NCBI RefSeq assembly: GCF_014197015.1 | Contig: NZ_JACIET010000002.1 | Coordinates: forward strand, 1,488,001-1,552,000 | Length of the DNA: 64,000 nucleotides | Source: Niveibacterium umoris | GTDB taxonomy: Bacteria > Pseudomonadota > Gammaproteobacteria > Burkholderiales > Rhodocyclaceae | Direction: 5' to 3' | Shown: piece after piece, positions 1 to 64,000 of the stretch | Position numbering within the stretch: the stretch's first letter is position 1 | Layout of the letters: every line of letters begins with the position of its first letter | The notes under the pieces: generated by a model | The model's database searches: none | Told to the model about the DNA's origin: nothing | What the model saw: the letters and a program-made list of their open reading frames with translations, nothing else | Made by a program: the position numbers and the translations under genes

Positions 1-249
1 GCGGCAAAGGGTGTTCAGGTCGCCGTCATCGCGATGCGGATTGATCCGCGCACGCGCTCAGCAGAACAGCTTGAGCGATTCACAGACGGACTTGGGTTGC
101 CCGTTCTGGCGCACCTTCGTGACACGCAGAATTACGTGCAACTCGCTGCGCACGGTCTCACGCTCTACGACGTGCCGGAAACGCGTGTCGCGAAAGACCG
201 CCAGCAGTGGCTGCCGATAGAGCGTTGGCTTCGGTTGCTGGAGGCCTGA
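1..249 (+). CDS. ParA-family ATPase, C-terminal fragment (5' end outside window)
   Basis: The frame is open from base 1 and stops with TGA at 247-249, leaving 82 C-terminal residues. The stretch VAVIAMRIDPRT, then a conserved LPVLAHLRDTQNYV-type segment and a final AKDRQQWLPIERWL, resembles the C-terminal third of ParA/Soj-type P-loop ATPases. In that family this part carries the base-contacting loop and the last helices. The Walker motifs would lie upstream of the window and cannot be checked. The gene converges on the ABC exporter, with 5 bp between the stop codons. Family assignment is from general resemblance only. Confidence 0.6.
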   Translation, partial: AAKGVQVAVIAMRIDPRTRSAEQLERFTDGLGLPVLAHLRDTQNYVQLAAHGLTLYDVPETRVAKDRQQWLPIERWLRLLEA

Positions 250-254
250 CTCAT

Positions 255-2063
255 TTACGTGTTTGTCTCAAGGGCCTCTTGTTGTTGCAGCGCCCACATG
301 GCGGCATACGGGCCATTCTGACTTAACAAACTGGCGTGGGCGCCCCGTTCCACGATGCGACCGCCGTCCAGCACCAGGATCTCGTCGGCATTCATGACCG
401 TCGATAGCCGGTGCGCGATGACGATCGCAGTACGGCCGCGCGCCGCCGCTTCAATTTGCGACTGGATGGCTTTCTCGGTCTTCGAGTCGAGCGCCGATGT
501 GGCTTCGTCGAAGATGAGGATGGGGGGGTTCTTCAACAGTGCGCGCGCAATCGCGACACGCTGCTTTTCGCCACCGGAGAGCTTGAGGCCGCGTTCGCCG
601 ACGCGCGTCTGATAGCCATCGGGCAGGTGCGCGACGAAGTCGTGGAGCTGCGCCGCACGTGCCGCGGCCAGGATTTCCTCCTCGCTGGCGCCGGGTCGCC
701 CGTACTCGATGTTGTAGCGGATCGTGTCGTTGAACAGCACCGTATCCTGGGGGACGATGCCGATTGCCCGGCGAAGCGCATCCTGCTTGATCGCCCGCGT
801 ATCGAGATCACCTACGTATACCGCACCGCCGCTGACATCATAGAAACGGTACAACAGGCGGGCGACGGTCGACTTTCCTGAGCCGGAGTGGCCAACGATC
901 GCGATGGTTTTGCCAGCCGGCACCTCGAAACTCACGCCGTGAAGAATCTGTCGCTTGGGGTCGTAGTGGAAGTCGACGCGGTCAAAGCGCACGGAAAGTG
1001 CGCCGGCGGGAAGTTCTGTTGCATCGGGCCGATCTTCGACCTCGCGCCCCGTCTTCAGCAGGCCGAACATCCGTTCAATGTCGGTCAGGGCCTGGCGAAT
1101 CTCGCGATACATCACGCCAAGGAAGTTCAGCGGGATGTACAGCTGAATCAGAAAGGCGTTGACCAGCACGATATCGCCAACCGTCATCGTGCCATTCACG
1201 ACCCCGGCGGTGGCCCGCCACATCATTGCAGTGACGCCACAGGCAATGATGAGCGCCTGACCCAGGTTGAGCGCTGACAGCGAGTACTGATTACGCAACT
1301 GGGCGGCAATCCAGGTCTGAAGTTGAGCGTCATAACGACCCGCTTCAAAGGCCTCGTTGTTGAAGTACTTTACCGTCTCGTAGTTGAGCAGGCTGTCGAC
1401 GGCGCGAGCGTTGGCTGCCGAGTCGAGTTCGTTGGCCTGGCGGCGCAGGGCGGTCCGCCAGTTCGTGACGCTGATCGTGAATCCGATGTACAGCGATAGC
1501 GTGGCCAGCGTGATCACCGCGAAACTCGGTTCGTATTTCTTGAGCAGGATGCCGACGACGAGGGTTATCTCGACCAGGGTTGGCAGGATCGAATACAGCG
1601 TGTAGCTGATCAATGACCCGATCGAGCGTGTGCCGCGTTCGATGTCGCGCGTGAGGCCGCCGGTCTGACGGTCCAGGTGAAAGCGCAGTGACAGCGAATG
1701 GAGGTGTCTGAAGACCTCCAGCGATATCCGTCGTACCGATTCCTGCGTCACCTTGGCGAAGACGATTTCCCGGAACTCCGTGAACATTGAAGTCGAGAAA
1801 CGCAGTACGCCGTACGCGACCAGTAGCGCTGCCGGCACCACGACGAAGGCCTGTTCCCGGGTGATGGTGAGCCCGTCGATCAACTGTTTGAAGATCAGCG
1901 GCACCCCCACATTCGCGAACTTCGCGGAGAGCAGGCAGAGCATCGCCAGGCCGACACGATTGCGATACCGCCAGAGGTACGGAAACAGGGATTTCAGGGT
2001 GTCCCAGTCGTGGCGTTCGCCGCTGGCTGGGGCAGGAAGGGGGAGGCTGGGTCCGCGTCGCAT
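255..2063 (-). CDS. Atm1/HMT1-type ABC exporter (fused permease and ATPase)
   Basis: A half-transporter of 602 residues: an N-terminal six-helix transmembrane domain (about 35-330) followed by an ABC ATPase domain (about 355-590). Walker A is GHSGSGKST at 391-399; the signature LSGGEKQR and Walker B ILIFDEATSALD follow in order. The permease carries NYETVKYFNNE (about 228-238), a hallmark of the Atm1/HMT1 branch, which is known to export glutathione-linked compounds and to confer metal tolerance. It would act as a homodimer in the inner membrane. The ATG at 2061-2063 starts a proline-rich cytosolic leader. It is divergent from the PsrA-like regulator, sharing a 181-bp intergenic region. The substrate cannot be read from the sequence. 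Confidence 0.88.
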   Translation of the reverse strand: MRRGPSLPLPAPASGERHDWDTLKSLFPYLWRYRNRVGLAMLCLLSAKFANVGVPLIFKQLIDGLTITREQAFVVVPAALLVAYGVLRFSTSMFTEFREIVFAKVTQESVRRISLEVFRHLHSLSLRFHLDRQTGGLTRDIERGTRSIGSLISYTLYSILPTLVEITLVVGILLKKYEPSFAVITLATLSLYIGFTISVTNWRTALRRQANELDSAANARAVDSLLNYETVKYFNNEAFEAGRYDAQLQTWIAAQLRNQYSLSALNLGQALIIACGVTAMMWRATAGVVNGTMTVGDIVLVNAFLIQLYIPLNFLGVMYREIRQALTDIERMFGLLKTGREVEDRPDATELPAGALSVRFDRVDFHYDPKRQILHGVSFEVPAGKTIAIVGHSGSGKSTVARLLYRFYDVSGGAVYVGDLDTRAIKQDALRRAIGIVPQDTVLFNDTIRYNIEYGRPGASEEEILAAARAAQLHDFVAHLPDGYQTRVGERGLKLSGGEKQRVAIARALLKNPPILIFDEATSALDSKTEKAIQSQIEAAARGRTAIVIAHRLSTVMNADEILVLDGGRIVERGAHASLLSQNGPYAAMWALQQQEALETNT

Positions 2064-2182
2064 GCCTGCATTCTACCGCTCGTGCGCTCGCACATCGGCA
2101 TGCAGCGAGATACCGCAGCGGGTTCGGCGAATCGCTTGTGTCGCAATGCTGCGCCGCACATACGCTTGCGTACGGAAACTGG

Positions 2183-2210
2183 TTGACACGGTCTCGATCT
2201 GACGTATGAT
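2183..2210 (+). promoter_or_regulatory. Sigma-70 promoter of the PsrA-like regulator gene
   Basis: A -35 box TTGACA at 2183-2188 and a -10 box TATGAT at 2205-2210 are separated by 16 bp. The -35 is a perfect consensus and the -10 has five of six consensus bases. The start of transcription would fall near 2217, inside the operator described next, about 28 nt before the GTG start codon. Confidence 0.75.
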
Positions 2211-2212
2211 TA

Positions 2213-2224
2213 AAACGAACGTTT
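2213..2224 (+). promoter_or_regulatory. PsrA-type operator AAAC-GAAC-GTTT at the predicted transcription start
   Basis: AAAC (2213-2216), spacer GAAC, GTTT (2221-2224) is a perfect inverted repeat. It fits the AAAC-N2-4-GTTT core reported for PsrA, the TetR-type regulator of fatty-acid degradation and rpoS in pseudomonads. It also reads as AAACG-AA-CGTTT, 12 bp symmetric about its centre. It sits just downstream of the -10 box and overlaps the predicted +1, a position suited to autorepression. Confidence 0.7.
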
Positions 2225-2244
2225 GAACTGCGGGTGGGGGATCC

Positions 2245-2982
2245 GTGGCAACTCTGAATGGTGAATCGCGTAGCGGGGGGGATACTCGTGAGCGCATCCT
2301 GGACGTGGCCGAAGTGCTCTTCACCGAGTACGGCTTCGAGGGCACATCCATGCGCCAGATCACCGGACAGGCTGGTGTGAATCTGGCGGCGGTGAACTAC
2401 CACTTCGGTACGAAGGAGGCGCTGTTTCAGGCCGTCTTCCACCGCCGCCTTTCCCAGCTCAATCGGATGCGTCTCGAAGTGCTCGACGGCATGGAGCTCG
2501 ACGCACAAGGTGCGCCGCTCAAGCCCAGCCAGGTCCTTGAGGGCTTCTTTGGCCCGGTGTTGGCGATGGCGACCGACACGCGCCATGGCGGCCATACCTT
2601 CATGCGTTTGCTCGGTCGTACTTACACCGAGCCGGCCCAGTTCATTCGCAAATTCATGGCCGAGGAGTTCAGCGACGTCATCAGTCGCTACTCCGATGCG
2701 TTGCGCCGGGCGCTGCCCGGCGTGCCGCTGGCCGAGATCATGTGGCGGCTGCATTTCATGATGGGCGCAGTGTCGTATGCCATTTCCGGCATCGATGCGC
2801 TGCAACTCGTCAGCGGCCGTTTCGATGACGACCCGGCGCTCATGGCGCCGCGGTTGATGTCCTTCCTTCTTGGGGGATTGCGGGCTCCCCTACCGGATTT
2901 GGTCAGCCCGCACGTGCAGTTTCCGACGGGGGATGTCGGGGGCGGGGTTTCGGCCCCGGATTTCGGTGCTGCACGCGCCTAA
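2245..2982 (+). CDS. psrA: PsrA-like TetR-family regulator of fatty-acid degradation
   Basis: A repressor of 245 residues. The N-terminal HTH (about 14-60) contains ERILDVAEVLFTEYGF and the recognition-helix segment GVNLAAVNYHFGTKEAL, which closely resembles PsrA. The rest is the helical ligand-binding domain, expected to bind long-chain acyl-CoA or fatty acid. The start is GTG at 2245, preceded by a G-rich ribosome-binding stretch. A PsrA-type operator lies in its own promoter, and fadE follows 17 bp after the stop, so regulator and acyl-CoA dehydrogenase are probably co-transcribed. The C-terminal tail beyond about 225 is low in conserved features. The specificity is inferred from HTH resemblance, operator and context together. 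Confidence 0.8.
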   Translation: MATLNGESRSGGDTRERILDVAEVLFTEYGFEGTSMRQITGQAGVNLAAVNYHFGTKEALFQAVFHRRLSQLNRMRLEVLDGMELDAQGAPLKPSQVLEGFFGPVLAMATDTRHGGHTFMRLLGRTYTEPAQFIRKFMAEEFSDVISRYSDALRRALPGVPLAEIMWRLHFMMGAVSYAISGIDALQLVSGRFDDDPALMAPRLMSFLLGGLRAPLPDLVSPHVQFPTGDVGGGVSAPDFGAARA

Positions 2983-2999
2983 CGCTTAAGGAGATGGCG

Positions 3000-5495
3000 A
3001 TGTTTTGGCTCTTAGTTTGCTTGCTTCCTCTCATGGCAATCGCGCTCGCTTTTGGGCGGGCGCCTCTTTTTGCCTGGCTGGTGGCTGGTGTGGCATGGCT
3101 GGTCGGCATGTCGCAGGTGGCGGGGTGGTCGGCGCTGACCCTGGGTGTCAGTGTGGGCGTGTTTGCGGTGCTGCTGGGCGTGTTCATTCTCAAGCCCCTG
3201 CGCCGGGCGCTGGTGACGGGGCCGGTGTTCAGCCTCTACCGCAAGATCCTGCCGGCGATGTCGGATACGGAAAAGACGGCGCTTGAGGCCGGCACGGTGT
3301 GGTGGGACGGCGAGTTGTTCGCCGGCCGGCCGAACTGGAAGCGTCTGCTGGAGATCCCGGCCGCCAAGCTCAGTGCCGAAGAAAAGGCTTTCGTCGAGAA
3401 CGAAACGGAAGAGCTGTGCCGCATGGTCAGCGATTGGGATACGACCAATCTCTACAACGACCTGCCGCCGCACGTCTGGCAGTACATCAAGGACAAGGGC
3501 TTCCTCGGCATGATCATTCCGAAGGAGTACGGTGGCAAAGGCTTCTCCGCTATCGCGCACTCCGAAGTGGTGACCAAGCTGGCGACCCGTTCGTCCGCGT
3601 CGGCGGTGTCCGTGATGGTGCCGAACTCGCTTGGACCGGCCGAACTGCTGTTGCACTACGGTACCAAGGAGCAGAAGGACTACTACCTGCCGCGTCTCGC
3701 GAAGGGCCTGGAGATTCCGGCCTTCGCGCTGACCAGCCCGGTGGCCGGTTCCGACGCGGCCTCGATTCCCGACCGTGGCGTGATCTGCAAGGGCATGTAC
3801 CAGGGCAAGGAAGTGCTCGGCATGCGCGTCACCTGGGACAAGCGCTACATCACGCTTGGCCCGATCTGTACCGTGCTCGGTCTCGCTTTCCGCCTGTATG
3901 ACCCGGACAAGCTGCTCGGCAACGTCGAAGACCTTGGCATTACCTGTGCGCTGGTACCCAATACCCATCCCGGCGTGAACATCGGTCGCCGCCACCAGCC
4001 GCTCAACGCGATGTTCCATAACGGACCGAACTGGGGCAAAGACGTCTTCATGCCGCTCGACTTCATCATCGGCGGCCCGAAGATGGCAGGCCAAGGCTGG
4101 CGCATGCTGATGGAGTGTCTGGCTGCGGGTCGTTCGATCTCGCTGCCGGGTTCAAACACCGGCATGATGAAGCTCACCGCGCGTGCGGTCGGCGCCTACA
4201 GCCGTGTGCGTGCGCAGTTCAAGACCGCGATTGGCAAGTTCGAGGGCATCGAAGAGCCGCTCGCTCGCATCGGTGGCAACCTCTACATGTGCGATGCGGC
4301 ACGCACCTTCACTGCCGGCGCGATCGACCTGGGCGAGAAGCCCTCGGTGGTCTCCGCCATCGTCAAGTACCACGTCACCGAGCGTGCTCGTACCGTTGTC
4401 AATGACGGCATGGACATCCTCGGCGGCAAGGGCATCTGCATGGGGCCGCAGAACTTCCTTGCGCGTGCCTATCAGCAGATCCCGATCGGCATCACCGTGG
4501 AAGGCGCGAACATCCTGACGCGCAGCCTGATCATCTTCGGGCAGGGCGCCATCCGCTGCCATCCGTATGTGTTGAAGGAAATGCAGGCCGCGCAGGACGG
4601 CGACACCGCGCGTGGGCTCAAGGTCTTCGACGATGCGCTGTTCAGCCACATTGGCTTCACCATCAGCAATGCGGCGCGCGCCTTCGTGTACGGCATCACC
4701 GGTTCGCACTGGAACGCCACGCCTGACGTAGCGCCGGAAACCAAGCGCTACTACCAGCAGCTCACCCGCTTCTCGGCTGCCTTCGCCTTCCTCGCCGATG
4801 TGTCGATGCTCTACATGGGCGGCGACCTCAAGCGCAAGGAAAAGCTCTCGGCACGTCTGGGCGACATCCTGTCGCAGATGTACCTGTGCTCGGCAACGCT
4901 CAAGCGGTATGAGCAGGAAGGCCGCCAGCAGGCCGATGCGCCGCTGATGCACTGGGCGATCTGGGATGCGATGTTCAAGGCGCAGAACGCGTTCGAGGGC
5001 GTGATCTCCAACTTCCCGAACCGCTTCCTGTCGACGATGCTGCGTCGCCTGATCTTCCCGCTGGGCCGTCCGTATGTCGTGCCGTCTGACCGTCTGGGTC
5101 ACCAGGTTGCGGCGCTGCTGATCGCGCCGAGTGAAACCCGCGACCGCCTGGTTGCCGGCTCCTTCGTCGATCGTGGCAATGAAGAAGATCCGATCGGCGT
5201 GCTCGAACTGGCGCTCGATGCAGCGGTGCGTTCTGAAGCGATCGAAGCCAAGCTGCGCGGCGCGCAGAAGGCGGGCAAGCTGACTGCGCGTTCGCCGGAA
5301 GAGTTGATCGCCCAGGCGCAGAGCCTCGGCGTGATCGGTCGTGACGAAGCCGAGCTGCTGGTGCGCCGCGACGCGCTGCGCGCCAAGGTGATCCGGGTCG
5401 ACGACTTCCCGAACGATCTGGGCATTGGCGATGCGAAGTCGCACATCCGCCCGGCCGACAAGACGGTGGCACAGGCGACGCTCGTCGCTGCCTGA
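3000..5495 (+). CDS. fadE: Acyl-CoA dehydrogenase FadE
   Basis: Catalyses the first, FAD-dependent oxidation of beta-oxidation. The 831 residues match the long FadE class: two hydrophobic N-terminal segments (about 1-60), then the ACAD core. The core contains ALTSPVAGSDAAS near residue 240, a DILGGKGICMGPQN segment near 465 and EGANILTRSLIIFGQGA near 500. A long C-terminal FadE-specific extension (DUF1974 type) follows. An ATG at 2994 directly abuts the AAGGAG at 2988-2993, leaving no spacing; the ATG at 3000 lies 6 nt from it and is preferred. It follows the PsrA-like gene and precedes a FadI-type thiolase. Electrons would pass to ETF. Confidence 0.93.
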   Translation: MFWLLVCLLPLMAIALAFGRAPLFAWLVAGVAWLVGMSQVAGWSALTLGVSVGVFAVLLGVFILKPLRRALVTGPVFSLYRKILPAMSDTEKTALEAGTVWWDGELFAGRPNWKRLLEIPAAKLSAEEKAFVENETEELCRMVSDWDTTNLYNDLPPHVWQYIKDKGFLGMIIPKEYGGKGFSAIAHSEVVTKLATRSSASAVSVMVPNSLGPAELLLHYGTKEQKDYYLPRLAKGLEIPAFALTSPVAGSDAASIPDRGVICKGMYQGKEVLGMRVTWDKRYITLGPICTVLGLAFRLYDPDKLLGNVEDLGITCALVPNTHPGVNIGRRHQPLNAMFHNGPNWGKDVFMPLDFIIGGPKMAGQGWRMLMECLAAGRSISLPGSNTGMMKLTARAVGAYSRVRAQFKTAIGKFEGIEEPLARIGGNLYMCDAARTFTAGAIDLGEKPSVVSAIVKYHVTERARTVVNDGMDILGGKGICMGPQNFLARAYQQIPIGITVEGANILTRSLIIFGQGAIRCHPYVLKEMQAAQDGDTARGLKVFDDALFSHIGFTISNAARAFVYGITGSHWNATPDVAPETKRYYQQLTRFSAAFAFLADVSMLYMGGDLKRKEKLSARLGDILSQMYLCSATLKRYEQEGRQQADAPLMHWAIWDAMFKAQNAFEGVISNFPNRFLSTMLRRLIFPLGRPYVVPSDRLGHQVAALLIAPSETRDRLVAGSFVDRGNEEDPIGVLELALDAAVRSEAIEAKLRGAQKAGKLTARSPEELIAQAQSLGVIGRDEAELLVRRDALRAKVIRVDDFPNDLGIGDAKSHIRPADKTVAQATLVAA

Positions 5496-5518
5496 CACGC
5501 AGTTTGACCACGACAACA

Positions 5519-5538
5519 GGCGGGGCGTAGGCCCCGCC
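5519..5538 (+). other. GC-rich hairpin between fadE and the thiolase gene
   Basis: GGCGGGGC (5519-5526), loop GTAG, GCCCCGCC (5531-5538): a perfect 8-bp stem without a following T run. It could be an RNA-stability or processing element that separates expression of fadE and the thiolase gene. It is not a classical intrinsic terminator. Confidence 0.45.
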
Positions 5539-5580
5539 GCGCTGCGCCGGAGGGGGTGCAGCGGCGAAGCAGGGGAACCC

Positions 5581-6864
5581 ATGAAGCAAGCGATCTACAT
5601 CGTCGACGGCGCACGTACGCCGTTCCTGAAGTCGCGCAACGTGCCCGGCCCGTTTGCGGCAGCCGATCTCGCCACCGCCGCGGGGGCGGCGCTGCTGGCG
5701 CGCCAACCATTCCGGCCGGATCAGCTCGATGAGGTGATCCTGGGATGCGCCTCGCCTTCGCCGGATGAGGTGAATATCGGTCGCGTCGTCGCGCTGCGCA
5801 TGGGGTGCGGCCTTGGCGTGCCGGGCTGGACGGTGATGCGCAACTGCGCCTCCGGCATGCAGGCGATCGATTCGGGCATCAACAACATCCTCGCTGGCCG
5901 CTCGCAACTGGTGCTGGCCGGCGGCGTCGATGCGCTTTCGCGCGCGCCGCTGCTGTTTTCGGATGCGATGGTGCGCTGGCTGTCGGGCTGGTACCAGACC
6001 AAGAGCGTCGGCCAGAAGCTGGCGGCGCTGCGTCAGTTCAAGCTGGGCTACCTGGCACCGGTGATCGGTCTGATGAAGGGGCTCACCGATCCGATCGTTG
6101 GCCAGTTGATGGGTCAGACCGCCGAGAACATCGCTTTCAAGTTCGGCATCAACCGCCGCAAGATGGATGAATTCGCGGCGCGCAGCCACCAGCGTGTTTC
6201 GGCGGCCCAGAAGGCCAGCCACTTCACGCAGGAGATCGTCCCGCTGATCGACGAGAAGGGCAATGTGTATGCGGAAGACGATGGTGTGCGCCACGACTCG
6301 ACCGCAGACGGCCTCGCCAAACTCAAGCCCTTCTTCGACAAGAAGTACGGTTATGTGACCGCGGGCAACAGCTCGCAGATCACCGATGGCGCGGCCTGGT
6401 TGATCCTCGCCTCTGAAGAGGCGGTGCAAAAATATGGGCTGAAGCCGATCGGCAAGATCGTCGATACGCAATGGGCCGGCCTCGCGCCAGACCAGATGGG
6501 TCTTGGCCCGGTGCATGCGTCGACGCCGATCCTGCAGCGCAACGGGCTGGGGCTGGGCGACATCGATACCTGGGAAATCAACGAAGCCTTCGCCGCGCAG
6601 GTGCTGGCCTGCATCGAGGCCTGGAAGGACGCGGCCTACTGCAAGGAGCATCTTGGGCTCGATGCACCACTCGGTGCGCTCGATGAGAACAAACTCAATG
6701 TGGACGGTGGTGCGGTTGCGCTGGGGCATCCGGTCGGGGCCAGTGGTGCGCGCATCGTGCTGCATGCCCTGCATCAACTGCGCCGCACCGGTGGAAAACG
6801 TGCCATGGCAACCATCTGCATCGGCGGTGGTCAGGGTGGTGCGGTGCTGGTCGAGACTGTGTAA
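5581..6864 (+). CDS. fadI: Acetyl-CoA C-acyltransferase, FadI-type thiolase
   Basis: A thiolase of 427 residues that cleaves 3-ketoacyl-CoA to acetyl-CoA and a shortened acyl-CoA. The nucleophilic Cys89 lies in RNCASGMQ, NEAFAAQ is in the middle, GHPVGASG carries the catalytic His, and CIGGGQGGA near the end carries the second Cys. A charged insertion between about 135 and 180 is typical of the FadI/HadhB branch rather than FadA. The ATG at 5581 is chosen because it begins the conserved IYIVDGARTPF strand; the frame is open further upstream, but that part overlaps the end of fadE's downstream region and the hairpin. It is probably in one operon with psrA, fadE and degV. Confidence 0.88.
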   Translation: MKQAIYIVDGARTPFLKSRNVPGPFAAADLATAAGAALLARQPFRPDQLDEVILGCASPSPDEVNIGRVVALRMGCGLGVPGWTVMRNCASGMQAIDSGINNILAGRSQLVLAGGVDALSRAPLLFSDAMVRWLSGWYQTKSVGQKLAALRQFKLGYLAPVIGLMKGLTDPIVGQLMGQTAENIAFKFGINRRKMDEFAARSHQRVSAAQKASHFTQEIVPLIDEKGNVYAEDDGVRHDSTADGLAKLKPFFDKKYGYVTAGNSSQITDGAAWLILASEEAVQKYGLKPIGKIVDTQWAGLAPDQMGLGPVHASTPILQRNGLGLGDIDTWEINEAFAAQVLACIEAWKDAAYCKEHLGLDAPLGALDENKLNVDGGAVALGHPVGASGARIVLHALHQLRRTGGKRAMATICIGGGQGGAVLVETV

Positions 6865-6927
6865 CCTTCACGCCTCCATACACAACAGTACGGTCCACAA
6901 GGCCGATAACAGGGGGAGACAGGGAGC

Positions 6928-7881
6928 ATGAAGATTGGATTGGTGGTCGATTCGACCTGCGATTTGCCGCGTTCGTTCTTTGAAGAGGAAGGCATCGAAC
7001 TGATGCCAATCACGCTGCGCATTGGTGATCAGACCTTCGAAGACCGTCGTGACGAAGCGCAGACGATCGAATTCCACTCGGCAAACAAGGATCAGAAGAC
7101 CGAGACCTTTGCCGAGTCCACGCCGTATTCGAGCGAACAGATCGAGAGCCTGTTCCTCGACAAGCTGGTGCGTGAGTACGACCACGTCTTCTGCCTGACG
7201 GTGACGCAGTCGCGCAGCTACATCTACGAGAACGCGATGAAGGCCTCGTTCGGCATCATCGCGAAGTACCGGCAGGTGCGCAAAGACGCCGGCATCGATG
7301 GCCGTTTCGCGCTCGCGGTGATCAACAGCCGCAACATCTTCACCGGTCAGGCCGTGCTCGCGGCGGAAGTGATCCGCATGATCAAGGCCGACGCATCGCC
7401 GTCGTCGATCGATTCGCGGATTCGCGAGCTGGTGCCGCACACCTATTGCTACATGGTGCCGCCGGACCTGTTCCACATTTACAAGCGTGCGTCGAAACGC
7501 GGCGACAAGAGCATCAACTGGGCGAGCTTCATGCTCGGCTCGATGCTCGACATCAAGCCGATCCTGCGCGGCCATCTCGACGAGACCGGCCCGGTCGCGA
7601 AGCTGCGCCATTTCGATACCGCGGTCGAGACCATGTTCGCCAACGCGACGCGTGCGGTGAAAGCGGGCTTGCTGGCGCCCACCGTGTGTATCGGATACGG
7701 CGGCAACCCGGACGCGGTGCAGCACATGCCCGGTTACCCGGCGCTCAAAGACGCGGCGGACAAGGCTGGGGTGACGATCCACATCGCGCCGATGAGCATT
7801 TCCGGCGGCGTGCATACCGGCCCCGGCTGCGTGACGGTGGCCTTCGTGTCGGACAAACATCAGTTCGAAGAGAAGATATGA
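6928..7881 (+). CDS. DegV-family fatty-acid-binding protein
   Basis: A protein of 317 residues that opens with MKIGLVVDSTCDLP, the DegV/FakB signature in which the S/T of the first loop contacts the fatty-acid carboxylate. A central long-insert domain (about 60-190) is followed by a C-terminal region with HIAPMSISGGVHTGPG, matching the conserved family end. FakB proteins present fatty acids to the kinase FakA; no FakA homologue is visible in this window. Its position directly after the thiolase and before a terminator suggests fatty-acid carriage linked to beta-oxidation. The SD (AGGGAG) precedes ATG 6928. The family call is firm, the role is inferred. Confidence 0.85.
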   Translation: MKIGLVVDSTCDLPRSFFEEEGIELMPITLRIGDQTFEDRRDEAQTIEFHSANKDQKTETFAESTPYSSEQIESLFLDKLVREYDHVFCLTVTQSRSYIYENAMKASFGIIAKYRQVRKDAGIDGRFALAVINSRNIFTGQAVLAAEVIRMIKADASPSSIDSRIRELVPHTYCYMVPPDLFHIYKRASKRGDKSINWASFMLGSMLDIKPILRGHLDETGPVAKLRHFDTAVETMFANATRAVKAGLLAPTVCIGYGGNPDAVQHMPGYPALKDAADKAGVTIHIAPMSISGGVHTGPGCVTVAFVSDKHQFEEKI

Positions 7882-7887
7882 CCTGTG

Positions 7888-7930
7888 CCGCTGGCGCACG
7901 CGCTGGGGGGCGCAGCGCCAGCGGTCTTTT
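7888..7930 (+). terminator. Rho-independent terminator after degV
   Basis: CCGCTGGCGC (7888-7897) pairs perfectly with GCGCCAGCGG (7915-7924) across a 17-nt loop and is followed by TCTTTTTA. It begins 6 nt after the degV stop and closes the psrA-fadE-fadI-degV transcription unit. Confidence 0.85.
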
Positions 7931-7982
7931 TATTCAGGGGTGACCGATCGAGGTCGCCTGGTATTTCGGAGCAGAGGACATC

Positions 7983-9908
7983 ATGCAGGGGTTCAAGCAC
8001 TGGCAACTTCAACGCGACGCCGACGGACTGGCCTGGGCTACGCTCGACGCCGCCGACGGCTCGGCCAACACACTGGGTCGCGAAGTGATGGAAGAGCTGG
8101 GGGGCCTGCTTGATCAGCTCGACCGCGAACCGCCCAAGGGGCTGGTGATCCGCTCGGGCAAGGCCGCCGGCTTCATTGCCGGCGCCAACATCGAAGAGTT
8201 CACCAAGATCGCGACCGTTGACGACGCCAAGGTGCTGGTCAAGCGCGGCTGGGATCTGTTCAATCGCCTCGCTGCAGTCAAGTACCCGACCTTGGCACTG
8301 GTGCGCGGTCACTGCATGGGCGGCGGCCTTGAACTTGCGCTGGCGTGCCGCTATCGCGTGGCGGTGGATGAGCCGGGGACCAAGATGGCGTTGCCGGAGG
8401 TCATGCTCGGCATCGTACCGGGCTGGGGCGGCATGCTCCGCCTGCCCGAAGTCGTCGGCCCGGCTGCTGCGATGGACATGATGCTGACCGGCAAGAACAT
8501 CGATGCCAAGCGCGCCAGGAAGATGGGGCTGGCTGATGAATGCGTGCCGCCACGGGTGATGGAAAACACCGCGCGCATGGTGGTTCTGTCTGCCCGCCCG
8601 CGCCGCGAACTGCCCTTCATGCAGAAGCTGATGTTGGGCCCGCTCAAGGGCATCGTCGCCAATGGCGCGAAGAAGCAGGTGGCCAAGCGTGCGCGACCGG
8701 AGCACTACCCCGCGCCTTACGCGATCATCGACATCTGGTCGAAGTTCGGTGGCAACGCACTGGCCGTGCCGGCCAATGATCCGGCCTCGCTGGAGTCGGT
8801 GTTTGGCTCCGCGACGGCGAAGAACCTGATCCGCGTCTTCTTCCTGCAGGACCGCCTGAAGGCCTTCGGCAAGGATTCCGATTTCGCGCCCAAGCATGTG
8901 CATGTGATCGGCGCTGGCGTGATGGGCGGCGACATTGCGGCGGTCTGCGCGGCCAAGGGCATGACGGTGACGCTGCAGGACCAGTCGGTGGAGCGCATCG
9001 CGCCGGCAATCAAGCGTGCCGCCGAGTTCTACGCCAAACGTTACCGCGGTGACAAGAAGCAGGTGCGCTTCGCGCTCGACCGCCTGATCGCCGATCCGCA
9101 GGGCGCCGGTGTGGCGCAGGCCGACGTGATCATCGAGGCGATCTTCGAGAATCTCGAGGTCAAGCAGAAGGTGTTCGCCGACGTCGAAGCACGCGCCAAA
9201 CCCGACGCGGTGATCGCCACCAACACCTCGTCGCTGAAGCTCGAAGACATTGCCGCGACGTTCAGGAACCCGTCGCGCCTGGTGGGTATCCACTTCTTCA
9301 ACCCGGTGCCGAAGATGCCTTTGGTAGAAGTCGTCACCGCCGAGAACTCCGATGCCGACGCTGCGAAGAAGGCCGCTGCCTTCGTGCGCAAGATCGACAA
9401 ACTGCCGCTGCCGGTGAAGAGCGCCCCGGGCTTCCTCGTCAATGCCGTGCTTGGCCCGTACCTGCTGGAGGCGATGCGTTGCGTGGACGAGGGCATTGCG
9501 CCGGAAGCGGTCGATGCGGCCGCACTCGCCTTTGGCATGCCGATGGGACCGATCGAACTGGCCGACACGGTGGGCCTGGATATCGCGATGGCGGCGGGCA
9601 AGGGCTTGACTGGTGCGGCCGAGCCGCCGAAGAAACTCGCCGAACTGATGGCCGCTGGCAACCTCGGCAAGAAGTCTGGCAAGGGTTTCTATACCTGGGT
9701 GAATGGCAAGCCGCAGAAGTCTCAGGCCAGCGCACCAAGCGGGCTTGCCGATCGCCTGGTGAAGCCATTGCTTGATGCGACGCAGCGCTGCGTCAATCAG
9801 GGGGTTGTCGGCGACGCTGATCTGGCCGATGCTGGCGTGATCTTTGGAACCGGCTTTGCACCGTTCCGCGGGGGGCCGATGAACTACCTGAAGAACAAGG
9901 CAGCCTGA
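7983..9908 (+). CDS. Fatty-acid oxidation enzyme: enoyl-CoA hydratase / 3-hydroxyacyl-CoA dehydrogenase fusion
   Basis: A bifunctional protein of 641 residues with the FadB/FadJ domain order. The crotonase domain (about 1-190) has both catalytic glutamates in place (GGGLE and ALPEV). An NAD-binding dehydrogenase domain starts at HVIGAGVMGGD (about 302). The catalytic His is in GIHFFNPVPKMP, and two C-terminal dehydrogenase repeats follow. It hydrates enoyl-CoA and oxidises L-3-hydroxyacyl-CoA. At 641 residues it is shorter than E. coli FadB/FadJ (about 715-730), mainly in the linker after the hydratase. SD AGAGGA precedes ATG 7983. A thioesterase gene follows 8 bp downstream. Confidence 0.88.
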   Translation: MQGFKHWQLQRDADGLAWATLDAADGSANTLGREVMEELGGLLDQLDREPPKGLVIRSGKAAGFIAGANIEEFTKIATVDDAKVLVKRGWDLFNRLAAVKYPTLALVRGHCMGGGLELALACRYRVAVDEPGTKMALPEVMLGIVPGWGGMLRLPEVVGPAAAMDMMLTGKNIDAKRARKMGLADECVPPRVMENTARMVVLSARPRRELPFMQKLMLGPLKGIVANGAKKQVAKRARPEHYPAPYAIIDIWSKFGGNALAVPANDPASLESVFGSATAKNLIRVFFLQDRLKAFGKDSDFAPKHVHVIGAGVMGGDIAAVCAAKGMTVTLQDQSVERIAPAIKRAAEFYAKRYRGDKKQVRFALDRLIADPQGAGVAQADVIIEAIFENLEVKQKVFADVEARAKPDAVIATNTSSLKLEDIAATFRNPSRLVGIHFFNPVPKMPLVEVVTAENSDADAAKKAAAFVRKIDKLPLPVKSAPGFLVNAVLGPYLLEAMRCVDEGIAPEAVDAAALAFGMPMGPIELADTVGLDIAMAAGKGLTGAAEPPKKLAELMAAGNLGKKSGKGFYTWVNGKPQKSQASAPSGLADRLVKPLLDATQRCVNQGVVGDADLADAGVIFGTGFAPFRGGPMNYLKNKAA

Positions 9909-9916
9909 TACCGCAT

Positions 9917-10321
9917 ATGGGGGACGATTTCTCGCCACTCGCATCCGACGTGCAGCCTGCGCTGCGCATCATCCCCATGCCGAAGGACGTCAACTGGAAT
10001 GGCGACGTCTTCGGCGGCTGGCTGATGTCGCACGTTGACTTGGCCGGCTCTGTGCCGGCAGTCAAGCGCGCCCGCGGCCGTGTCGCGACCGTTGCGGTGA
10101 ACTCTTTCATCTTCAAGCAACCTGTGAGTGTCGGCGACCTGCTCAGCTTCTATGCTGATGTTGTGAAGGTGGGCCGCACGTCGATTACCGTTGACGTGCA
10201 TGTATTTGCGGAGCGCAATCCCAAGCATCCGGAAGTGGTCAAGGTCACCGAGGCGCAACTGACCTACGTAGCAATTGATAGTCAGGGCAACAAGCGGGAG
10301 ATCCCTGCCGAATCGCCCTGA
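9917..10321 (+). CDS. Acyl-CoA thioesterase, YciA/hot-dog family
   Basis: 134 residues, the size of a single hot-dog domain. The N-terminal part contains NWNGDVFGGWLMSHVDLAG, the conserved YciA-type active-site segment with the Asp and the GGW loop. A later FKQPVSVGDLLSFYADV strand pair is also typical. The family hydrolyses acyl-CoA to free acid and CoA, usually as a hexamer in the cytosol. It lies 8 bp after the hydratase/dehydrogenase gene, so the two are probably co-transcribed, and it could relieve acyl-CoA build-up during beta-oxidation. Chain-length preference cannot be read. Confidence 0.82.
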   Translation: MGDDFSPLASDVQPALRIIPMPKDVNWNGDVFGGWLMSHVDLAGSVPAVKRARGRVATVAVNSFIFKQPVSVGDLLSFYADVVKVGRTSITVDVHVFAERNPKHPEVVKVTEAQLTYVAIDSQGNKREIPAESP

Positions 10322-10322
10322 A

Positions 10323-10356
10323 TGCAATAAACACCGCATTAAGCTGGTGCAATAAA
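10323..10356 (+). repeat. Direct repeat TGCAATAAA x2 upstream of fadL
   Basis: TGCAATAAA occurs at 10323-10331 and again at 10348-10356, 25 bp apart, within the 56-bp gap before fadL. This AT-rich pair stands out from its surroundings. It may be a regulatory site or contain the fadL -10 region. No regulator can be named. Confidence 0.4.
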
Positions 10357-10377
10357 AACCTGAGAGGAGAAGAAACG

Positions 10378-11775
10378 ATGAAGAAGACCCAATTGGCGCA
10401 GTTGATTGCCGGCATCGTTGGCGTGACTGCAGCGACGGGTGCATTCGCGAGCGGCTTCCAGTTGCTCGAACAAAGCGGGCAGGGCGTCGGCAACGGTTTT
10501 GCGGGTTCCGCCGCGTCCGGCGAAGATGCCAGCACTGCATTCTTCAATCCGGCAGTCATGCCGTTCATGGACAAGCGCACGCAAATCACCTTCGGCCTCG
10601 ACATGGTCAAGCCGACCGCCAAGTTCGTCGACGAAGGCAGCACCGCGCCACGCTTCATCTCGGCGGGCAAGCTCGGTGGCGATGGGGGCGACGCCGGCAG
10701 CTGGAACGCCGTGCCGGCAACCCACATGACTTTCGGGCTTAACAAGGATCTCTCGCTCGGCATCAGCCTTGGGGCGCCTTTCGGCCTCAAGACCGATTAC
10801 GAAGACAGCTGGCGTGGCCGCTTCCACGCCGACAAGTCCGATCTGAAAATGATCGCGCTGAGCCCGTCGATCGCCTACAAGTTCACCGACACCTTCTCCG
10901 CTTCGATCGGCGCGGTGTATCAGCACTTCGAAGCTGAACTCACGCAGGCGGTGAACTTTGGCGGCGTTGTGTGCGACGTGGCCGGTGCCTCGCTGTGCCC
11001 GCTGCTCACAGGTCTGGGCACCCTCAACGACAAGGAAGGCTTCTCGCAGGTCAAGGGCAAGTCCGATGACTGGGGCTACCAGCTTGGTTTTGCCTTCCAG
11101 CCTTCGCCGAGCACCCGCATCGGTTTGGCCTATCGTTCTGCGGTGAGCCACCACCTGACCGGCGATGTGCATATCACCCGCCCGACCTTCGGCATCGCCT
11201 TGATCGATACAGGGCTGGCGCAGCGTGCGTCTGATGGCCCGGTCAGCGTGGATGTGAAGATCCCGGATACGTTCATCGTGTCTGCGTTCCAGAAGCTCGA
11301 CGACAAATGGACGCTGCAGGGCGACATCTCCCGGACCGGCTGGTCATCGATCAAGACGCTGGACATCTATCGCAACGATGGCAGCCTGTTGTCGAGCAGC
11401 TACTACAACTGGCGTGATACCTGGCGTGTTGCGGTCGGCGGCTCGTACCAGTTCGATGCGAGCTGGAAGTTCCGCGCTGGCGTGGCCTACGATCAGACCC
11501 CGGTGCAGGCGGAATTCCGTACGCCACGTCTGCCTGACAGCAACCGGACGTGGGTGTCTTTCGGCGCCAACTACCGCATGTCGGAAGCGGTGTCGTTCGA
11601 TCTGGGCTACAGCCACCTGTTCATGAGTTCGTCCTCATTGAACGACGCGAGCTATCACGCCGAGTACAACCCGGGCGGCATCAACACCACCGCGCCGCTG
11701 AACAACGGCGTGCTGAAGGGCCATTACGACGGCTCGGTCGATATCATCGGCATGCAGGTCAACTACGCGTTCTGA
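10378..11775 (+). CDS. fadL: Long-chain fatty acid outer-membrane transporter FadL
   Basis: 465 residues with a Sec signal peptide ending at AFA (about residue 24). The mature N-terminus SGFQLLEQSGQGVGNGFAG is the FadL/OmpP1/TodX hatch motif. The body alternates as expected for a 14-strand barrel and ends in a terminal aromatic residue (NYAF), as outer-membrane proteins require for BAM recognition. It imports long-chain fatty acids or other hydrophobic compounds through a lateral opening. A good SD (GAGAGGAG) precedes ATG 10378. Its placement between beta-oxidation genes supports fatty acids as substrate, although some relatives carry aromatics. Confidence 0.92.
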   Translation: MKKTQLAQLIAGIVGVTAATGAFASGFQLLEQSGQGVGNGFAGSAASGEDASTAFFNPAVMPFMDKRTQITFGLDMVKPTAKFVDEGSTAPRFISAGKLGGDGGDAGSWNAVPATHMTFGLNKDLSLGISLGAPFGLKTDYEDSWRGRFHADKSDLKMIALSPSIAYKFTDTFSASIGAVYQHFEAELTQAVNFGGVVCDVAGASLCPLLTGLGTLNDKEGFSQVKGKSDDWGYQLGFAFQPSPSTRIGLAYRSAVSHHLTGDVHITRPTFGIALIDTGLAQRASDGPVSVDVKIPDTFIVSAFQKLDDKWTLQGDISRTGWSSIKTLDIYRNDGSLLSSSYYNWRDTWRVAVGGSYQFDASWKFRAGVAYDQTPVQAEFRTPRLPDSNRTWVSFGANYRMSEAVSFDLGYSHLFMSSSSLNDASYHAEYNPGGINTTAPLNNGVLKGHYDGSVDIIGMQVNYAF

Positions 11776-11803
11776 TGGTTGGCGCACGTTGACGCAGTAG
11801 TCA

Positions 11804-11829
11804 CGCGGGGCTGCGGTCGCAGCCCCGCG
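11804..11829 (+). terminator. Strong hairpin after fadL, probable transcription end
   Basis: CGCGGGGCTGCG (11804-11815) pairs perfectly with CGCAGCCCCGCG (11818-11829) around a 2-nt loop. It lies 29 nt after the fadL stop. There is no T run, so it may be a weak or Rho-assisted terminator or an mRNA 3'-end stabiliser. Confidence 0.5.
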
Positions 11830-12005
11830 AAACCTTCCGGCGCGTGATGCGTCGGAAATGCGATGAGGTGGGGGCCACGTCGCATGCAGGTAACACAGGA
11901 TCTTCAGGCTTGCCGGCGCAAGGGGGCATTCATCCGTGCCGGGGCCAATCAACGGGCAGCGAGCGGGCCGCATTGGTGCGGTCATGTCATGAAAAGGCGC
12001 TTGCG

Positions 12006-12043
12006 CCATACGCATCCGTATGGTGGAATGGCTGTCATGACAG
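12006..12043 (+). promoter_or_regulatory. Two adjacent palindromes, candidate operators for the fadN-like/fadA operon
   Basis: CCATACG-CATC-CGTATGG (12006-12023) and the perfect CTGTCATGACAG (12032-12043) lie 49-86 bp before the GTG start of the multifunctional enzyme. Neither matches the AAAC-N4-GTTT core seen at the psrA-like promoter, so a different regulator may act here. Confidence 0.4.
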
Positions 12044-12091
12044 GGTCGATCGGGGAGGTCGGCAAACTGTCCAACAGCAAGGAGTCTTAGC

Positions 12092-14476
12092 GTGAGTAAC
12101 TTCATCATCCGCAAGGTTGCGGTGCTCGGCGCGGGGGTCATGGGGGCGCAGATCGCGGCGCACTGTGCAAACGCCGAAGTACCCGTCGTCCTGTTTGATC
12201 TTCCGGCCAAGGAAGGCGACCCCAACGGCATCGTCAAGCGCGCGCTCGACGGGCTCAAGAAGCTCGAACCGAGCCCGCTCGCCACCGCCGACCGCGTGCA
12301 GTACATCGAAGCGGCCAACTACGACCAGCACATCGCCAAGCTCGCCGAGTGCGACCTCATCATCGAAGCCATCGCCGAGCGCATGGAGTGGAAGCTGGAC
12401 CTGTACGCCAAGGTCGCACCGCACATCCGCCCCGACGCGATCTTCGCCACCAACACCTCGGGCCTGTCGATCAACAAGCTCGCCGAGGGTTGCCCGGATT
12501 CGCTGCGCCCGCGCTTCTGCGGCGTGCACTTCTTCAACCCGCCGCGCTACATGTCGCTGGTGGAGTTGATCCCCTGCAAGGGCACCGACGCCCCGCTGCT
12601 GGACAACCTCGAAGCCTTCCTCACGACCACCCTGGGCAAGAGCGTCGTTCGCGCGATCGATACGCCGAACTTCGTCGCCAACCGCGTGGGCGTGTTCTCG
12701 ATCCTCGCCGTCATGCACCACACGCAGCGCATGGGTCTGGGCTTTGACGAGGTCGATGCGCTGACCGGCCCGCTGATCGGTCGCCCGAAGTCCGCCACCT
12801 ACCGCACGGCCGACGTCGTGGGTCTGGACACCATGGCGCACGTCATCAAGACGATGACCGACAACCTGCCGAACGACCCCTGGGCGCAGTACTACGCCGC
12901 GCCGCAGTGGCTGCAGGCGCTGATCGCCAAGGGCGCGCTGGGCCAGAAGACCAAGGCGGGCATCTTCCGCAAGCAGGGCAAGCAGATCCAGGTGCTGGAT
13001 CTGGCCGCGCAGGATTATCGTGACTCGACCGGCAAGCCGGCCGACGAAGTGGTCGCGATCCTGAAGAACCGGAACCCGGCCGAGAAGTTCGCGCAGCTGC
13101 GTGCCTCGGCGCACCCGCAGGCGCAGTTCCTGTGGGCGATCTTCCGCGACATCTTCCACTACGTCGCGGTGCATCTGGAAACCATCGCCAACAACGCGCG
13201 CGACATCGACTTCGCGATGCGCTGGGGCTTCGGCTGGCAGCAAGGCCCTTTCGAGACCTGGCAGGCCGCGGGCTGGAAGGCGATCGCCGACGCCATCGCT
13301 GCCGACATCGCCGAAGGCAAGGCCATGGCCAGCGCGCCGCTGCCGGCCTGGGTGTTCGAACGCGAAGGCGTGCATGAAGCCGCCGGCTCGTATTCCTCGT
13401 CTGCCAAGGCGATCCAGGGCCGCTCCATGCTGCCGGTGTACAGCCGCCAGCTCTTCCCCGAGCGCGTCTTCGGTGAGGCCGAAGAGCGCGGCACGACGAT
13501 CTGGGAATCGGAAGGCGTGCGCATGTGGACCACGGGTGACGAGGACGGCAAGCGCGTCCCCGTCCTTTCGTTCAAGTCCAAGATGTGCGCGGTTGGTGCT
13601 GACGTGCTCGACGGCGTGCAGGAAGCGATCAAGCGCGCCGAGCGCGACTACGACGGCCTCGTGATCTGGCAACCCAAGCCCCCGTTCTCGGTGGGTGCCA
13701 ACCTGCAGCAGATCAAGCCGGTGCTCGAAGCGGGCGACTTCGCCACGCTCGAACAGGTGGTCGCCAACTTCCAGGCCACCTCCATGGCGATCAAGTACGC
13801 CAAGGTGCCTGTGATCACCGCGGTGGCCGGCATGGCGCTGGGCGGTGGCTGCGAGTTCGTGATGCACTCGCCGCGTGCCGTGGTGGCGCTGGAGAGCTAC
13901 ATCGGCCTCGTCGAAGCTGGTGTCGGCCTGATCCCGGCTGGCGGCGGCTGCAAGGAGTTCGCGATCCGCGCCGCGCAAGCGACCGCTCGCACTGCGACCA
14001 ACGACCTGATGCTGATCCTGCAGCCGGTGTTCATGGCGATTGCGATGGCCAATGTCAGCAAGAGCGCGAAGAACGCGAAGGAGCTGGGCCTGTTGAAGCA
14101 GGACGATGTGGTGGTGTTCAACGCCAACGAAATCCTGCATGTGGCGCGCAAGAACGCGCTGGCGATGTACGAATCGGCATGGCGCCCGGCGCTGTCGCCG
14201 GCCGGCATTCCGGTCGCCGGCCGCAACGGCATCGCCACGCTCGAGATGATGCTGGTGAACATGGTCGAGGGCGGCATGATCAGCCCGCACGACTACAAGG
14301 TCGCCCGCTCGGCCGCTGTCGCCCTGTGCGGTGGCGAGATCGAGTCCGGCTCGCTGGTCTCCGAAAAGTGGCTGCTCGACGTCGAGCGCGCCCAGTTCGT
14401 CGACCTGCTCAAGACCGAGAAGACCCAGCAGCGCATCGCGCACATGCTCGAAACCGGCAAGCCGCTCCGTAACTGA
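12092..14476 (+). CDS. 3-hydroxyacyl-CoA dehydrogenase / enoyl-CoA hydratase fusion, FadN-type
   Basis: 794 residues with the reverse domain order to FadB. The NAD-binding domain comes first (VAVLGAGVMGAQIAAH, residues about 10-25), the catalytic His lies in GVHFFNPPRYMS, and the dehydrogenase C-terminal repeats run to about 400. A crotonase domain occupies roughly 480-690, with both catalytic glutamates present (GGGCE and GLVEA). Length and order match Bacillus FadN (about 790 residues). The start is GTG 12092, with AAGGAG at 12079-12084 in front. It is followed 23 bp later by fadA, the usual partner of this enzyme type, and would catalyse hydration and oxidation in beta-oxidation. Confidence 0.9.
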   Translation: MSNFIIRKVAVLGAGVMGAQIAAHCANAEVPVVLFDLPAKEGDPNGIVKRALDGLKKLEPSPLATADRVQYIEAANYDQHIAKLAECDLIIEAIAERMEWKLDLYAKVAPHIRPDAIFATNTSGLSINKLAEGCPDSLRPRFCGVHFFNPPRYMSLVELIPCKGTDAPLLDNLEAFLTTTLGKSVVRAIDTPNFVANRVGVFSILAVMHHTQRMGLGFDEVDALTGPLIGRPKSATYRTADVVGLDTMAHVIKTMTDNLPNDPWAQYYAAPQWLQALIAKGALGQKTKAGIFRKQGKQIQVLDLAAQDYRDSTGKPADEVVAILKNRNPAEKFAQLRASAHPQAQFLWAIFRDIFHYVAVHLETIANNARDIDFAMRWGFGWQQGPFETWQAAGWKAIADAIAADIAEGKAMASAPLPAWVFEREGVHEAAGSYSSSAKAIQGRSMLPVYSRQLFPERVFGEAEERGTTIWESEGVRMWTTGDEDGKRVPVLSFKSKMCAVGADVLDGVQEAIKRAERDYDGLVIWQPKPPFSVGANLQQIKPVLEAGDFATLEQVVANFQATSMAIKYAKVPVITAVAGMALGGGCEFVMHSPRAVVALESYIGLVEAGVGLIPAGGGCKEFAIRAAQATARTATNDLMLILQPVFMAIAMANVSKSAKNAKELGLLKQDDVVVFNANEILHVARKNALAMYESAWRPALSPAGIPVAGRNGIATLEMMLVNMVEGGMISPHDYKVARSAAVALCGGEIESGSLVSEKWLLDVERAQFVDLLKTEKTQQRIAHMLETGKPLRN

Positions 14477-14499
14477 ACGGCTGGCTCAGGAGAAAAGAT

Positions 14500-15702
14500 A
14501 TGACCCGTCAGATTCAGGACGTTTACATCGTTGCCGCCACCCGTACGCCGGTGGCCAAGCGCCGCGGCGCCTTCAAGAACGTGCGCCCCGACGACATGCT
14601 GGCCCATGTGCTGTCCGCTGTCGTGAAGCAGGTCCCCGCCTTCGATCTCAACGAGATCGGCGACGTGGTGGTCGGCTGCGCGATGCCGGAAGCCGAGCAG
14701 GGCATGAACGTGGCCCGCATCGGCACGCTGCTCGCCGGCTTCCCCAACACCGTGCCCGCCATCACCATCAACCGCTTCTGTTCCTCCGGCGTCAATGCCG
14801 TGGCGGATGCGGCGATGAAGATCATGATCGGCGAATGCGACATCGCCATCGGTGCCGGCACCGAATCGATGACCGTGATGCCGCAGATGATGGGCAACAA
14901 GGTCTCGATCAACCCGGTGGCCTTCGCCAGCACCGACGAGAACCGCGCCATCGCATTCGGCATGGGCCTCACCGCCGAGAAGGTGGCGCAGAAATACGGC
15001 GTGTCGCGCGATGACCAGGACGCTTTTGCCGTGGCCTCGCACCAGAAGGCCTGCGCCGCGATCGCCGCCGGCAAGTTCAAGGACGAGATCACGCCCTACC
15101 TAGTGCGTGAGCATCTGCCGGACTTCAAGAGCGGCGCCATCAAGGTCGTCGAGCGCCTGTTCGAGAACGACGAAGGTCCGCGCCCGGATTCCTCGCTCGA
15201 AGGCCTCGCCAAGCTCAAGACCGTGTTTGCCGCGCGCGGCTCGGTCACCGCCGGCAACAGTTCGCAGATGTCGGACGGCGCCGGTGCGGTGCTGCTGATG
15301 TCCGAAGCCGCCGTGAAGCGCACCGGCGCCAAGCCGATCGCGCGCTTCCGCGGTTTTTCGGTCGCCGGCGTGCCGCCGGAAATCATGGGCATCGGCCCGA
15401 TCGCTGCGATCCCGAAGGTGCTCAAGCACGCTGGCGCGGCGCAGGGTGATGTCGACTGGTGGGAACTCAACGAAGCCTTCGCCGCACAGGCGCTGGCGGT
15501 GATCCGCGACCTGGGCATCGACCCGGGCAAGGTGAACCCGCTCGGCGGCGCCATCGCGCTGGGTCACCCGCTCGGTGCCACCGGCGCGATCCGCGTCGCG
15601 ACGCTGATGTCGGCGATGAAGCGCGGTGAGGCCAAGCTCGGCATGGTGACGATGTGCATCGGCACCGGCATGGGCGCGGCGGGGTTGTTCGAAGCCGTCT
15701 GA
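14500..15702 (+). CDS. fadA: Acetyl-CoA C-acyltransferase FadA (3-ketoacyl-CoA thiolase)
   Basis: A thiolase of 400 residues. The nucleophile is Cys94 in NRFCSSGVNA. NEAFAAQ lies in the middle, GHPLGATGA carries the catalytic His, and the second catalytic Cys386 is in TMCIGTGMGAA. It cleaves 3-ketoacyl-CoA with CoA, finishing each beta-oxidation round. SD AGGAG precedes ATG 14500. It pairs with the FadN-type enzyme upstream in a two-gene operon ended by a clear terminator. It differs from the 427-residue thiolase at 5581 in lacking the long charged insertion. Confidence 0.92.
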   Translation: MTRQIQDVYIVAATRTPVAKRRGAFKNVRPDDMLAHVLSAVVKQVPAFDLNEIGDVVVGCAMPEAEQGMNVARIGTLLAGFPNTVPAITINRFCSSGVNAVADAAMKIMIGECDIAIGAGTESMTVMPQMMGNKVSINPVAFASTDENRAIAFGMGLTAEKVAQKYGVSRDDQDAFAVASHQKACAAIAAGKFKDEITPYLVREHLPDFKSGAIKVVERLFENDEGPRPDSSLEGLAKLKTVFAARGSVTAGNSSQMSDGAGAVLLMSEAAVKRTGAKPIARFRGFSVAGVPPEIMGIGPIAAIPKVLKHAGAAQGDVDWWELNEAFAAQALAVIRDLGIDPGKVNPLGGAIALGHPLGATGAIRVATLMSAMKRGEAKLGMVTMCIGTGMGAAGLFEAV

Positions 15703-15742
15703 TCTGGAAGAGCGAGGGCGCCTTTGGCGCCTTCCCAAAACA

Positions 15743-15769
15743 AAAAGCCCGCGCAGTGCGCGGGCTTTT
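15743..15769. terminator. Bidirectional terminator between fadA and a convergent lipoprotein gene
   Basis: GCCCGCGC (15747-15754), loop AGT, GCGCGGGC (15758-15765), flanked by a run of A on the left and TTTT on the right. It can therefore terminate both fadA (+) and the lipoprotein gene (-), whose stop lies at 15787. A second GC-rich hairpin (GGCGCC-TTT-GGCGCC) lies just upstream, near 15719-15733. Confidence 0.88.
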
Positions 15770-15786
15770 CATTGGCGTATCACCTG

Positions 15787-17166
15787 TCACTTCAATGCGG
15801 GGTGATACGACCACTCGATGCTGTTGTTCGCACCCACGGCAACATATTCACCGTAAGACCAGATCGCGCTGTACGCACGCCCGATGCCCGCTCCGGTTAC
15901 GGAGGTGCCATCGAGCGCATTGCTCCATGTGATGCCGTCGGAGCTGAACCAAGGCTGGCCGCCCACACCCAGGGCAACAAAGCGGGACCCTTGCACGATG
16001 ACATTAAGCGCCGGCAGGCCGGGTACCGGCTGTTCCGTCCATTTCACAGCATCAGGGCTGGTGTAGATCCTGCCCGCGGTGTCGGTAGCGTCGGCGCCCA
16101 CCAGTACATAACGCGCCAGAGTGCTGCTGTAGTTGATCGCATGCAGCACCACGCCGCTCTCGCTCGTCACCGTCTGCTTGTTCCAGCTGACCGCATCCGG
16201 GCTCGTCACCAGGGTGCCGTCCTCACCCGTGGCGAAGAATGTGCCGTTGAAATAAATGATCGAGTTGAGGTTGAGCGTGCAATTCGGGGCAATCGTGCAA
16301 TCGGTGGCGGTGGCTGCGGTCCAGATTGTGCTGCCGCTGGCGGGCGCCTTGAGCTTGTACTCGGTCCAGGTCAGTCCATCAGCGCTGGTGGCGACCCGAC
16401 CTTTGTCGCCCACGGCCACAAAGCCTGCGGTGCCGAGGGTTACCGCGCGCAGCGGGACGCTGATCGGATTGGATGTCGCTGCCGCCCAAGTGGTGAGGGT
16501 GGTGTCGGTCGACGTCGCCGTGTTGGTCCAGATGCTCGCTTTTCCGTCGGCTGTGGCGCCGACGACTACGGTTCTGATCAGGTTCGGGCTGAAAGCGGAT
16601 GCATGATAGGTCGCGCTGGTGTCGGTCCCGGACTTCTGCACCCAGTTGGCGCAAGGCATGGGCCCGAGGGTGCAGGTGAAGATTGCACCACTGTCGCCCA
16701 CTGCAATCAGATTCCCGTAGGCAACGCCAAGGTTCCTCAGTGTGCTGCCACCACTTCCAACCTTACCCGTCTTCCAGGTGGCACCCGAAATGGTCGGCAC
16801 CGCGGTGAGCGTGCCGGTTTCCGGGCCGGCGGGCCCGTTGCCTTCCGACGCGTTCATGAAGAAAGAATAAGTCTCGCCGTTGATCAGGCTGATGATCTGC
16901 GTGCCGCTGCGAACCGGCACAGTGATCCGCGGGTCCGGGAACTTGCGGAAGTTGTCGTGATCCACGCCGACGCCACGCGCGCTGAACACCCAGTAGGTCA
17001 GTGTCGGATCATCGTTCCAGGTGATGGTGACGCGGCCGTCGCCGGGCGTGACCGAGAAGCCGGTGGGCGCCGCCGGTTTGGTGTCATTCGAGCCGCCGCA
17101 CGCGGCCAGCAGGGCGAGCGAGGTCAGCGTGGCGAGCGCGTGCAGACGCGAGCGGGTGATCAACAC
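15787..17166 (-). CDS. Lipoprotein with fibronectin type III and beta-propeller repeats, function unknown
   Basis: 459 residues. The N-terminus has a short charged head, a hydrophobic stretch and a lipobox LLAAC (Cys about 23), so it is probably lipid-anchored outside the inner membrane. Residues about 33-120 look like a fibronectin type III domain (PTGFSVTPGDGRVTITW). The rest repeats a blade-like unit with a tryptophan, for example TSADGLTW, TSPDAVSW, TSPDAVKW and SSDGITW, each preceded by a VAVG- or LVGADA-like strand. This suggests a BNR/YCF48-like propeller. The start is GTG 17166 with GGAGG about 10 nt upstream on the minus strand. It has no operon partner. No binding partner can be inferred. 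Confidence 0.75.
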   Translation of the reverse strand: MLITRSRLHALATLTSLALLAACGGSNDTKPAAPTGFSVTPGDGRVTITWNDDPTLTYWVFSARGVGVDHDNFRKFPDPRITVPVRSGTQIISLINGETYSFFMNASEGNGPAGPETGTLTAVPTISGATWKTGKVGSGGSTLRNLGVAYGNLIAVGDSGAIFTCTLGPMPCANWVQKSGTDTSATYHASAFSPNLIRTVVVGATADGKASIWTNTATSTDTTLTTWAAATSNPISVPLRAVTLGTAGFVAVGDKGRVATSADGLTWTEYKLKAPASGSTIWTAATATDCTIAPNCTLNLNSIIYFNGTFFATGEDGTLVTSPDAVSWNKQTVTSESGVVLHAINYSSTLARYVLVGADATDTAGRIYTSPDAVKWTEQPVPGLPALNVIVQGSRFVALGVGGQPWFSSDGITWSNALDGTSVTGAGIGRAYSAIWSYGEYVAVGANNSIEWSYHPALK

Positions 17167-17348
17167 GAGAAAACTACCTCCAGCAGATGGGCGGTGGGAT
17201 GCGCCGGATGCGCAAGCCCGGACGGCGCGTCGGCGGCCTGTCGGCCCGCCGCATGGCCATCGGTGACCATGGAAGAAAACCGGACGAGTCTAGCCGATGC
17301 CTCCATGCGGCACAAACGCGCAACCGTGAGTAAATCTTGCTGCAAGGT

Positions 17349-17366
17349 TTAGGGGGATGCCCCTAA
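17349..17366 (+). promoter_or_regulatory. Perfect inverted repeat TTAGGGG-GATG-CCCCTAA upstream of the aldehyde dehydrogenase gene
   Basis: 7-bp arms (17349-17355 and 17360-17366) around GATG, 87 bp before the ATG of the aldehyde dehydrogenase. It lies in the 286-bp divergent gap between the lipoprotein gene and the dehydrogenase. Size and position fit an operator or activator site for the oxidation operon. The cognate regulator is not in the window. Confidence 0.5.
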
Positions 17367-17452
17367 TGACTTCCGTTTTGTTTCACCATACCGTACCGTA
17401 CTGGAACGAGCGGCCGGAAGCAGACAATTACAGAGCCGCCGAGGAGACAAGC

Positions 17453-18865
17453 ATGAAACCCACGGACCTGCCGCAAAGCGGCCTGTCTTCGACCTTTGCC
17501 GCCCAGCGTGCGGCGTTCGGCCGCGAGCCGATGCCGGATGCGGCCGCGCGCCGTGCCAACCTCGACCGCCTCGCACGGCTGCTCAAGGACAACCAGCAGG
17601 CGATCTGCGATGCGATTTCCGCGGACTTCGGTCACCGGTCGTCCACCGAGACACGCCTGATCGAGATCTTTCCCAGTCTTGAAGCGATCCGCTACGCGCG
17701 CAGCAAGGTTGCAGGCTGGATGAAGCCCGCGCGCCGCCATACCGGGCTGTGGTTCCTGCCGGGCCGCTCACAAGTGCGTTACCAGCCGCTGGGCGTGGTG
17801 GGTGTGATCGTGCCCTGGAACTATCCGCTGTATCTGGCAGTCGGGCCGCTGGTGGGGGCGCTTGCAGCGGGCAACCGTGTGCTGGTCAAGATGAGCGAGT
17901 ACGGCCCGGCCTTCGGCGAGTTGTTCGCGCGGCTGATTGCCGAAGCCTTTCCGCCGGATCTGGTCAGCGTGGTGCTGGGTGGCGCGGATGTGGCGGCGGA
18001 GTTTTCGTCGCTGCCCTTTGACCACCTGCTGTTCACCGGTTCCACGCCGGTCGGTCGCATCGTCATGGCGGCGGCGGCAAAGAACCTGACGCCGGTGACG
18101 CTGGAACTCGGAGGCAAGTCGCCGGCGATCGTCGCGCCCGGCGTCGATATCAAGACGGCCGCGCAACGCATCGGCTTCGGCAAGATGATGAATTGCGGCC
18201 AGACCTGCATCGCGCCCGACTACGTGTTGCTGCCGCGCGGTCAGGAAGAAGCCTTCATCGCGGCGATGCGCGCCTTCGCAGCCAAGCTTTACGGTGACGC
18301 GGCCTCGCCGGATCTGGCAAGCCTTGCCCACGAACGCCAATTCGCACGCATGCAGGCGCTGCTCGACGAAGCGCGCGCGATGGGCGCCCGCGTTGAACCC
18401 CTGCTGCCGGACGGCGCCTTGAGTGGTCGCAAGATGGCGCCGGTGGTGCTGCTCGGCGGCACGCCGGCGATGCGCGTGATGCAGGAAGAAATCTTCGGCC
18501 CGATCCTGCCGATCATTCCTTACGACACGCTCGACGACGCCATTGCCTACGTGAACGCGCACGACCGGCCGCTTGCGCTGTATGTGTTCGACGACCAGCG
18601 TCGCCGCATCGAATCGCTGCTGGACCGCACGGCATCGGGCGGTGTCACGGTGAACGACTGCATCCTGCATATCGCGCAGGACGACATCCCGTTTGGCGGT
18701 GTCGGCCCTTCGGGCATGGGGCGTTACCACGGCCCGGAAGGGTTCAAGACCTTCTCGCAGCAGCGCGCCGTGTTCCGTCAGGCGGCGCTGAATGGTTCGG
18801 CGATCCTGCATCCACCCTTTGGCAAGCCATTGGCGGAAAAGCTGATCCGGCTGATGTTGCGCTGA
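17453..18865 (+). CDS. Coniferyl-aldehyde-dehydrogenase-like NAD(P)-dependent aldehyde dehydrogenase
   Basis: 470 residues of the ALDH superfamily. The catalytic Cys252 sits in NCGQTCIAPDY and the general-base Glu218 in ELGGKSP, with the family's 34-residue spacing. IVPWNYPLYL marks the cofactor-binding site. The short C-terminal part and the GQTCIAPDYVL form are typical of the CalB and fatty-aldehyde branch that oxidises coniferyl and other hydrophobic aldehydes to acids. The ATG at 17453 has GAGGAG upstream; the frame is open further upstream but without coding character. Downstream lie a Tat-leader subunit and a GMC flavoprotein, suggesting stepwise alcohol-to-acid oxidation. The substrate is not determinable. 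Confidence 0.85.
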   Translation: MKPTDLPQSGLSSTFAAQRAAFGREPMPDAAARRANLDRLARLLKDNQQAICDAISADFGHRSSTETRLIEIFPSLEAIRYARSKVAGWMKPARRHTGLWFLPGRSQVRYQPLGVVGVIVPWNYPLYLAVGPLVGALAAGNRVLVKMSEYGPAFGELFARLIAEAFPPDLVSVVLGGADVAAEFSSLPFDHLLFTGSTPVGRIVMAAAAKNLTPVTLELGGKSPAIVAPGVDIKTAAQRIGFGKMMNCGQTCIAPDYVLLPRGQEEAFIAAMRAFAAKLYGDAASPDLASLAHERQFARMQALLDEARAMGARVEPLLPDGALSGRKMAPVVLLGGTPAMRVMQEEIFGPILPIIPYDTLDDAIAYVNAHDRPLALYVFDDQRRRIESLLDRTASGGVTVNDCILHIAQDDIPFGGVGPSGMGRYHGPEGFKTFSQQRAVFRQAALNGSAILHPPFGKPLAEKLIRLMLR

Positions 18866-18957
18866 ATCAGTTGCGGCAGCGGGTTTGTGGAAACCCGTCG
18901 GTGTCGGCTGGCGTCCAATCACAAGAGCGGATCGCCCCCTGAGCGTAGAAGACAAGG

Positions 18958-19521
18958 ATGGAGTCGAGCCTTCGCATCATGAGCATCAACGCAACACGTC
19001 GTCGCTTCCTTTTCCTCGGTGTCAGCGCGGGTGTGGCGACCGCGCTGGGCGTTGTGGCCGCGTGGCCGGACAGCGCCGCGCTGGAAGACGATGCCCACCC
19101 CTATGGTTTCCTGACCACGCAAGATCGCGCGATCCTTGCCGCGCTGGCGCCGGCGATGCTGGCCGGCACCTGGCCGGCGGACGCTGCCAAGGCGACCGCC
19201 GAAACGCTGACCCTGCTGCGCGGCATCGATACCGCGCTGCTGGGCATGCCGCCGCGTGTGCGCGACGACATGCGCAAGCTGTTCGGGCTGCTCGGCCGCC
19301 AGGCCGGGCGCGTGCTGGTCGCGGGGTCGTTCGCCGGGTGGGCGCAGGTCGACCCGGCGCGCGCCGCCGGCATGATCCAGAGCTGGCGCGATCATGCGCT
19401 GGCGCTGATGCAGCAGGCCTACGGCGGTCTGCACGACCTGACGATGGGCGTGTGGTACGGCAATCCCGATCACTTCGCGGACTGCGCTTATGCCGGTCCG
19501 CCCACACTGAAGCTGAACTGA
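18958..19521 (+). CDS. Tat-exported small subunit of a GMC-type dehydrogenase (gluconate 2-dehydrogenase subunit 3-like)
   Basis: About 180-187 residues. Near the N-terminus TRRRFLFLG, followed by a hydrophobic stretch (VSAGVATALGVVAAW), forms a twin-arginine leader. The remainder is helical, with the FLTTQDRAILAALAPAMLAGTWP segment typical of the small gamma subunit of membrane-linked GMC dehydrogenases. The stop overlaps the ATG of the flavoprotein (TGATG arrangement), so the two are translationally coupled and likely form a complex. The start may be ATG 18958 or ATG 18979; neither has a good ribosome-binding site, and 18979 puts the twin arginine closer to the N-terminus. No cytochrome c subunit is adjacent. 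Confidence 0.72.
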   Translation: MESSLRIMSINATRRRFLFLGVSAGVATALGVVAAWPDSAALEDDAHPYGFLTTQDRAILAALAPAMLAGTWPADAAKATAETLTLLRGIDTALLGMPPRVRDDMRKLFGLLGRQAGRVLVAGSFAGWAQVDPARAAGMIQSWRDHALALMQQAYGGLHDLTMGVWYGNPDHFADCAYAGPPTLKLN

Positions 19522-21146
19522 TGAACACGCCCCTGCAAACCGCGCGGCACAACCAGCTGCCCGACCCGATCGGCGAAGCCTTCGACGGGAAGTGGCGCGA
19601 CCATCACATCGACGGTGCCAAGCTTGAAAAAGACCTCACGCTGGAAGCGGACGTCGTCATCGTCGGCACTGGCGCCGGTGGTGGCACAACGGCCGAACGA
19701 CTGACGCAGGCCGGGCTGTCGGTGATCCTGCTGGAGGAGGGCGCCCTGAACACCTCGCGCGACTTCCAGCTGGAAGAGCGCTTGTCCTACCCGCGGCTCT
19801 ATCAGGAATCGGCGGGGCGCAAAACCATGGACCACGGCGTCGGCATCCTGCAGGGCCGCACCGTCGGCGGGTCGACGGTGGTGAACTGGACGACCAGCAT
19901 CCGCACCCCCGACAACACGCTGGCGCACTGGCGCGAACACCACGGTCTGAGCGGGCTCACGCCTGAAGCCATGCAGCCGTGGTTCGAGCGCCGCGAAGAG
20001 CGCTTGTCGATTGCCGCCTGGCCGACCCAGCCGAACCGCCACAACGCCTTGCTGCGTGACGGCGCCTACAAGCTGGCCCTCGAACCCGTGACGATCCACC
20101 GCAACGTCAAGGGGTGCTGGAACCTGGGCTACTGCGGCATGGGCTGTTCGACCAACGCCAAGCAGTCGATGCTGGTGACGACGATTCCGGCGGCGATGGA
20201 TCACGGCGCGCGGCTGCTGTCGCGGATGCGTGCCGAGCGCCTGGAGCACGCCAACGGTCGCGTCAGCGCGCTGATCGCGCACCCGATGGATGCCTTTGGA
20301 CAGGTGCGGCGCGATCGCACCGTGCGTTTGCAGGCCAAGCACTTCGTGCTGGCCGGTGGTGCCATCGGCACGCCGGCGTTGCTGCTGCGGTCCGCCGCGC
20401 CCGATCCGCATCGCCACACCGGCGCACGCACCTTCCTGCACCCGGTGGTGCTGTCGGCGGCATTGATGCCTGAGCCGGTCGAGGCGTTTACCGGTGCGCC
20501 GCAGTCGATCTACATCGACGAATACCTGTGGCCGAAAGACGGCAGCATGGGCTTCAAGCTCGAAGTGCCGCCGATCCACCCGCTGATCGCATCGGTCGTG
20601 ATGTCGGACTTCGGCGAAGCACACCGCCATTACATGCGGCAGATGAACCACTGGTACGTGGCGATTGCCTTGCTGCGCGACGGCTTCCACGAGCAAAGCC
20701 AGGGCGGGCGCGTGGTGCTCGACGGCCACGGCGATCCGCAACTCGACTACCCGCTCACTGATTACGTCTGGGCCGGCGCGCGCAAGGCCTTCCACGCCAT
20801 GGCCGACCTGCAGTACGCGGTGGGCGCGAAGACCGTATTGCCGATCCACCTCGATGCGAAGGCGACCACGCGGGTGGCCGACGCGCATGCGCAGATCGAT
20901 GCGCTCAAGCTCGCGACGCGCCGCACCAAGGTCGTCAGCGCCCATGTGATGGGCGGCGCCGCGATGTCGCCCGATGAAAAGGGCGGCGTGGTGCGGCCGG
21001 ATGGCGTCCACCACCAGCTCGAAAACCTGTCGGTGCACGATGGCTCGATCCTGCCGACCTCACTGGGGGCGAATCCGCAGCTGACGATCTATGGCCTCAC
21101 CGCGATGCTCAGCGAACAACTCGTCAAGCGTCTGGGTAAGGCTTGA
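19521..21146 (+). CDS. GMC-family flavin oxidoreductase (alcohol dehydrogenase type)
   Basis: 541 residues. A dinucleotide-binding motif VVIVGTGAGGGTTAERL (about 51-67) is followed by GRTVGGSTVVNW (GMC signature 1 region) and a C-terminal HVMGGAAM ... NPQLTIYGLT segment, with the active-site His in the first and the FAD-contacting Asn-Pro in the second. A Cys-rich stretch (CWNLGYCGMGC, about 200) is found in alcohol and sterol-type GMC enzymes. There is no signal peptide of its own, so it could be co-exported with the Tat-leader subunit whose stop codon overlaps its start. Together with the upstream aldehyde dehydrogenase it suggests primary alcohol oxidation. Confidence 0.83.
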   Translation: MNTPLQTARHNQLPDPIGEAFDGKWRDHHIDGAKLEKDLTLEADVVIVGTGAGGGTTAERLTQAGLSVILLEEGALNTSRDFQLEERLSYPRLYQESAGRKTMDHGVGILQGRTVGGSTVVNWTTSIRTPDNTLAHWREHHGLSGLTPEAMQPWFERREERLSIAAWPTQPNRHNALLRDGAYKLALEPVTIHRNVKGCWNLGYCGMGCSTNAKQSMLVTTIPAAMDHGARLLSRMRAERLEHANGRVSALIAHPMDAFGQVRRDRTVRLQAKHFVLAGGAIGTPALLLRSAAPDPHRHTGARTFLHPVVLSAALMPEPVEAFTGAPQSIYIDEYLWPKDGSMGFKLEVPPIHPLIASVVMSDFGEAHRHYMRQMNHWYVAIALLRDGFHEQSQGGRVVLDGHGDPQLDYPLTDYVWAGARKAFHAMADLQYAVGAKTVLPIHLDAKATTRVADAHAQIDALKLATRRTKVVSAHVMGGAAMSPDEKGGVVRPDGVHHQLENLSVHDGSILPTSLGANPQLTIYGLTAMLSEQLVKRLGKA

Positions 21147-21202
21147 GTCTGGAGTGGGCCCGGGCAGGCCTGCGTGAGCGGAGCGACGCCTGCGGGCGGG
21201 TC

Positions 21203-21976
21203 TCAGAGGGCGCTGCGCAGCCGCAGTGCAATCAGACCCAGCCATTCGTGGAGCGCGTAAAAGCCGGCATAGGCACTGTTGGCGTTGGGCAGATCGGGTA
21301 GCGCATCAGGCGCGTCGTCGCGACCGGTGAAATAGGCGGTCGGCGCCGGGTAGACCGTCAAGCCGGCCTGTTCGAATTCCCTGATCGACCGCGGCATGTG
21401 CGCGGCATGGGTCACCAGGGCAATGCGCTTGATGCCCGCTGCCGACAGCAGTTGCGCGCTGAAAACCGCGTTCTCGCGGGTATCCAGCGAGGCGCCCTCG
21501 ACCCAGCGGGCTGCGACGCCGAAATCGTCACGCAGGGTCCGCCGCATCAGTTCTGCCTCAGGTGTGCCGCGTGTCGGCGAGCCTCCGGTGACCAGCACCG
21601 GCAGCCCGCTCTGCTTTGCCAGGCGCGCGCCGTACAGCGTACGTTCCAGCGTGATGCGGCTGATTGTCTCGCCGCCGAATTCCGGCGCGTAGCGGCGCCG
21701 CCCGCCGGCGAGGATCACGATCGCCTGCGCCTGCTTCAATTGCGACGCGGTGATCGGTGCGTCGTGCTCCAGTTCCCGCAGCATCCATCCCACGCTGACC
21801 GGCCAGCTCAGCAGCACCCCGACCGCGACGCCGCCCCACGCAAGCCAGCGGCCGCTGCGTGGGCGTCGTTTCATCAGCAACAGACCAAGCATGACTAACG
21901 TGAGCGGCAGCATGGGCGGCAACAGGAAAATGCCGATCAGCTTCTTGGCAAGAAACGCTAAAGTGTGCAAATCCAT
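21203..21976 (-). CDS. YdcF/ElyC-family inner-membrane protein (DUF218)
   Basis: 257 residues. Two hydrophobic segments at the N-terminus (about 8-32 and 44-62) precede a DUF218 domain with AIVILAGGRRRYAPEFGG, VLVTGGSPTRGTPEAELM, DTRENAVFSAQLL and LVTHAAHMPRSI in the canonical order. E. coli ElyC, of the same layout, supports envelope and undecaprenyl-phosphate homeostasis; the biochemical activity of the family is not settled. A TTG one codon upstream of the ATG could also serve as start. It is divergent from the DUF2802 gene and stands alone on its strand. Confidence 0.82.
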   Translation of the reverse strand: MDLHTLAFLAKKLIGIFLLPPMLPLTLVMLGLLLMKRRPRSGRWLAWGGVAVGVLLSWPVSVGWMLRELEHDAPITASQLKQAQAIVILAGGRRRYAPEFGGETISRITLERTLYGARLAKQSGLPVLVTGGSPTRGTPEAELMRRTLRDDFGVAARWVEGASLDTRENAVFSAQLLSAAGIKRIALVTHAAHMPRSIREFEQAGLTVYPAPTAYFTGRDDAPDALPDLPNANSAYAGFYALHEWLGLIALRLRSAL

Positions 21977-22093
21977 CAATGCGATTGTTGCAAGCGGGGC
22001 GGGGCCAGTATTATCGCAGGCGGTGCCGGCCGGCGCCGATCAGGTGAGGCTGCGGCAGCGACGCCCGATGCCGGATGCAGCGAGGAGAGCGAT

Positions 22094-22612
22094 TTGGGTT
22101 TGCGCGAAGTAATCATGGGCCTGGTGGCGCTGCTGTGCCTCTATCTCGCCTATGTCGTGCTGCGCCTGTTCCGGGTGTCTCGCCCGGCCCCCGCGGAACC
22201 GCGTTACGAGCCGGAATACGAAACCGTGCTCGACACCCTCGACCGCGTCGAACCGCCACCACCGCCCAAACCGCTGGTCGAGGCCCTGACCCCTGTCGAT
22301 CACGTCCATTCCAGAACCGAACGTGAAGCCTTCGATGCGCTCGTTGAACTTGCCCGCCTGCGCTTCCAGGTCGAAGCCCTTGAGGCAGCCCAGACGAGTC
22401 TGCGCGAGGAAATGGATGCGATGCGCGAAAGTTTCGAGGCCGAAATCGGCGCCTTGCGCAACGCGCGTAGCGTTTCGCCGCAATACGGCGAAGCGGTGGC
22501 GCTGGCGCAGCGCGGGTTTGAAACCGCCGCGATCGCCGAGCGCTGCGGCATCTCGGTGTCCGAAGCCGAACTGGTTGCCGCGCTGGCGCGTGGCGCACGT
22601 ACACAGGAGTGA
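22094..22612 (+). CDS. DUF2802 protein with N-terminal membrane anchor
   Basis: About 172 residues. A single transmembrane helix (VIMGLVALLCLYLAYVVLRLF, in the first 30 residues), a proline-rich linker (PPPPPKP) and a predicted coiled coil (about 90-125) precede a C-terminal HTH-like DUF2802 domain (YGEAVALAQRGFETAAIAERCGISVSEAELV). The TTG at 22094 has GAGGAGAG 4-6 nt upstream and is preferred; ATG 22115 is the alternative. In Pseudomonas, DUF2802 genes sit at the end of chemotaxis/flagellar clusters, and FliW lies close by here. The HTH-like end next to a membrane anchor is unusual. Function is unknown. Confidence 0.72.
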   Translation: MGLREVIMGLVALLCLYLAYVVLRLFRVSRPAPAEPRYEPEYETVLDTLDRVEPPPPPKPLVEALTPVDHVHSRTEREAFDALVELARLRFQVEALEAAQTSLREEMDAMRESFEAEIGALRNARSVSPQYGEAVALAQRGFETAAIAERCGISVSEAELVAALARGARTQE

Positions 22613-22617
22613 AGCGC

Positions 22618-23358
22618 ATGGCCGAAGCCCGCCCCGCCGCCACGGCACCTGAAAAGGACGAACGTCGGCAGTTGTTGATCAGAGGCGGCGTTGCAGCGGC
22701 GGTGATTGGCGTATTGCTGGTGGCCCTGCTGGTGTGGGAGCGTGCGCCCGACGAGTCCGCCGAGCCGCAGCCGACGGGCAAATCCGCCGCTGTTCCGACC
22801 CCGCAGCAGATTCGCGCGGCCAGCGGTGAGGCCGCCCCCGCCGCCCAATCGGCTGGTTTGCCAGTGGCTGAATCGTCGCCGCCGGTTGCTCAGAGCGAAC
22901 CCACGCCGATGCCTGCTGCGAGCGAGCCCGCGGTGGCCGTTGACGTGGCCGAAGAGACGCGAGGCGTTACCACCGAAGCGCCCGCCGAGGTGCCCCCGGC
23001 GCGCAAGGCAGCCCCATCGTCATCGGCATCCGCAGAAGGTACGGGCGGGCGCGTCCGCTTGCAAGCCGGTGAGCATATAGCCGGCGCCCCGCGCCTGGTG
23101 GTGCAGGCCGAGCCGGCACCGGCCGGCGCGAAACCCCCGGCGGGTCGCGCGTTTGCCTTGCAGGCTGGGGTATTCTCCAGCGCGAAGAATGCCGAGGACT
23201 TGCGTGCAAGACTCGAACTGGCCGGCATACCGGCGCAAGTCGAATCGCGTGTCGTGGTCGGGCCCTTCAAGTCGCGTCAGGACGCCGAACAGGCACAGAA
23301 CAAACTCAAGACGCTGGGGATTGCGCGCGGTCAGCTGGTGACCGTCAAGCAACCCTGA
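22618..23358 (+). CDS. SPOR-domain protein, membrane-anchored
   Basis: 246 residues from ATG 22618, which has AGGAG 8 nt upstream; the GTG at 22609 overlapping the previous stop has no room for a ribosome-binding site. One transmembrane helix (about 19-43) is followed by a long Ala/Pro-rich linker (about 50-160) and a C-terminal SPOR domain (FALQAGVFSSAKNAEDLRARL ... RVVVGPFKSRQDAEQA). SPOR domains bind denuded septal peptidoglycan. The topology is that of FtsN/DedD-like division accessory proteins. It follows DUF2802 with 5 bp between genes and is probably co-transcribed with it. Confidence 0.82.
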   Translation: MAEARPAATAPEKDERRQLLIRGGVAAAVIGVLLVALLVWERAPDESAEPQPTGKSAAVPTPQQIRAASGEAAPAAQSAGLPVAESSPPVAQSEPTPMPAASEPAVAVDVAEETRGVTTEAPAEVPPARKAAPSSSASAEGTGGRVRLQAGEHIAGAPRLVVQAEPAPAGAKPPAGRAFALQAGVFSSAKNAEDLRARLELAGIPAQVESRVVVGPFKSRQDAEQAQNKLKTLGIARGQLVTVKQP

Positions 23359-23409
23359 GCGAAACACACGAACGGCCGGCCTGGACTGGTCACGAGGGGA
23401 GAAGCAAGC

Positions 23410-23841
23410 ATGCAGATCGAAAGCGCGCAGTTCGGTACGATCGAAGTGGCCGACGACAAGCTCATCCAGTTCCCGGGTGGCTTGCCCGGTTTCGAGGATT
23501 GCCGGGACTTCGCCCTGCTGCATCCGGATGCCGACCAGCCGCGTGTGTTTTACCTGCAGTCGAGCACCCATCCCGACGTGGCGTTTTCGATTGCCTCGCC
23601 CGACCAGTTCGGTCTGCATTACGAGTTCACGCTGACCGACGACGAACTGGCTTCGATCGAATTGCAGCGTGCCGAAGATGCCGCGGTGATGGTGATCCTG
23701 CGGCGCAATGCCGAAGAGTCCGGTAGCCCGGTGCGGGCGATCCTGACCGCGCCGCTCGTCATCAACCTGGGGTCGCGCAAGGGGCTGCAAAAAGCCATCG
23801 CGAACGTGGGTTGCGACATCACGCTGCGTTCGGCTGACTGA
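23410..23841 (+). CDS. fliW: Flagellar assembly factor FliW
   Basis: 143 residues, full length. FGTIEVADDKLIQFPGGLPGFEDCRDFALL is the diagnostic FliW opening. The C-terminal APLVINLGSRKGLQ segment matches the conserved end. FliW binds flagellin and the RNA-binding regulator CsrA, tying flagellin translation to export in bacteria that have it. Neither csrA nor flagellin genes are nearby, which is unusual, since the genes often cluster. SD GGGGAG precedes ATG 23410. It may be co-transcribed with DUF2802 and SPOR upstream. Confidence 0.88.
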   Translation: MQIESAQFGTIEVADDKLIQFPGGLPGFEDCRDFALLHPDADQPRVFYLQSSTHPDVAFSIASPDQFGLHYEFTLTDDELASIELQRAEDAAVMVILRRNAEESGSPVRAILTAPLVINLGSRKGLQKAIANVGCDITLRSAD

Positions 23842-23886
23842 GATACGGTGGCGGGCATTCGGGCCCTCCGCATCAAGGAGCAAGAT

Positions 23887-24273
23887 GTGAGCAAATCGAT
23901 CATTTCAACGCCGGCAGCGCCGGCGGCCATTGGCACCTATTCGCAGGCTGTGAAGGCCGGAAACACCGTCTACCTCTCGGGCCAGATCCCGCTCGACCCG
24001 GTCAGCATGACCTTGGTCGAGGGTGGCTTCGAGGCGCAGACCGTGCAGATGTTCGAGAACCTGAAGGCGGTCGCCGAAGCCGCGGGCGGCTCGCTCGCTG
24101 ATGCGGTCAAGCTGACGATCTACCTGACCGATCTGTCGAACTTCGCGACCGTGAACACGGTGATGGCGCGCTACTTCAGCGAGCCGTATCCCGCGCGCGC
24201 CGCCGTCGGCGTGAAGGAGCTGCCGCGCGGCTCGCTGGTCGAGGCCGACGCGATCCTGGTGTTGGGCGCCTGA
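23887..24273 (+). CDS. ridA: RidA-family enamine/imine deaminase
   Basis: 128 residues from GTG 23887, which has AAGGAG (23875-23880) 6 nt upstream; a longer reading from 23848 would lack a site. The sequence contains [24 protein letters not shown] and ends with the conserved [23 protein letters not shown]. The Arg in PARAAV is the residue that contacts the substrate carboxylate. RidA hydrolyses reactive 2-aminoacrylate and other enamines from PLP enzymes. It acts as a cytosolic trimer. A terminator follows directly. Confidence 0.9.
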
Positions 24274-24292
24274 ACGCACGCAAGCTTGCCCA

Positions 24293-24315
24293 GGCCCGCC
24301 GAGCGCGGGCCTTTT
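24293..24315 (+). terminator. Rho-independent terminator after ridA
   Basis: GGCCCGC (24293-24299), loop CGAGC, GCGGGCC (24305-24311), then TTTTGCTTT. It lies 20 nt after the ridA stop and 18 nt before the metallopeptidase gene. Confidence 0.82.
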
Positions 24316-24333
24316 GCTTTCCGAGGAGGCACC

Positions 24334-25212
24334 ATGCGCTTCGAAGACGAATCCGGTAGTGACAACATCGAAGACCGTCGCGGTGAAGGCGGGGGTGGCG
24401 GCTTGCCGATCGGCGGCGGCTCTATCGGCATCGGTACCGTGGTGCTTGCGCTGGCGGCCTGGTACTTCGGCATCGACCCCCGCGTGGTGCTCAACCTGGC
24501 CTCGCAATCGCCGGCCCCCGCGACGCAGCACCGCCCGGCGGGCCCGGTCACCGAATCGGCCAGCGAGGCCCAGGCGCGCAAGCTGGTCGGTGTCGTCCTG
24601 CACGACACCGAGAAGACCTGGAGTCGCATCTTCGAAGCGCGCGGCGCGCAGTATCCCAAGCCCAAGCTGGTGCTCTTCCGGGGCCAGATACGCACCGGCT
24701 GTGGCCAAGGCCAGGCCGCGATGGGGCCCTTCTATTGCCCGGCTGACGAAAAGGTATATATCGACCTGGGTTTTTACGACGAACTCGCGCGCCGCTTCAA
24801 GGCGCCGGGCGACTTCGCCCAGGCCTATGTGATCGCGCATGAGGTGGGCCACCATGTGCAGAAAGTGCTCGGCATCTCCGACAAGGTGCATGCGGCGCAG
24901 CAGGCGCGAGGCGAGGCGCAGCGCAACGCGCTCTCGGTGCGCCTTGAACTGCAAGCGGACTGCTTTGCCGGCTTGTGGGCCAAGCAGGCTGTGGCCAGCG
25001 GAAACCTCAAGCTAGAACCGGGCGACGTCGAAGAGGCGCTGACGGCTGCCACCGCCATCGGCGACGACACGCTGCAGAAGCAGGCGCGTGGCGTAGCGGT
25101 GCCGGAAAGCTTCACCCACGGCTCGTCGGAACAACGCGTGCGCTGGTTCTCGCGTGGGCTTGAGCGCGGCCAAATCTCCGATTGCGACACCTTCAAGGCG
25201 CGGGAGCTCTAG
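24334..25212 (+). CDS. YpfJ-type neutral zinc metallopeptidase
   Basis: 292 residues. The N-terminus MRFEDESGSDNIEDRRG and a Gly-rich stretch precede one transmembrane helix (about 28-50), and the peptidase domain carries VIAHEVGHHVQ (HExxH, about 167-171). A later ELQADCFAGLWA supplies the third ligand, and SSEQRVRWFSRGL marks the conserved end. This is the family called zinc metallopeptidase / YpfJ. Its natural substrate is unknown. GAGGAG lies 6-11 nt before ATG 24334. It is monocistronic after the ridA terminator. Confidence 0.87.
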   Translation: MRFEDESGSDNIEDRRGEGGGGGLPIGGGSIGIGTVVLALAAWYFGIDPRVVLNLASQSPAPATQHRPAGPVTESASEAQARKLVGVVLHDTEKTWSRIFEARGAQYPKPKLVLFRGQIRTGCGQGQAAMGPFYCPADEKVYIDLGFYDELARRFKAPGDFAQAYVIAHEVGHHVQKVLGISDKVHAAQQARGEAQRNALSVRLELQADCFAGLWAKQAVASGNLKLEPGDVEEALTAATAIGDDTLQKQARGVAVPESFTHGSSEQRVRWFSRGLERGQISDCDTFKAREL

Positions 25213-25232
25213 CCGGGTTTAGCAGTTGTCCG

Positions 25233-26294
25233 CTAGTCCGCGTGGATGCTTCTGACCGCGACACGCGGACGCAGCCAAGCAGCAAACTGTCCCTTCTTTG
25301 CCAGCGCCGGTTTTTCCACGAAGTGCCACGACGCTATGGCTACCAGACCGGTCAGCGGGAGCGAAATGGCGAACATGCGATAGCCATCCAGCTGTGGCCA
25401 ACACTGGAAAAGCACTTGCTGCAGCGGGTAACCGTAAATGTAGAGCCCGTAAGACAAGTCAACCGGCCACCGACCGCCAACGACCATCGGCAGGCGTATA
25501 CGTGCGCACGCCAGTACAGCGGAGGCTAGAGCGATGGGAATGGCGATCGCTTGAATCGCTGTGGGCAAGGGTGCGGCGACTAGCGAGGCCAAAAGAAAGA
25601 CCGCGACGATCGCAGGCCCCCGCGCGCTGTTTGACAGCGATCCGATAATCGCGCCAGCAATGAAATAGCGTGAGACGCGTGCCAGCGAAAGTGCATGCTC
25701 GCTCTGCTCGAGCTGGATGAAGCGCCACGACGCAATTGCGAACGCCACACAAAGCAACGGAATGAATGCGCGCGAAAGCGCCTTTCCTCTGCATAGCAGC
25801 CCGATCCCGAGCACCAAGCCATACATGGTCGCTTCCTTGGGTAGCGTCCATAACGATCCGTTGACGATCGCCGGATGCGGGTTTGTTATGAACAGTTGGG
25901 GAAGTTCCTCCTCCATCCATAAGAGGGATGCGTTGCCCAATACGAACCAGCGCAGATGCCAGTCGAACAGGTATTCGGTAAGCGAGGCGCGGCTTAGGGC
26001 AGGGCCGATTACGAAAGCGCAGAGGCCGACCGAGGCGAGCAGAGCCGGCATGATGCGCAGCACTCGGGCCTCGGCAAATGCGAGCGCGTTGCTGCGTCGT
26101 ATCCAGCTCTCGGTGATCAGGAAGCCACTGATGGCGAAGAAGATGTTAACGCCGAGAGCGCCGTCGAACGGTGTGCCGGCCAGAGGGTCATTGCGGCTGG
26201 CGGAGAGCGAAAACGCGTGAAACCAAAGCACCAGCGTTGCCGCGACATGCCGCAGCAAATCGAAATTATTGTCGACTTCCTCGCCACGAGCCAC
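25233..26294 (-). CDS. Acyltransferase 3 family membrane protein (OafA/YrhL-like)
   Basis: 353 residues, nearly all hydrophobic, with about ten transmembrane segments. NNFDLLRHVAATLVLWFHAFSLS supplies the catalytic His of the first helix region (R-x10-H pattern). GALGVNIFFAISGFLITESW is the second family motif, and SYGLYIYGYPLQQ lies near the end. The family O-acetylates or succinylates surface glycans. The start is GTG 26294 with AAGGAG 8 nt upstream. By eye its base composition is clearly lower in G+C than the flanking ypfJ-type and recG genes, and no glycan genes are adjacent. Lateral acquisition is plausible. Confidence 0.85.
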   Translation of the reverse strand: MARGEEVDNNFDLLRHVAATLVLWFHAFSLSASRNDPLAGTPFDGALGVNIFFAISGFLITESWIRRSNALAFAEARVLRIMPALLASVGLCAFVIGPALSRASLTEYLFDWHLRWFVLGNASLLWMEEELPQLFITNPHPAIVNGSLWTLPKEATMYGLVLGIGLLCRGKALSRAFIPLLCVAFAIASWRFIQLEQSEHALSLARVSRYFIAGAIIGSLSNSARGPAIVAVFLLASLVAAPLPTAIQAIAIPIALASAVLACARIRLPMVVGGRWPVDLSYGLYIYGYPLQQVLFQCWPQLDGYRMFAISLPLTGLVAIASWHFVEKPALAKKGQFAAWLRPRVAVRSIHAD

Positions 26295-26465
26295 CAGCCT
26301 TGCTCCTTCGCCGCAGTCATTGCGGCCTGGTGATCAGTGGCCGCAATCGCTGAATGAAAGCATTTTAGTTTTCCCGCTATATTGGGTGATGCTAGGCACT
26401 ATTTCGCGCAACGGCGCGATTGGCTCTGGGGCAAATATCACATTGTGTCGGTCTAGAATCGCGCG

Positions 26466-28538
26466 ATGCCCAAGGTTCAAGCTCTTTCTTCGACGTCCGA
26501 CGGTTTTGGTGCCCTGCCCAAACCGCTCGCGAGCCGCCTGAACAAGCTCGGTCTGTTCCGCGAGGCCGATCTGGTGCTGCACCTGCCGATGCGCTACGAG
26601 GACGAGACGCGGGTGGTGCCGATTGCCGGCGCGCCGCTGGGCGTGGCGACGCAGGTCGAGGGCGTCGTGCAGCACTGCGAAATCGGCTTTCGGCCGCGAC
26701 GGCAATTGGTGGCGCGCATCGCGGATGAGACCGGCGAATTGACGCTGCGTTTCCTGAACTTCTATCCCAGCCAGCAGAAGCAGTTGGCCGAGGGGGCGCG
26801 GGTGCGGGTGTTCGGCGAAATCCGTGGGGGCTTCTTTGGCGACGAGATGGTCCATCCGCGCGTCAAGGTGGTTCGCGAGGGTGAGGCCTTGCCGGATGCC
26901 CTATCACCCGTTTATCCGACCACCGCTGGGCTTGCGCAGAGCGCGCTACGCAAGCTGATCGACCGGGCGATCAAGCAGGCCGACATGGGCGAGTTGCTGC
27001 CGGAAGCGCTGCGCAAGACGCTGCGGCTGCCAGAGTTCGAGCGCTCGGTGCGGGCGCTGCATCATCCGCAACCGGGCATGTCGATCGCAGCGCTGGAGGA
27101 CCGTAGTCACCCGGCGTGGCGGCGCATCAAGTTCGAGGAGTTGCTCGCGCAGCAATTGTCGCTGCGCAAGGCCTACGCCGCGCGCCGTGCCAGGCGGGCG
27201 ACCGTGCTGCGGGGGACCGGCGCCCTGAGCGGACCGCTGCTGGCGAGCCTGCCCTTCGCGCTGACGGGGGCGCAGCAACGCGCCGTGGATGAGATTGCAC
27301 GCGACCTCGCGACCCCGCATCCAATGCAGCGCCTGTTGCAAGGCGATGTGGGGTCGGGCAAGACCATCGTTGCCACGCTGGCGATGTTGCAGGCGGTGGA
27401 AAGTGGCTGGCAGGCGGCTCTGATGGCGCCGACCGAGATCCTCGCCGAGCAGCACTTCCGCAAGCTTGAGTCCTGGCTGGCGCCGCTCGGCATCAAGGTC
27501 GCCTGGCTGGCCGGCAGCCAGAAGAAGAAGGCGCGCGAGGCCGCGCTTGCGATGCTGGCCTCGGGCGAGGCCATGCTGGCGGTCGGCACCCACGCACTGA
27601 TCGAAGACCCGGTTGCCTTCCCTCGCCTCGGCCTGGCGGTGGTCGACGAACAGCATCGTTTCGGTGTGCGCCAACGCCTTGCACTGCGCGAGAAGCACGA
27701 AGGCGCAGGTGCGCCGCTGCCGCACATGCTGATGATGAGTGCGACGCCGATACCGCGCACGCTGGCGATGAGCTTTTACGCCGACCTCGATGTCTCGATA
27801 CTCGACGAACTGCCGCCCGGCCGCACCCCCATCGTCACCAAGCTGGTGTCCGACGCGCGCCGCGATCAGGTCGTGGCGAAGGTGCGCGATGCCTGCCGCG
27901 AGGGTCGTCAGGCCTACTGGGTGTGCCCCCTGATCGAAGAGAGCGAGACGCTGCAGTTGCAGACCGCCGTCGAAACGCACGAACGGCTGCTGGCCGAGCT
28001 GCCGGAGCTGAAGATCGGTCTCGTGCATGGGCGCCTGAAGGCCGACGAGAAGGCGGCGGTGATGGGCGGCTTTGTGCGCAATGAAGTGCAGGTACTCGTC
28101 GCGACCACGGTGATTGAGGTGGGTGTGGATGTGCCCAACGCCAGCCTGATGGTGATCGAACACGCCGAGCGTTTCGGCCTAGCGCAGTTGCACCAATTGC
28201 GCGGGCGCGTTGGTCGCGGTGCCGCTGCGTCGGCGTGCATCCTGATTTACAGCCAGCCCTTGTCGCAGGCCGGGCGGGCGCGCCTGAAGGTGATCTACGA
28301 GAACACCGATGGCTTCGCGATCGCGCAGGAGGATCTGCGCCTGCGCGGTCCGGGCGAATTTATCGGCGCACGCCAGAGCGGCAGCGCGTTGTTGCGCTAC
28401 GCCGATCTTGAGACCGATGCCGACCTGGTGGACGCCGCGCGCGCTGCGGCCGAAGAACTGCTCGCGCGGCAACCGGCTGCGGCCGCCGCGATCCTCGAAC
28501 GCTGGCATGGCGGCCGCAGCGAATACCTGAAGGCTTGA
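26466..28538 (+). CDS. recG: ATP-dependent DNA helicase RecG
   Basis: 690 residues, the normal RecG length. The N-terminal wedge/OB domain covers about 1-180 (VVPIAGAPLGVATQVEGVV ... LTLRFLNFYPSQQKQL). The SF2 motor follows: Walker A GDVGSGKT (293-300), DEQH box (394-397), MSATPIPRTLAM (motif III), and ATTVIEVGVDVPNAS with QLRGRVGRG (motifs V and VI). It remodels stalled forks and Holliday junctions. It is divergent from the acyltransferase, and its last base overlaps the next gene's possible start. Confidence 0.96.
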   Translation: MPKVQALSSTSDGFGALPKPLASRLNKLGLFREADLVLHLPMRYEDETRVVPIAGAPLGVATQVEGVVQHCEIGFRPRRQLVARIADETGELTLRFLNFYPSQQKQLAEGARVRVFGEIRGGFFGDEMVHPRVKVVREGEALPDALSPVYPTTAGLAQSALRKLIDRAIKQADMGELLPEALRKTLRLPEFERSVRALHHPQPGMSIAALEDRSHPAWRRIKFEELLAQQLSLRKAYAARRARRATVLRGTGALSGPLLASLPFALTGAQQRAVDEIARDLATPHPMQRLLQGDVGSGKTIVATLAMLQAVESGWQAALMAPTEILAEQHFRKLESWLAPLGIKVAWLAGSQKKKAREAALAMLASGEAMLAVGTHALIEDPVAFPRLGLAVVDEQHRFGVRQRLALREKHEGAGAPLPHMLMMSATPIPRTLAMSFYADLDVSILDELPPGRTPIVTKLVSDARRDQVVAKVRDACREGRQAYWVCPLIEESETLQLQTAVETHERLLAELPELKIGLVHGRLKADEKAAVMGGFVRNEVQVLVATTVIEVGVDVPNASLMVIEHAERFGLAQLHQLRGRVGRGAAASACILIYSQPLSQAGRARLKVIYENTDGFAIAQEDLRLRGPGEFIGARQSGSALLRYADLETDADLVDAARAAAEELLARQPAAAAAILERWHGGRSEYLKA

Positions 28539-28552
28539 TGGAGCGAAACCCG

Positions 28553-29032
28553 ATGCACCCGAACGAAGCCCTGATCCTGCGTTTTTACGACGCGCTCCAG
28601 CGCAAGGACGGCGCCGCGATGGCCGCCTGCTACGCGCCCGATGCGACCTTCTGCGACCCGGCCTTCGGTCGTCTAAGTGCCGACGAGGTCGGCGCGATGT
28701 GGCGGATGCTGACGGCCCGCGCAACAGACCTGAGCGTCGTCGCGAGCGCGATAGCGGCCGATGCAAACACCGGTGCGGCGCATTGGGATGCCACGTATAC
28801 CTTCAGCAAGACGGGCCGCAAGGTGCGCAATCGCATCGACGCGCGCTTCACGTTCAGGGACGGCCTGATCGCCAGCCACGAAGACAGTTTCAGCCTGTGG
28901 CGCTGGGCTGCCATGGCGATGGGGCTGGTCGGGGCGCTGCTCGGCTGGACGCCACCGATGCAAGCCGCGATCCGGCGGCAGAGCCGGCAGGCGCTTGAAG
29001 CCTGGATCCGGCGCGAAAAGGGTGCGCCGTAA
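28553..29032 (+). CDS. NTF2-like (SnoaL fold) protein
   Basis: 159 residues. MHPNEALILRFYDALQRKDGAAMAACYAPDATFCDPAFG is the typical start of the NTF2/SnoaL fold, a cone-shaped pocket that binds or isomerises small molecules. A helical C-terminal extension (about 118-155) contains a short hydrophobic stretch. The ATG at 28553 has GGAG 9 nt upstream; an earlier ATG at 28538 overlaps the recG stop and is possible. Co-transcription with recG is likely, and a terminator follows. Function is unknown; it may be a stress-type NTF2 protein. Confidence 0.72.
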   Translation: MHPNEALILRFYDALQRKDGAAMAACYAPDATFCDPAFGRLSADEVGAMWRMLTARATDLSVVASAIAADANTGAAHWDATYTFSKTGRKVRNRIDARFTFRDGLIASHEDSFSLWRWAAMAMGLVGALLGWTPPMQAAIRRQSRQALEAWIRREKGAP

Positions 29033-29056
29033 CAGCCCACGCATCACACGCGTCGA

Positions 29057-29081
29057 GCCGGCCCCGCGCCGGCCTTTTCTT
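29057..29081 (+). terminator. Rho-independent terminator after the NTF2-like gene
   Basis: GCCGGC (29057-29062), loop CCCGC, GCCGGC (29068-29073), then CTTTTCTT. The stem is short (6 bp) but entirely GC. Confidence 0.7.
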
Positions 29082-29090
29082 CGCTCGGCG

Positions 29091-29146
29091 TTGACGAATG
29101 ACCAAAGGTCATTTAATGTCCGCTCTATCAATGACCGGCGGTCATT
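29091..29146 (+). promoter_or_regulatory. Promoter of the SDR-tetR operon with two tandem palindromic operators
   Basis: A -35 box TTGACG (29091-29096) and a -10 box TAATGT (29114-29119) are 17 bp apart. Operator 1, AATGACC-AAA-GGTCATT (29097-29113), fills that 17-bp spacer exactly. Operator 2, AATGACC-GGC-GGTCATT (29130-29146), lies just after the predicted start of transcription. The two centres are 33 bp apart, about three helical turns. The arms are identical and perfectly symmetric, so a dimeric repressor, most likely the TetR protein of the same operon, should bind here. Confidence 0.82.
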
Positions 29147-29161
29147 AATGGAGAGGACAAC

Positions 29162-29953
29162 ATGAGCCAACAGCAGTTGAAGGGCGCCTGGGCACTGGTC
29201 ACCGGTGCGTCGAGCGGTCTCGGTGAGGACTTCGCGCGGGAACTGGCCGCGCAGGGCATGAATCTGGTGCTCGCGGCGCGCACGCGGGTGCCGATGGAAG
29301 CGCTTGCGAGCGCGCTGCGCAGCGCGCATGGCGTGGAGGTGGTGGTCGAATCGATCGACCTTTCGCTGCCTGAGTCGGCGGACGAACTGCAGCGGCGCAT
29401 CGCCGCGCGGGGCATCCAGATCGAGGTGCTGATCAACAATGCGGGCTTCGGCGTCTATGGCGAGTTCGTCAGCACCGACTGGGCGCGCATCGAGACCATG
29501 CTGCAGGTCGATCTGATGACGCTGACCCGGCTGACCCACCGTTACGGCGCCGAAATGGCGGCACGGGGCCACGGCCGCATCCTGCTGATTTCGTCGATCG
29601 GTGGCTATCAGGCGACGCCGCTGTACGCCGCCTACTGCGCGGCGAAGGCCTATGTGCTGTCGCTGGGCGAGGCGCTCAACGACGAACTCGGCCGTCGTGG
29701 CGTGACGGTGAGCGTGCTGTCGCCGGGCATCACCGCGACGAAGTTCCTCGCGGTGTCGGGCCAGCGCGCGACTTTCTACCAGCGCATGCTGATGATGCAG
29801 AGCCTGCCGGTGGTGCGCATCGGCCTGAAAGCCCTGGCACGGGGCCGGGCGAGTATCGTGCCGGGTGTCGCCAACGCGCTGACGGTGTTTGGCAACCGCT
29901 TCCTGCCGCGCCGCTGGCAGAGTGCGATTGCCTATCAACTGATGAAGAACTGA
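29162..29953 (+). CDS. Short-chain dehydrogenase/reductase (classical SDR)
   Basis: 263 residues. The cofactor motif TGASSGLG (about 14-21), NNAGFGVYGEF, the catalytic Ser in ILLISSIGGYQ and YCAAKAY (YxxxK variant, Y-x-x-x-K) are all present. The sequence after residue 190 (PGITATKFLA) is typical of DltE/YqjQ-like and acyl-chain or ketone-reducing SDRs. It uses NAD(P)H; the charge pattern after the motif (AARTR) suggests NADPH. ATG 29162 has GAGAGG upstream. It is the first gene of an operon with its TetR regulator. The substrate is unknown. Confidence 0.82.
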   Translation: MSQQQLKGAWALVTGASSGLGEDFARELAAQGMNLVLAARTRVPMEALASALRSAHGVEVVVESIDLSLPESADELQRRIAARGIQIEVLINNAGFGVYGEFVSTDWARIETMLQVDLMTLTRLTHRYGAEMAARGHGRILLISSIGGYQATPLYAAYCAAKAYVLSLGEALNDELGRRGVTVSVLSPGITATKFLAVSGQRATFYQRMLMMQSLPVVRIGLKALARGRASIVPGVANALTVFGNRFLPRRWQSAIAYQLMKN

Positions 29954-30579
29954 TGCCACCCAGACCCAATCTGTCGGATGACGAACGCAGCGCCCGCCGC
30001 CAGGAAATCCTCGCGGCAGCCGAGCGCCTGTACGGACACGGCGAGGCGGCGCTGCCCTCGGTCGCCGCCATCGCGGTCGAAGCGGGGCTTGCCAAGGGCA
30101 CGGTCTACCTTTACTTCGCGACGAAGGAAGAGATCTTCCTCGCGCTGATGGAAGTGCGGCTCGAAGGCCTGATCCGCGTTGTCGGCGAATCGCTTGCCGG
30201 TGGCGCGCAGGATTGGCGTGCGCGCTTCATCGCGGCCTACGTCGGGGAGCTCGCCGCCCACCCGGGCTTCCTGCGCCTCGCTGCGATCGGCAATACCGTC
30301 ATCGAACGCAATCTGGCCGTTGAGGTCGGTACGGCGTTCAAGCAGCGCCTCGCGGCCATGCTGACCGAGGCAGGCGCGGGGGTTGCAGCGGTGTGTGGGT
30401 GCAGCGCCGACGAAGGTGCGCGGCGCCTGATGCAGACCTATGCGCTGAGCATTGGCTTGTGGCAAATGCTCGATTGGCCGCCGACGCTCGCTGCGGTGCT
30501 ACATCGGCCGGAACTGGCGGTGCTACGGCGTGACTTCGAGGCCGAACTCAAAGACATGCTCGAACGCCTCTGGGCCTGA
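29953..30579 (+). CDS. TetR-family repressor, probable autoregulator of the SDR operon
   Basis: 208 residues. The N-terminal HTH (about 11-57) contains RRQEILAAAERLYGHGEAALPSVAAIAVEAGLAKGTVYLYFATKEEIFLALM, a standard TetR pattern. The remaining helices form the ligand domain. Its ATG overlaps the TGA of the SDR gene (TGATG), giving translational coupling. The tandem palindromes at 29097-29146 are the obvious binding sites. The inducer is probably a substrate or product of the SDR. Confidence 0.85.
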   Translation: MPPRPNLSDDERSARRQEILAAAERLYGHGEAALPSVAAIAVEAGLAKGTVYLYFATKEEIFLALMEVRLEGLIRVVGESLAGGAQDWRARFIAAYVGELAAHPGFLRLAAIGNTVIERNLAVEVGTAFKQRLAAMLTEAGAGVAAVCGCSADEGARRLMQTYALSIGLWQMLDWPPTLAAVLHRPELAVLRRDFEAELKDMLERLWA

Positions 30580-30600
30580 GCCACGCGCGGGCGCGGCACG

Positions 30601-30623
30601 TTTGGTACGATTGTCGAACCAAA
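30601..30623 (+). promoter_or_regulatory. Imperfect 23-bp palindrome upstream of the aldose-epimerase gene
   Basis: TTTGGTACGA (30601-30610), spacer TTG, TCGAACCAAA (30614-30623): arms pair in nine of ten positions. It lies 18 bp before the ATG at 30641 and 22 bp after the tetR stop. It could be an operator, or an mRNA hairpin in the epimerase leader. Confidence 0.45.
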
Positions 30624-30640
30624 ATGTGTCGAGGTCAGGG

Positions 30641-31552
30641 ATGGTCGAGGAAGCGTTGATTACCTTGCAGGCCGGGGGCTGGTCTGCACTTGTGGCGCCT
30701 GCTGTGGGCGGGCGGCTGTTTGCCTGCCGCGCCGACATCGGTGGCCACACGCGCGACGTGATCCGTCCGGTACCCCTCGATCAGCCGCTCGAGCAGGCCA
30801 TCCGCTTCGCTGGCAGCTATCCGCTGGTGCCCTTCTCCAACCGCATCGAACAAGGGCGTTTTCGCCATGACGGTGTTGAAATCGCGCTGGCACCCCATCC
30901 GCTCGGCGCACCCCACGCGATCCACGGCTTCGGCTGGACGCGTCCCTGGCAGGTCGTCGAACAGAGCGATCGCCTGGCCACGCTGCGCCTCGACTGTGAG
31001 GCCGGCGAATGGCCCTGGGCCTACTCGGTCGAGCAGACCTTCTCGCTGTCGGCCGTGGGGCTGAGCGTGTCGCTGGTCGTCACCAACCGCAGCGATACGC
31101 CGATGCCGTGCGGGCTCGGTTTCCATCCCTACTTCCCGCGCCCGCCCGGCACGCGATTGCGCGCGCGGGTGATGGACCACTGGGTGCTGCGTTCCGATTG
31201 CATACCCGTCGGAAGCGAACGCGCATTGGGGCGCTTCCCCTTCGATGGTCATGCCTTGCTGCAGACCGGACTCGACGACGGCTTTTCCGGCTGGACGCGG
31301 CGCGCCCGCCTCGATTACGAAGACTGGTCGATCGAGATGACCGCCTCGCCCGGCCTGGACCGGCTCGTGGTGTATTCGCCCGAGTTCGCGCCGCTGGTGT
31401 GTGTCGAACCGGTGAGCCATGTGACCAACGCGGCGAACCTGAACCTGCAGGCGCGACGCCTCGCGGGATGGCGCGAAATCGCCCCCGGAATGTCCTGGCT
31501 GGAGTCAATGCACCTCTTGGCAAGAGCCGCGCCGGGGGCTGACGGCGCCTGA
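30641..31552 (+). CDS. Aldose 1-epimerase family protein (GalM-like)
   Basis: 303 residues of the mutarotase beta-sandwich fold. NRIEQGRFRHDG begins the sugar-binding segment. The two catalytic histidines are visible in AIHGFGWTRPW and GLGFHPYF, and the catalytic Glu in CVEPVSHVTNA. It interconverts alpha and beta anomers of aldoses. The best start is ATG 30641, which begins the mature fold; the frame is open upstream across the end of the tetR gene but without coding character. No sugar-catabolic genes surround it, so the substrate is not known. Confidence 0.82.
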   Translation: MVEEALITLQAGGWSALVAPAVGGRLFACRADIGGHTRDVIRPVPLDQPLEQAIRFAGSYPLVPFSNRIEQGRFRHDGVEIALAPHPLGAPHAIHGFGWTRPWQVVEQSDRLATLRLDCEAGEWPWAYSVEQTFSLSAVGLSVSLVVTNRSDTPMPCGLGFHPYFPRPPGTRLRARVMDHWVLRSDCIPVGSERALGRFPFDGHALLQTGLDDGFSGWTRRARLDYEDWSIEMTASPGLDRLVVYSPEFAPLVCVEPVSHVTNAANLNLQARRLAGWREIAPGMSWLESMHLLARAAPGADGA

Positions 31553-31581
31553 GGCGGGGCCATCTTGGCGCGATAGGCCTG

Positions 31582-31590
31582 TGGTATAAG
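31582..31590 (+). promoter_or_regulatory. Extended -10 promoter of the patatin autotransporter gene
   Basis: TG-G-TATAAG (extended -10, hexamer 31585-31590) lies 29 bp before the ATG at 31620. No good -35 at standard spacing is visible, which extended -10 promoters tolerate. Confidence 0.5.
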
Positions 31591-31619
31591 CGGGGCGCAT
31601 CCTTGCGTACGGTGGCCCC

Positions 31620-33869
31620 ATGAAGTGCTTGTTCGCCGGCCTGTTGGCCATTCTGGCCCTTAGCCATGCTTTCCCAGCCAGCGCGGCGCCCGCTGCGGCC
31701 AGCAACGCCGCAACGACCGCGGCGCGACCGAAGATCGGACTCGTCCTCGGTGGCGGTGGCGCGCGCGGCCTCGCCCATGTAGGCGTCATCGAGCAACTCG
31801 AACGCATGCGGGTGCCGATCGACTGCATTGCGGGCACAAGTGCGGGAGCGCTGGTGGGTGGCATCTATGCGTCGGGCATGCCGGTACCCGAGATCGTTCG
31901 CAACCTCGAGCAGGCCGATTGGGACCGACTCATCGGCGGCACGCCGGATCGCCGCAACCTGCCTTACACGCGCAAACGCGACGACTACCAGAACCTCGCT
32001 GCCGCCACCTTCGGGCTCGACGCCGAGGGCCTGAAAGTGCCGCGCAGCGTGGTCGGCTCGCAGTTCATCGATCGCTTCTTGCGCGAGATGACGCGCGACA
32101 TCTACAAGGAATCCTTCAACGACCTGCCAATCCCCTTCGAAGCGGTCGCGACTGATCTCGAAAAGGGCGACATGCGCGTGTTCAAGAGCGGCGATCTTGC
32201 GATCGCGCTGCGCGCGAGCATGGCCGTGCCGGGCGTCTTCGACGTCGTCGACGACAACGGCCGCCTGCTGGTCGACGGCATGTTCGTACGCAACCTGCCG
32301 GTCGAAAACCTGAAGGACCGGAGTCCCGGTTCCTGCGCCGCCGACATCGTGATTGTCGTGGATGTCGGTACGCCCATGCTCAAGACCGAACAGATCCGTA
32401 CCTTCCTCGATGTTGCCTCACAGGCGATGAATATCGCGACCGGCCGCAACGTGATCGAACAGCGCAAGCTGATCGGCCCTTCCGACGTGCTGATCGAGCC
32501 CAATCTCGATGGCTATACGCCAGCGAGCTTCACTTCGGTCAAGGAAATCATCCAGCGCGGGCGCGAAGCAATGAAGCCGTTCGAGGCGAGGCTCGCAGGC
32601 CTCGCAATGGATGACACTCACTATCGTGGTTGGCTCACCCGGATCGCCGGCCGCACGGTGGAAGCGCAGAAACCGTACGACAAGCTGGTCGTGACACCGA
32701 CCCGCTTCGTGCCGCTCGACACGGTCGAATCCGTGATCGCGGGCGATGTGCCGCCGGCAACACAGGCGCAATTGCTCGATCGCTTCGACAAGGTTTATGA
32801 CAGCGGCGATTTCGACTCGATCAACTACCGCCTGCAGACCGAAGGCGGGCAGCGCATCGCGACGGTGACGCCGCTGGAACGCAGCGTAGGTCCGAACTAC
32901 CTGCGCATGGGCATCGACTTCAAGCTGGACACCTATCGCACCGCGAGCATCAGTTTTCTTGGCAACTATCAGCTGACCTGGCTGAACCAGTGGGGCGCCC
33001 AGTGGCGGAATGACCTGCGCCTGGGCGCGGAAACCTCGCTGCAATCGGAGTTCTACCAGCCACTGGCGGACACGCAGACCTTTCTGGTCGGGCGGGTCGC
33101 GGCGTCCACCTCGTCGCTGCCGCTGTTCGACGAGTCCGGAAACCGCCTGTTCGAAATCGGCGTCGATGCGCGCGGGGCGGAACTGGGGGGCGGGTATTCG
33201 TTCGGGCGCTTCGGCGAAATCCGCGTGACCGGATTTACCGAACACCTGAAGGGGGAAGTGGTCACCGGCGGCTTCGGGCTGACTTCGCAAGTGACGACCC
33301 GGCTCAAGGGCGGGCATGCACTGCTGATCGTCGACCAACTCGACAACCCCAAATGGCCGCGGCATGGCTATTTCCTTCGCAGCGACTACGTTGCGGGCAA
33401 GCTGACCGACGTCGATGACCAGGCGAACCTGCTGCAGTTTGACGGCGACCTCGTCGGCACGCTTGGCACCTATACCGTCCGCGGGACGGCGCGCGTCCGC
33501 GGCTCGCTGGACCAGAAGCTGTCGACGGTACCGGTGCCCTATCAGTTGGGGGGCTTCCTCCAGCTGTCGGGCCTGCAGACCAACCAGCTCACCGGCGCGC
33601 GAACCGGCCTGGGGCGCGTGATGGTCTACAAGCAGATCAGCGCCTTGCTGCCGCAGCTTGGCTCCGGCACCTACATTGGCGGCTCGCTCGAGGGGGGCAA
33701 GGTGTGGAACCAGATCTTCACCGGCACCAACACCAAGGTCATTCCGGCGGCGTCGGCCTATCTTGGCGTCGATACGGTGCTCGGCCCGCTGTATCTCGGA
33801 CTCGGCTGGTCGGAGTACGACGGCAGCAGCAAGTGGGCCGGGTATCTCTACCTGGGCTACACGAACTGA
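31620..33869 (+). CDS. PlpD-like patatin phospholipase, type Vd autotransporter
   Basis: 749 residues. Signal peptide (about 1-25, ending PASAAPA), then a patatin domain (about 39-240) with the oxyanion motif GGGGARG, nucleophile Ser74 in GTSAG, and Asp219 in VDGM, where DGG or DGA is usual. A POTRA-like domain (about 345-420) follows, then a 16-strand BamA/TpsB-like barrel to the end. This is the architecture of Pseudomonas PlpD (728 residues), a type Vd secreted lipase. The predicted activity is phospholipase A1/A2 on membrane lipids. The frame is intact. It is monocistronic, with its own promoter and a terminator. Confidence 0.88.
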   Translation: MKCLFAGLLAILALSHAFPASAAPAAASNAATTAARPKIGLVLGGGGARGLAHVGVIEQLERMRVPIDCIAGTSAGALVGGIYASGMPVPEIVRNLEQADWDRLIGGTPDRRNLPYTRKRDDYQNLAAATFGLDAEGLKVPRSVVGSQFIDRFLREMTRDIYKESFNDLPIPFEAVATDLEKGDMRVFKSGDLAIALRASMAVPGVFDVVDDNGRLLVDGMFVRNLPVENLKDRSPGSCAADIVIVVDVGTPMLKTEQIRTFLDVASQAMNIATGRNVIEQRKLIGPSDVLIEPNLDGYTPASFTSVKEIIQRGREAMKPFEARLAGLAMDDTHYRGWLTRIAGRTVEAQKPYDKLVVTPTRFVPLDTVESVIAGDVPPATQAQLLDRFDKVYDSGDFDSINYRLQTEGGQRIATVTPLERSVGPNYLRMGIDFKLDTYRTASISFLGNYQLTWLNQWGAQWRNDLRLGAETSLQSEFYQPLADTQTFLVGRVAASTSSLPLFDESGNRLFEIGVDARGAELGGGYSFGRFGEIRVTGFTEHLKGEVVTGGFGLTSQVTTRLKGGHALLIVDQLDNPKWPRHGYFLRSDYVAGKLTDVDDQANLLQFDGDLVGTLGTYTVRGTARVRGSLDQKLSTVPVPYQLGGFLQLSGLQTNQLTGARTGLGRVMVYKQISALLPQLGSGTYIGGSLEGGKVWNQIFTGTNTKVIPAASAYLGVDTVLGPLYLGLGWSEYDGSSKWAGYLYLGYTN

Positions 33870-33883
33870 GGCCTGCCCCATGC

Positions 33884-33912
33884 AAAAGGGCCGCGTGATG
33901 CGGCCCTTTTTT
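33884..33912. terminator. Bidirectional terminator between the PlpD-like gene and yhhQ
   Basis: AAAAGGGCCGC (33884-33894), loop GTGAT, GCGGCCCTTTT (33900-33910) followed by TT. It can end the patatin gene (+) and the convergent queuosine-precursor transporter gene (-). Confidence 0.88.
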
Positions 33913-33929
33913 GCTGATGTGCTGCGCGC

Positions 33930-34643
33930 TTACTTGCGGGTATCGAGCTTGAACGGGTTGAAGTCGGTATTGCGGTCGTACCAGTCTTCGTTCTCGTGCT
34001 TCTTGAGTTTGGCCACGATCACGTAGGTCAGTGGTGTGAAGACCACTTCCACCATGGTCTTGGTGATGAACTGCGAGAACATCAGGGTCGGTACCAGCTC
34101 GTTGGGCATGATGCCGCTGTTCCAGAAGGCGAGCGGGTAGAAGAGGCTGGAATCCACCGCCTCGCCGAAGATCGTCGAACCGATCGTGCGGCTCCACAGG
34201 TGCTTGCCCTGCGTCAGGATCTTCATCTTCGCCAGCACGAAGGAGTTGACGAACTCGCCGCAGGAAAACGCGATCAGCGACGCGAGCGAAATCCGCCAGG
34301 TCGAGCCGAAGGCGGTTTCATACACGGCCTGATTCGGCCATGTGGGTGCTGGCGGCAGCGCGACGATCACGTAGGCCATGATCGAGGCGAAGGTCAGGCC
34401 CGCGAAACCGGCCCAGATCACACGCCGGGAGTAGGCATAGCCATACACCTCGGTGAGGATGTCGCCGAAGATGTAGCTGATCGGAAAGAACAGCACGCCA
34501 GCGCCGAAGGTCAGCGTGCCGATCACCGGCAGGTTGAGCTGTGCCGCCTTGGCGGGGCCGATGAGGTTGGAACAGATCAGGACGGTGACGAAGGCGACCA
34601 TCACCAGGTCGTAATACTTGTATTGCCGGATCGGGCGGTTCAT
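33930..34643 (-). CDS. yhhQ: Queuosine precursor transporter YhhQ (VUT family)
   Basis: 237 residues with about six transmembrane helices. VMVAFVTVLICSNLIGPAKAA, FPISYIFGDILTEVYGYAYSRRVIW and GSTIFGEAVDSSLFYP are the diagnostic YhhQ segments. E. coli YhhQ imports queuosine precursors preQ0 and preQ1. The same strand carries the HIRAN gene 85 bp upstream, so they may be co-transcribed. No preQ1 riboswitch-like leader is apparent in that gap. Confidence 0.88.
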   Translation of the reverse strand: MNRPIRQYKYYDLVMVAFVTVLICSNLIGPAKAAQLNLPVIGTLTFGAGVLFFPISYIFGDILTEVYGYAYSRRVIWAGFAGLTFASIMAYVIVALPPAPTWPNQAVYETAFGSTWRISLASLIAFSCGEFVNSFVLAKMKILTQGKHLWSRTIGSTIFGEAVDSSLFYPLAFWNSGIMPNELVPTLMFSQFITKTMVEVVFTPLTYVIVAKLKKHENEDWYDRNTDFNPFKLDTRK

Positions 34644-34728
34644 TTTCTGGGGTCTCTCTGTCGTTGGGGCGGGGGGTGCCGCAGGCCCGATTTTGGCATG
34701 GGCGGCCGCTTGCGACTACGTGCAGGCC

Positions 34729-35115
34729 TCACGGCACAACGAACACCTCGACGACAATGCGGCGGCGTGGGTCGGCATGTTCGATGCGTTCCGCGATGCG
34801 TGCCTCGACGGTGGTGCCGGCGTCCATCGCGACCGAAACGGCGTCGTTTTCGGCGCGCGGCAGGTAACCCAGCTTGCGGCCCTGCCAAATCACCGCGATG
34901 GCGCGTGCGTCGTGCGGATTTTCGGGCTCGCGCTGCAAGGCGAGCCGGTCGCCGGTACGCAACTGCGGCCAGAGTTCAGGCGCATCGTGGTGAGTGAAGC
35001 CGGCCAGCGGTGCGCGCTGCACCATCACGCGCAGACGCGGCGCGGCGTCTGCCGCCGCAATACAGCCAACGAGTGCGACCGCGCTCAGTACGCGTCGAAG
35101 GCGCCGCGAATCCAT
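34729..35115 (-). CDS. HIRAN-domain protein with N-terminal signal sequence
   Basis: 128 residues. RRLRRVLSAVALVGCIAAADA is a Sec-type leader, and LVGC would also serve as a lipobox (Cys about 18). The rest is a HIRAN domain: VMVQRAPLAGFTHHDAPELWPQLRTGDRLALQREPENPHDARAIAV is split in the usual way, ending with KLGYLPRAE. HIRAN domains are best known from eukaryotic Rad5/HLTF and bacterial SNF2 proteins, where they bind 3' DNA ends. A stand-alone secreted form is puzzling. The start at 35115 overlaps the end of yraN by 31 bp. Function is unknown. Confidence 0.75.
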   Translation of the reverse strand: MDSRRLRRVLSAVALVGCIAAADAAPRLRVMVQRAPLAGFTHHDAPELWPQLRTGDRLALQREPENPHDARAIAVIWQGRKLGYLPRAENDAVSVAMDAGTTVEARIAERIEHADPRRRIVVEVFVVP

Positions 35116-35534
35116 TCGATGTGGGCAAGGTGGAGCCGGTCGAGCAAGACCACGTCGAAGCGGCAAGGGCGCCCGGCCCAGGCCTTGCCGCCGTTGGCGA
35201 GAAACCACTCGGCCGCGCGCACCAGTTTGGCCTGCTTGGCTGGCGTGATGCTCGCCGCTGCGCCGCCGAAGCGCGGATCGGTGCGCATGCGCACTTCGAC
35301 AAAGACAAGCATTTCGCCGTCGGTGGCGACGAGGTCGATTTCGCCGAGCTTGCAGCGTACATTGCGGGCAATGACCTTGAGCCCCTGGCGCGTCAGCCAG
35401 GTTTCGGAAAGGCGCTCCGCCAGCGAGCCGTCGCGCAGATGCGGGGCGACTTGCGGCGCCGCCGGGTCCGCCTCAGAATGCCGGCCCCCCAGCACCCGGG
35501 AAACACCTTCATGGATTCGCTTGATCAGTCGCAC
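35085..35534 (-). CDS. yraN: YraN family protein (UPF0102), putative nuclease fold
   Basis: 149 residues with the UPF0102 core: GEIDLVATDGEMLVFVEVRMR carries the G-E-I-D and E-V-R/K catalytic-type residues of the restriction-endonuclease-like fold. The GTG start at 35534 has AGGAGG 6 nt upstream on the minus strand. An N-terminal extension of about 30 residues precedes the core. The gene is divergent from rsmI, and its first 24 bp overlap the start of rsmI on the opposite strand. The yraN-rsmI pairing is common in proteobacteria. Function of the family is not established. Confidence 0.85.
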   Translation of the reverse strand: MRLIKRIHEGVSRVLGGRHSEADPAAPQVAPHLRDGSLAERLSETWLTRQGLKVIARNVRCKLGEIDLVATDGEMLVFVEVRMRTDPRFGGAAASITPAKQAKLVRAAEWFLANGGKAWAGRPCRFDVVLLDRLHLAHIEWIRGAFDAY

Positions 35535-36398
35535 GCTGTTCCTCCTGCAGGACGTGTTCTACATCCGAAACCGGCGCTGTACATCGTCGCGACGCCGCTC
35601 GGAAATCTATATGACATAACCATGCGTGCGCTGGCGGTGCTTGGCAAGGTGGATGCGATTGCGGCTGAGGACACACGTCACACCCGGCGCCTGCTTGATC
35701 ACCATGGCATCCGTACCCGACTGCTTGCGGTACATCAGCACAACGAGCAGGCAGCCGCCGATGGGCTGGTCGGCCTGCTGGAACAGGGCCAGCACATCGC
35801 GCTGGTGACCGACGCCGGCACGCCCGCGGTGTCCGATCCTGGTGCCAAGGTCGTGGCACGCGTGCAGGCGGCCGGGTTTCCGGTGGTGCCGATTCCCGGG
35901 CCGAGCGCGGTGACGGCCGCGCTGTCGGCGTCTGGCTTGGTCGAAGGGCGTTTTCTCTTCATCGGATTCCTGCCGCCCAAGTCGGCCGCGCGGCGCACCG
36001 AACTCGAATCGCTTGCGACGACGCCCGCGGCGCTCGTGTTCTACGAGGCGCCGCATCGCGTCATCGAGTGTGTGGCCGACCTCGCCGACGTGCTGGGCGC
36101 AGGGCGCGAACTGGTGGTGGCGCGCGAACTGACCAAGCTGCACGAGCAGATCGCGCGGATGCCGTTGCAGGAAGCTGGCACGTGGTTCGCCGCCGATGCA
36201 GACCGCTGCCGCGGCGAGTTCGTGCTGATCGTATCGCCCCCGCCCGTCGAACAAGGCTTGCCGCCCGAAGCCGAACGCGCCTTGCGGCTGCTGCTCACCG
36301 AAGTGCCGCTGAAGACCGCGGCGAAACTGGCGGCCCAGCTCACCGGCGCGAACAAGAACGCGCTTTACGAACGCGCCCTCGAGATCAAGGACGAGTAA
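35511..36398 (+). CDS. rsmI: 16S rRNA (cytidine1402-2'-O)-methyltransferase RsmI
   Basis: 295 residues. [44 protein letters not shown] and [17 protein letters not shown] are the canonical tetrapyrrole-methylase-type motifs of RsmI. The C-terminal YEAPHR and RELTKLHE segments are also present. It 2'-O-methylates C1402 in the decoding centre of 16S rRNA with SAM. The ATG at 35511 has no clear ribosome-binding site; it gives a 22-residue leader before the first strand, longer than in E. coli. Confidence 0.92.
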
Positions 36399-36460
36399 GC
36401 GCAGGCATGCCGCATGCCGCTGGTAAACTGGCCAACGAACCAAGTCACAGAGATTTCGCC

Positions 36461-37495
36461 ATGCAGACGATCACCCTTACCCGCCCCGACGACTGGCACC
36501 TGCACCTGCGCGACGATGCCGCCCTGGCGGCGGTGTTGCCTGACACTGCGCGCCGCTTCGGGCGTGCGATCGTGATGCCGAACCTGCGCCCGCCGGTCAC
36601 CACCGTGGCGCTCGCCGCCGCTTACCGCGAACGCATCCTCGCGGTGCTGCCGGCAGGGCTAAAGTTCGAGCCGCTGATGACGTTGTATCTGACAGACAAC
36701 ACGTCTCCGGACGAGATCGATCGCGCGAAGGACAGCGGCTTCGTGCATGCGGTCAAGCTCTACCCGGCGGGTGCCACGACCAATTCCGATGCCGGCGTAA
36801 CGGCAATCGAAAAGGTCTACCCGGTGCTCGAACGGATGGAGCGCGTTGGCCTGCCGCTGCTGGTACACGGGGAGGTGACCCATGCTGACGTGGATGTCTT
36901 CGATCGCGAGCGCGTGTTTATTGATCGCGTTTTTGCGCCGGTCACGGCGCGCTTCCCGGGTCTTCGCACGGTCTTCGAGCACATCACGACGGCGGATGCC
37001 GCGCAATTCGTGAGCGAGGCCGGCGATAACATCGCCGCCACGATCACCGCGCACCATCTGTTGATGAACCGGAACGCCATCTTCGCCGGTGGCATCCGGC
37101 CGCATCACTATTGTCTGCCGGTGCTCAAGCGCGAGACCCACCGTCAGGCACTGGTCGCGGCGGCGACGTCCGGTTCGCCGAAGTTCTTCCTCGGCACCGA
37201 TTCCGCCCCGCACGCGAAGTCGACCAAGGAAGCGGCCTGTGGCTGTGCCGGCTGCTACACCGCCAATGCGGGCATCGAACTGTATGCGGAAGCCTTCGAT
37301 CAGGCAGGCGCGCTCGACAAGCTCGAAGCCTTCGCCAGCTTCAACGGACCGGACTGGTACGGCCTGCCGCGCAATGCCGAATCGATCACCCTGGTCAAGG
37401 AAAGCTGGACGGTACCGGCCCAGCTTGACTACCTCAGCGGCGACCCGTTGGTGCCGCTGCGCGCTGGCGAAGCGATCGCCTGGAAACTTGTCTGA
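36461..37495 (+). CDS. pyrC: Dihydroorotase PyrC
   Basis: 344 residues, homodimeric class II dihydroorotase, third step of pyrimidine synthesis. [12 protein letters not shown] holds the two zinc-binding His, HAVKLYPAG the carboxylated Lys, HGEVTH and ITAHHLL the further His ligands, and [13 protein letters not shown] the catalytic Asp. ATG 36461 is chosen because it begins the conserved first strand; the longer frame has no support. An extended -10 (TGGTAAACT, near 36421-36429) lies in the 62-bp gap after rsmI. The upstream 16S methyltransferase and downstream lipoprotein are on the same strand. Confidence 0.94.
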
Positions 37496-37505
37496 ACGTC
37501 AGTCC

Positions 37506-37982
37506 ATGCGCCCTGAGTTGAAGAACCTGATCGCCGTAGCAGCCTTTGCCAGCCTGCCCTTGTGGCTGGCCGGCTGCGAGAACAATGCCGCGGCTTATGA
37601 AGTCGATGGGCGCAACCACGCGATCACCCTCGTACGCGAACGCAATTACATCTGGAGCGACGCGGTCAAGCAGGCGCTGGTGGCTGCGCGCTTCCCGCAA
37701 TGCCAGCGCCGCTGGGAGATCCTGCCCGGCAACACCAGCGGGCCGAAGATGTCGCTCTACGGTGTGCGCGAGGGGCTCTTCGTGGCGGTGCAGGGCAAGA
37801 ACTGGTACGCCATCGGCACCGAAAAGTGCGAAGTCAGCCGCATGGAACCCACAGGTGACAAGCCGCCCGGCCAGTTGCTCGGCGCCTTCCGCCGCAAGGA
37901 CGACGTGCTGGTCTTCGAGCCCGATCCCGCGGCACTTGCGGCGGCGAAGGCTGCTGCCGCGGAACAATCCGCACCGCAGTGA
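37506..37982 (+). CDS. Small lipoprotein, function unknown
   Basis: 158 residues with a lipoprotein signal: LIAVAAFASLPLWLAGC places the acylated Cys at about residue 25. The mature part begins with EVDGRNHAITLVRERNYIWS, followed by a Cys-containing RFPQCQRRWEI and an EKCEVSRM, so a disulfide is possible. The end is Ala-rich. No known domain is recognisable. It lies 10 bp after pyrC, and its stop overlaps the next gene's GTG, so it is part of a pyrC operon. Confidence 0.62.
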   Translation: MRPELKNLIAVAAFASLPLWLAGCENNAAAYEVDGRNHAITLVRERNYIWSDAVKQALVAARFPQCQRRWEILPGNTSGPKMSLYGVREGLFVAVQGKNWYAIGTEKCEVSRMEPTGDKPPGQLLGAFRRKDDVLVFEPDPAALAAAKAAAAEQSAPQ

Positions 37983-38794
37983 TTGACGCCCCGGCGGCGC
38001 TTGCCGGGCGGCCGCTCTTCGAACCCTACGCATCTCTGCTGCGGCGTTTTGCGGCTGGATTGCCTTCCATCGACGATCTCGACGCTGCGCTGGCCGATCC
38101 CGGGCCGCGCCCGACCCTGCGTGACGGCACGCCGGTTCGCCTCGTTGCGAACGCGCATGCAGCGGGTTACGAGGCGGGCATCGCCGCGTCCGGTGCCGTG
38201 CCGACGCGCGAGCACGACTGGCATGATTTCTTCAACGCCCTGGTCTGGTGTCGCTTCCCGCAAGCCAAGGCGGCGCTCAACGCTGCCCATCTCGAAGAAC
38301 TGACCCTGCGCGGGGCGGGGGCACCGCGAGGCCCGCGTCGCGACCGCTTAACCCAGTTCGACGAGTGCGGGGTCGTGGTGTCGGCGAGCGACCCAGCCTT
38401 GCTTGCGGCGCTGCGTGCCCATGACTGGCGCGGCCTGTTCTGGGAGCATCGCGCGGCGTGGGGGCGCTCGATTGATGTGGTGGTCTTCGGGCACGCGACG
38501 CTCGATCAGCTCCGGGCGCCCTTCGTCGGCCTCTGCGGCAAGGCCTTGCTGCGCGAGGTTCCGTCGCACTGGTTTGCAGACGATGCCGCGGCGCGCAATC
38601 TTGAGGTGGACGCCTGGCTCGCCGAACGGCTGGCTGGCCTCGGCGCCCAGGGCTCCCCGGCGCGCCTGCAAGCCCTGCCGCTGCTCGGGATACCGGGGCT
38701 CAGCGCCGATAGCGAGACCGCGGCCTACTACGACGACACGCGCCAGTTCAGGCCTTTGGCGCAGCCCCGCGCTGCAGCGGCATCAGATGAATGA
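37979..38794 (+). CDS. DUF3025 protein
   Basis: 271 residues from GTG 37979, which overlaps the lipoprotein stop by four bases (GTGA). HDWHDFFNALVWCRFPQAKAALNAAH is the characteristic DUF3025 core, and the SWFAD/HWFADD and later LPLLGIPG segments match the family. Members are soluble proteins of unknown function found in beta- and gammaproteobacteria. The 3' end overlaps the convergent HDOD gene by 12 bp. Translational coupling with the lipoprotein gene is likely. Confidence 0.75.
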   Translation: MIDAPAALAGRPLFEPYASLLRRFAAGLPSIDDLDAALADPGPRPTLRDGTPVRLVANAHAAGYEAGIAASGAVPTREHDWHDFFNALVWCRFPQAKAALNAAHLEELTLRGAGAPRGPRRDRLTQFDECGVVVSASDPALLAALRAHDWRGLFWEHRAAWGRSIDVVVFGHATLDQLRAPFVGLCGKALLREVPSHWFADDAAARNLEVDAWLAERLAGLGAQGSPARLQALPLLGIPGLSADSETAAYYDDTRQFRPLAQPRAAAASDE

Positions 38795-39610
38795 CTGCGC
38801 CTCGCTCAGCATGGCGGGGCCGTCCTCAAGAATGGTCGCCAGCGTCTCGGTGTCGAGCACGATTTTGTCCAGCCACTCTGCGGGGATGGCTGCGGCAATG
38901 TCATCGCCCTTGAGGCCATCCATCAAGCCCTGGGCACACAGGCTCGCAATCGCCACGACTGCCGCGAAGGGGCTGGCCTGCTTCGAGACCGGGTAGGCGT
39001 AGGCGCCCAGGGCGTTCTGGATCGCGACCGGGAACTGCCACAGCCGCGCAAGTTCGGCACCCGCCGCGCAGTGATCGGCGCCGAATCGCTCGCGCTCGGC
39101 TTCGCAGCGTTCGGCCGGGCTGGCATCCACCATTTCGGCGGCCAGCGCCTGCGCTTCCGCCGGGTGCGCCAGGTGCAGCAGCAAGTCGCCGATGCGATGC
39201 ATCAGCGCGGCGGTGTAGGAGAACTCCACGTCGATCCGCGCGCGGCGCGCCAGCGCGCGCCCCAGTGCGGCACTCAGCAACGCGTGGCGCCAGAAGGGCT
39301 GCAGCTTGACCCCCGGTACCGCCTTGAAGGTGGTCGTCATGCCCGAGGCGATGACCAGCGTGCGCAGGGCGTTGAGCCCGATGCGGGTGACTGCGTCCTC
39401 GATCGCGCCGATCTTTCGCGTCGCGCCGTAATAAGCCGAGTTGGCCATGCGCAGAACCCGCGCCGACAGCGTCGGGTCGTGCTTGACCGAGTCGGCGAGG
39501 TCGCTCAGGTCCGCGCTGTCATCTTCCATGGTCCGCACCAGGTCCTGCATGACCTTGGGCATGGCCGGCAGGTCGGGGATGCGTTCGAAGAGTTCTGCAA
39601 TCGTGCTCAC
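38783..39610 (-). CDS. HDOD-domain signalling protein (first of three)
   Basis: 275 residues from GTG 39610, which has GGAGA 8-9 nt upstream on the minus strand; the frame is open 200 bp further, but without coding character. The HDOD fold is seen in LPAMPKVMQDLVRTMEDDSADLSDLADSVKHDPTLSARVLRMANSAYYG, then IEDAVTRIGLNALRTLVIAS. The HD-type motif is degenerate (LMHRIGDLLL), as in all HDOD proteins, so no phosphodiesterase activity is expected. Such proteins act in c-di-GMP, stress or motility signalling. It stands alone, convergent with DUF3025. Confidence 0.85.
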   Translation of the reverse strand: MSTIAELFERIPDLPAMPKVMQDLVRTMEDDSADLSDLADSVKHDPTLSARVLRMANSAYYGATRKIGAIEDAVTRIGLNALRTLVIASGMTTTFKAVPGVKLQPFWRHALLSAALGRALARRARIDVEFSYTAALMHRIGDLLLHLAHPAEAQALAAEMVDASPAERCEAERERFGADHCAAGAELARLWQFPVAIQNALGAYAYPVSKQASPFAAVVAIASLCAQGLMDGLKGDDIAAAIPAEWLDKIVLDTETLATILEDGPAMLSEAQSFI

Positions 39611-39670
39611 TGCGATTCTCCGCTGGGCTGTATCCCATGAATATCGGCGTCGCCTGGGCGGACTTGAATG

Positions 39671-39705
39671 CAAAACGCCGACCGGGCGCGTGGCCGGGTC
39701 GGCGT
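39671..39705 (-). terminator. Terminator of the DUF2892 gene (minus strand)
   Basis: ACGCCGACC (39675-39683) pairs with GGTCGGCGT (39697-39705) over a 13-nt GC-rich loop. On the minus strand the stem is followed by TTTTG, so it ends transcription of the DUF2892 gene and separates it from the HDOD gene. Confidence 0.72.
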
Positions 39706-39725
39706 GGTTGGAGGGCGAGCGGGGC

Positions 39726-39920
39726 TCAGGCCTTCTCGGCCGGGCAGGTCTTGATGCCCAGCAGCGTATAGGCCGGGCAGAAACCGAACACACCGGTGAG
39801 CAGGGGCACCACACCGATCCAGCCCCACGGGCCGATCATGCCCGCCACCGTCAGCCCCACCAGCGCGGCGCCGCCGCCGATGCGCACTACCTTGTCGATG
39901 CCGCCAACGTTCGCCTTCAT
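39726..39920 (-). CDS. DUF2892 small membrane protein (YgaP-tail type)
   Basis: 64 residues. MKANVGGIDKVVRIGGGAAL and WIGVVPLLTGVFGFCPAYTLLGI match DUF2892, a two-helix membrane module also found at the end of rhodanese YgaP. Cys residues in FGFCPAY and KTCPAEKA are typical. Members often sit beside redox- or sulfur-responsive regulators. A Crp/Fnr gene lies 71 bp upstream on the same strand, with a candidate binding site in between. Function is unknown. Confidence 0.78.
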   Translation of the reverse strand: MKANVGGIDKVVRIGGGAALVGLTVAGMIGPWGWIGVVPLLTGVFGFCPAYTLLGIKTCPAEKA

Positions 39921-39979
39921 GTCAGTCTCCGCAAGAGTCGTTCAGGTGTCGCCATTTCATCGCAGCGGGCGCGTGGTGT

Positions 39980-39999
39980 CTGTGACTGTGGTTACACAG
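39980..39999 (-). promoter_or_regulatory. Candidate Crp/Fnr-type site upstream of the DUF2892 gene
   Basis: CTGTG and CACAG half-sites (39980-39984 and 39995-39999) frame a 10-bp centre; TGTGA is also seen, as in Crp-type sites, but the inner bases are not symmetric. It overlaps the 3' end of the regulator gene and lies about 60 bp before the DUF2892 start, where an activator would bind. Confidence 0.4.
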
Positions 40000-40645
40000 G
40001 GTCTGTGCCTGCGACGCGCCGCAGACCCGCGGGATCGAGGATCTCGACCTGCTCGCGCGCAAGCCGCACCAGGCCTTCATCGGCGAAGCCCTTGAGCAGG
40101 CGGCTGACGATTTCGCGCACGCTGCCCAGTTCGTCGGCCAGTTGCTGGTGGGTGGTGTGGATCTGGCGGCCGCGTCCCAGCAAATGCGCGGCGAGGCGAG
40201 CGTCGAGGCGGCGGAATGCGACCTCCTCGATCAGCGCCATCAGCTCCCCGATACGTTCGGAGAACAGCGCAAAGATGAAAGCGCGAAACGGCGGCTCTGC
40301 CAGCAGGGCGTCGAAGTCGGCCTGCGGCAACAGCAGCAGCGTGGTGTCGCGTTCGGCGACGCCGCTCGCGTTGTAGTCGGTGTGTCCGAGCAGGCATCCG
40401 GTCGACACGATGCAGGTCTCTCCCGCCAGGACGCGGTACAGCGGCAGCTCACGCCCTTGCGGCGAACGCTTGATGACGCGGATCGCTCCGTCCAGCACAA
40501 ACGGAAACCCCTGGCACTGCTGGCGTTCGTCGAAAACCTGCGTGCCGGCCGCAACGCAGATCGGCTGACTCGCGTGTAACAGACGCGCGCGGGCGGCGGG
40601 GGGGAGGGCGTCGAGGGCCGGGTAGGCCGCGAGCGCGTCGTTCAT
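39992..40645 (-). CDS. Crp/Fnr-family transcription regulator
   Basis: 217 residues. The N-terminal cyclic-nucleotide-binding-type beta-roll (about 20-125, with QCQGFPFVLDGAIRV and RVLAGETCIVS) is followed by a dimerisation helix and a C-terminal winged HTH (about 165-200: THQQLADELGSVREIVSRLLKGF). The recognition helix resembles FNR-type factors (S/V-x-R-E-I-V-S-R). Cys residues in ICVAAG, QCQG, TCIV and GCLL are present but do not match the FNR cluster spacing. It is downstream of xthA with 2 bp between genes, and upstream of DUF2892. The signal it senses is unknown. Confidence 0.83.
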   Translation of the reverse strand: MNDALAAYPALDALPPAARARLLHASQPICVAAGTQVFDERQQCQGFPFVLDGAIRVIKRSPQGRELPLYRVLAGETCIVSTGCLLGHTDYNASGVAERDTTLLLLPQADFDALLAEPPFRAFIFALFSERIGELMALIEEVAFRRLDARLAAHLLGRGRQIHTTHQQLADELGSVREIVSRLLKGFADEGLVRLAREQVEILDPAGLRRVAGTDPV

Positions 40646-40647
40646 GT

Positions 40648-41406
40648 TCAGCCGAAGACGGCGATGACCGGCGCGTGATCGCTCGGCCGTTCGAGACTGC
40701 GGGTGCTCTTGTCCACCTCGCAGGCGCTCAGGGTTTCGATCAGCGGGGCGGTGATCAGGATGTGATCGATGCGCAGGCCGAAGTTACGGCGGAAGGCGTT
40801 CATCCGGTAGTCCCACCACGAAAAACTGCGCTCGGGGTGCTCGAAGCGGCGGTAGGCATCGGTCAGACCGAGCCCGGTGAGCGCGGCGAAGGCGGCGCGT
40901 TCCGGCGCCGAGACGTGGATTTCGTCCTTCCAGTCCGGGTGTGCGTCGCGATCCTCCGGCGCGATGTTGAAGTCGCCGGTCAGTACGAGTTTCGGGTGCA
41001 GCGCGATCTCGGCGCGCAGCCACTGGGTGAGGGCGGTCAGCCACTCAAGCTTGTACGCGAACTTTTCCGAGCCGACCGCCTGGCCGTTCGGAAAATAGGC
41101 GCCGACAACGCGTACGCCTTCGATCGTCGCCGCGATGACCCGCGCCTGCGGATCGGCAAAGCCGGGAATGTTGCGCTGCACTGCTCCAAGCGACGTGCGC
41201 GACAGAATCGCCACGCCGTTGTAGGTCTTCTGCCCGAGGGTTTCCAGGTGGTAGCCCGCCGCTTCGATCTCGGCGCGCGGTACGGCGGCGTCTTCGCACT
41301 TGAGTTCCTGCAGGCACACGACGTCCGGCTGCTCACGTGCGAGCCAGTCGAGCAGGTGCGGCAGGCGGACCTTGAGCGAATTGACGTTCCAGGTGGCGAG
41401 CTTCAA
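40648..41406 (-). CDS. xthA: Exodeoxyribonuclease III / AP endonuclease XthA
   Basis: 252 residues with all catalytic elements of the ExoIII family: ATWNVNSLKVRL, CLQELKCED (metal Glu), GAYFPNGQ, TGDFNIAPEDRD, DAYR, WWDYR, RIDHILI and SDHAPV. It repairs abasic sites and acts 3' to 5' on duplex DNA. It is the first gene of a pair with the Crp/Fnr regulator (2 bp apart), and a minus-strand terminator separates it from the glutaredoxin gene upstream. Confidence 0.93.
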   Translation of the reverse strand: MKLATWNVNSLKVRLPHLLDWLAREQPDVVCLQELKCEDAAVPRAEIEAAGYHLETLGQKTYNGVAILSRTSLGAVQRNIPGFADPQARVIAATIEGVRVVGAYFPNGQAVGSEKFAYKLEWLTALTQWLRAEIALHPKLVLTGDFNIAPEDRDAHPDWKDEIHVSAPERAAFAALTGLGLTDAYRRFEHPERSFSWWDYRMNAFRRNFGLRIDHILITAPLIETLSACEVDKSTRSLERPSDHAPVIAVFG

Positions 41407-41426
41407 GGCGGTCCCCCGAAAGTAAA

Positions 41427-41454
41427 AGACCCGCCGATTCTAACCGGCGGGTCT
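41427..41454 (-). terminator. Terminator of the prlC-glutaredoxin operon (minus strand)
   Basis: AGACCCGCCG (41427-41436), loop of 8 nt, CGGCGGGTCT (41445-41454). Read on the minus strand it ends in a T-rich run (TTTTACTTT). It lies after the glutaredoxin stop and before the xthA start. Confidence 0.82.
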
Positions 41455-41473
41455 CGTGGATCGGGAAGCTCGT

Positions 41474-41971
41474 TCAGCGTTTGGCCGGGTAGCCAGCGCT
41501 CGTCAGTTCCGAAGCCCATTCCGACTCGAGATAGCCATTGATCGGCTTGCTGCCGATCAGCAGGGCCGGAACGCCGACCTCTTCAGGCTTTGCTTTGCCC
41601 AAGACTTTCGCGGCCGCAGCGGCTTCGTCCTGGTTGGTCAGTTTGACTTCCGTGAAGGGAATGCCGCGCCCTTGCAGGTACTGACGTGCGGGCGCGCATC
41701 CGTCGCAATTTTCCGCAGTGGTATAGAGCTTGACCGGCGAACGCTCCACCGCCTGCCGCATGGCGGGTGACATCTTGTCCGAGGATGCGGGCGCGATGCC
41801 GCGCATCATCCGTTCCTCGACCTTCTTGGCGTCTGGCGGGGGCGGCATGTCGGAGTAATGGACGCGCCCGCTGGAATCGACCCATTTGAAGACGGCCTCG
41901 GCATGTGCAGCCGGTGCGGCGCCTGCCAAGGCAGTCGCAATTATGGCGATCAGGGTAAATTTGGTGTTCAT
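41474..41971 (-). CDS. DUF4124-glutaredoxin fusion protein, exported
   Basis: 165 residues. Signal peptide (about 1-24, AAPAAHAEA), a DUF4124 domain (FKWVDSSGRVHYSDMPPPPDA, about 26-50) and a glutaredoxin-like domain (about 78-160) with the CxxC of ENCDGCAPARQYL and cis-Pro in VGVPALLI. It should work in the periplasm as a thiol-disulfide or glutathione-linked reductase. Its ATG overlaps the prlC stop by four bases, so the two are translationally coupled. Periplasmic glutaredoxins are uncommon, hence moderate certainty about role. Confidence 0.83.
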   Translation of the reverse strand: MNTKFTLIAIIATALAGAAPAAHAEAVFKWVDSSGRVHYSDMPPPPDAKKVEERMMRGIAPASSDKMSPAMRQAVERSPVKLYTTAENCDGCAPARQYLQGRGIPFTEVKLTNQDEAAAAAKVLGKAKPEEVGVPALLIGSKPINGYLESEWASELTSAGYPAKR

Positions 41972-44022
41972 GCCGGAATCATACCGTGGTGACGCAGCAG
42001 TGCGTCAGGTTTTGGTGCGCGTCCGCGGAACGCGGTGAAGGACTCCAGCGCAGGCCGCGAACCGCCGACGCCGAGGACTTCCTGCATGAAGCGCTCGCCG
42101 GTGGCGCGGTCGAGCACGCTGCCGGATTTTTCTGCCGCTTCCTCGAACGCCGAGTAGGCGTCGGCCGACAGCACTTCCGCCCAGTGGTAGCTGAAGTAGC
42201 CCGCCGAATACCCGCCCGCGAAGATGTGGCTGAAAGCGTTCGGGAAGCGTTGCCAGGCCGGCGGATGAATCACCGCCACTTCGTCGCGCACCTTGCGCAG
42301 CAAGCTCATGACGTCGTCCGATGCGGGGTTGAATTCACTGTGCAGGCGCATGTCGAACAACGCGAATTCGACCTGGCGCAGCATCGCCAGCCCGGCGTGG
42401 AAGTTCTTCGCAGCCAGCATGCGATCGAACAGCGCACGCGGGATCGGCTCGCCGGTTTCTGCGTGGGCCGTCATGCCGGACAGCACTTCCCATTCCCAGC
42501 AGAAATTCTCCATGAACTGGCTCGGCAATTCGACGGCGTCCCACTCGACCCCGTTGATGCCTGATACGCCGGGTTCGGCAACGCGGGTCAGCAGGTGGTG
42601 CAAACCGTGTCCGGCCTCATGGAACAGCGTGATGACCTGGTCGAAGCTGTACAGCGCCGGCTTGCCGGCGGCCGGTGGCGAGGCGTTGCAGACCAGGTAG
42701 GCGATCGGTGTTTCGCGCGTGCCGGCCTTCTCGCGCAGGGACCGCGCCTCGTCCATCCACGCGCCGCCGCGCTTGGTGTCGCGGGCGTACGGGTCGAGGT
42801 AGAAGTGGCCGATCGCGATGCCGTCACGCTCCAGCGTGAAGTAGCGGACGTCAGGGTGCCACAGCGGTGCGGTATCGGGGCGGATCGTCACGCCGTACAG
42901 GCGGCCGACCACGCCGAACAGGCCTTCGAGGACCTTGTGTTCGGGGAAATATTGCCGCAGGGCCTCTTCCGAGAAGTCGTAACGCGCCTGCCGCAGCTTT
43001 TCAGCCGCATAGCCGATGTCCCACGGTTGCAGTTCGGGGATGCCCAGATCAGTGGCTGCAAAGGCGCGCAGCTCGGCGAGGTCGCGTTCGGCCGACGGGC
43101 GCGCGCGGCGCGCCAGATCGAGCAGGAACTCGACCACTTCCTGCGGTGAACCGGCCATCTTCGGTACCAGCGATACGCTTGCATGGTTCGGATAGCCGAG
43201 CAGCCGCGCGGCCTCTTCGCGCAGGGTCAGGATGCGGGCGATCAGCGGCCCGTTGTCCCATTCCGGATGGCCGATCTCCGCGGAGAACTCGGAGGCGCGG
43301 ATTGCATTGGCGCGCCACACCCGCTCGCGCAAGGCGCGATCTTCGGCCTGACGCAGCACCGCCATGACGCACGGGCCCTGCAGGGTCAGCCGGTAACCGG
43401 CGACACCCGCCTTTTCGGCTACCGCGCGTGCGTTTTCGATCGTATCGGCCGGCAGGCCGGCGAGCGTAGCGGCGTCGGTGAAGTCCTCGTGCCAAGCATT
43501 GGTGGCGTCGAGCAGGTTTTCGGAGAATTTCGCGGAAAGCCCGGCCAGCTCTTCCTGGATGGCCTGGAAGCGCGGCTTGTCGGCGTCCGGCAACTCAGCG
43601 CCGGAGAGCCGGAAGTCGCGCACGGCGTCTTCCACCACCTTGCGCCGCGCGCGCGGCCAGCTGGCGAAATCCGGCTGCGCGGCAAGTGCCTTGTAGCGCG
43701 CGAACAGCGCCGCATTCTGGCCAATCTCGGCGAAGAAGCGGGTGACTTCCGGCAGCGCTGCGTTGTAGGCCTCGCGCCAGGGCGGCAAATCGAGCACGGA
43801 ATGCAGATGGCGCACGACGCCCCAGGCGCGGCTCAGGCGGTCGGTCATGTCGGCGAGCGGCACGACGAAACTGTCCCAGCTTGGCGCTTGCGTTTCGCCT
43901 GCATGGGACTGCACCAGCGCGCGTGCTTCTTCGAGCAGTGAAGAAATTGCCGGAACGACGTCTTCCGGGGTGACAATATCGAAGCGGGGGGCGCCGGAGA
44001 ATTCGAGCAATGGATTGGTCAT
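41968..44022 (-). CDS. prlC: Oligopeptidase A (M3 metallopeptidase PrlC)
   Basis: 684 residues of the M3 family. The zinc motif HEAGH at 468-472 lies in LFHEAGHGLHHLL, followed by the third-ligand segment NGVEWDAVELPSQFMENFCWE. KRGGAWMD, WHPDVRYF and FANAF-type C-terminal (YFSYHWAEVLSADAYSAF) segments are canonical. It degrades cleaved signal peptides and small peptides in the cytosol. It is the first gene of an operon with the DUF4124-glutaredoxin gene. Confidence 0.94.
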   Translation of the reverse strand: MTNPLLEFSGAPRFDIVTPEDVVPAISSLLEEARALVQSHAGETQAPSWDSFVVPLADMTDRLSRAWGVVRHLHSVLDLPPWREAYNAALPEVTRFFAEIGQNAALFARYKALAAQPDFASWPRARRKVVEDAVRDFRLSGAELPDADKPRFQAIQEELAGLSAKFSENLLDATNAWHEDFTDAATLAGLPADTIENARAVAEKAGVAGYRLTLQGPCVMAVLRQAEDRALRERVWRANAIRASEFSAEIGHPEWDNGPLIARILTLREEAARLLGYPNHASVSLVPKMAGSPQEVVEFLLDLARRARPSAERDLAELRAFAATDLGIPELQPWDIGYAAEKLRQARYDFSEEALRQYFPEHKVLEGLFGVVGRLYGVTIRPDTAPLWHPDVRYFTLERDGIAIGHFYLDPYARDTKRGGAWMDEARSLREKAGTRETPIAYLVCNASPPAAGKPALYSFDQVITLFHEAGHGLHHLLTRVAEPGVSGINGVEWDAVELPSQFMENFCWEWEVLSGMTAHAETGEPIPRALFDRMLAAKNFHAGLAMLRQVEFALFDMRLHSEFNPASDDVMSLLRKVRDEVAVIHPPAWQRFPNAFSHIFAGGYSAGYFSYHWAEVLSADAYSAFEEAAEKSGSVLDRATGERFMQEVLGVGGSRPALESFTAFRGRAPKPDALLRHHGMIPA

Positions 44023-44149
44023 GTCGAAAATCCAAAAGTTGTGACGCTATTGTGCCGAAAACACTGCAAGAGAAGTGCTGCCACCCGCCGGGCGCGCGGT
44101 GCGGTGGCGCCTGAATGCCTGTCTGAACCGTTCTTGGAGGTTGATCTTG

Positions 44150-45007
44150 ATGGAAAACGCCCAGTCGCAGCGCCAGAAGCTCGGAGCCGAGATCGAGCGC
44201 GAACTCGCCGACGGCAACCTGAGTTTCCCGACCTTTCTGGAGGTTTCTCACAAGATCAAGAAGGTGCTTGAGCGGGAAGACGCCGGGCTCGACACATTGG
44301 TTCCCCTGATCCAGCTCGAACCGGTGCTGTCGGCGCGCGTGGTCGGGCTGGCGAACTCCGTGCTGTATGGCGGTTCGGGTTCAACAGTGAAGGACGTCAA
44401 GAACGCGGTCATGCGGATCGGGCTGGCGGCGGTGCGCACGCTGGCCCTGGTCGTCGCGACCTCGCAGCTCGCGCAGGGCGAACGCCTCGGCGCAGCGCGG
44501 CGTTACGCGACACTGCTGTGGGATCACAGCATGGACGTCGCCGGCTGGTCCTACGCGATCAGCGCCACCTTTCGCACCGTGAAGCCGGACGAAGCTCTGC
44601 TGGCCGGCATGCTGCATGACATCGGGCAGTTCTACCTGCTCGGCAAGGCGGCCGATTACCCGGAGTTGCTGGACTCCGAACACGAACTGTCGGACCTTCT
44701 CCTGTGCTGGCACAAGCCGGTGGGCGAGGCGGTGCTGACCGCACTGGGCATGAGCCCCGAACTGTCCGAAGCGGTGAATGACCGCGAGCTCTACGGATCG
44801 ATGTGGCCACCGGCAAACTTGCCGGACATCCTGATGGTCGCCAACCTGCTTGCCGACACGCCCAACCCGCTGACGCTGATGAGCGATGGCGCGCGCGAGA
44901 GCATGCGAAAGCTCGTCGCCCACGGCATTCCGGACGATGTGCTCGACCAGTTGCATCTGGATGCCGCCGAAGAGCGGCGCAGGGCGCTGACCGCGCTGGC
45001 TGGCTGA
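44150..45007 (+). CDS. HDOD-domain signalling protein (second of three)
   Basis: 285 residues from ATG 44150, which has TGGAGG (44135-44140) 9 nt upstream. HDOD features: PTFLEVSHKIKKVLEREDAGLDTLVPLIQLEPVLSARVVGLANSVLYGG, VKNAVMRIGLAAVRTLALVV, and a degenerate HD-like LAGMLHDIGQFYLL; here the HD pair is retained, unlike the 38.8-kb copy. It is divergent from prlC and ended by a strong terminator. Its partner is unknown. Confidence 0.85.
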   Translation: MENAQSQRQKLGAEIERELADGNLSFPTFLEVSHKIKKVLEREDAGLDTLVPLIQLEPVLSARVVGLANSVLYGGSGSTVKDVKNAVMRIGLAAVRTLALVVATSQLAQGERLGAARRYATLLWDHSMDVAGWSYAISATFRTVKPDEALLAGMLHDIGQFYLLGKAADYPELLDSEHELSDLLLCWHKPVGEAVLTALGMSPELSEAVNDRELYGSMWPPANLPDILMVANLLADTPNPLTLMSDGARESMRKLVAHGIPDDVLDQLHLDAAEERRRALTALAG

Positions 45008-45030
45008 AGCCGGATTCGACGGACAAATGA

Positions 45031-45057
45031 AAACGCCCGCGCGATGCGGGCGTTTTT
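45031..45057. terminator. Bidirectional terminator between the HDOD gene and purC
   Basis: AAACGCCCGC (45031-45040), loop GCGAT, GCGGGCGTTT (45046-45055) then TT. The A-rich left flank allows it to end purC (-) as well. Confidence 0.88.
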
Positions 45058-45078
45058 CCTCGCCTTGCGGGCGCGGTT

Positions 45079-45972
45079 TCAGCCCAGCGTCTGGCCGGTG
45101 AGGCGTTCGTAGGCCTCAACATACTTGGCGCCGGTGCGCTCGGCCACCTCGGCCGGCAGCTTCGGGCCGGGTGCCTGCTTGTTCCAGTCCAGCGTTTCCA
45201 GGTAATCGCGCACGTACTGTTTGTCGAAAGACGGTGGCGAGATGCCTTCGCGGTAGCTGTCGGCAGGCCAGAAGCGCGAAGAGTCGGGCGTCAGCGCCTC
45301 GTCGATGATATGCAGCGTGCCGGCGGCGTCGAGGCCGAATTCGAACTTGGTGTCGGCGATGATGATGCCGCGGCTGGCGGCGTAATCACGCGCTTCGGAA
45401 TACAGGCGAATCGCGGTGTCGCGCACCTTCGCGGCGAGTTCGGCGCCGAGCAGTCTCTCGCACTCGGCGAAGTCGATGTTCTCGTCGTGGGTGCCGAGTT
45501 CCGCCTTGGTGGACGGCGTGAAGATCGGCGCGGGCAGTTTCGCCGCCTGCTGCAGCCCGGCCGGCAACTGGATGCCGCACACCGCGCCGGTGGCGAGGTA
45601 GTCCTTCCAGCCACCGCCGATGATGTAGCCGCGCACCACCGCCTCGACCGGCAGCGGCTTGAGGCGCTTGACCACCAGGGCGCGGCCGACGACCTGATCG
45701 CGTTCTTCGGCGGTCACCACGTCTTCCGGCGCGATGCCGGTGAGCTGGTTCGGCACCACATGTGCCAGCTTGCCGAACCAGAAGTTCGCCAGCGCCGTCA
45801 GCACCTCGCCCTTGCGCGGGATCGGATCGGGCAGCACGACATCGAAGGCCGACAGCCGGTCGGTGGTGACGATCAACAGCTTGTCGTCGCTCACCGCATA
45901 AATGTCGCGGACCTTGCCGCGGCCAAGCAGTGGCAGGCTGCGGATGTTGGATTCGAAAAGGGGCTGGGTCAT
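45079..45972 (-). CDS. purC: Phosphoribosylaminoimidazole-succinocarboxamide synthase PurC
   Basis: 297 residues from ATG 45972. [11 protein letters not shown] is the ATP-binding opening, and [29 protein letters not shown] and [14 protein letters not shown] follow in order. It makes SAICAR from CAIR and aspartate in purine synthesis. The length is that of the longer, Ade1-like class rather than E. coli PurC (237). An open GTG at 45996 is rejected as start because a -10 box TATAAT lies directly before it (45999-46004), which would put the transcript start inside it. Confidence 0.94.
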
Positions 45973-45998
45973 GGCGACGGCGTCCGGCAAAAACACAA

Positions 45999-46004
45999 AT
46001 TATA
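45999..46004 (-). promoter_or_regulatory. Consensus -10 element of the purC promoter
   Basis: On the minus strand TATAAT reads from 46004 to 45999, 26 bp before the ATG. The matching -35 is weak (around 46022-46027 on the minus strand). The short leader implied is about 20 nt. Confidence 0.6.
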
Positions 46005-46160
46005 ACGGGCGGACCTGAACTCAAGCGGGTGCGCTGCGTCAAACCGCCCATTCCGCCGCAGATGACCCGCCCGCGCGGCGGCAGGGCAGCGCTAAAGTAG
46101 CGGCCCTGGCAAGCGATTGCGGATGTCCGCAGCCTTTCGTGACTTGATCAAGAGCGCCCG

Positions 46161-48938
46161 ATGAAATCTCCCGTTTCCCTCGCCCTGCTGCTGGCCTTTG
46201 CGCTGGCTTTGAGCCCGGCCCATGCGAAACCCGCCAAACCTGCCCGCCCGGCGGTGGTGCAGCAGGCACCTGCGGCCCCCGAACGTGGCCAGTCGATTGA
46301 AGGGGTCACCGAGTACCGCCTCGCCAACGGCTTGCGGGTGCTGCTGGCGGCCGACGCGAGCAAGCCGACCGCCACGCTCAACGTGACCTATCTCGTCGGC
46401 TCCCGATTCGAGAGCTACGGCGAAACCGGCATGGCGCACCTGCTCGAACACCTTGTCTTCAAGGGCACGCCGTCGCTGAAGGATGGCGCGCTGGTGGCCG
46501 GATTGAAATCGCGTGGCATGCAGTACAACGGCACCACCTCGGAAGACCGCACCAACTACTTCGAGACCTTCGCCGCCAACGACGACAACCTCGACTGGGC
46601 GCTCAAGATGGAGGCCGACCGCATGGTCAATTCCTTCATCGCCCGCAAGGATCTCGATACCGAGATGACGGTCGTGCGCAACGAGATGGAGTCGGGCGAA
46701 AACAACCCCGGCGGCATGCTCTTCCAGAAGATGCTGGCGACCGCCTACCAGTGGCACAACTACGGCAAGAGCACGATCGGCGCGCGTACCGATGTCGAGC
46801 TGGTCAACATCGAGCGTCTGCAGGCCTTCTACCGCAAGTATTACCAGCCGGATAACGCGGTGCTGGTGCTCACCGGCAAGTTCGACGAGGCGGCGGCGCT
46901 GGCGAAGATCAACCGCTACTTCGGTGCCATCCCGAAACCGAACCGGGTGCTCGAACCCACCTGGACGCGCGATCCGGTGCAGGACGGCGAGCGCCAGGTC
47001 ACGCTGTCGCGGGTCGGCGACTATCAGTTGATCGCCGCGGTGTATCACATCCCGAACGGCCCGCATCCGGACGTCGCGGCGCTCAAGGTGCTGGCCTCGG
47101 TGCTCGACGACGCGCCCTCGGGCCGCCTGCACAAGGCCCTGATCGAGACGCGCAAGGCCGCGCAGGTTGGCGCCGGCCCGTCGGCCAATGCCGAACCGGG
47201 CTACTTCAGCCTCTACGCGGTGGTCGACAAGAAGGGCGATCTGGACGAGGTGCGCAAGCTTCTGTTTGCGACGCTCGACGAGGTCAACGCCCGACCGGTC
47301 ACCGAAGAGGAACTCAAGCGCGCCAAGATCGGTTTCGCCAACAGCTACGAAAAGCTCCTCAACAACCCGGAACGCTTTGGCGTGGCGCTCTCGTCGGCGA
47401 TTGCGCAGGGCGACTGGCGACTGCTCTTTCTGCAGCGCGATCAGATCGAGGCCGTAACACTTGCCGATGTGCAGCGGGTTGCGGCCAATTACTTCAAGGC
47501 CTCGAACCGTACGGTCGGGATTTTCGTGCCGACCGAAAAGCCGGAACGGGTTGCGCTGCCCGAGGAAGCCAAACCGGCGGAACTCTTGAAGGGCTACACC
47601 GGCCGCAAGGCGGTCGAAGCCGGCGAAGCGTTCGACCCGAGCTACCAGAATGTCGAAGCCCGCACCCAGCGCGGCGCCCTGCCGAACGGCGCAAAGCTCG
47701 CGTTGCTGAGCAAAAAGACGCGCGGTAATACCGTGACCGGCAAGATGATGTTGCGTTTCGGCGATATCGATTCGCTCAGGGGGCTCGCCACCGTCTCGGA
47801 AGCGGCGAGCGCGATGCTGGTGCGCGGCGCCGGCGGCATGAGCCGCGAGCAGATCTCCGATCGCCTCGATGCGCTCAAGGCCACGCTCTCGATCGGGCGC
47901 GCCGGCAACGCCGTCAGCATCGGCTTCGAAGCACGCCGCGACACGCTCGGCGAATTCCTGCCGCTGCTCGCACAGATCCTCCGCAAGCCGGACTTCCCGG
48001 CGAGCGAGTTCGAGCAGATGCGCGCGCAATGGCTCACCAGCATCGAGAGCAGCCGCAGCGAACCGCAGGTGATCGCCTCGCGCGCGCTGGCGCGGCACGA
48101 CAACCCCTATCCCAAAGGCGACTGGCGCTATGCGTCGACCCTAGACGAGGATCTCGATGCGGTGCGCGCGCTCAAGCTCGACGCACTGCGCGACTTCCAT
48201 GCCGGCTTCGTCGGCGCGCAAGATGCCGAAATCGCGCTGGTCGGCGATTTCGATGCCGAAGCCACCCGCGCGCAGCTCGCACAGCTCTTCGGTGACTGGG
48301 TTGCGCCACGGCGATTCGCCCGCCTGCCGCAGCCCTATCGCAAGACCCAGGCGGTCGAACTGAGCTTCGAAACGCCCGACAAGGCCAACGCCATTTTCAT
48401 GGCCGGCCTCGCGCTGCCCTTGCGTGAGGATGATCCGCAGGCGCCCGCGCTGCTGCTGGGCAATCGCATCTTTGGCGGCGGTGCGCTGAAGAGCCGCCTT
48501 GGCGACCGCCTGCGCCAGAAGGAAGGCATCAGCTACGGTGCCGGAAGCTCGCTGAACCTGTCGTCGGAAGAGGCCAATTCATCATTCGGGCTGTATGCGA
48601 TCTATGCGCCGCAGAATCGCGCCAAGGTGAAGACGGCAGTCAAGGAAGAGCTTGAGCGCCTGCTCAAGGATGGCATTACTGCCGAAGAACTCGCCGACGC
48701 CAAGGCCGGCGCGTTGCAGGAAATCGCGATTGCACGCACCCGGGACGGCGCGCTGGCTTCCGAGTTCATCGGTCACCTCTACCTGGGCCGCACCCAGCAA
48801 TGGGAAGCCGATTTCGTGGCGCGCCTGAAGGCTGCCAGCGTGGATGATGTGAATGCCGCGATTCGCAAATTCGTCGCGCCCGAGGCGTTTGCCGCCGCCT
48901 ATGCCGGCGACTTCGCCAAGACGGCCGGCACGCGCTGA
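46161..48938 (+). CDS. Periplasmic M16-family zinc metalloprotease (pitrilysin type, two-lobed)
   Basis: 925 residues. A clear signal peptide (about 1-23, ALSPAHA) is followed by two M16 repeats. The active one has inverted zinc motif HLLEH at 93-97 (MAHLLEHLVFKGT) and the downstream NEME (174-177) that supplies the third ligand region. The second lobe (from about 490) lacks the motif, as normal. The C-terminal RLGDRLRQKEGISYGAGS is typical. It is exported, and probably degrades peptides in the periplasm or assembles with an outer-membrane target. It is monocistronic, divergent from purC. Confidence 0.88.
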   Translation: MKSPVSLALLLAFALALSPAHAKPAKPARPAVVQQAPAAPERGQSIEGVTEYRLANGLRVLLAADASKPTATLNVTYLVGSRFESYGETGMAHLLEHLVFKGTPSLKDGALVAGLKSRGMQYNGTTSEDRTNYFETFAANDDNLDWALKMEADRMVNSFIARKDLDTEMTVVRNEMESGENNPGGMLFQKMLATAYQWHNYGKSTIGARTDVELVNIERLQAFYRKYYQPDNAVLVLTGKFDEAAALAKINRYFGAIPKPNRVLEPTWTRDPVQDGERQVTLSRVGDYQLIAAVYHIPNGPHPDVAALKVLASVLDDAPSGRLHKALIETRKAAQVGAGPSANAEPGYFSLYAVVDKKGDLDEVRKLLFATLDEVNARPVTEEELKRAKIGFANSYEKLLNNPERFGVALSSAIAQGDWRLLFLQRDQIEAVTLADVQRVAANYFKASNRTVGIFVPTEKPERVALPEEAKPAELLKGYTGRKAVEAGEAFDPSYQNVEARTQRGALPNGAKLALLSKKTRGNTVTGKMMLRFGDIDSLRGLATVSEAASAMLVRGAGGMSREQISDRLDALKATLSIGRAGNAVSIGFEARRDTLGEFLPLLAQILRKPDFPASEFEQMRAQWLTSIESSRSEPQVIASRALARHDNPYPKGDWRYASTLDEDLDAVRALKLDALRDFHAGFVGAQDAEIALVGDFDAEATRAQLAQLFGDWVAPRRFARLPQPYRKTQAVELSFETPDKANAIFMAGLALPLREDDPQAPALLLGNRIFGGGALKSRLGDRLRQKEGISYGAGSSLNLSSEEANSSFGLYAIYAPQNRAKVKTAVKEELERLLKDGITAEELADAKAGALQEIAIARTRDGALASEFIGHLYLGRTQQWEADFVARLKAASVDDVNAAIRKFVAPEAFAAAYAGDFAKTAGTR

Positions 48939-48960
48939 GGTTTCGCAGCTACAACAACAG

Positions 48961-48985
48961 AACGGCCGCCCAGCGCGGCCGTTTT
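48961..48985 (+). terminator. Terminator after the M16 peptidase gene
   Basis: AACGGCCGC (48961-48969), loop CCAGC, GCGGCCGTT (48975-48983), then TTC. The left flank is only moderately A-rich, so strength on the minus strand is less certain. Confidence 0.82.
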
Positions 48986-49004
48986 CATTTCACTGACCGC
49001 TGCG

Positions 49005-50231
49005 TCAGGCGCCGAGAAAACGCATCGGATCGATCTTCCACTTCTGCGGATCTTCATGCCCGGTGATGCGGTCGCCACCGCCACTGCCCAGCGGGCGGGA
49101 CAAATCAAGCAGGTAAGGCTCGACATAGCCATTCGACTTGGACGAGAAGAACACCTTCACCACCGGGGTCAGCAGGCTGCTTTCGTTCTGCTCGGTGACG
49201 ACGCCGAGCTTGCCGGATTCGAGCTTGACCAGCGTGCCGACCGGGTAGATGCCGACCACCCGCATGAAGGCCTGCACCAGCGTTGGCTCGAAGTGGAACT
49301 TGCTCCACTCGTAGAGCTTGCGCAGCGCGTCGGTAGCGGGCATGCCCTTGTGGTAGCAGCGGTCGGCGGTGATGGCGTCGTAAACGTCGACAATCGCCGC
49401 CATCTTCGCCAAGGTCGAAATCTGGTCGCCCGGCAGCTTGTCCGGGTAGCCGCTGCCGTCGACCCGCTCGTGGTGATGCAGCGTGATGTCGAGCGGTACA
49501 TCGCCGATGCCCGGCGTTTTCAGCAGCACATCCCAGCCATCTTTCGGGTGACGCTTGATGAGGTCGAATTCCTCCTCGGTCAGGCGGCCCGGTTTGTTCA
49601 GCACCTCGTCCGGCACGAAGGCCTTGCCGGTGTCGTGCAGCAGACCGCCGAGACCCGCCTGGTGCGTCAGCTCCAGATCCATGCCGACGCCGCGGCAGAA
49701 CGCGATCAACAAGGTCCCGACACTGACCGAGTGCAGGAAGGTGTAGTCGTCCTTGTTCTTGATGCGCAGCAGCGTCAGCAGCGCGCCGCCGTTGCGCAAC
49801 ACCGATTCGGTGATGTCCTGCACCAGCGGCTCGACCGCTTCCATCTCGACCGCCTTGCCCAGCCGCACGTCGTGCATGACGTTGCGCACCATGGCTTCGG
49901 CCTGGTTCTTGATCTGCTTGGCGCGCTGCATCTCGGCGGCGACGTCGAGCTTGAGCGGCGCCGCCGGCGCCTGGGCGGCGACTTCCAGCATCTCGCGTTC
50001 GAGGTTTGCCTTCACCTCGTCGGCGGTCGGCGCATCGGCCACATCCGGGCCTTCGGAAATGTCGATGTACACATCATGGATGCCGGCCGCGAGGATCTTC
50101 TCGATCTGCGCCTCGTTCTTGATGGTGAAGCGGTTGCGCAGGAAGGGGTGTTCCATCCAGCCGCAGTCCAGGTCATGCAGGAACATGCCGACCTTCAACT
50201 GCGACGCGGAAATCTTCTTGATCGACGACAT
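49005..50231 (-). CDS. HD-GYP c-di-GMP phosphodiesterase-type protein
   Basis: 408 residues. An N-terminal DUF3391 domain (MSSIKKISASQLKVGMFLHDLDCGWMEHPF, about 1-90) precedes the HD-GYP domain (about 155-330): LLHDTGK with the HD pair, and HHHERVDGSGYP with the GYP motif intact. YEWSKFHFEPTLVQAFMRVVGIYPVGTLV is the typical end. Intact motifs suggest c-di-GMP hydrolysis to GMP. The start at 50231 is the last M before the DUF3391 fold; a long open frame beyond it is antisense to the next gene and rejected. Confidence 0.88.
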   Translation of the reverse strand: MSSIKKISASQLKVGMFLHDLDCGWMEHPFLRNRFTIKNEAQIEKILAAGIHDVYIDISEGPDVADAPTADEVKANLEREMLEVAAQAPAAPLKLDVAAEMQRAKQIKNQAEAMVRNVMHDVRLGKAVEMEAVEPLVQDITESVLRNGGALLTLLRIKNKDDYTFLHSVSVGTLLIAFCRGVGMDLELTHQAGLGGLLHDTGKAFVPDEVLNKPGRLTEEEFDLIKRHPKDGWDVLLKTPGIGDVPLDITLHHHERVDGSGYPDKLPGDQISTLAKMAAIVDVYDAITADRCYHKGMPATDALRKLYEWSKFHFEPTLVQAFMRVVGIYPVGTLVKLESGKLGVVTEQNESSLLTPVVKVFFSSKSNGYVEPYLLDLSRPLGSGGGDRITGHEDPQKWKIDPMRFLGA

Positions 50232-50552
50232 GGTGCGGGATGCCTGGGATCGTTGGTCGGGATATCGTATTAACGGAGGCGCGCGCCGATTCCTGAGGCC
50301 GGGCGTGTCAAAAACTGCGTGCCATAATCGGCCCGCCTGCCGCAAGCGGGGTCGGTGGCGTCGCAAGGCATTGCCGGCTGTGCGGGGGCGTGAAGTTTCG
50401 CCATGCAGTACGTTGTGGCTTTGCGCATCATGACGGGCCGCCGCGGGACGATGGTCGGCCGTGAGCACCGGGACGATGCTTGCGCGACGCAGGCTTGCCA
50501 GTCGCAGCCATGCCTGGCGCCGGCATGACGCCTTGAAAGGACGAATGCAGCG
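50232..50552. other. 321-bp divergent intergenic region
   Basis: Between the HD-GYP gene and the zinc-ribbon membrane protein gene. An extended -10 (TGC-CATAAT, hexamer 50323-50328) is visible on the plus strand, 225 bp before the ATG at 50553. The rest is GC-rich without a clear gene, repeat or riboswitch-like pattern. The SD for the plus gene is GAAAGGA near 50535. Confidence 0.5.
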
Positions 50553-52310
50553 ATGAGTTACGACTACAACAGCCAGACCGGCCAGCTCAACATTCCCAAC
50601 CCGCATCGGCTGGAGAACTTTTTCCTGCTCGCGTCCGGCGGTCTGTATTTCGCCAGCGGCGTCGCGGTGTTGCTGATGGCGCGCGGCCATGTGATGGAAG
50701 GCGTGCTGCGCTGGCCGCCGGTGGTGCTGGCGCTGCTGCTGCTCGGCTTGGGCGCGACCCACGGCGTGCGCGCCTTCAGCCAGTTGCGCTACTACTTCGG
50801 TCGCGGTCGCCCGGCCGACCTGGCACCGCTGGTGCAGGCCGATGTACAGGGCCGCAGCGCGGCGTCCGAGCACCTGAAAGACAGCCTGCGTGCCCGTGCC
50901 CTGCAGTACGGCGAGCCGAAGGGTGCCTTCAACGGCCTGCTGTACTGGCTGGTGCCCAACCTGATCCACGCGCCGGATCCGATCCGCGTGCTCGCCTCGC
51001 GCCAGTTCAGCCATGCGCTGACGCTGGCGATCTTCTTTCTTGCCTTCCTCGTCGCCTTCTTCGGCATGCCGGCGGGCGAGGAGGCTGGTGGCCACCTGCG
51101 CGGCTGGCTGGGGCTGGGATTCTGGGCCTATGCGATGTTCGCGCTGATCGGCCCGGCGGCGACGTCGGCGCAGGGCGCCGGCGCGGAGCTGTCGATCGGG
51201 CGTTTCGTGCTGATCACCGCGCTGGCCATCCTCGGCCCGGTACTGCTGATGGTCATCGCCCCCAAGCTGCCGGCACTGGGCAGCTTCAGCCCCTATCCGC
51301 ACGTGTTCGTGCTCTACCTCGCCGCGCTGGGCTGCTCGGTATGTTTCTTCCTCGCGCTGATGGCACAGCTCTCGGCGCCACCACAAACGCTGGTCGAACA
51401 GACGCAGGAGGCGTGGAACCTGTCGATCCACCCCGGGCAGGTGCTCGGCGAGTTCGAGCGGATCATGCTGGAGCGCTGGTCGGAAGGCATCCCGAACCGG
51501 GTCTATGCGCGCATCCTGCCGTCGATCGACATGGGCGCGCGCGCCGGCGAATTCCAGGGCGAGGTCATCGAAGAAACGCAACCGCTGCCGCTCAACGCAG
51601 TCGAGTTGCGTCTGGCCAATGCGCTCGGCAACCCACGTTTCCGCTGGGTGCTGGCGCTCAGCACGATCGGCGCGCTGGCCGCCGCCGGGGCGGCGCTGAG
51701 CGGTTTGCTGTTCGGCCTGCGCAGCCTGGGCGAGACCGCTGAAATCAGCTTCCCGGCGCTGGCCTATTTCGCGACGCTGGCCAGCCTTGGCCTGTTCTGT
51801 TCGCGCGCGGCCGGCAGCCTGTGGCAGCGGGTGGACTTTGAATCGAAGCTTTACGCGATCGAAGTGTCGGGTCAGTACGTCACCGCTCAGCTGGAGCAGG
51901 GGCGGGTGCTGGAAGACCGTGTTCGCGCCGCGTCGACGATGGTGAAGGTCGAGGGCATGACCTTCCGGTTCTGGGCGACACAGCTGACGACCACGGTGCT
52001 GGGCAAGGATTCCGCCCGCCATGTGGTCGCCATGAACAGCGGGGACTTGTCGCCGGCCTTGATCGAACGCCTGCGCACCTTCGTCCGCGAACAGTCGGTG
52101 CTGGTCGCGCCGACCGCGACCGACGACGTGCGGCGCCAGGCTGCGCTGGAGCAGTTCAACGCGCTGGCACAGGCCGGCTCGGCTTCACTGCCGCCGCCGG
52201 CTGCGGTCGCTGCGCTGGCAACGGCGCCCCGCTTCTGCCCGGCCTGCGGTGCAGCCGCCGCGACCGGGCACCGTTTCTGCAGCGGCTGCGGCGCGGCGCT
52301 GGGGGGCTGA
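50553..52310 (+). CDS. Multi-pass membrane protein with C-terminal double zinc ribbon, function unknown
   Basis: 585 residues. About eight predicted membrane helices: near 22-44, 52-72, 152-172, 185-205, 217-237, 248-270, 365-388 and 394-412. Between them, residues 275-360 and 425-540 are soluble; the latter carries RFWATQLTTTVLGKDSARHVVAMNSGDL. The C-terminus is a zinc-ribbon (CPACG, then CSGCG, about 565-582), joined by an Ala/Pro linker. I do not recognise the family. The start codon follows a good SD. Its neighbours are signalling proteins (HD-GYP and HDOD). It could be a sensor or a scaffold, but this is speculative. Confidence 0.7.
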   Translation: MSYDYNSQTGQLNIPNPHRLENFFLLASGGLYFASGVAVLLMARGHVMEGVLRWPPVVLALLLLGLGATHGVRAFSQLRYYFGRGRPADLAPLVQADVQGRSAASEHLKDSLRARALQYGEPKGAFNGLLYWLVPNLIHAPDPIRVLASRQFSHALTLAIFFLAFLVAFFGMPAGEEAGGHLRGWLGLGFWAYAMFALIGPAATSAQGAGAELSIGRFVLITALAILGPVLLMVIAPKLPALGSFSPYPHVFVLYLAALGCSVCFFLALMAQLSAPPQTLVEQTQEAWNLSIHPGQVLGEFERIMLERWSEGIPNRVYARILPSIDMGARAGEFQGEVIEETQPLPLNAVELRLANALGNPRFRWVLALSTIGALAAAGAALSGLLFGLRSLGETAEISFPALAYFATLASLGLFCSRAAGSLWQRVDFESKLYAIEVSGQYVTAQLEQGRVLEDRVRAASTMVKVEGMTFRFWATQLTTTVLGKDSARHVVAMNSGDLSPALIERLRTFVREQSVLVAPTATDDVRRQAALEQFNALAQAGSASLPPPAAVAALATAPRFCPACGAAAATGHRFCSGCGAALGG

Positions 52311-52358
52311 GTCCCGCGTGTGCGTGCAAGCGGTTCGCGCGGCCGCCGCAGGCGGAGA

Positions 52359-53255
52359 TCAGGCGACGGCGGCGCGTAGCGCACTCACGCGCGCCTCGAT
52401 TTCGGGCATCAGCCGCAAGTAGGCCTGAGCCGGTTTTTCATGCCGCAGTGGGGCGGGTTCGCCCTCGAATTGCTGCCATTCCGGTTGCCCGCCAGCGAGC
52501 AGATTGGCCATGTAAACCACGTCGCCGAGCGTGCGAGGCGTGTCCGGCTGCGCTCTTGGCAGGTCGTGATGGGCGATCGCCTCGACGAAATGTCGCGGGG
52601 CCCGCAGTGATTCGAGCACCGAGGTGCCGATGTCCTCGTGCCACTGCATGACCAGCGGCAGAACGAGGTCATGGTTACCGCGCAGGGCCGGGTATTGCAC
52701 TGCGCGATACAGCATGTAGAACGCGCCAATGTCGTGCGCCAGCGCGGCGACCATGGCTTCGGCCGGGTCGAGTCGGGTCATCTTCTCGGCCAGCACCTGC
52801 GCCGCACATGCGGCGGTCAGCGAGTGGCGCCACAAGTGTTCGCTGTGGTCGACGAAATCGACCATGCTGCGCGCGGCAAGCAGTTGCCGCGCCGCGATGC
52901 GCGAGGCCCAGACGGCGATCCTGTCGGCACCCACCAGCGCGATCGCACCGCCGGGGTCGCGCACGGCGGGCGCGCCTTCGCGGCTGGCGACGGCATTGGC
53001 CAGCCGCAGGATCTTCAGGCACACCAGCGGGTCAGCGCTGATCAGCGCAAGCAGACGTCCGGCATTGGGAACCGGGTCGTCGGCGATCCTGCGCAGGCTT
53101 ACCGAGATCTCGAAACAGATGGGGAAGACCAGGTCACCCGAGAGCTCTTCGGCCATGTCTTCGAGCATCTTGAATCCGTGGGCGCTGAAGGCTTCCGGCG
53201 TATGCGGGCTGGTCGGGGGGGCGTCGCTGTGATGCATGGCTGCGGTCTCTTGCAT
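52359..53255 (-). CDS. HDOD-domain signalling protein (third of three)
   Basis: 298 residues. HDOD features: GDLVFPICFEISVSLRRIADDPVPNAGRLLALISADPLVCLKILRLANAVA, IALVGADRIAVWASRIAARQLL, and a degenerate ALAHDIGAFYMLYR, with the HD pair retained. ATG 53255 and ATG 53237 are both possible starts. It converges with the zinc-ribbon protein (48 bp between stops) and follows the esterase gene on its strand, 46 bp downstream. Operon membership with the esterase is possible. Confidence 0.8.
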   Translation of the reverse strand: MQETAAMHHSDAPPTSPHTPEAFSAHGFKMLEDMAEELSGDLVFPICFEISVSLRRIADDPVPNAGRLLALISADPLVCLKILRLANAVASREGAPAVRDPGGAIALVGADRIAVWASRIAARQLLAARSMVDFVDHSEHLWRHSLTAACAAQVLAEKMTRLDPAEAMVAALAHDIGAFYMLYRAVQYPALRGNHDLVLPLVMQWHEDIGTSVLESLRAPRHFVEAIAHHDLPRAQPDTPRTLGDVVYMANLLAGGQPEWQQFEGEPAPLRHEKPAQAYLRLMPEIEARVSALRAAVA

Positions 53256-53301
53256 GAGGGTGGGGGCGCAGCCGCACTGAGGGCGCGGCTGCGCGGGGGG
53301 A

Positions 53302-54300
53302 TCACTTCAGCGCGGTGCTGAGGAAGTCGAGCAGGACATTGATGTTGGCGGCGCTGGTAAATGCGCTGCCGCCGTGGCCCGCGCCGACCAGCGTCTCGAA
53401 GCGCACCGGCCGCCCGGCAGCGCTAAGCGCATCGGCCAGCAAGCCGGATTGGGCGTAGGGCACGGTGCAATCGAGCGAGCCTTTTTGCAGCAGGAAGGGC
53501 GGGTCGTCGGCGCTGATGTAGCTGATCGGGTTGGCGCGCGCGGCGAGCCCCGGTACGGTCTGGATCGCGGCGCCGAGATAGCGCGATTCGGGCGACGACG
53601 CGAGGTCGTGCGTCTGGTCGCTGCTGCTGCAGCCCTGGCTGGCCGCCTCGCGATCCATTTGCAGGAAATCGGTCGGCCCGAACCAGTCGATCACCGCCTG
53701 GACGCGGCTCGACACCCCGGGGTTGCCCAGCGTCGCGTCGTCGAATTCCGCCTGATCGCCGGTGGTGCCGAGCATGGAGGCGAGATTGCCACCGGCCGAT
53801 TGACCAAACGCCGCGAAGTGCGCCGGATCGAGCCGGTAGCTGGCGGCCGATGCGCGCAGGAAGCGCACCGCGGCTTTGGCGTCGAGCACCGCCGCCGGGA
53901 AGATTGCCTCTCCCGAGAGCCGGTAATTGATGGTGGCCACCGCGTAGCCGGCAGCCAGCAGCGCGTCTTTGACCGGCGTGTCGAGCATGCCCTTGTCGCC
54001 TGCCATGAATCCGCCGCCATGGATGTTGATCACCAGCGGGAAGGGGCCGCTACCGGCCGGCACATACAGGTCAAGCTTCTGCGCAGTCGAGGTGCTGGCA
54101 TAGGCGAGATTGGTGTAGCTCGCCGCAGCGGGCGTGGTGCCGCTTCCGCTCGATACGCTTGTCCCCGAACCGCCGCTCGCGGCACTGCTTTCACCGGAGC
54201 CGCCACAGCCGAACAGGCTGCAGGCGCTGAGGCTCAGCACAAGGATGGCGCCAATCAGGTGGCGGGACAGGGTGCGGGACGGGACCATTTCTGTTTTCAT
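53302..54300 (-). CDS. Alpha/beta-hydrolase lipoprotein (carboxylesterase, BD-FAE/lipase type)
   Basis: 332 residues from ATG 54300, which has GGAGT 8 nt upstream on the minus strand. A lipoprotein signal (HLIGAILVLSLSAC) places the acylated Cys at about 27; a Ser/Gly-rich linker follows. The hydrolase domain has HGGGFMAG (oxyanion hole), nucleophile Ser in FGQSAGGN, Asp in GSLDC, and His in GAGHGG. This is the hormone-sensitive-lipase/BD-FAE layout that cleaves short acyl esters. It is exported and probably attached to a membrane. Confidence 0.85.
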   Translation of the reverse strand: MKTEMVPSRTLSRHLIGAILVLSLSACSLFGCGGSGESSAASGGSGTSVSSGSGTTPAAASYTNLAYASTSTAQKLDLYVPAGSGPFPLVINIHGGGFMAGDKGMLDTPVKDALLAAGYAVATINYRLSGEAIFPAAVLDAKAAVRFLRASAASYRLDPAHFAAFGQSAGGNLASMLGTTGDQAEFDDATLGNPGVSSRVQAVIDWFGPTDFLQMDREAASQGCSSSDQTHDLASSPESRYLGAAIQTVPGLAARANPISYISADDPPFLLQKGSLDCTVPYAQSGLLADALSAAGRPVRFETLVGAGHGGSAFTSAANINVLLDFLSTALK

Positions 54301-54630
54301 GGCGCTACTCCGGTGTCGCGATTGGGTTGGTCTGCATAGCGCCGACGCCGAATCGGCCGGCCTCTGGCGCGCGTTCGATGCCTGTACCGCAATCGGCATG
54401 CCAGACTGGTTCACATGCGTTCGACCAAGGCGGCACGCGGTTTGCGGCGAGGCGCGCGGTGCGGGCGGCGCGACGACGCTGCGGAATCTGCAGCAGCGAC
54501 TGCAGTTTCTGCAGTCCGAGCCTTGCGGCGTGCGAGCAAACGCCCGCTGCGAGCGAAGTCGTTATCGGAATGGATCTTGCAGTTGAGCGGACGCAGGCGA
54601 TCCGCCTGAGCAGCAGGTACGAGGGGAAAC
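54301..54630. other. 330-bp divergent region with a CTGCAG-rich stretch
   Basis: Lies between the esterase gene and the histidine kinase gene. CTGCAG recurs at 54488-54493, 54500-54505 and 54509-54514 in a repetitive patch. Several frames are open across it, but none has a ribosome-binding site or a recognisable domain. No gene is supported. The promoter of the kinase operon must lie here. Confidence 0.5.
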
Positions 54631-55956
54631 ATGGCCACCAAGCCTGGAACGCGGACAGCCCAGCCCACAGGCGCAGGCTTGGCGCGATACGCGCGCGCCG
54701 CGCTGGCTGCCGTCGTGTCGGTCGCCGCGATTGCGTCGGTGTCCCTGGCGGTCACCGTATGGTCGGCCCGTGCCGGGCTCGACGCTGCTGCCGATGCCCT
54801 GGTTCGCGGGGAGGGGCATGCGCTGATCGACACGATCCTCAACGACACCCATGCCACCGAACGCCCGGTGACACTGACACCGCTCGACGGCGAAATCGCG
54901 CGGCGTGAGAGCGCCGGCTTGCGTTACCTTGCCGTCGTGATCCGCGATCATGTCATCGGGGCTGCCGGCACGCCGCAGCTCGAGGGGGGCAATGGCCTGC
55001 GGGGTCTCGAGTTGGGCCAGATGACGATTCGCGGGCAGCGGGTCCGGCTGGTCGGTGCGCTGCCGCCGGTATTGCCGCGCGAGCCCGGCGAAGGCGAGGT
55101 CGGCGACCCGCATCGCCCGCCGGAATTGCGCGGCGATTTTCGTGGATTCCTGGTGATCGAGTTCGAAACCTCGATCGTCGCCGGGCTGCGGGCTGCCATG
55201 CTGCGTACCCAGGTGGTTGCCGGCGCTGCGGCGCTTGTCCTGTTGCTGGTGGCGGGCGTGCTTTACATGGTGTTCGTCAGGCTGGCGCGCGCCGAAGAGG
55301 ATGCCGAGCGCGCCCGGCGGCTGGCCGCGCTGGGGCAGATGTCGGCGATCATCGCGCATGAACTGCGCAACCCGATCGCTGCACTCAAGGGGCATTGCCA
55401 GTTGCTCGCTGAAGACCTGCCGCCGGATACGCCCGAGGCCAGCAAAGCGCGCCGCATCGTGGACGAAGCGCAGCGCCTGGAGCGGCTCACTGCGACCCTG
55501 CTGGACTATGTGCGCGACGGCCCGCTGGACCTGCGTGAAATCGCGCCTGCAGCCTGGATTGGCCAGGTGTTGCAGTCGCTCCCGGGGATCCGCGTGAGTG
55601 CCGATCTGAGCGAAGCGCCGCCGGCACTGCGCATCGACGCGGGGCGTCTGGGGCTCGCGCTGAGTAATCTGCTGCGCAACGCGGCATTGGCCGCCCCGGA
55701 GGATGTGATTGCCCTGCAGATCGCGCGGCGCGAGGTGCCACGAAGCGTCGTGATCGAGGTGCGTGACCTGGGCGCGGGGATTCCCACGGGTGACGAGGAG
55801 CGCATCTTCGAGCCTTTCGTCACCAGTCGCGTCAGTGGTACCGGATTGGGGCTCGCGGCAGCCCGCCGGGCAGTCGAACAGCACGGTGGTAAGCTCGAAG
55901 GCACAACCCATCCGGACGGCGGCGCTGTTTTCCGGATCACGCTCCCGCGCGATTGA
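54631..55956 (+). CDS. Sensor histidine kinase (ZraS/NtrB-like)
   Basis: 441 residues. Two membrane helices (about 20-46 and 190-212) bound a periplasmic loop of about 145 residues, rich in Pro and charged residues. The HisKA domain has the phosphoacceptor His243 in IIAHELRNPIAAL. N box NLLRNAAL and G boxes DLGAGIP and GTGLGLAAARR follow. It lacks a recognisable HAMP or PAS domain. A sigma-54 response regulator follows with 11 bp between, so they are a two-component pair. The signal is unknown. Confidence 0.88.
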   Translation: MATKPGTRTAQPTGAGLARYARAALAAVVSVAAIASVSLAVTVWSARAGLDAAADALVRGEGHALIDTILNDTHATERPVTLTPLDGEIARRESAGLRYLAVVIRDHVIGAAGTPQLEGGNGLRGLELGQMTIRGQRVRLVGALPPVLPREPGEGEVGDPHRPPELRGDFRGFLVIEFETSIVAGLRAAMLRTQVVAGAAALVLLLVAGVLYMVFVRLARAEEDAERARRLAALGQMSAIIAHELRNPIAALKGHCQLLAEDLPPDTPEASKARRIVDEAQRLERLTATLLDYVRDGPLDLREIAPAAWIGQVLQSLPGIRVSADLSEAPPALRIDAGRLGLALSNLLRNAALAAPEDVIALQIARREVPRSVVIEVRDLGAGIPTGDEERIFEPFVTSRVSGTGLGLAAARRAVEQHGGKLEGTTHPDGGAVFRITLPRD

Positions 55957-55967
55957 GTGAGGTCTCG

Positions 55968-57281
55968 ATGGCCAGGATTCTGGTGGCGGATGACGACGAA
56001 GGCGTACGCAGTTTTCTGGCCGAAGCGCTCGCGCGCGATGGCCACCAGATCGTGGAGGCTGCGGACGGGATCGCCGCACTCGATGCACTGCGCGGCGATG
56101 TGTTCGAGCTGGTGCTGAGCGATCTGCGGATGCCCGGCGTCGATGGCATCCAGGTGTTGCGCGCGGCGCGGGCGCTGCAGCCGGCGCCCGAAGTGCTCCT
56201 GCTGACGGCCTATGGCGCGGTGCCCACGGCGGTCGAGGCGATCAAGCTCGGGGCGAGCGATTTTCTCGAAAAGCCGGTGGCCAGCCCGGCGGCGATCCGC
56301 GACAAGGTCAGAGGCCTGCTGGCCCAGCGGGCTTCAAGCGCGGCGATGCCAAATGCCGGGCACACACAACTCAGCTGGGGGGCGCCCGCCATGCAGGCGG
56401 TGGTGCATGCGGTGGAGCGGGTATCGCGTACCGCAGCGACGGTGCTGCTGCAGGGCGAGACCGGCACAGGCAAGGAAGTGGTCGCGCGCGCGATTCATGC
56501 CGCGAGTCCGCGCGCTGCGGGCCCGTTCATTGCAATCAACTGCGCGGTGCTGACCGAATCCTTGCTCGAAAGCGAGTTGTTCGGTCACGAGAAGGGCGCC
56601 TTCACCGGCGCGCACGCCCAGCGCATCGGCCGCATCGAACTGGCCCGCGGCGGCAGCTTCTTCCTCGACGAAGTCGGCGAATTGCAGCCCCCGATGCAGG
56701 CCAAGCTGCTGCGCGTGATCGAAGAGCGCAGTTTCGAGCGCGTTGGCGGCTCGCGTGCCATCAGTGCCGACGTGCGCTGGATTGCCGCAACCCACCGCGA
56801 CTTGCGCGCCATGGTGCGCGATGGCCGTTTCCGCGAAGACCTCTACCACCGCCTTGCAGTCTTCCCGATCCGCCTGCCGCCCTTACGGGAGCGGCCCGAA
56901 GACATCGAACCGATCGCGCGCGCGCTGTTGCACCAGCTGGCCGCTGCGGCAGGGCGCTCGTCGATCAGCCTGACCGACGATGCGCTCGCGCGTATCCGGG
57001 GGGCGCGCTGGCCGGGCAATGTGCGCGAACTGCGCAATGCGCTTGAACGCGCGCTTATCGTTGCGGATGGTGATCGCCTGTGTGCGGGCGATATCGTGCT
57101 CGAACATGATTTTGACGAAGGGCCCGCGCTGGGCGATCAAGTCGAATCGCTCGAAGATATCGAGCGACGCAGCATTGCGCGCGCGCTCGATGCGGTGGGT
57201 GGCCACCGCGGCGAAGCGGCCAAGCGCCTGGGTATCGGGCTGCGTACGCTTTACGACAAGATCAAGCGCTACGGGCTGTGA
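55968..57281 (+). CDS. Sigma-54-dependent response regulator (NtrC family)
   Basis: 437 residues from ATG 55968, with GAGG 5 nt upstream. The receiver has the phospho-acceptor Asp52 in SDLRMP. The AAA+ domain has Walker A GETGTGKE (163-170) and GAFTGA (210-215), the loop that contacts sigma-54, followed by RWPGNVRELRNAL. A Fis-type HTH ends the protein (RSIARALDAVGGHRGEAAKRLGIGLRTLYDKI). It would activate sigma-54 promoters; none is obvious in the window. It is the partner of the upstream kinase. Confidence 0.9.
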   Translation: MARILVADDDEGVRSFLAEALARDGHQIVEAADGIAALDALRGDVFELVLSDLRMPGVDGIQVLRAARALQPAPEVLLLTAYGAVPTAVEAIKLGASDFLEKPVASPAAIRDKVRGLLAQRASSAAMPNAGHTQLSWGAPAMQAVVHAVERVSRTAATVLLQGETGTGKEVVARAIHAASPRAAGPFIAINCAVLTESLLESELFGHEKGAFTGAHAQRIGRIELARGGSFFLDEVGELQPPMQAKLLRVIEERSFERVGGSRAISADVRWIAATHRDLRAMVRDGRFREDLYHRLAVFPIRLPPLRERPEDIEPIARALLHQLAAAAGRSSISLTDDALARIRGARWPGNVRELRNALERALIVADGDRLCAGDIVLEHDFDEGPALGDQVESLEDIERRSIARALDAVGGHRGEAAKRLGIGLRTLYDKIKRYGL

Positions 57282-57387
57282 GTTGCGCGCCCGATCGCCG
57301 GCCGGCGCAGGCAGCACGGTTGCCGTCTGGCCCCGTACCTCGGGTGTCGATGATCTTGATCTTCAACTTGCAGGAGTGAGCTGACCG

Positions 57388-57984
57388 ATGTCTTCCACTG
57401 CCCCGCGGCCTGCCGATGCCGGGCCGCCCTGGCGCGATGTGCTCGGCGCCGATCTTGCGGCGCATGCACAGGATCCCGCAGCGTTGTTCGTGCAGGTGGC
57501 CACGCTCGATGCCGAGCGGGGGCCCGGTGTCCGCAGCATGACTTTCAGGCGTTTCGGGCCGGAAAGCGAGCTGGTGTTCGTGACGGACTTGCGAAGCGCC
57601 AAAGCCGCCGCGCTCGGGGCAGACGACCGCGCAGAAGCGTGCTGGTACTTTGCCGATGCCAGGGTTCAGTGGCGGCTGGCCGGGCGGATCGCACTGCATG
57701 GTGAGAAAACTTCGACCGAGTGGTCGGCGCTGCGCGCGGCGCTGTGGCGCGACGGCAGCGACGAAGCGCGGCGGCGCTTCCAGTGGCCCACGCCGGGCGC
57801 TGCGCGTGCGCCGGAGTCGGCGTTCGTGACCGAAACGCCGCCGCTTGTGCCGCCGCCGCACTTTGCCTTGTTGGTGCTAATCCCCCAGCGTGTCGAGCGT
57901 CTCTGCCTGCGCTCGACGCCGCATGTGCGTCGCAGCTGGGCGCGGGCCGGCAACGCCTGGGCGCTGCGCGAGCTCAATCCTTGA
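57388..57984 (+). CDS. Pyridoxamine 5'-phosphate oxidase-like FMN-binding protein
   Basis: 198 residues of the Alr4036/PNPOx-like split-barrel family. PPWRDVLGADLAAHAQDPAALFVQVATLDAERGPGVRSMTFRRFGP covers the first strands. The later WYFADARVQWRLAGRI segment contributes to FMN binding, and PPPHFALLVLIPQRVERLCL is conserved at the end. Probably a flavin- or heme-related oxidoreductase in the cytosol. The 3' end overlaps the RHH gene by 11 bp on the opposite strand. The SD is GGAG in GCAGGAGTG. Confidence 0.75.
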   Translation: MSSTAPRPADAGPPWRDVLGADLAAHAQDPAALFVQVATLDAERGPGVRSMTFRRFGPESELVFVTDLRSAKAAALGADDRAEACWYFADARVQWRLAGRIALHGEKTSTEWSALRAALWRDGSDEARRRFQWPTPGAARAPESAFVTETPPLVPPPHFALLVLIPQRVERLCLRSTPHVRRSWARAGNAWALRELNP

Positions 57985-58159
57985 GTTCGGGCGGAGGTTC
58001 CCCGCCCGGCCGGATGCCGCGCCGCGCGAGCGCCTCGCGCAGCAGGTACTCGATCTGCGCATTGGTGCTGCGCATTTCGGTCGCGGCGAGTCGTACCAGC
58101 GCATCCCACACGGCCGGATCGATCCGCAGCGGATAGGCCTTTTTGCCGGGTGAGGCCAT
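57974..58159 (-). CDS. Ribbon-helix-helix (Arc-type) DNA-binding protein
   Basis: 61 residues from ATG 58159, whose A overlaps the stop of the SPFH gene. KKAYPLRIDPAVWDALVRLAATEMRSTNAQIEYLLREALARRG gives the beta strand, helix A and helix B of the Arc/MetJ fold, with the N-A-Q-I-E-Y-L-L core typical of the Arc family. Dimers insert the strand into the major groove. It is co-transcribed with the SPFH gene, and a palindrome at 59086-59097 is a likely operator. No toxin-like gene is adjacent. Function beyond repression is unknown. Confidence 0.78.
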   Translation of the reverse strand: MASPGKKAYPLRIDPAVWDALVRLAATEMRSTNAQIEYLLREALARRGIRPGGEPPPELKD

Positions 58160-59064
58160 CAGGTGTAGAGCGTGCCGCTGTTGACGACCGGCGTGACCTC
58201 CCGCTCGCCACACAGCACCACCAGCAGGTTGCTGACCATGGCTGCGCGGCGTTCATCGTCGAGTTCCACCATCTTGCGTTCGGCCAGTTGTGCGAGCGCC
58301 ATTTCGACCATGCCGACTGCGCCTTCGACGATCTTGCGTCGGGCGGCGATCACCGCTTCGGCCTGCTGGCGACGCAGCATCGCGTTGGCGATTTCCGGCG
58401 CGTAGGCGAGGTGGGTGAGCTTGGTCTGATCGACGACCAACCCGGCCATCGCGAGCCGTTCGCCGAGTTCCGCGGCGAGCGTCTCGGCGATTGACTCTGC
58501 CCCGCCGCGCAGGGTGCGCGAAGCCGGTATGTCTTCGGCGTCCATCGTGTCGTAGGGGTAGGCGCTGGCGAGGTGACGCAGCGCGGTTTCGCTCTGGATG
58601 CGCACGAAGGCCTCGTAGTCATCCACGTCGAAGAGCGCCTTGGCGGTGTCGTCCACCCGCCAGATGATCGCGCCGGCGATTTCGACCGGGTTGCCGCGCT
58701 GGTCGTTGACCTTGAGTTTCTCGGTGAGGAAGGTACGTGCCCGCAGCGAGAGTTTCTTGCGCGAGAAGAACGGGATCGTCCAGCGCAGGCCGCGACCGCG
58801 GTCGGTGCCGGTGTAGGCGCCGAAGAGTTGCAGTGTCGCCGCCTCGTTCGGCTGCAGCATGTAGATGCCCGGCACGATGAAGAGCAGCCCGAGCGCCAGC
58901 GCACCAAGGCGCCATCCCGCAGTGGCAAGCTCGCTTTCGGAGGGTTGCCCGGAGGCGAGCCCGACGACGGTCGAAATGGCCGTCAGCAGGAGGGCGAGTG
59001 CGACGACCAGGGCGATGTAACCGGTAAACGCGATGCCGCTGCGTTCGTTGTGAGCGGGGGGCAT
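58159..59064 (-). CDS. SPFH/band-7 domain membrane protein
   Basis: 301 residues from ATG 59064 with GAGGC 5 nt upstream. Two N-terminal hydrophobic segments (about 12-38 and 50-72) precede an SPFH domain (about 80-230) with [30 protein letters not shown] and [32 protein letters not shown]-terminal coiled region ([28 protein letters not shown]) follows. SPFH proteins oligomerise at the membrane and organise lipid microdomains or regulate proteases. Translational coupling to the RHH gene (ATGA-type overlap) implies a working pair. Confidence 0.85.
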
Positions 59065-59085
59065 GGATGCCTCGTTGGATATCGA

Positions 59086-59123
59086 AGTGATATCACTATT
59101 GTTCGCTCGCGGCCGAATGTCAA
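59086..59123 (-). promoter_or_regulatory. Promoter and palindromic operator of the SPFH-RHH operon
   Basis: On the minus strand TTGACA (59123-59118) and AATAGT (59100-59095) are separated by 17 bp. The perfect 12-bp palindrome AGTGATATCACT (59086-59097) overlaps the -10 by three bases and covers the start of transcription. This is the place where an RHH repressor would block its own operon. Confidence 0.72.
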
Positions 59124-59145
59124 GGTCGCTTCGACGCGCACCGGG

Positions 59146-59151
59146 TAGAAT
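59146..59151 (+). promoter_or_regulatory. -10 element of rnpB
   Basis: TAGAAT at 59146-59151 lies 7 bp before the predicted 5' end of RNase P RNA. A -35 at the standard spacing is weak. It is divergent from the SPFH promoter, and the two share the 59086-59158 region. Confidence 0.5.
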
Positions 59152-59158
59152 CCGCACT

Positions 59159-59541
59159 GGAAGTCCGCCAGGCAGTCGCGGTACCGCGAGGTATCGAGGA
59201 AAGTCCGGGCCCCGCAGGGCAGAATGCCGGCTAACGGCCGGGCGCTATAAGCCGAAAGGCCCAAGGCGACGGAAAGTGCAACAGAGAGCAGACCGCCGAT
59301 GGCCCCGCAAGGGGATCAGGTAAGGGTGAAACGGTGGGGTAAGAGCCCACCGCGTCCGTGGTGACACGTACGGCACGGTAAACCCCATTCGGGGCAAGGC
59401 CAAATAGGGGAGCGTTGAGGCGGCCCGCTGAGCTCCCGGGTAGGCTGCTAGAGCTTCGCAGCAATGCGTCGACCAGAGGAATGACTGCCCCGTCTCCGCA
59501 AGGGGGCGCGACAGAACCCGGCTTATCGGCGGACTTCCACT
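59159..59541 (+). ncRNA. rnpB: RNase P RNA, bacterial type A
   Basis: About 383 nt. Helix P1 is formed by GGAAGTCCGCC (59159-59169) and GGCGGACTTCC (59528-59538). Conserved elements occur in order: GAGGAAAGTCCGGGC (CR I, near 59197-59211), CAGGGCAGAATGCCGGCTAAC, CGGAAAGTGCAACAGAGAGCAG split over CR II/III, GGTAAGGGTGAAACGGTG, GGTAAACCCC, and AGAGGAATGACTGCC (CR V region) before ACAGAACCCGGCTTATCG. It is the catalytic RNA that matures tRNA 5' ends. The length and motif set fit type A ribozymes of proteobacteria. The exact 3' end is uncertain by a few bases. Confidence 0.95.
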
Positions 59542-59930
59542 TCGCTTCTTGCCGATACCGGATGCGCCGCAGCGCCACTCCAGGCGCTGACGTGGGCGCG
59601 ATACCACCGCCTATTTTGCGCTAACGCTTTTCGACGAACTGACGCGCCTTGCGCATCTCAACGTCGTCGTTCGTCGCGCGGCTTGCGCGGCGCCTCCCAG
59701 CTTTCAAGACGCAGCCGCCCGAGCGGCGCTCATCTTTCCCGGAAACCGCTTTCTCCTCCGCCTTGCCGACACGTTTCTGCGATCGCTCGCCATTCGTCGG
59801 AGTCCTGTTTCTCGCAAGCCACTTCAGCTTCTATGCCTATGGTCTTGTATTTATTGAGAAAACCTGCGCGCCGGCTTGTGCGTCGCCCGTAAGTCCTTGT
59901 GTTGTTTGAGAAAAACCTCCTGAAGCTCGC
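59542..59930. other. 389-bp region between rnpB and the mraZ promoter, no gene seen
   Basis: A small open frame (59649-59909) has no ribosome-binding site or recognisable domain. The GC content falls along the stretch, and the last 60 bp are AT-rich with runs such as GAGAAAACC and GAGAAAAACC. No intrinsic terminator with a clear stem was found for rnpB. Confidence 0.5.
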
Positions 59931-59994
59931 TTGACCGGCTTGATTCTTTTACCTAAAGTGGTGCGAAGTGGAGAAAAATGGGTAAAAGTGGACA
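59931..59994 (+). promoter_or_regulatory. mraZ promoter with four MraZ boxes at 10-bp spacing
   Basis: A -35 TTGACC (59931-59936) and a -10 TAAAGT (59954-59959) are 17 bp apart. Four direct repeats of consensus AAAGTGGNNN start at 59955, 59965, 59975 and 59985: AAAGTGGTGC, GAAGTGGAGA, AAAATGGGTA and AAAGTGGACA. This 10-bp periodic TGG pattern is the known MraZ operator layout. A fifth similar copy (GAAGTGGGTG) is at 60016-60025. The first box overlaps the -10, so MraZ should repress its own operon. Confidence 0.85.
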
Positions 59995-60056
59995 AAACCT
60001 GTTCGCGCGGGTCGCGAAGTGGGTGTCCCGCTACCCGGTGAGCTGAAAGGGTTCGG

Positions 60057-60503
60057 ATGTTTCAGGGCGCTGCCGCGCTGAGTCTCGATGCGAAAGGTCG
60101 CCTGGCGATCCCGTCGCGGCATCGTGACGCCCTGACGGGGATGTCCGGCGGTCAGCTCGTGATCACGGCGCATCCGCATCGCTGCCTGCTGGTCTATCCG
60201 GTGCCTGCCTGGGAGCCGATTCGCGACAAGGTGCTCGCCGCCCCCAGCCTCGAGCCTCGGGCGGCATTGCTCAAGCGCTTGCTGGTCGGTTTTGCGCGCG
60301 ACGAGGAGATGGACGCCGCCGGCCGTGTGCTGATCGCGCCCGAGTTGCGCCAGTTCGCCCAGTTCGACAAGCAGGTCTGGCTCGTGGGGCAGGGCAACCA
60401 CTTCGAACTCTGGTCCGACGCGGGCTGGCAGAAACAACAGGAAGAAATGCTCGCACTCGGCGCCGACCTGCTTCCGCCTGGCCTGGAGACCCTGTCGCTG
60501 TGA
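60057..60503 (+). CDS. mraZ: Transcriptional regulator MraZ
   Basis: 148 residues, two tandem AbrB/SpoVT-like halves. [23 protein letters not shown] is the first DxxGR-type motif, and [23 protein letters not shown] the second. MraZ forms large rings and represses the dcw operon by binding TGG repeats, which are present upstream. The first gene of the dcw cluster; its stop overlaps the GTG of rsmH. The SD is AAAGGG 6-11 nt upstream of ATG 60057. Confidence 0.95.
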
Positions 60504-61429
60504 GCGCCGAACTGGCGCACGTGACGGTCCTGCTGGACGAAGCGGTCGATGCACTCGCGGTGCGGCCGGAGGGCATCTACGTCGACGGCACCTTCGGTCG
60601 CGGCGGGCATAGCGGCGCGATCCTCAAGCGGCTTGGCACTGCCGGCCGCCTGATCGCCTTCGATCGCGATCCGCGTGCGATCGAAGCGGGCAAGGCGCTG
60701 GACGACTCGCGGCTGACGCTGGTGCATGAACCGTTTTCGGCCTTCGCCGAGGCGCTCGACGCGCTTGGTGTGGCGAAGGTCGATGGCGTGCTGCTCGACC
60801 TGGGCGTGTCGTCGCCGCAACTCGACGACGCCTCGCGCGGCATGAGCTTTCGCTTCGACGCACCGCTCGACATGCGCATGGATACGACCCGCGGCGAAAC
60901 CGCTGCGGAATGGCTTGCACGGGCGACCGTGCAGGAAATCACCGAAGTAGTGAGGGGGTACGGTGAAGAACGGTTTGCTTACCAGATTGCAAAGGCGCTT
61001 GTTGCTGCTCGGGCAGGGCAACCTGTTACAACCACACGGCAACTTGCCGCGCTCGTGGAAAAGGTCGTGCGCACGCGCGAGCCGGGGCAGCACCCAGCGA
61101 CGCGCACCTTCCAGGCTCTACGGATTCACGTCAATCGCGAGCTTGAGGAGCTGTCGCTGATCCTGCCGCAGTGCGTGGATCGGCTCGCAGCGGGCGGACG
61201 CATCGTCGTGATTGCCTTCCATTCCCTCGAAGATCGCATCGTCAAGCAGTTCCTGCGCGATGCCTCGCATCCGGTGGAGCCGCCGCGCGGCGTGCCGGTG
61301 CGCGCTGCGGATCTGCCGACACCGCCGATGCGTCTGATCGGCAAGCCGGTGCGCCCTGGCGAAGCGGAAGTGGCCGCCAATCCGCGCGCGCGCAGCGCGA
61401 TCATGCGCATCGCGGAGCGGGTTGCCTGA
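60500..61429 (+). CDS. rsmH: 16S rRNA m4C1402 methyltransferase RsmH (MraW)
   Basis: 309 residues from GTG 60500, which overlaps the mraZ stop by four bases. [25 protein letters not shown] (SAM-binding), [31 protein letters not shown] and [15 protein letters not shown] are the canonical motifs. It methylates N4 of C1402 in 16S rRNA; RsmI at 35.5 kb adds the 2'-O-methyl to the same nucleotide, so both enzymes for m4Cm1402 are in this window. Confidence 0.96.
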
Positions 61430-61430
61430 C

Positions 61431-61709
61431 ATGGTTCGCACCAACGTGCTCCTCATCGTGCTCGTGCTGGCCAGCGCGCTGAGCCTGGTCTCGGCGCAGC
61501 ACCAGTCACGCAAGCTGTTCATCGAACTCGAACGCCTGCAGACCCGGGAGCGCGCGCTCGAAACCGAGTGGGGGCAGTTGCAGCTTGAACAAAGCACCTG
61601 GGCGGCGCACGCCCGGGTCGAAAAGGTGGCGCGCGAGCGCCTCCATCTGGTGAGCCCCGATCCGCATCGCGTGCTGGTTCTCGATGCGGATGCCGGAGGT
61701 GAAAAATGA
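61431..61709 (+). CDS. ftsL: Cell division protein FtsL
   Basis: 92 residues from ATG 61431. One membrane helix (about 5-22) is followed by a leucine-rich coiled coil (KLFIELERLQTRERALETEWGQLQLEQ), and the ending RLHLVSPDPHRVLVL is typical. FtsL forms the FtsQLB complex and activates FtsWI. Its stop overlaps the ftsI start by four bases. Sequence conservation is low in this family, so the call leans on size, topology and position. Confidence 0.9.
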   Translation: MVRTNVLLIVLVLASALSLVSAQHQSRKLFIELERLQTRERALETEWGQLQLEQSTWAAHARVEKVARERLHLVSPDPHRVLVLDADAGGEK

Positions 61710-63454
61710 AGAAGAACTTCACCTTCAATCACAATCCGCTGTTGTCTGAAAAGCTGCCTGTCTGGCGCGCCCGCTTCGTGCTGGTGCTGCTGCTCGCCGG
61801 ATTTGTTGCCCTGGGCTGCCGTGCCGCGTGGCTGCAGGGCGTGAAGACCGACTTCCTGCAGGCCAAGGGCGAGTCGCGCTACGCGCGCGTCATCGAACTG
61901 CCGGCCGATCGCGGCAAGATCATCGATCGCCACGGCGAGGTGCTGGCAGTGAGCACGCCGGTGAGATCGGTGTGGGCGATTCCTGACGACATCTCGCTGA
62001 CCCCGGCGCAGACCCGTGAGCTCGCGCGCATGCTGGCGCTCGATCCGGCCGAGTTGAATCGCAAGCTCGCGTCCGACAAGGAGTTCGTGTACCTCAAGCG
62101 CCAGGTGCCGCCGGATATCGCCGATCGTGTCGCGGCGCTGAATCTGCCGGGCATCCACACGCAGAACGAGTTCCGCCGCTTCTACCCGAGCGGCGAAGTG
62201 GCGGCACACGTGGTGGGCTTCACCGACGTCGACGACAACGGCCAGGAAGGCATCGAGCTGGCATTCCAGAAGGATCTGCTCGGCCACGCCGGCAGTCGCC
62301 GCGTGATCAAGGATCGCCGCGGCCACATTGTCGAGGACGTCGAGTCGATCAAGAAGCCGCGTGAAGGCTCAGACGTCACGCTCGCGCTCGATTCGAAAAT
62401 TCAGTACCTCGCATACTCGGCGCTCAAGCAGGCGGTAACGGTCAACAAGGCCAAGGCAGGCAGCGCAGTCGTGATCGACGTGAAGACCGGCGAAATCCTC
62501 GCACTGGTGAACAGCCCGACCTACAACCCGAACAATCGCGTACGGCTGTCTGGCGCGCAGTTGCGCAACCGCGTGCTGACCGACACCTTCGAGCCCGGCT
62601 CGACGATGAAGCCCTTTACCGCCGCCGCGGCGCTGGAGAGTGGCAAGTTCCGCTTCGACACGATCATCAACTGCGCACCGGGCCGCATGACGATCGGCAG
62701 CGCGACCATTTCCGACGCCCACCCGCACGGCGCGCTGACAGTCGCACAGGTGATCCAGAAGTCGTCGAACATCGGCTCGGCCAAGATGTCGCTGGCGCTG
62801 CCTGCCGAGCAGATGTGGGAGATGTACGACGCGCTGGGCTTCGGCTCGCAACTCAAGCTCGGTTTCCCCGGCGAGGCCGCCGGGCGCCTGCGCCCGGCGC
62901 GCATCTGGCGCCCGATCGAGCAGGCCACGATGTCTTACGGTCACGGCATCTCGGTGAACCTGATGCAGCTCGCCCAGGCCTACTTGGTCTTTGCGCGCGA
63001 GGGCGACCTGATCCCGCTGTCGCTGACGCGGGTCGAGACGCCCCCGCTGCATGGCAAGCCGGTGTTCTCGCAGCAGACCGCCCGCGAAGTGCGCGCGATG
63101 CTGGAAACCGTGACGCAGCCGGGCGGCACCGCAACGCTTGCGCAGGTGCCGGGCTACCGCGTCGGCGGCAAGACCGGCACAGCGATGAAGCTCGAGGGCG
63201 GTGTTTACACCAACAAGTACGTCTCGTCTTTCGTGGGCCTGGGGCCGATTTCCAATCCGCGCCTGATCGTCGCGGTGATGGTGGACGAACCCACTGGCGG
63301 CAAGCATTACGGTGGCGAAGTGGCTGCGCCGGTGTTTTCGGAACTGATGGCCGGCTCGCTGCGTGCGCTCGGCGTCCCGCCCGATGCGCCGCTGCGCCCG
63401 ATGCAGGTCGCACAGACCCAGCGTAGTGACGCCGATGTCAAGGAGGGCATGTGA
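61706..63454 (+). CDS. ftsI: Peptidoglycan transpeptidase FtsI (PBP3)
   Basis: 582 residues. One N-terminal membrane helix (about 22-42) precedes a pedestal domain (RGKIIDRHGEVLAVSTPV) and the transpeptidase. Active-site motifs: STMK at 299-302 (nucleophile Ser299), SSN at 353-355 and KTGT at 489-492. It cross-links septal peptidoglycan with FtsW. The ATG overlaps ftsL and the stop overlaps murE, so the dcw operon is tightly coupled. Confidence 0.97.
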   Translation: MKKNFTFNHNPLLSEKLPVWRARFVLVLLLAGFVALGCRAAWLQGVKTDFLQAKGESRYARVIELPADRGKIIDRHGEVLAVSTPVRSVWAIPDDISLTPAQTRELARMLALDPAELNRKLASDKEFVYLKRQVPPDIADRVAALNLPGIHTQNEFRRFYPSGEVAAHVVGFTDVDDNGQEGIELAFQKDLLGHAGSRRVIKDRRGHIVEDVESIKKPREGSDVTLALDSKIQYLAYSALKQAVTVNKAKAGSAVVIDVKTGEILALVNSPTYNPNNRVRLSGAQLRNRVLTDTFEPGSTMKPFTAAAALESGKFRFDTIINCAPGRMTIGSATISDAHPHGALTVAQVIQKSSNIGSAKMSLALPAEQMWEMYDALGFGSQLKLGFPGEAAGRLRPARIWRPIEQATMSYGHGISVNLMQLAQAYLVFAREGDLIPLSLTRVETPPLHGKPVFSQQTAREVRAMLETVTQPGGTATLAQVPGYRVGGKTGTAMKLEGGVYTNKYVSSFVGLGPISNPRLIVAVMVDEPTGGKHYGGEVAAPVFSELMAGSLRALGVPPDAPLRPMQVAQTQRSDADVKEGM

Positions 63455-64000
63455 CGCAACGCGAAGCGCACCTGATCCTCGACGCGCTGTCGGCGAGCGG
63501 CATTGCGCCGACTCGCCTGTGCGCCGACTCGCGAGCCGTCGAACCCGGTGACGTCTTCCTCGCCTATCCCGGCGCGCGCAGCGACGGCCGTCGCTACATT
63601 GCCGACGCGGTGAAGCGCGGCGCGGCAGCCGTGCTGTGGGAACGCGAAGGGCACCACTGGGATGCCGCGCTGCTGGTGCCGCATCTCGCCTGGGACGGAC
63701 TCGCGCGACTCGCTGGCGATCTGGCGCATCTCGTGTATGGCAGGCCATCGGAGCAACTGCGTCTGATCGGCGTGACCGGCACCAACGGCAAGACCTCGAT
63801 CACGCAGTGGCTGGCGCGCTGCTTCACCGCCCTGCACGAGCGGTGCGGCGTTGTCGGCACGCTCGGTATCGGCTATCCCGATGCGCTCGAAGAAGGGCTC
63901 AACACGACGCCCGACGGCATCGTGTTGCATGCTGCACTGGCACGATTCGTCGCCGACGGCGCGCGCGCAGCAGCGATGGAAGTCTCTTCGATCGGACTCG
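63451..64000 (+). CDS. murE: UDP-MurNAc-tripeptide ligase MurE, N-terminal part (3' end outside window)
   Basis: Starts at GTG 63451 (overlaps the ftsI stop; AAGGAGG at 63440-63446 upstream) and is open to the end of the window, about 183 residues. DSRAVEPGDVFLAYPGARSDG is the uridine-binding N-terminal domain, and GVTGTNGKTS is the P-loop for ATP. ALARFVADGARAAAMEVSSIGL, near the cut, is the start of the Mur ligase E motif. It adds the third amino acid (meso-diaminopimelate in Gram-negatives) to the peptidoglycan precursor. Confidence 0.95.
   Translation, partial: MTQREAHLILDALSASGIAPTRLCADSRAVEPGDVFLAYPGARSDGRRYIADAVKRGAAAVLWEREGHHWDAALLVPHLAWDGLARLAGDLAHLVYGRPSEQLRLIGVTGTNGKTSITQWLARCFTALHERCGVVGTLGIGYPDALEEGLNTTPDGIVLHAALARFVADGARAAAMEVSSIGL

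What the first reader, a model, noticed from the sequence alone, without database searches (positions are those of the whole stretch)
57974..59123. SPFH membrane scaffold paired with an Arc-type repressor and a palindrome over the -10
The SPFH gene and the 61-residue RHH gene overlap at stop/start, and a perfect AGTGATATCACT overlaps the -10 of TTGACA-N17-AATAGT. It looks like an antitoxin-type autoregulated operon whose partner is a membrane-domain organiser and not a toxin. I know of no described function for such a pair, and it may be a small membrane-stress system.
Basis: partly seen in the sequence, partly recalled or inferred. Interest (0 to 1): 0.7.

Follow-up and report, generated by a model that had tools for sequence, protein, structure and literature searches.

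The report
Membrane scaffold wired to Arc-type repressor
A bacterial membrane-scaffold gene travels with a tiny DNA-binding protein gene and a conserved DNA switch in its own promoter, and the scaffold's far end changes when the DNA-binding gene is missing, which suggests that the scaffold talks to its own repressor.

Summary
Confirmed: an SPFH gene (301 aa) overlaps a 61-aa ribbon-helix-helix (RHH) gene by one base, and AGTGATATCACT overlaps the -10. Alone, the palindrome could be chance; comparison says otherwise. All 80 RHH homologues kept from a genome scan lie downstream of this SPFH. A GTGATATCAC-like site precedes SPFH in 108 of 112 RHH-containing loci and 0 of 15 RHH-less SPFH homologues. 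A second GATATC tends to recur exactly 11 bp away, as it does in the window. The pair occurs in five phyla. By sequence the RHH is closest to P22 Arc and has no conserved toxin-binding tail, so 'antitoxin' is not supported. Unexpectedly, the SPFH C-terminus (D269, E271, R272, M276 and the tail NxGTLY) is near-invariant with the RHH and altered without it, also in nested losses, though only four independent changes were countable. Best model: an autorepressed operon whose SPFH C-terminal cap communicates with its Arc-type repressor. Repression is strongly implied; contact is inferred; inducer and function are unknown. Searches aimed at the pair showed no description of it.

The parts
58159..59064 (-). 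SPFH/Band_7 membrane protein, 301 aa, two N-terminal hydrophobic segments, SPFH domain, C-terminal helix and tail
   Evidence: Band_7 E=9.3e-25; two hydrophobic segments, also in 111 of 112 RHH-containing homologues
58231..58260 (-). SPFH residues 269-278 ([10 protein letters not shown]), part of the patch whose conservation depends on the RHH gene
   Evidence: D269, E271, R272, M276, S278 are 160-162 of 163 in RHH+ rows, 3, 4, 1, 1 and 5 of 16 in RHH- rows; top-ranked columns in an all-column scan
58162..58191 (-). SPFH C-terminal tail, residues 292-301 ([10 protein letters not shown])
   Evidence: tail motif in 117 of 117 RHH+ loci and 0 of 15 RHH- loci; 49 of 49 RHH+ loci read later, and not in the single RHH- locus among them
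57974..58159 (-). 61-aa Arc-type ribbon-helix-helix protein, presumed autorepressor
   Evidence: profile match to Arc repressor chains in the PDB; invariant R12, R30, S31, N33
59086..59097 (.). operator palindrome AGTGATATCACT over the 3' end of the -10
   Evidence: conserved in 108 of 112 RHH+ loci (at most 2 mismatches to GTGATATCAC), 0 of 15 RHH- loci
59078..59083 (.). second operator unit GATATC, 11 bp from the first
   Evidence: GATATC (at most 1 mismatch) at +11 in 22 and at -11 in 14 of 48 representative promoters, mean 0.2 at other offsets
59118..59123 (-). -35 element TTGACA
59095..59100 (-). -10 element AATAGT, overlapped by the palindrome
   Evidence: a TTGAC/TTGCA/TTGCC begins 26-28 nt before the 10-mer at 30 sites in the 48 representative promoters

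Best explanation
This is a two-gene autoregulated operon. The Arc-type RHH protein is the repressor. As dimers it binds GATATC units spaced one helical turn (11 bp) apart across the -10 and start site of the operon's own promoter and blocks RNA polymerase. The SPFH protein sits in the inner membrane through an N-terminal hairpin, with its SPFH domain in the cytoplasm, and probably forms a ring or dome as stomatin does. Its C-terminal helix face (D269, E271, R272, M276) and last residues (NxGTLY), which in stomatin-type domes form the cytosolic cap, are the part that communicates with the repressor, most likely by direct contact, so that the state or amount of the SPFH assembly sets repressor activity. 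Shown by comparative sequence evidence: the gene pair, the operator and its 11-bp phasing, and the co-distribution of the RHH gene with the operator and the SPFH C-terminus. Inferred: repression, topology, dome, contact, and the sign of the feedback. Unknown: the inducer and the cellular role.
For: Pairing: 80 of 80 loci kept of 563 relatives; 18 of 18 strong hits in a 249-genome phylum sample; 12 of 12 in a 300-genome order sample. Operator: 74 of 112 exact, 94 at most 1 and 108 at most 2 mismatches in RHH+ loci; 0 of 15 at most 2 mismatches in RHH- loci; 0, 3 and 112 of 2240 control windows. In the order sample, drawn by SPFH alone, 12 of 12 RHH+ and 0 of 6 RHH- have the site. 11-bp phasing: 32 of 48 promoters. 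The site is the only genome copy in 8 of 17 RHH+ genomes and extra copies are no commoner than in RHH- genomes (16 in 17 against 11 in 6), so it is a local operator. The core is GATATC in 109 of 112. RHH is Arc-like. C-terminus: tail motif 117 of 117 against 0 of 15 and 49 of 49 in loci read after the motif was set; ten columns with the largest RHH+/RHH- difference all lie in residues 269-300; in L234, an RHH- member inside an RHH+ genus, the only core invariants changed are D269, E271, R272, M276; M276 changes with the RHH in 4 of 4 independent contrasts. Codons of these residues vary synonymously about as usual (0.43-0.95, median of all 0.70), so the constraint is on protein. The tail is kept in 24 of 24 loci where more than 100 nt part SPFH and RHH, so it is not a ribosome-binding-site effect. 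Two hydrophobic segments with positive charges outside the loop put the SPFH domain in the cytoplasm.
Against: No binding, expression or interaction experiment exists. Only four independent gains or losses of the RHH gene could be counted; all four agree for the tail and M276, but the sign test cannot go below p = 0.125; a first tree had only two supported contrasts. Most RHH- rows form one clade or long branches. L015 keeps D269, E271, R272, S278, N295 and G297 and differs only at M276 and the last residues; L159 and L167 keep N295 and G297. Six of 163 RHH+ rows have a change in the patch. In a nested loss one deletion could remove the RHH gene and clip the tail together, though not change residue 276 or the operator. 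The tail expression was written after seeing the data. A Thermus plasmid has an RHH of this family next to an ABC transporter gene and no SPFH. No structure could be predicted.
Confidence: 0.6

Rival explanations
1. Simple homeostatic autorepression: the RHH protein represses the operon through the GATATC operator and never touches the SPFH protein. The C-terminal changes in RHH-less homologues have another cause, such as a degradation signal, a changed oligomer cap or another partner lost at the same time.
For: All operator evidence fits equally. Few independent losses. RHH-less homologues of one clade are followed by a small two-TM ORF that could be a different partner (L016, L192, L193).
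Against: The changes concentrate in residues 269-300 in the unweighted all-column scan and in unrelated nested losses (L234, L159/L167, L015).
Confidence: 0.27
2. A type II toxin-antitoxin module in which SPFH is an unusual toxin and the RHH protein its antitoxin.
For: RHH fold, tight gene overlap, autoregulatory operator; annotation pipelines call relatives 'toxin-antitoxin system HicB family antitoxin'; weak Pfam similarity of some members to ParD_like, HicB and FitA-like models.
Against: No conserved segment after about residue 50 of the RHH; partner is a membrane scaffold family; RHH-less SPFH genes are maintained in 15 of 132 scorable loci, which would be lethal if SPFH were a toxin; no PADLOC hit for either protein.
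Confidence: 0.04
3. The RHH protein is itself a small-molecule sensor, as reported for CdbA and c-di-GMP, and SPFH is only the output.
For: CdbA, a 67-aa RHH protein, binds c-di-GMP through the RHH domain (PMC7156744, passages).
Against: No ligand-site comparison was made; it does not explain why the SPFH C-terminus changes when the RHH is absent.
Confidence: 0.06
4. The palindrome is bound by an unlinked regulator and the RHH gene has another job.
For: No binding data exist.
Against: Site and RHH gene are lost together, 12 of 12 against 0 of 6 in the order sample; the site is unique or nearly so in most RHH+ genomes, unlike the operator of a regulon.
Confidence: 0.03

Closest known systems
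Arc repressor of phage P22 (RHH family)
   Same: Best solved relative by profile (engineered Arc 1u9p E=1.9e-8, Arc 1arq E=5e-4); shared LR in the strand and RSVN in the loop; paired operator units one helical turn apart (11 bp for Arc is recalled, not from a call).
   Different: Chromosomal in the window, fixed next to an SPFH gene, operator core GATATC and not the Arc operator.
RHH antitoxins (RelB, ParD, FitA type)
   Same: Small RHH protein, short operon, presumed operator over the promoter.
   Different: No conserved C-terminal toxin-binding region; partner is not a toxin; the regulator gene is second.
SPFH-NfeD operons (stomatin and flotillin types)
   Same: SPFH gene with a conserved small operon partner (PMC2636767, passages and section 11).
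   Different: Partner is a DNA-binding protein, not NfeD. The words antitoxin, repressor and DNA-binding do not occur in the main text of that survey.
YdjI-PspA membrane stress complex of Bacillus subtilis
   Same: A cytosol-facing SPFH protein linked to a stress system: YdjI is required to localize PspA to the membrane (PMC8581546, abstract and outline).
   Different: No RHH repressor is named in that abstract; PspA is not a DNA-binding partner encoded in this operon.
HflK/HflC, QmcA and stomatin
   Same: Distant sequence relatives with solved structures (HflK E=2.5e-7, QmcA 4e-5, stomatin 9e-5).
   Different: Two-segment N-terminus; RHH-dependent C-terminus. Only 15.5-15.7 bits against cut-offs of 134-159 for the hflC and hflK models.

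Membership tests
SPFH / Band 7 proteins | Band_7 domain above the curated cut-off | tested here: met
   88.1 bits, cut-off 23.6
HflK or HflC | match to the NCBIfam equivalog models | tested here: not met
   15.5 and 15.7 bits, cut-offs 134.4 and 159.4
Arc-type RHH repressors | sequence similarity to Arc over strand and both helices | tested here: met
   profile of 43 homologues: nine PDB chains up to E=0.1, eight of them Arc or Arc variants by name and one AmrZ; the window protein alone matches no Pfam or NCBIfam model above its cut-off
Arc-type RHH repressors | operator units one helical turn apart | tested here: met
   GATATC-like unit at exactly +11 or -11 in 32 of 48 promoters, about 0.2 at other offsets
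Arc-type RHH repressors | binds its operator and represses | not testable with these tools
   needs EMSA and reporter assays
Type II toxin-antitoxin systems | antitoxin with a toxin-binding region next to the DNA-binding domain | tested here: not met
   no position after residue 50 reaches 40% identity in 117 homologues
Type II toxin-antitoxin systems | partner toxic when expressed alone | not testable with these tools
   bench test; against it, 15 of 132 scorable SPFH loci have no RHH gene downstream
SPFH-NfeD operons | NfeD gene next to the SPFH gene | tested here: not met
   neighbours in the window are the RHH gene and a PNPOx-type flavoprotein; no NfeD named in the annotated plasmid neighbourhoods read
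Phage-shock (Psp) type membrane stress systems | PspA-type protein in the operon | not tested
   no PspA search was run; the operon itself holds only SPFH and RHH

The most novel reading that the evidence does not exclude
The SPFH assembly is a membrane-gated receptor for a transcription factor. The cytosolic cap of a stomatin-like dome (helix face D269/E271/R272/M276 plus the NxGTLY tail) captures or releases Arc-type repressor dimers and so converts the state of the membrane into transcription. Repressor, 11-bp phased GATATC operator and cap have been kept together in at least five bacterial phyla and are lost together.
Probability: 0.4. Interest if true: 0.85.

Novelty: new variant of a known kind. 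Interest (0 to 1): 0.7.

Why it matters
SPFH proteins are in all domains of life, yet what bacterial ones of this type sense or do is mostly unknown. Here is a widespread group with its own dedicated repressor, a precise operator and a defined patch that appears to link the two. That turns a vague question (what regulates and what reads out a membrane microdomain protein?) into direct tests: one EMSA, one reporter and a few point changes. It would also rename a set of genes that pipelines now call antitoxins.

Tried and rejected
Antitoxin reading: rejected for lack of a conserved toxin-binding tail and a non-toxin partner. Anti-phage defence: no PADLOC match up to E=0.1; viral contigs gave only two 38% RHH relatives, whose neighbourhoods I did not inspect. 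RNA hairpin: the palindrome lies over the -10 and the presumed start site, so at most part of it would be transcribed (inference). Internal start codon at M276 or another nucleotide-level constraint: rejected because synonymous variation there is ordinary. A second regulon: GTGATATCAC is unique or rare genome-wide. Reading of operator specificity from RHH strand residue 10 (P with G..C in 64 of 84, A with A..T in 6 of 10): suggestive, but confounded with clade, so not used.

Limits of the counts: the 80 loci are the best of 563 and were found by the RHH, so they cannot show how often SPFH lacks it; the order, phylum and class samples were drawn by SPFH. L195 was left out of the RHH- count because only 159 nt follow its SPFH gene. 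Five long-branch RHH- rows were left out of the second tree. Three of 166 RHH+ rows were too short for the alignment. Eight genomes with weak RHH hits (21-34 bits) were not checked for SPFH; three weak ones were checked and had none. Four of 112 RHH+ loci lack a site at 2 mismatches (L123, L129, L130, L163), and six of 49 in the later set (L213, L214, L228, L229, L233, L245). In L166 the site scored is not the one visible upstream (TTTGATATCATTATGATATCAAA). Of the 125 Sphingomonadales SPFH genes I read 50: the 30 best, and 20 picked from the lower part, one of them (G1100, L234) because its match stopped one residue early.

Full report
What is there. On the minus strand of the window an SPFH/Band_7 gene (58159-59064, 301 aa) is followed by a 61-aa RHH gene (57974-58159) that starts on the last base of the SPFH stop codon. 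The only promoter-like site that the scan found in 57300-59700 is TTGACA-17-AATAGT in front of SPFH. AGTGATATCACT lies at 59086-59097 over the end of the -10, and a second GATATC lies exactly 11 bp further on (59078-59083). Downstream is a convergent PNPOx-type flavoprotein gene (57388-57984); upstream, on the other strand, the RNase P RNA gene (59160-59541). The nearest named record is Niveibacterium sp. 24ML (RHH 92% identical). The RHH profile finds one match in the window's own genome, whereas Band_7 has seven.

Is the pair real? Yes. Samples drawn evenly from taxa, and so not picked by the pair, agree. In 300 genomes of the order, SPFH (E up to 1e-20) is in 18 and a strong RHH hit in 12; the 12 are all downstream of SPFH. 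In 249 genomes of the phylum, 18 strong RHH hits besides the own one all follow SPFH, and three weak ones (28-38 bits) do not; 21 of the 249 have SPFH. Among six plasmid records with the RHH, four show SPFH next to it; the Thermus record that I read does not and the second Thermus record I did not read. Plasmid records extend the pair to Actinomycetota (Nonomuraea), Deinococcota (Deinococcus), Bacteroidota (Phocaeicola, Prevotella, Parabacteroides, there annotated 'Arc family DNA-binding protein') and Bacillota (Acetoanaerobium).

The operator. I collected 133 distinct SPFH loci: 117 with the RHH gene, 15 without, one undecided. Of the 112 RHH+ loci with a readable 5' region, 74 have GTGATATCAC exactly, 94 with at most one and 108 with at most two mismatches, just upstream of SPFH. 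Of the 15 RHH- loci none has it at two mismatches. In 2240 random windows from the same loci the figures are 0, 3 and 112. In the order sample the split is 12 of 12 against 0 of 6. The core is GATATC in 109 of 112. In 48 promoters thinned for similarity, a further GATATC (one mismatch allowed) stands at +11 in 22 and at -11 in 14, in 32 at either, while other offsets average 0.2 and shuffles 0.26. In 23 genomes searched, the exact 10-mer stands at the SPFH promoter in 15 of 17 RHH+ genomes and is the only copy in eight; copies elsewhere number 16 in the 17 RHH+ and 11 in the 6 RHH- genomes. This is what a dedicated local operator looks like.

What the RHH protein is. A profile of 43 homologues matches Arc chains in the PDB (best 1u9p, E=1.9e-8) and AmrZ more weakly. 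K7, L11, R12, A25, R30, S31, N33 and G48 are at least 97% identical in 117 homologues; after residue 50 nothing is conserved, and the length is 57-85 aa. RHH antitoxins generally carry a separate C-terminal toxin-binding region (PMC4803016, passages), which is absent here. That Arc dimers sit on operator units 11 bp apart is recalled, not taken from a call.

What the SPFH protein is. Distant relatives with structures are HflK, QmcA and stomatin. Two hydrophobic segments precede the domain in 111 of 112 RHH+ homologues, with few positive charges in the loop (mean 0.6 K+R, against 2.7 before and 2.2 after), so the SPFH domain is probably cytoplasmic. In stomatin the cytosolic dome is closed by an apical cap made of the second coiled coil and the C-terminal strand (PMC12407830, passages). 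By analogy, residues 269-301 here would lie in such a cap. I have no model to prove it.

The link between the two. While listing C-termini I saw that all RHH-linked SPFH proteins end in P-x-x-N-x-G-[TS]-[LI]-[YH] or close variants. With that expression fixed, the count is 117 of 117 against 0 of 15, including 24 of 24 loci where more than 100 nt part the genes, which rules out a ribosome-binding-site cause. In 50 Sphingomonadales loci read afterwards, 49 RHH+ all have it, and the single RHH- locus, L234, ends in NAGSI and has no operator; L234 had been picked partly because its match stopped a residue early. Among 62 columns at least 97% identical in 163 RHH+ sequences, those least kept in 16 RHH- sequences are R272 and M276 (6% each), D269 (19%), E271 (25%), R203, S278 and N295 (31%) and G297 (44%), against a median of 94% for the core. 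In 44 RHH+ representatives below 70% identity, with all columns considered, the ten largest differences are M276, L299, R272, Y300, D269, A275, C285, E271, N295 and S278. L234 has lost D269, E271, R272 and M276 and no other core invariant (hypergeometric 6e-5); the two Deinococcus RHH- genes have lost D269, R272, M276, S278 plus D172 (3e-4); L015, nested in Oxalobacteraceae, only M276 plus the last residues.

How independent is this? On a tree built without the tail there are four supported changes of the RHH state; tail and M276 agree in 4 of 4, operator in 3.8 of 4 on average, D269 and R272 in about 3 of 4 with the rest showing no difference, R203 and N295 in only one. Four contrasts cannot reach significance by a sign test (p=0.125). 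An earlier tree had two. The strength lies in the pattern across residues within each loss, not in the number of losses.

How it most likely works. RHH dimers bind the phased GATATC units and shut the promoter. Because the SPFH C-terminus is constrained only while the RHH gene is present, the simplest reading is that RHH touches it. Whether binding there removes the repressor from DNA (an inducing sequestration) or helps it (a co-repressor, as RelE is for RelB; PMC2812701, abstract start in the search listing) cannot be told; I favour sequestration at the membrane, by analogy with systems in which a membrane event takes up a regulator. In at least 10 of the 24 loci with a spacer, the spacer encodes one family of about 150-aa two-TM proteins, and in one a DUF1648-like protein (28.1 bits, cut-off 28.7), so the operon's output is plausibly membrane-related.

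What is known. Searches for SPFH with ribbon-helix-helix (one paper, where the RHH term is in a reference title), with Arc, antitoxin and repressor terms, for the 10-mer (22 papers, 20 listed, none on such an operator by title), with Arc family DNA-binding, flotillin with repressor terms and band 7 with RHH terms showed no description of this pair in the titles and abstract starts listed. The 2009 SPFH survey (passages and section 11) describes NfeD operons and says subfamilies 6-12 have no documented members. A 2026 survey of P. aeruginosa SPFH proteins (passages) has no hit for 'ribbon' or 'antitoxin'. Most subscription papers are not in the library, so a description may exist there.

Noticed in passing
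L034 4001-4126: Thermus thermophilus plasmid: an RHH of this family (66 bits) directly after an ABC transporter ATPase gene, with no SPFH in the 8.1-kb stretch and no TGATATCA. The repressor family may have a second kind of partner.
   Followed up: partly
L073, L078, L089, L091, L099, L108, L111, L112, L114, L115, between SPFH and RHH: At least ten loci encode one family of about 150-aa two-TM proteins between the two genes; the three members scanned (L078, L091, L112) had no Pfam match (my notes say eleven, the BLAST table shows ten).
   Followed up: partly
L062 and L097, between SPFH and RHH: L062 encodes a DUF1648-like membrane protein (just under the Pfam cut-off), L097 a relative of it.
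   Followed up: partly
L016, L192, L193, after SPFH: In an RHH-less SPFH clade a small (about 75-82 aa) hydrophobic ORF follows SPFH directly, possibly a replacement partner.
   Followed up: no
window 59124-59159: The SPFH promoter's -35 lies only about 36 bp from the 5' end of the divergent RNase P RNA gene; the two promoters may interfere.
   Followed up: no
L035 (MT838963.1): A 4.7-kb 'Bacteriophage sp.' contig from human faeces carries SPFH-RHH and looks like bacterial DNA; two similar records were not read.
   Followed up: partly
L031 3995-4186 and L161 4259-4456: The RHH genes are annotated as 'toxin-antitoxin system HicB family antitoxin' and 'PTS ascorbate transporter subunit IIC', both doubtful.
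   Followed up: no
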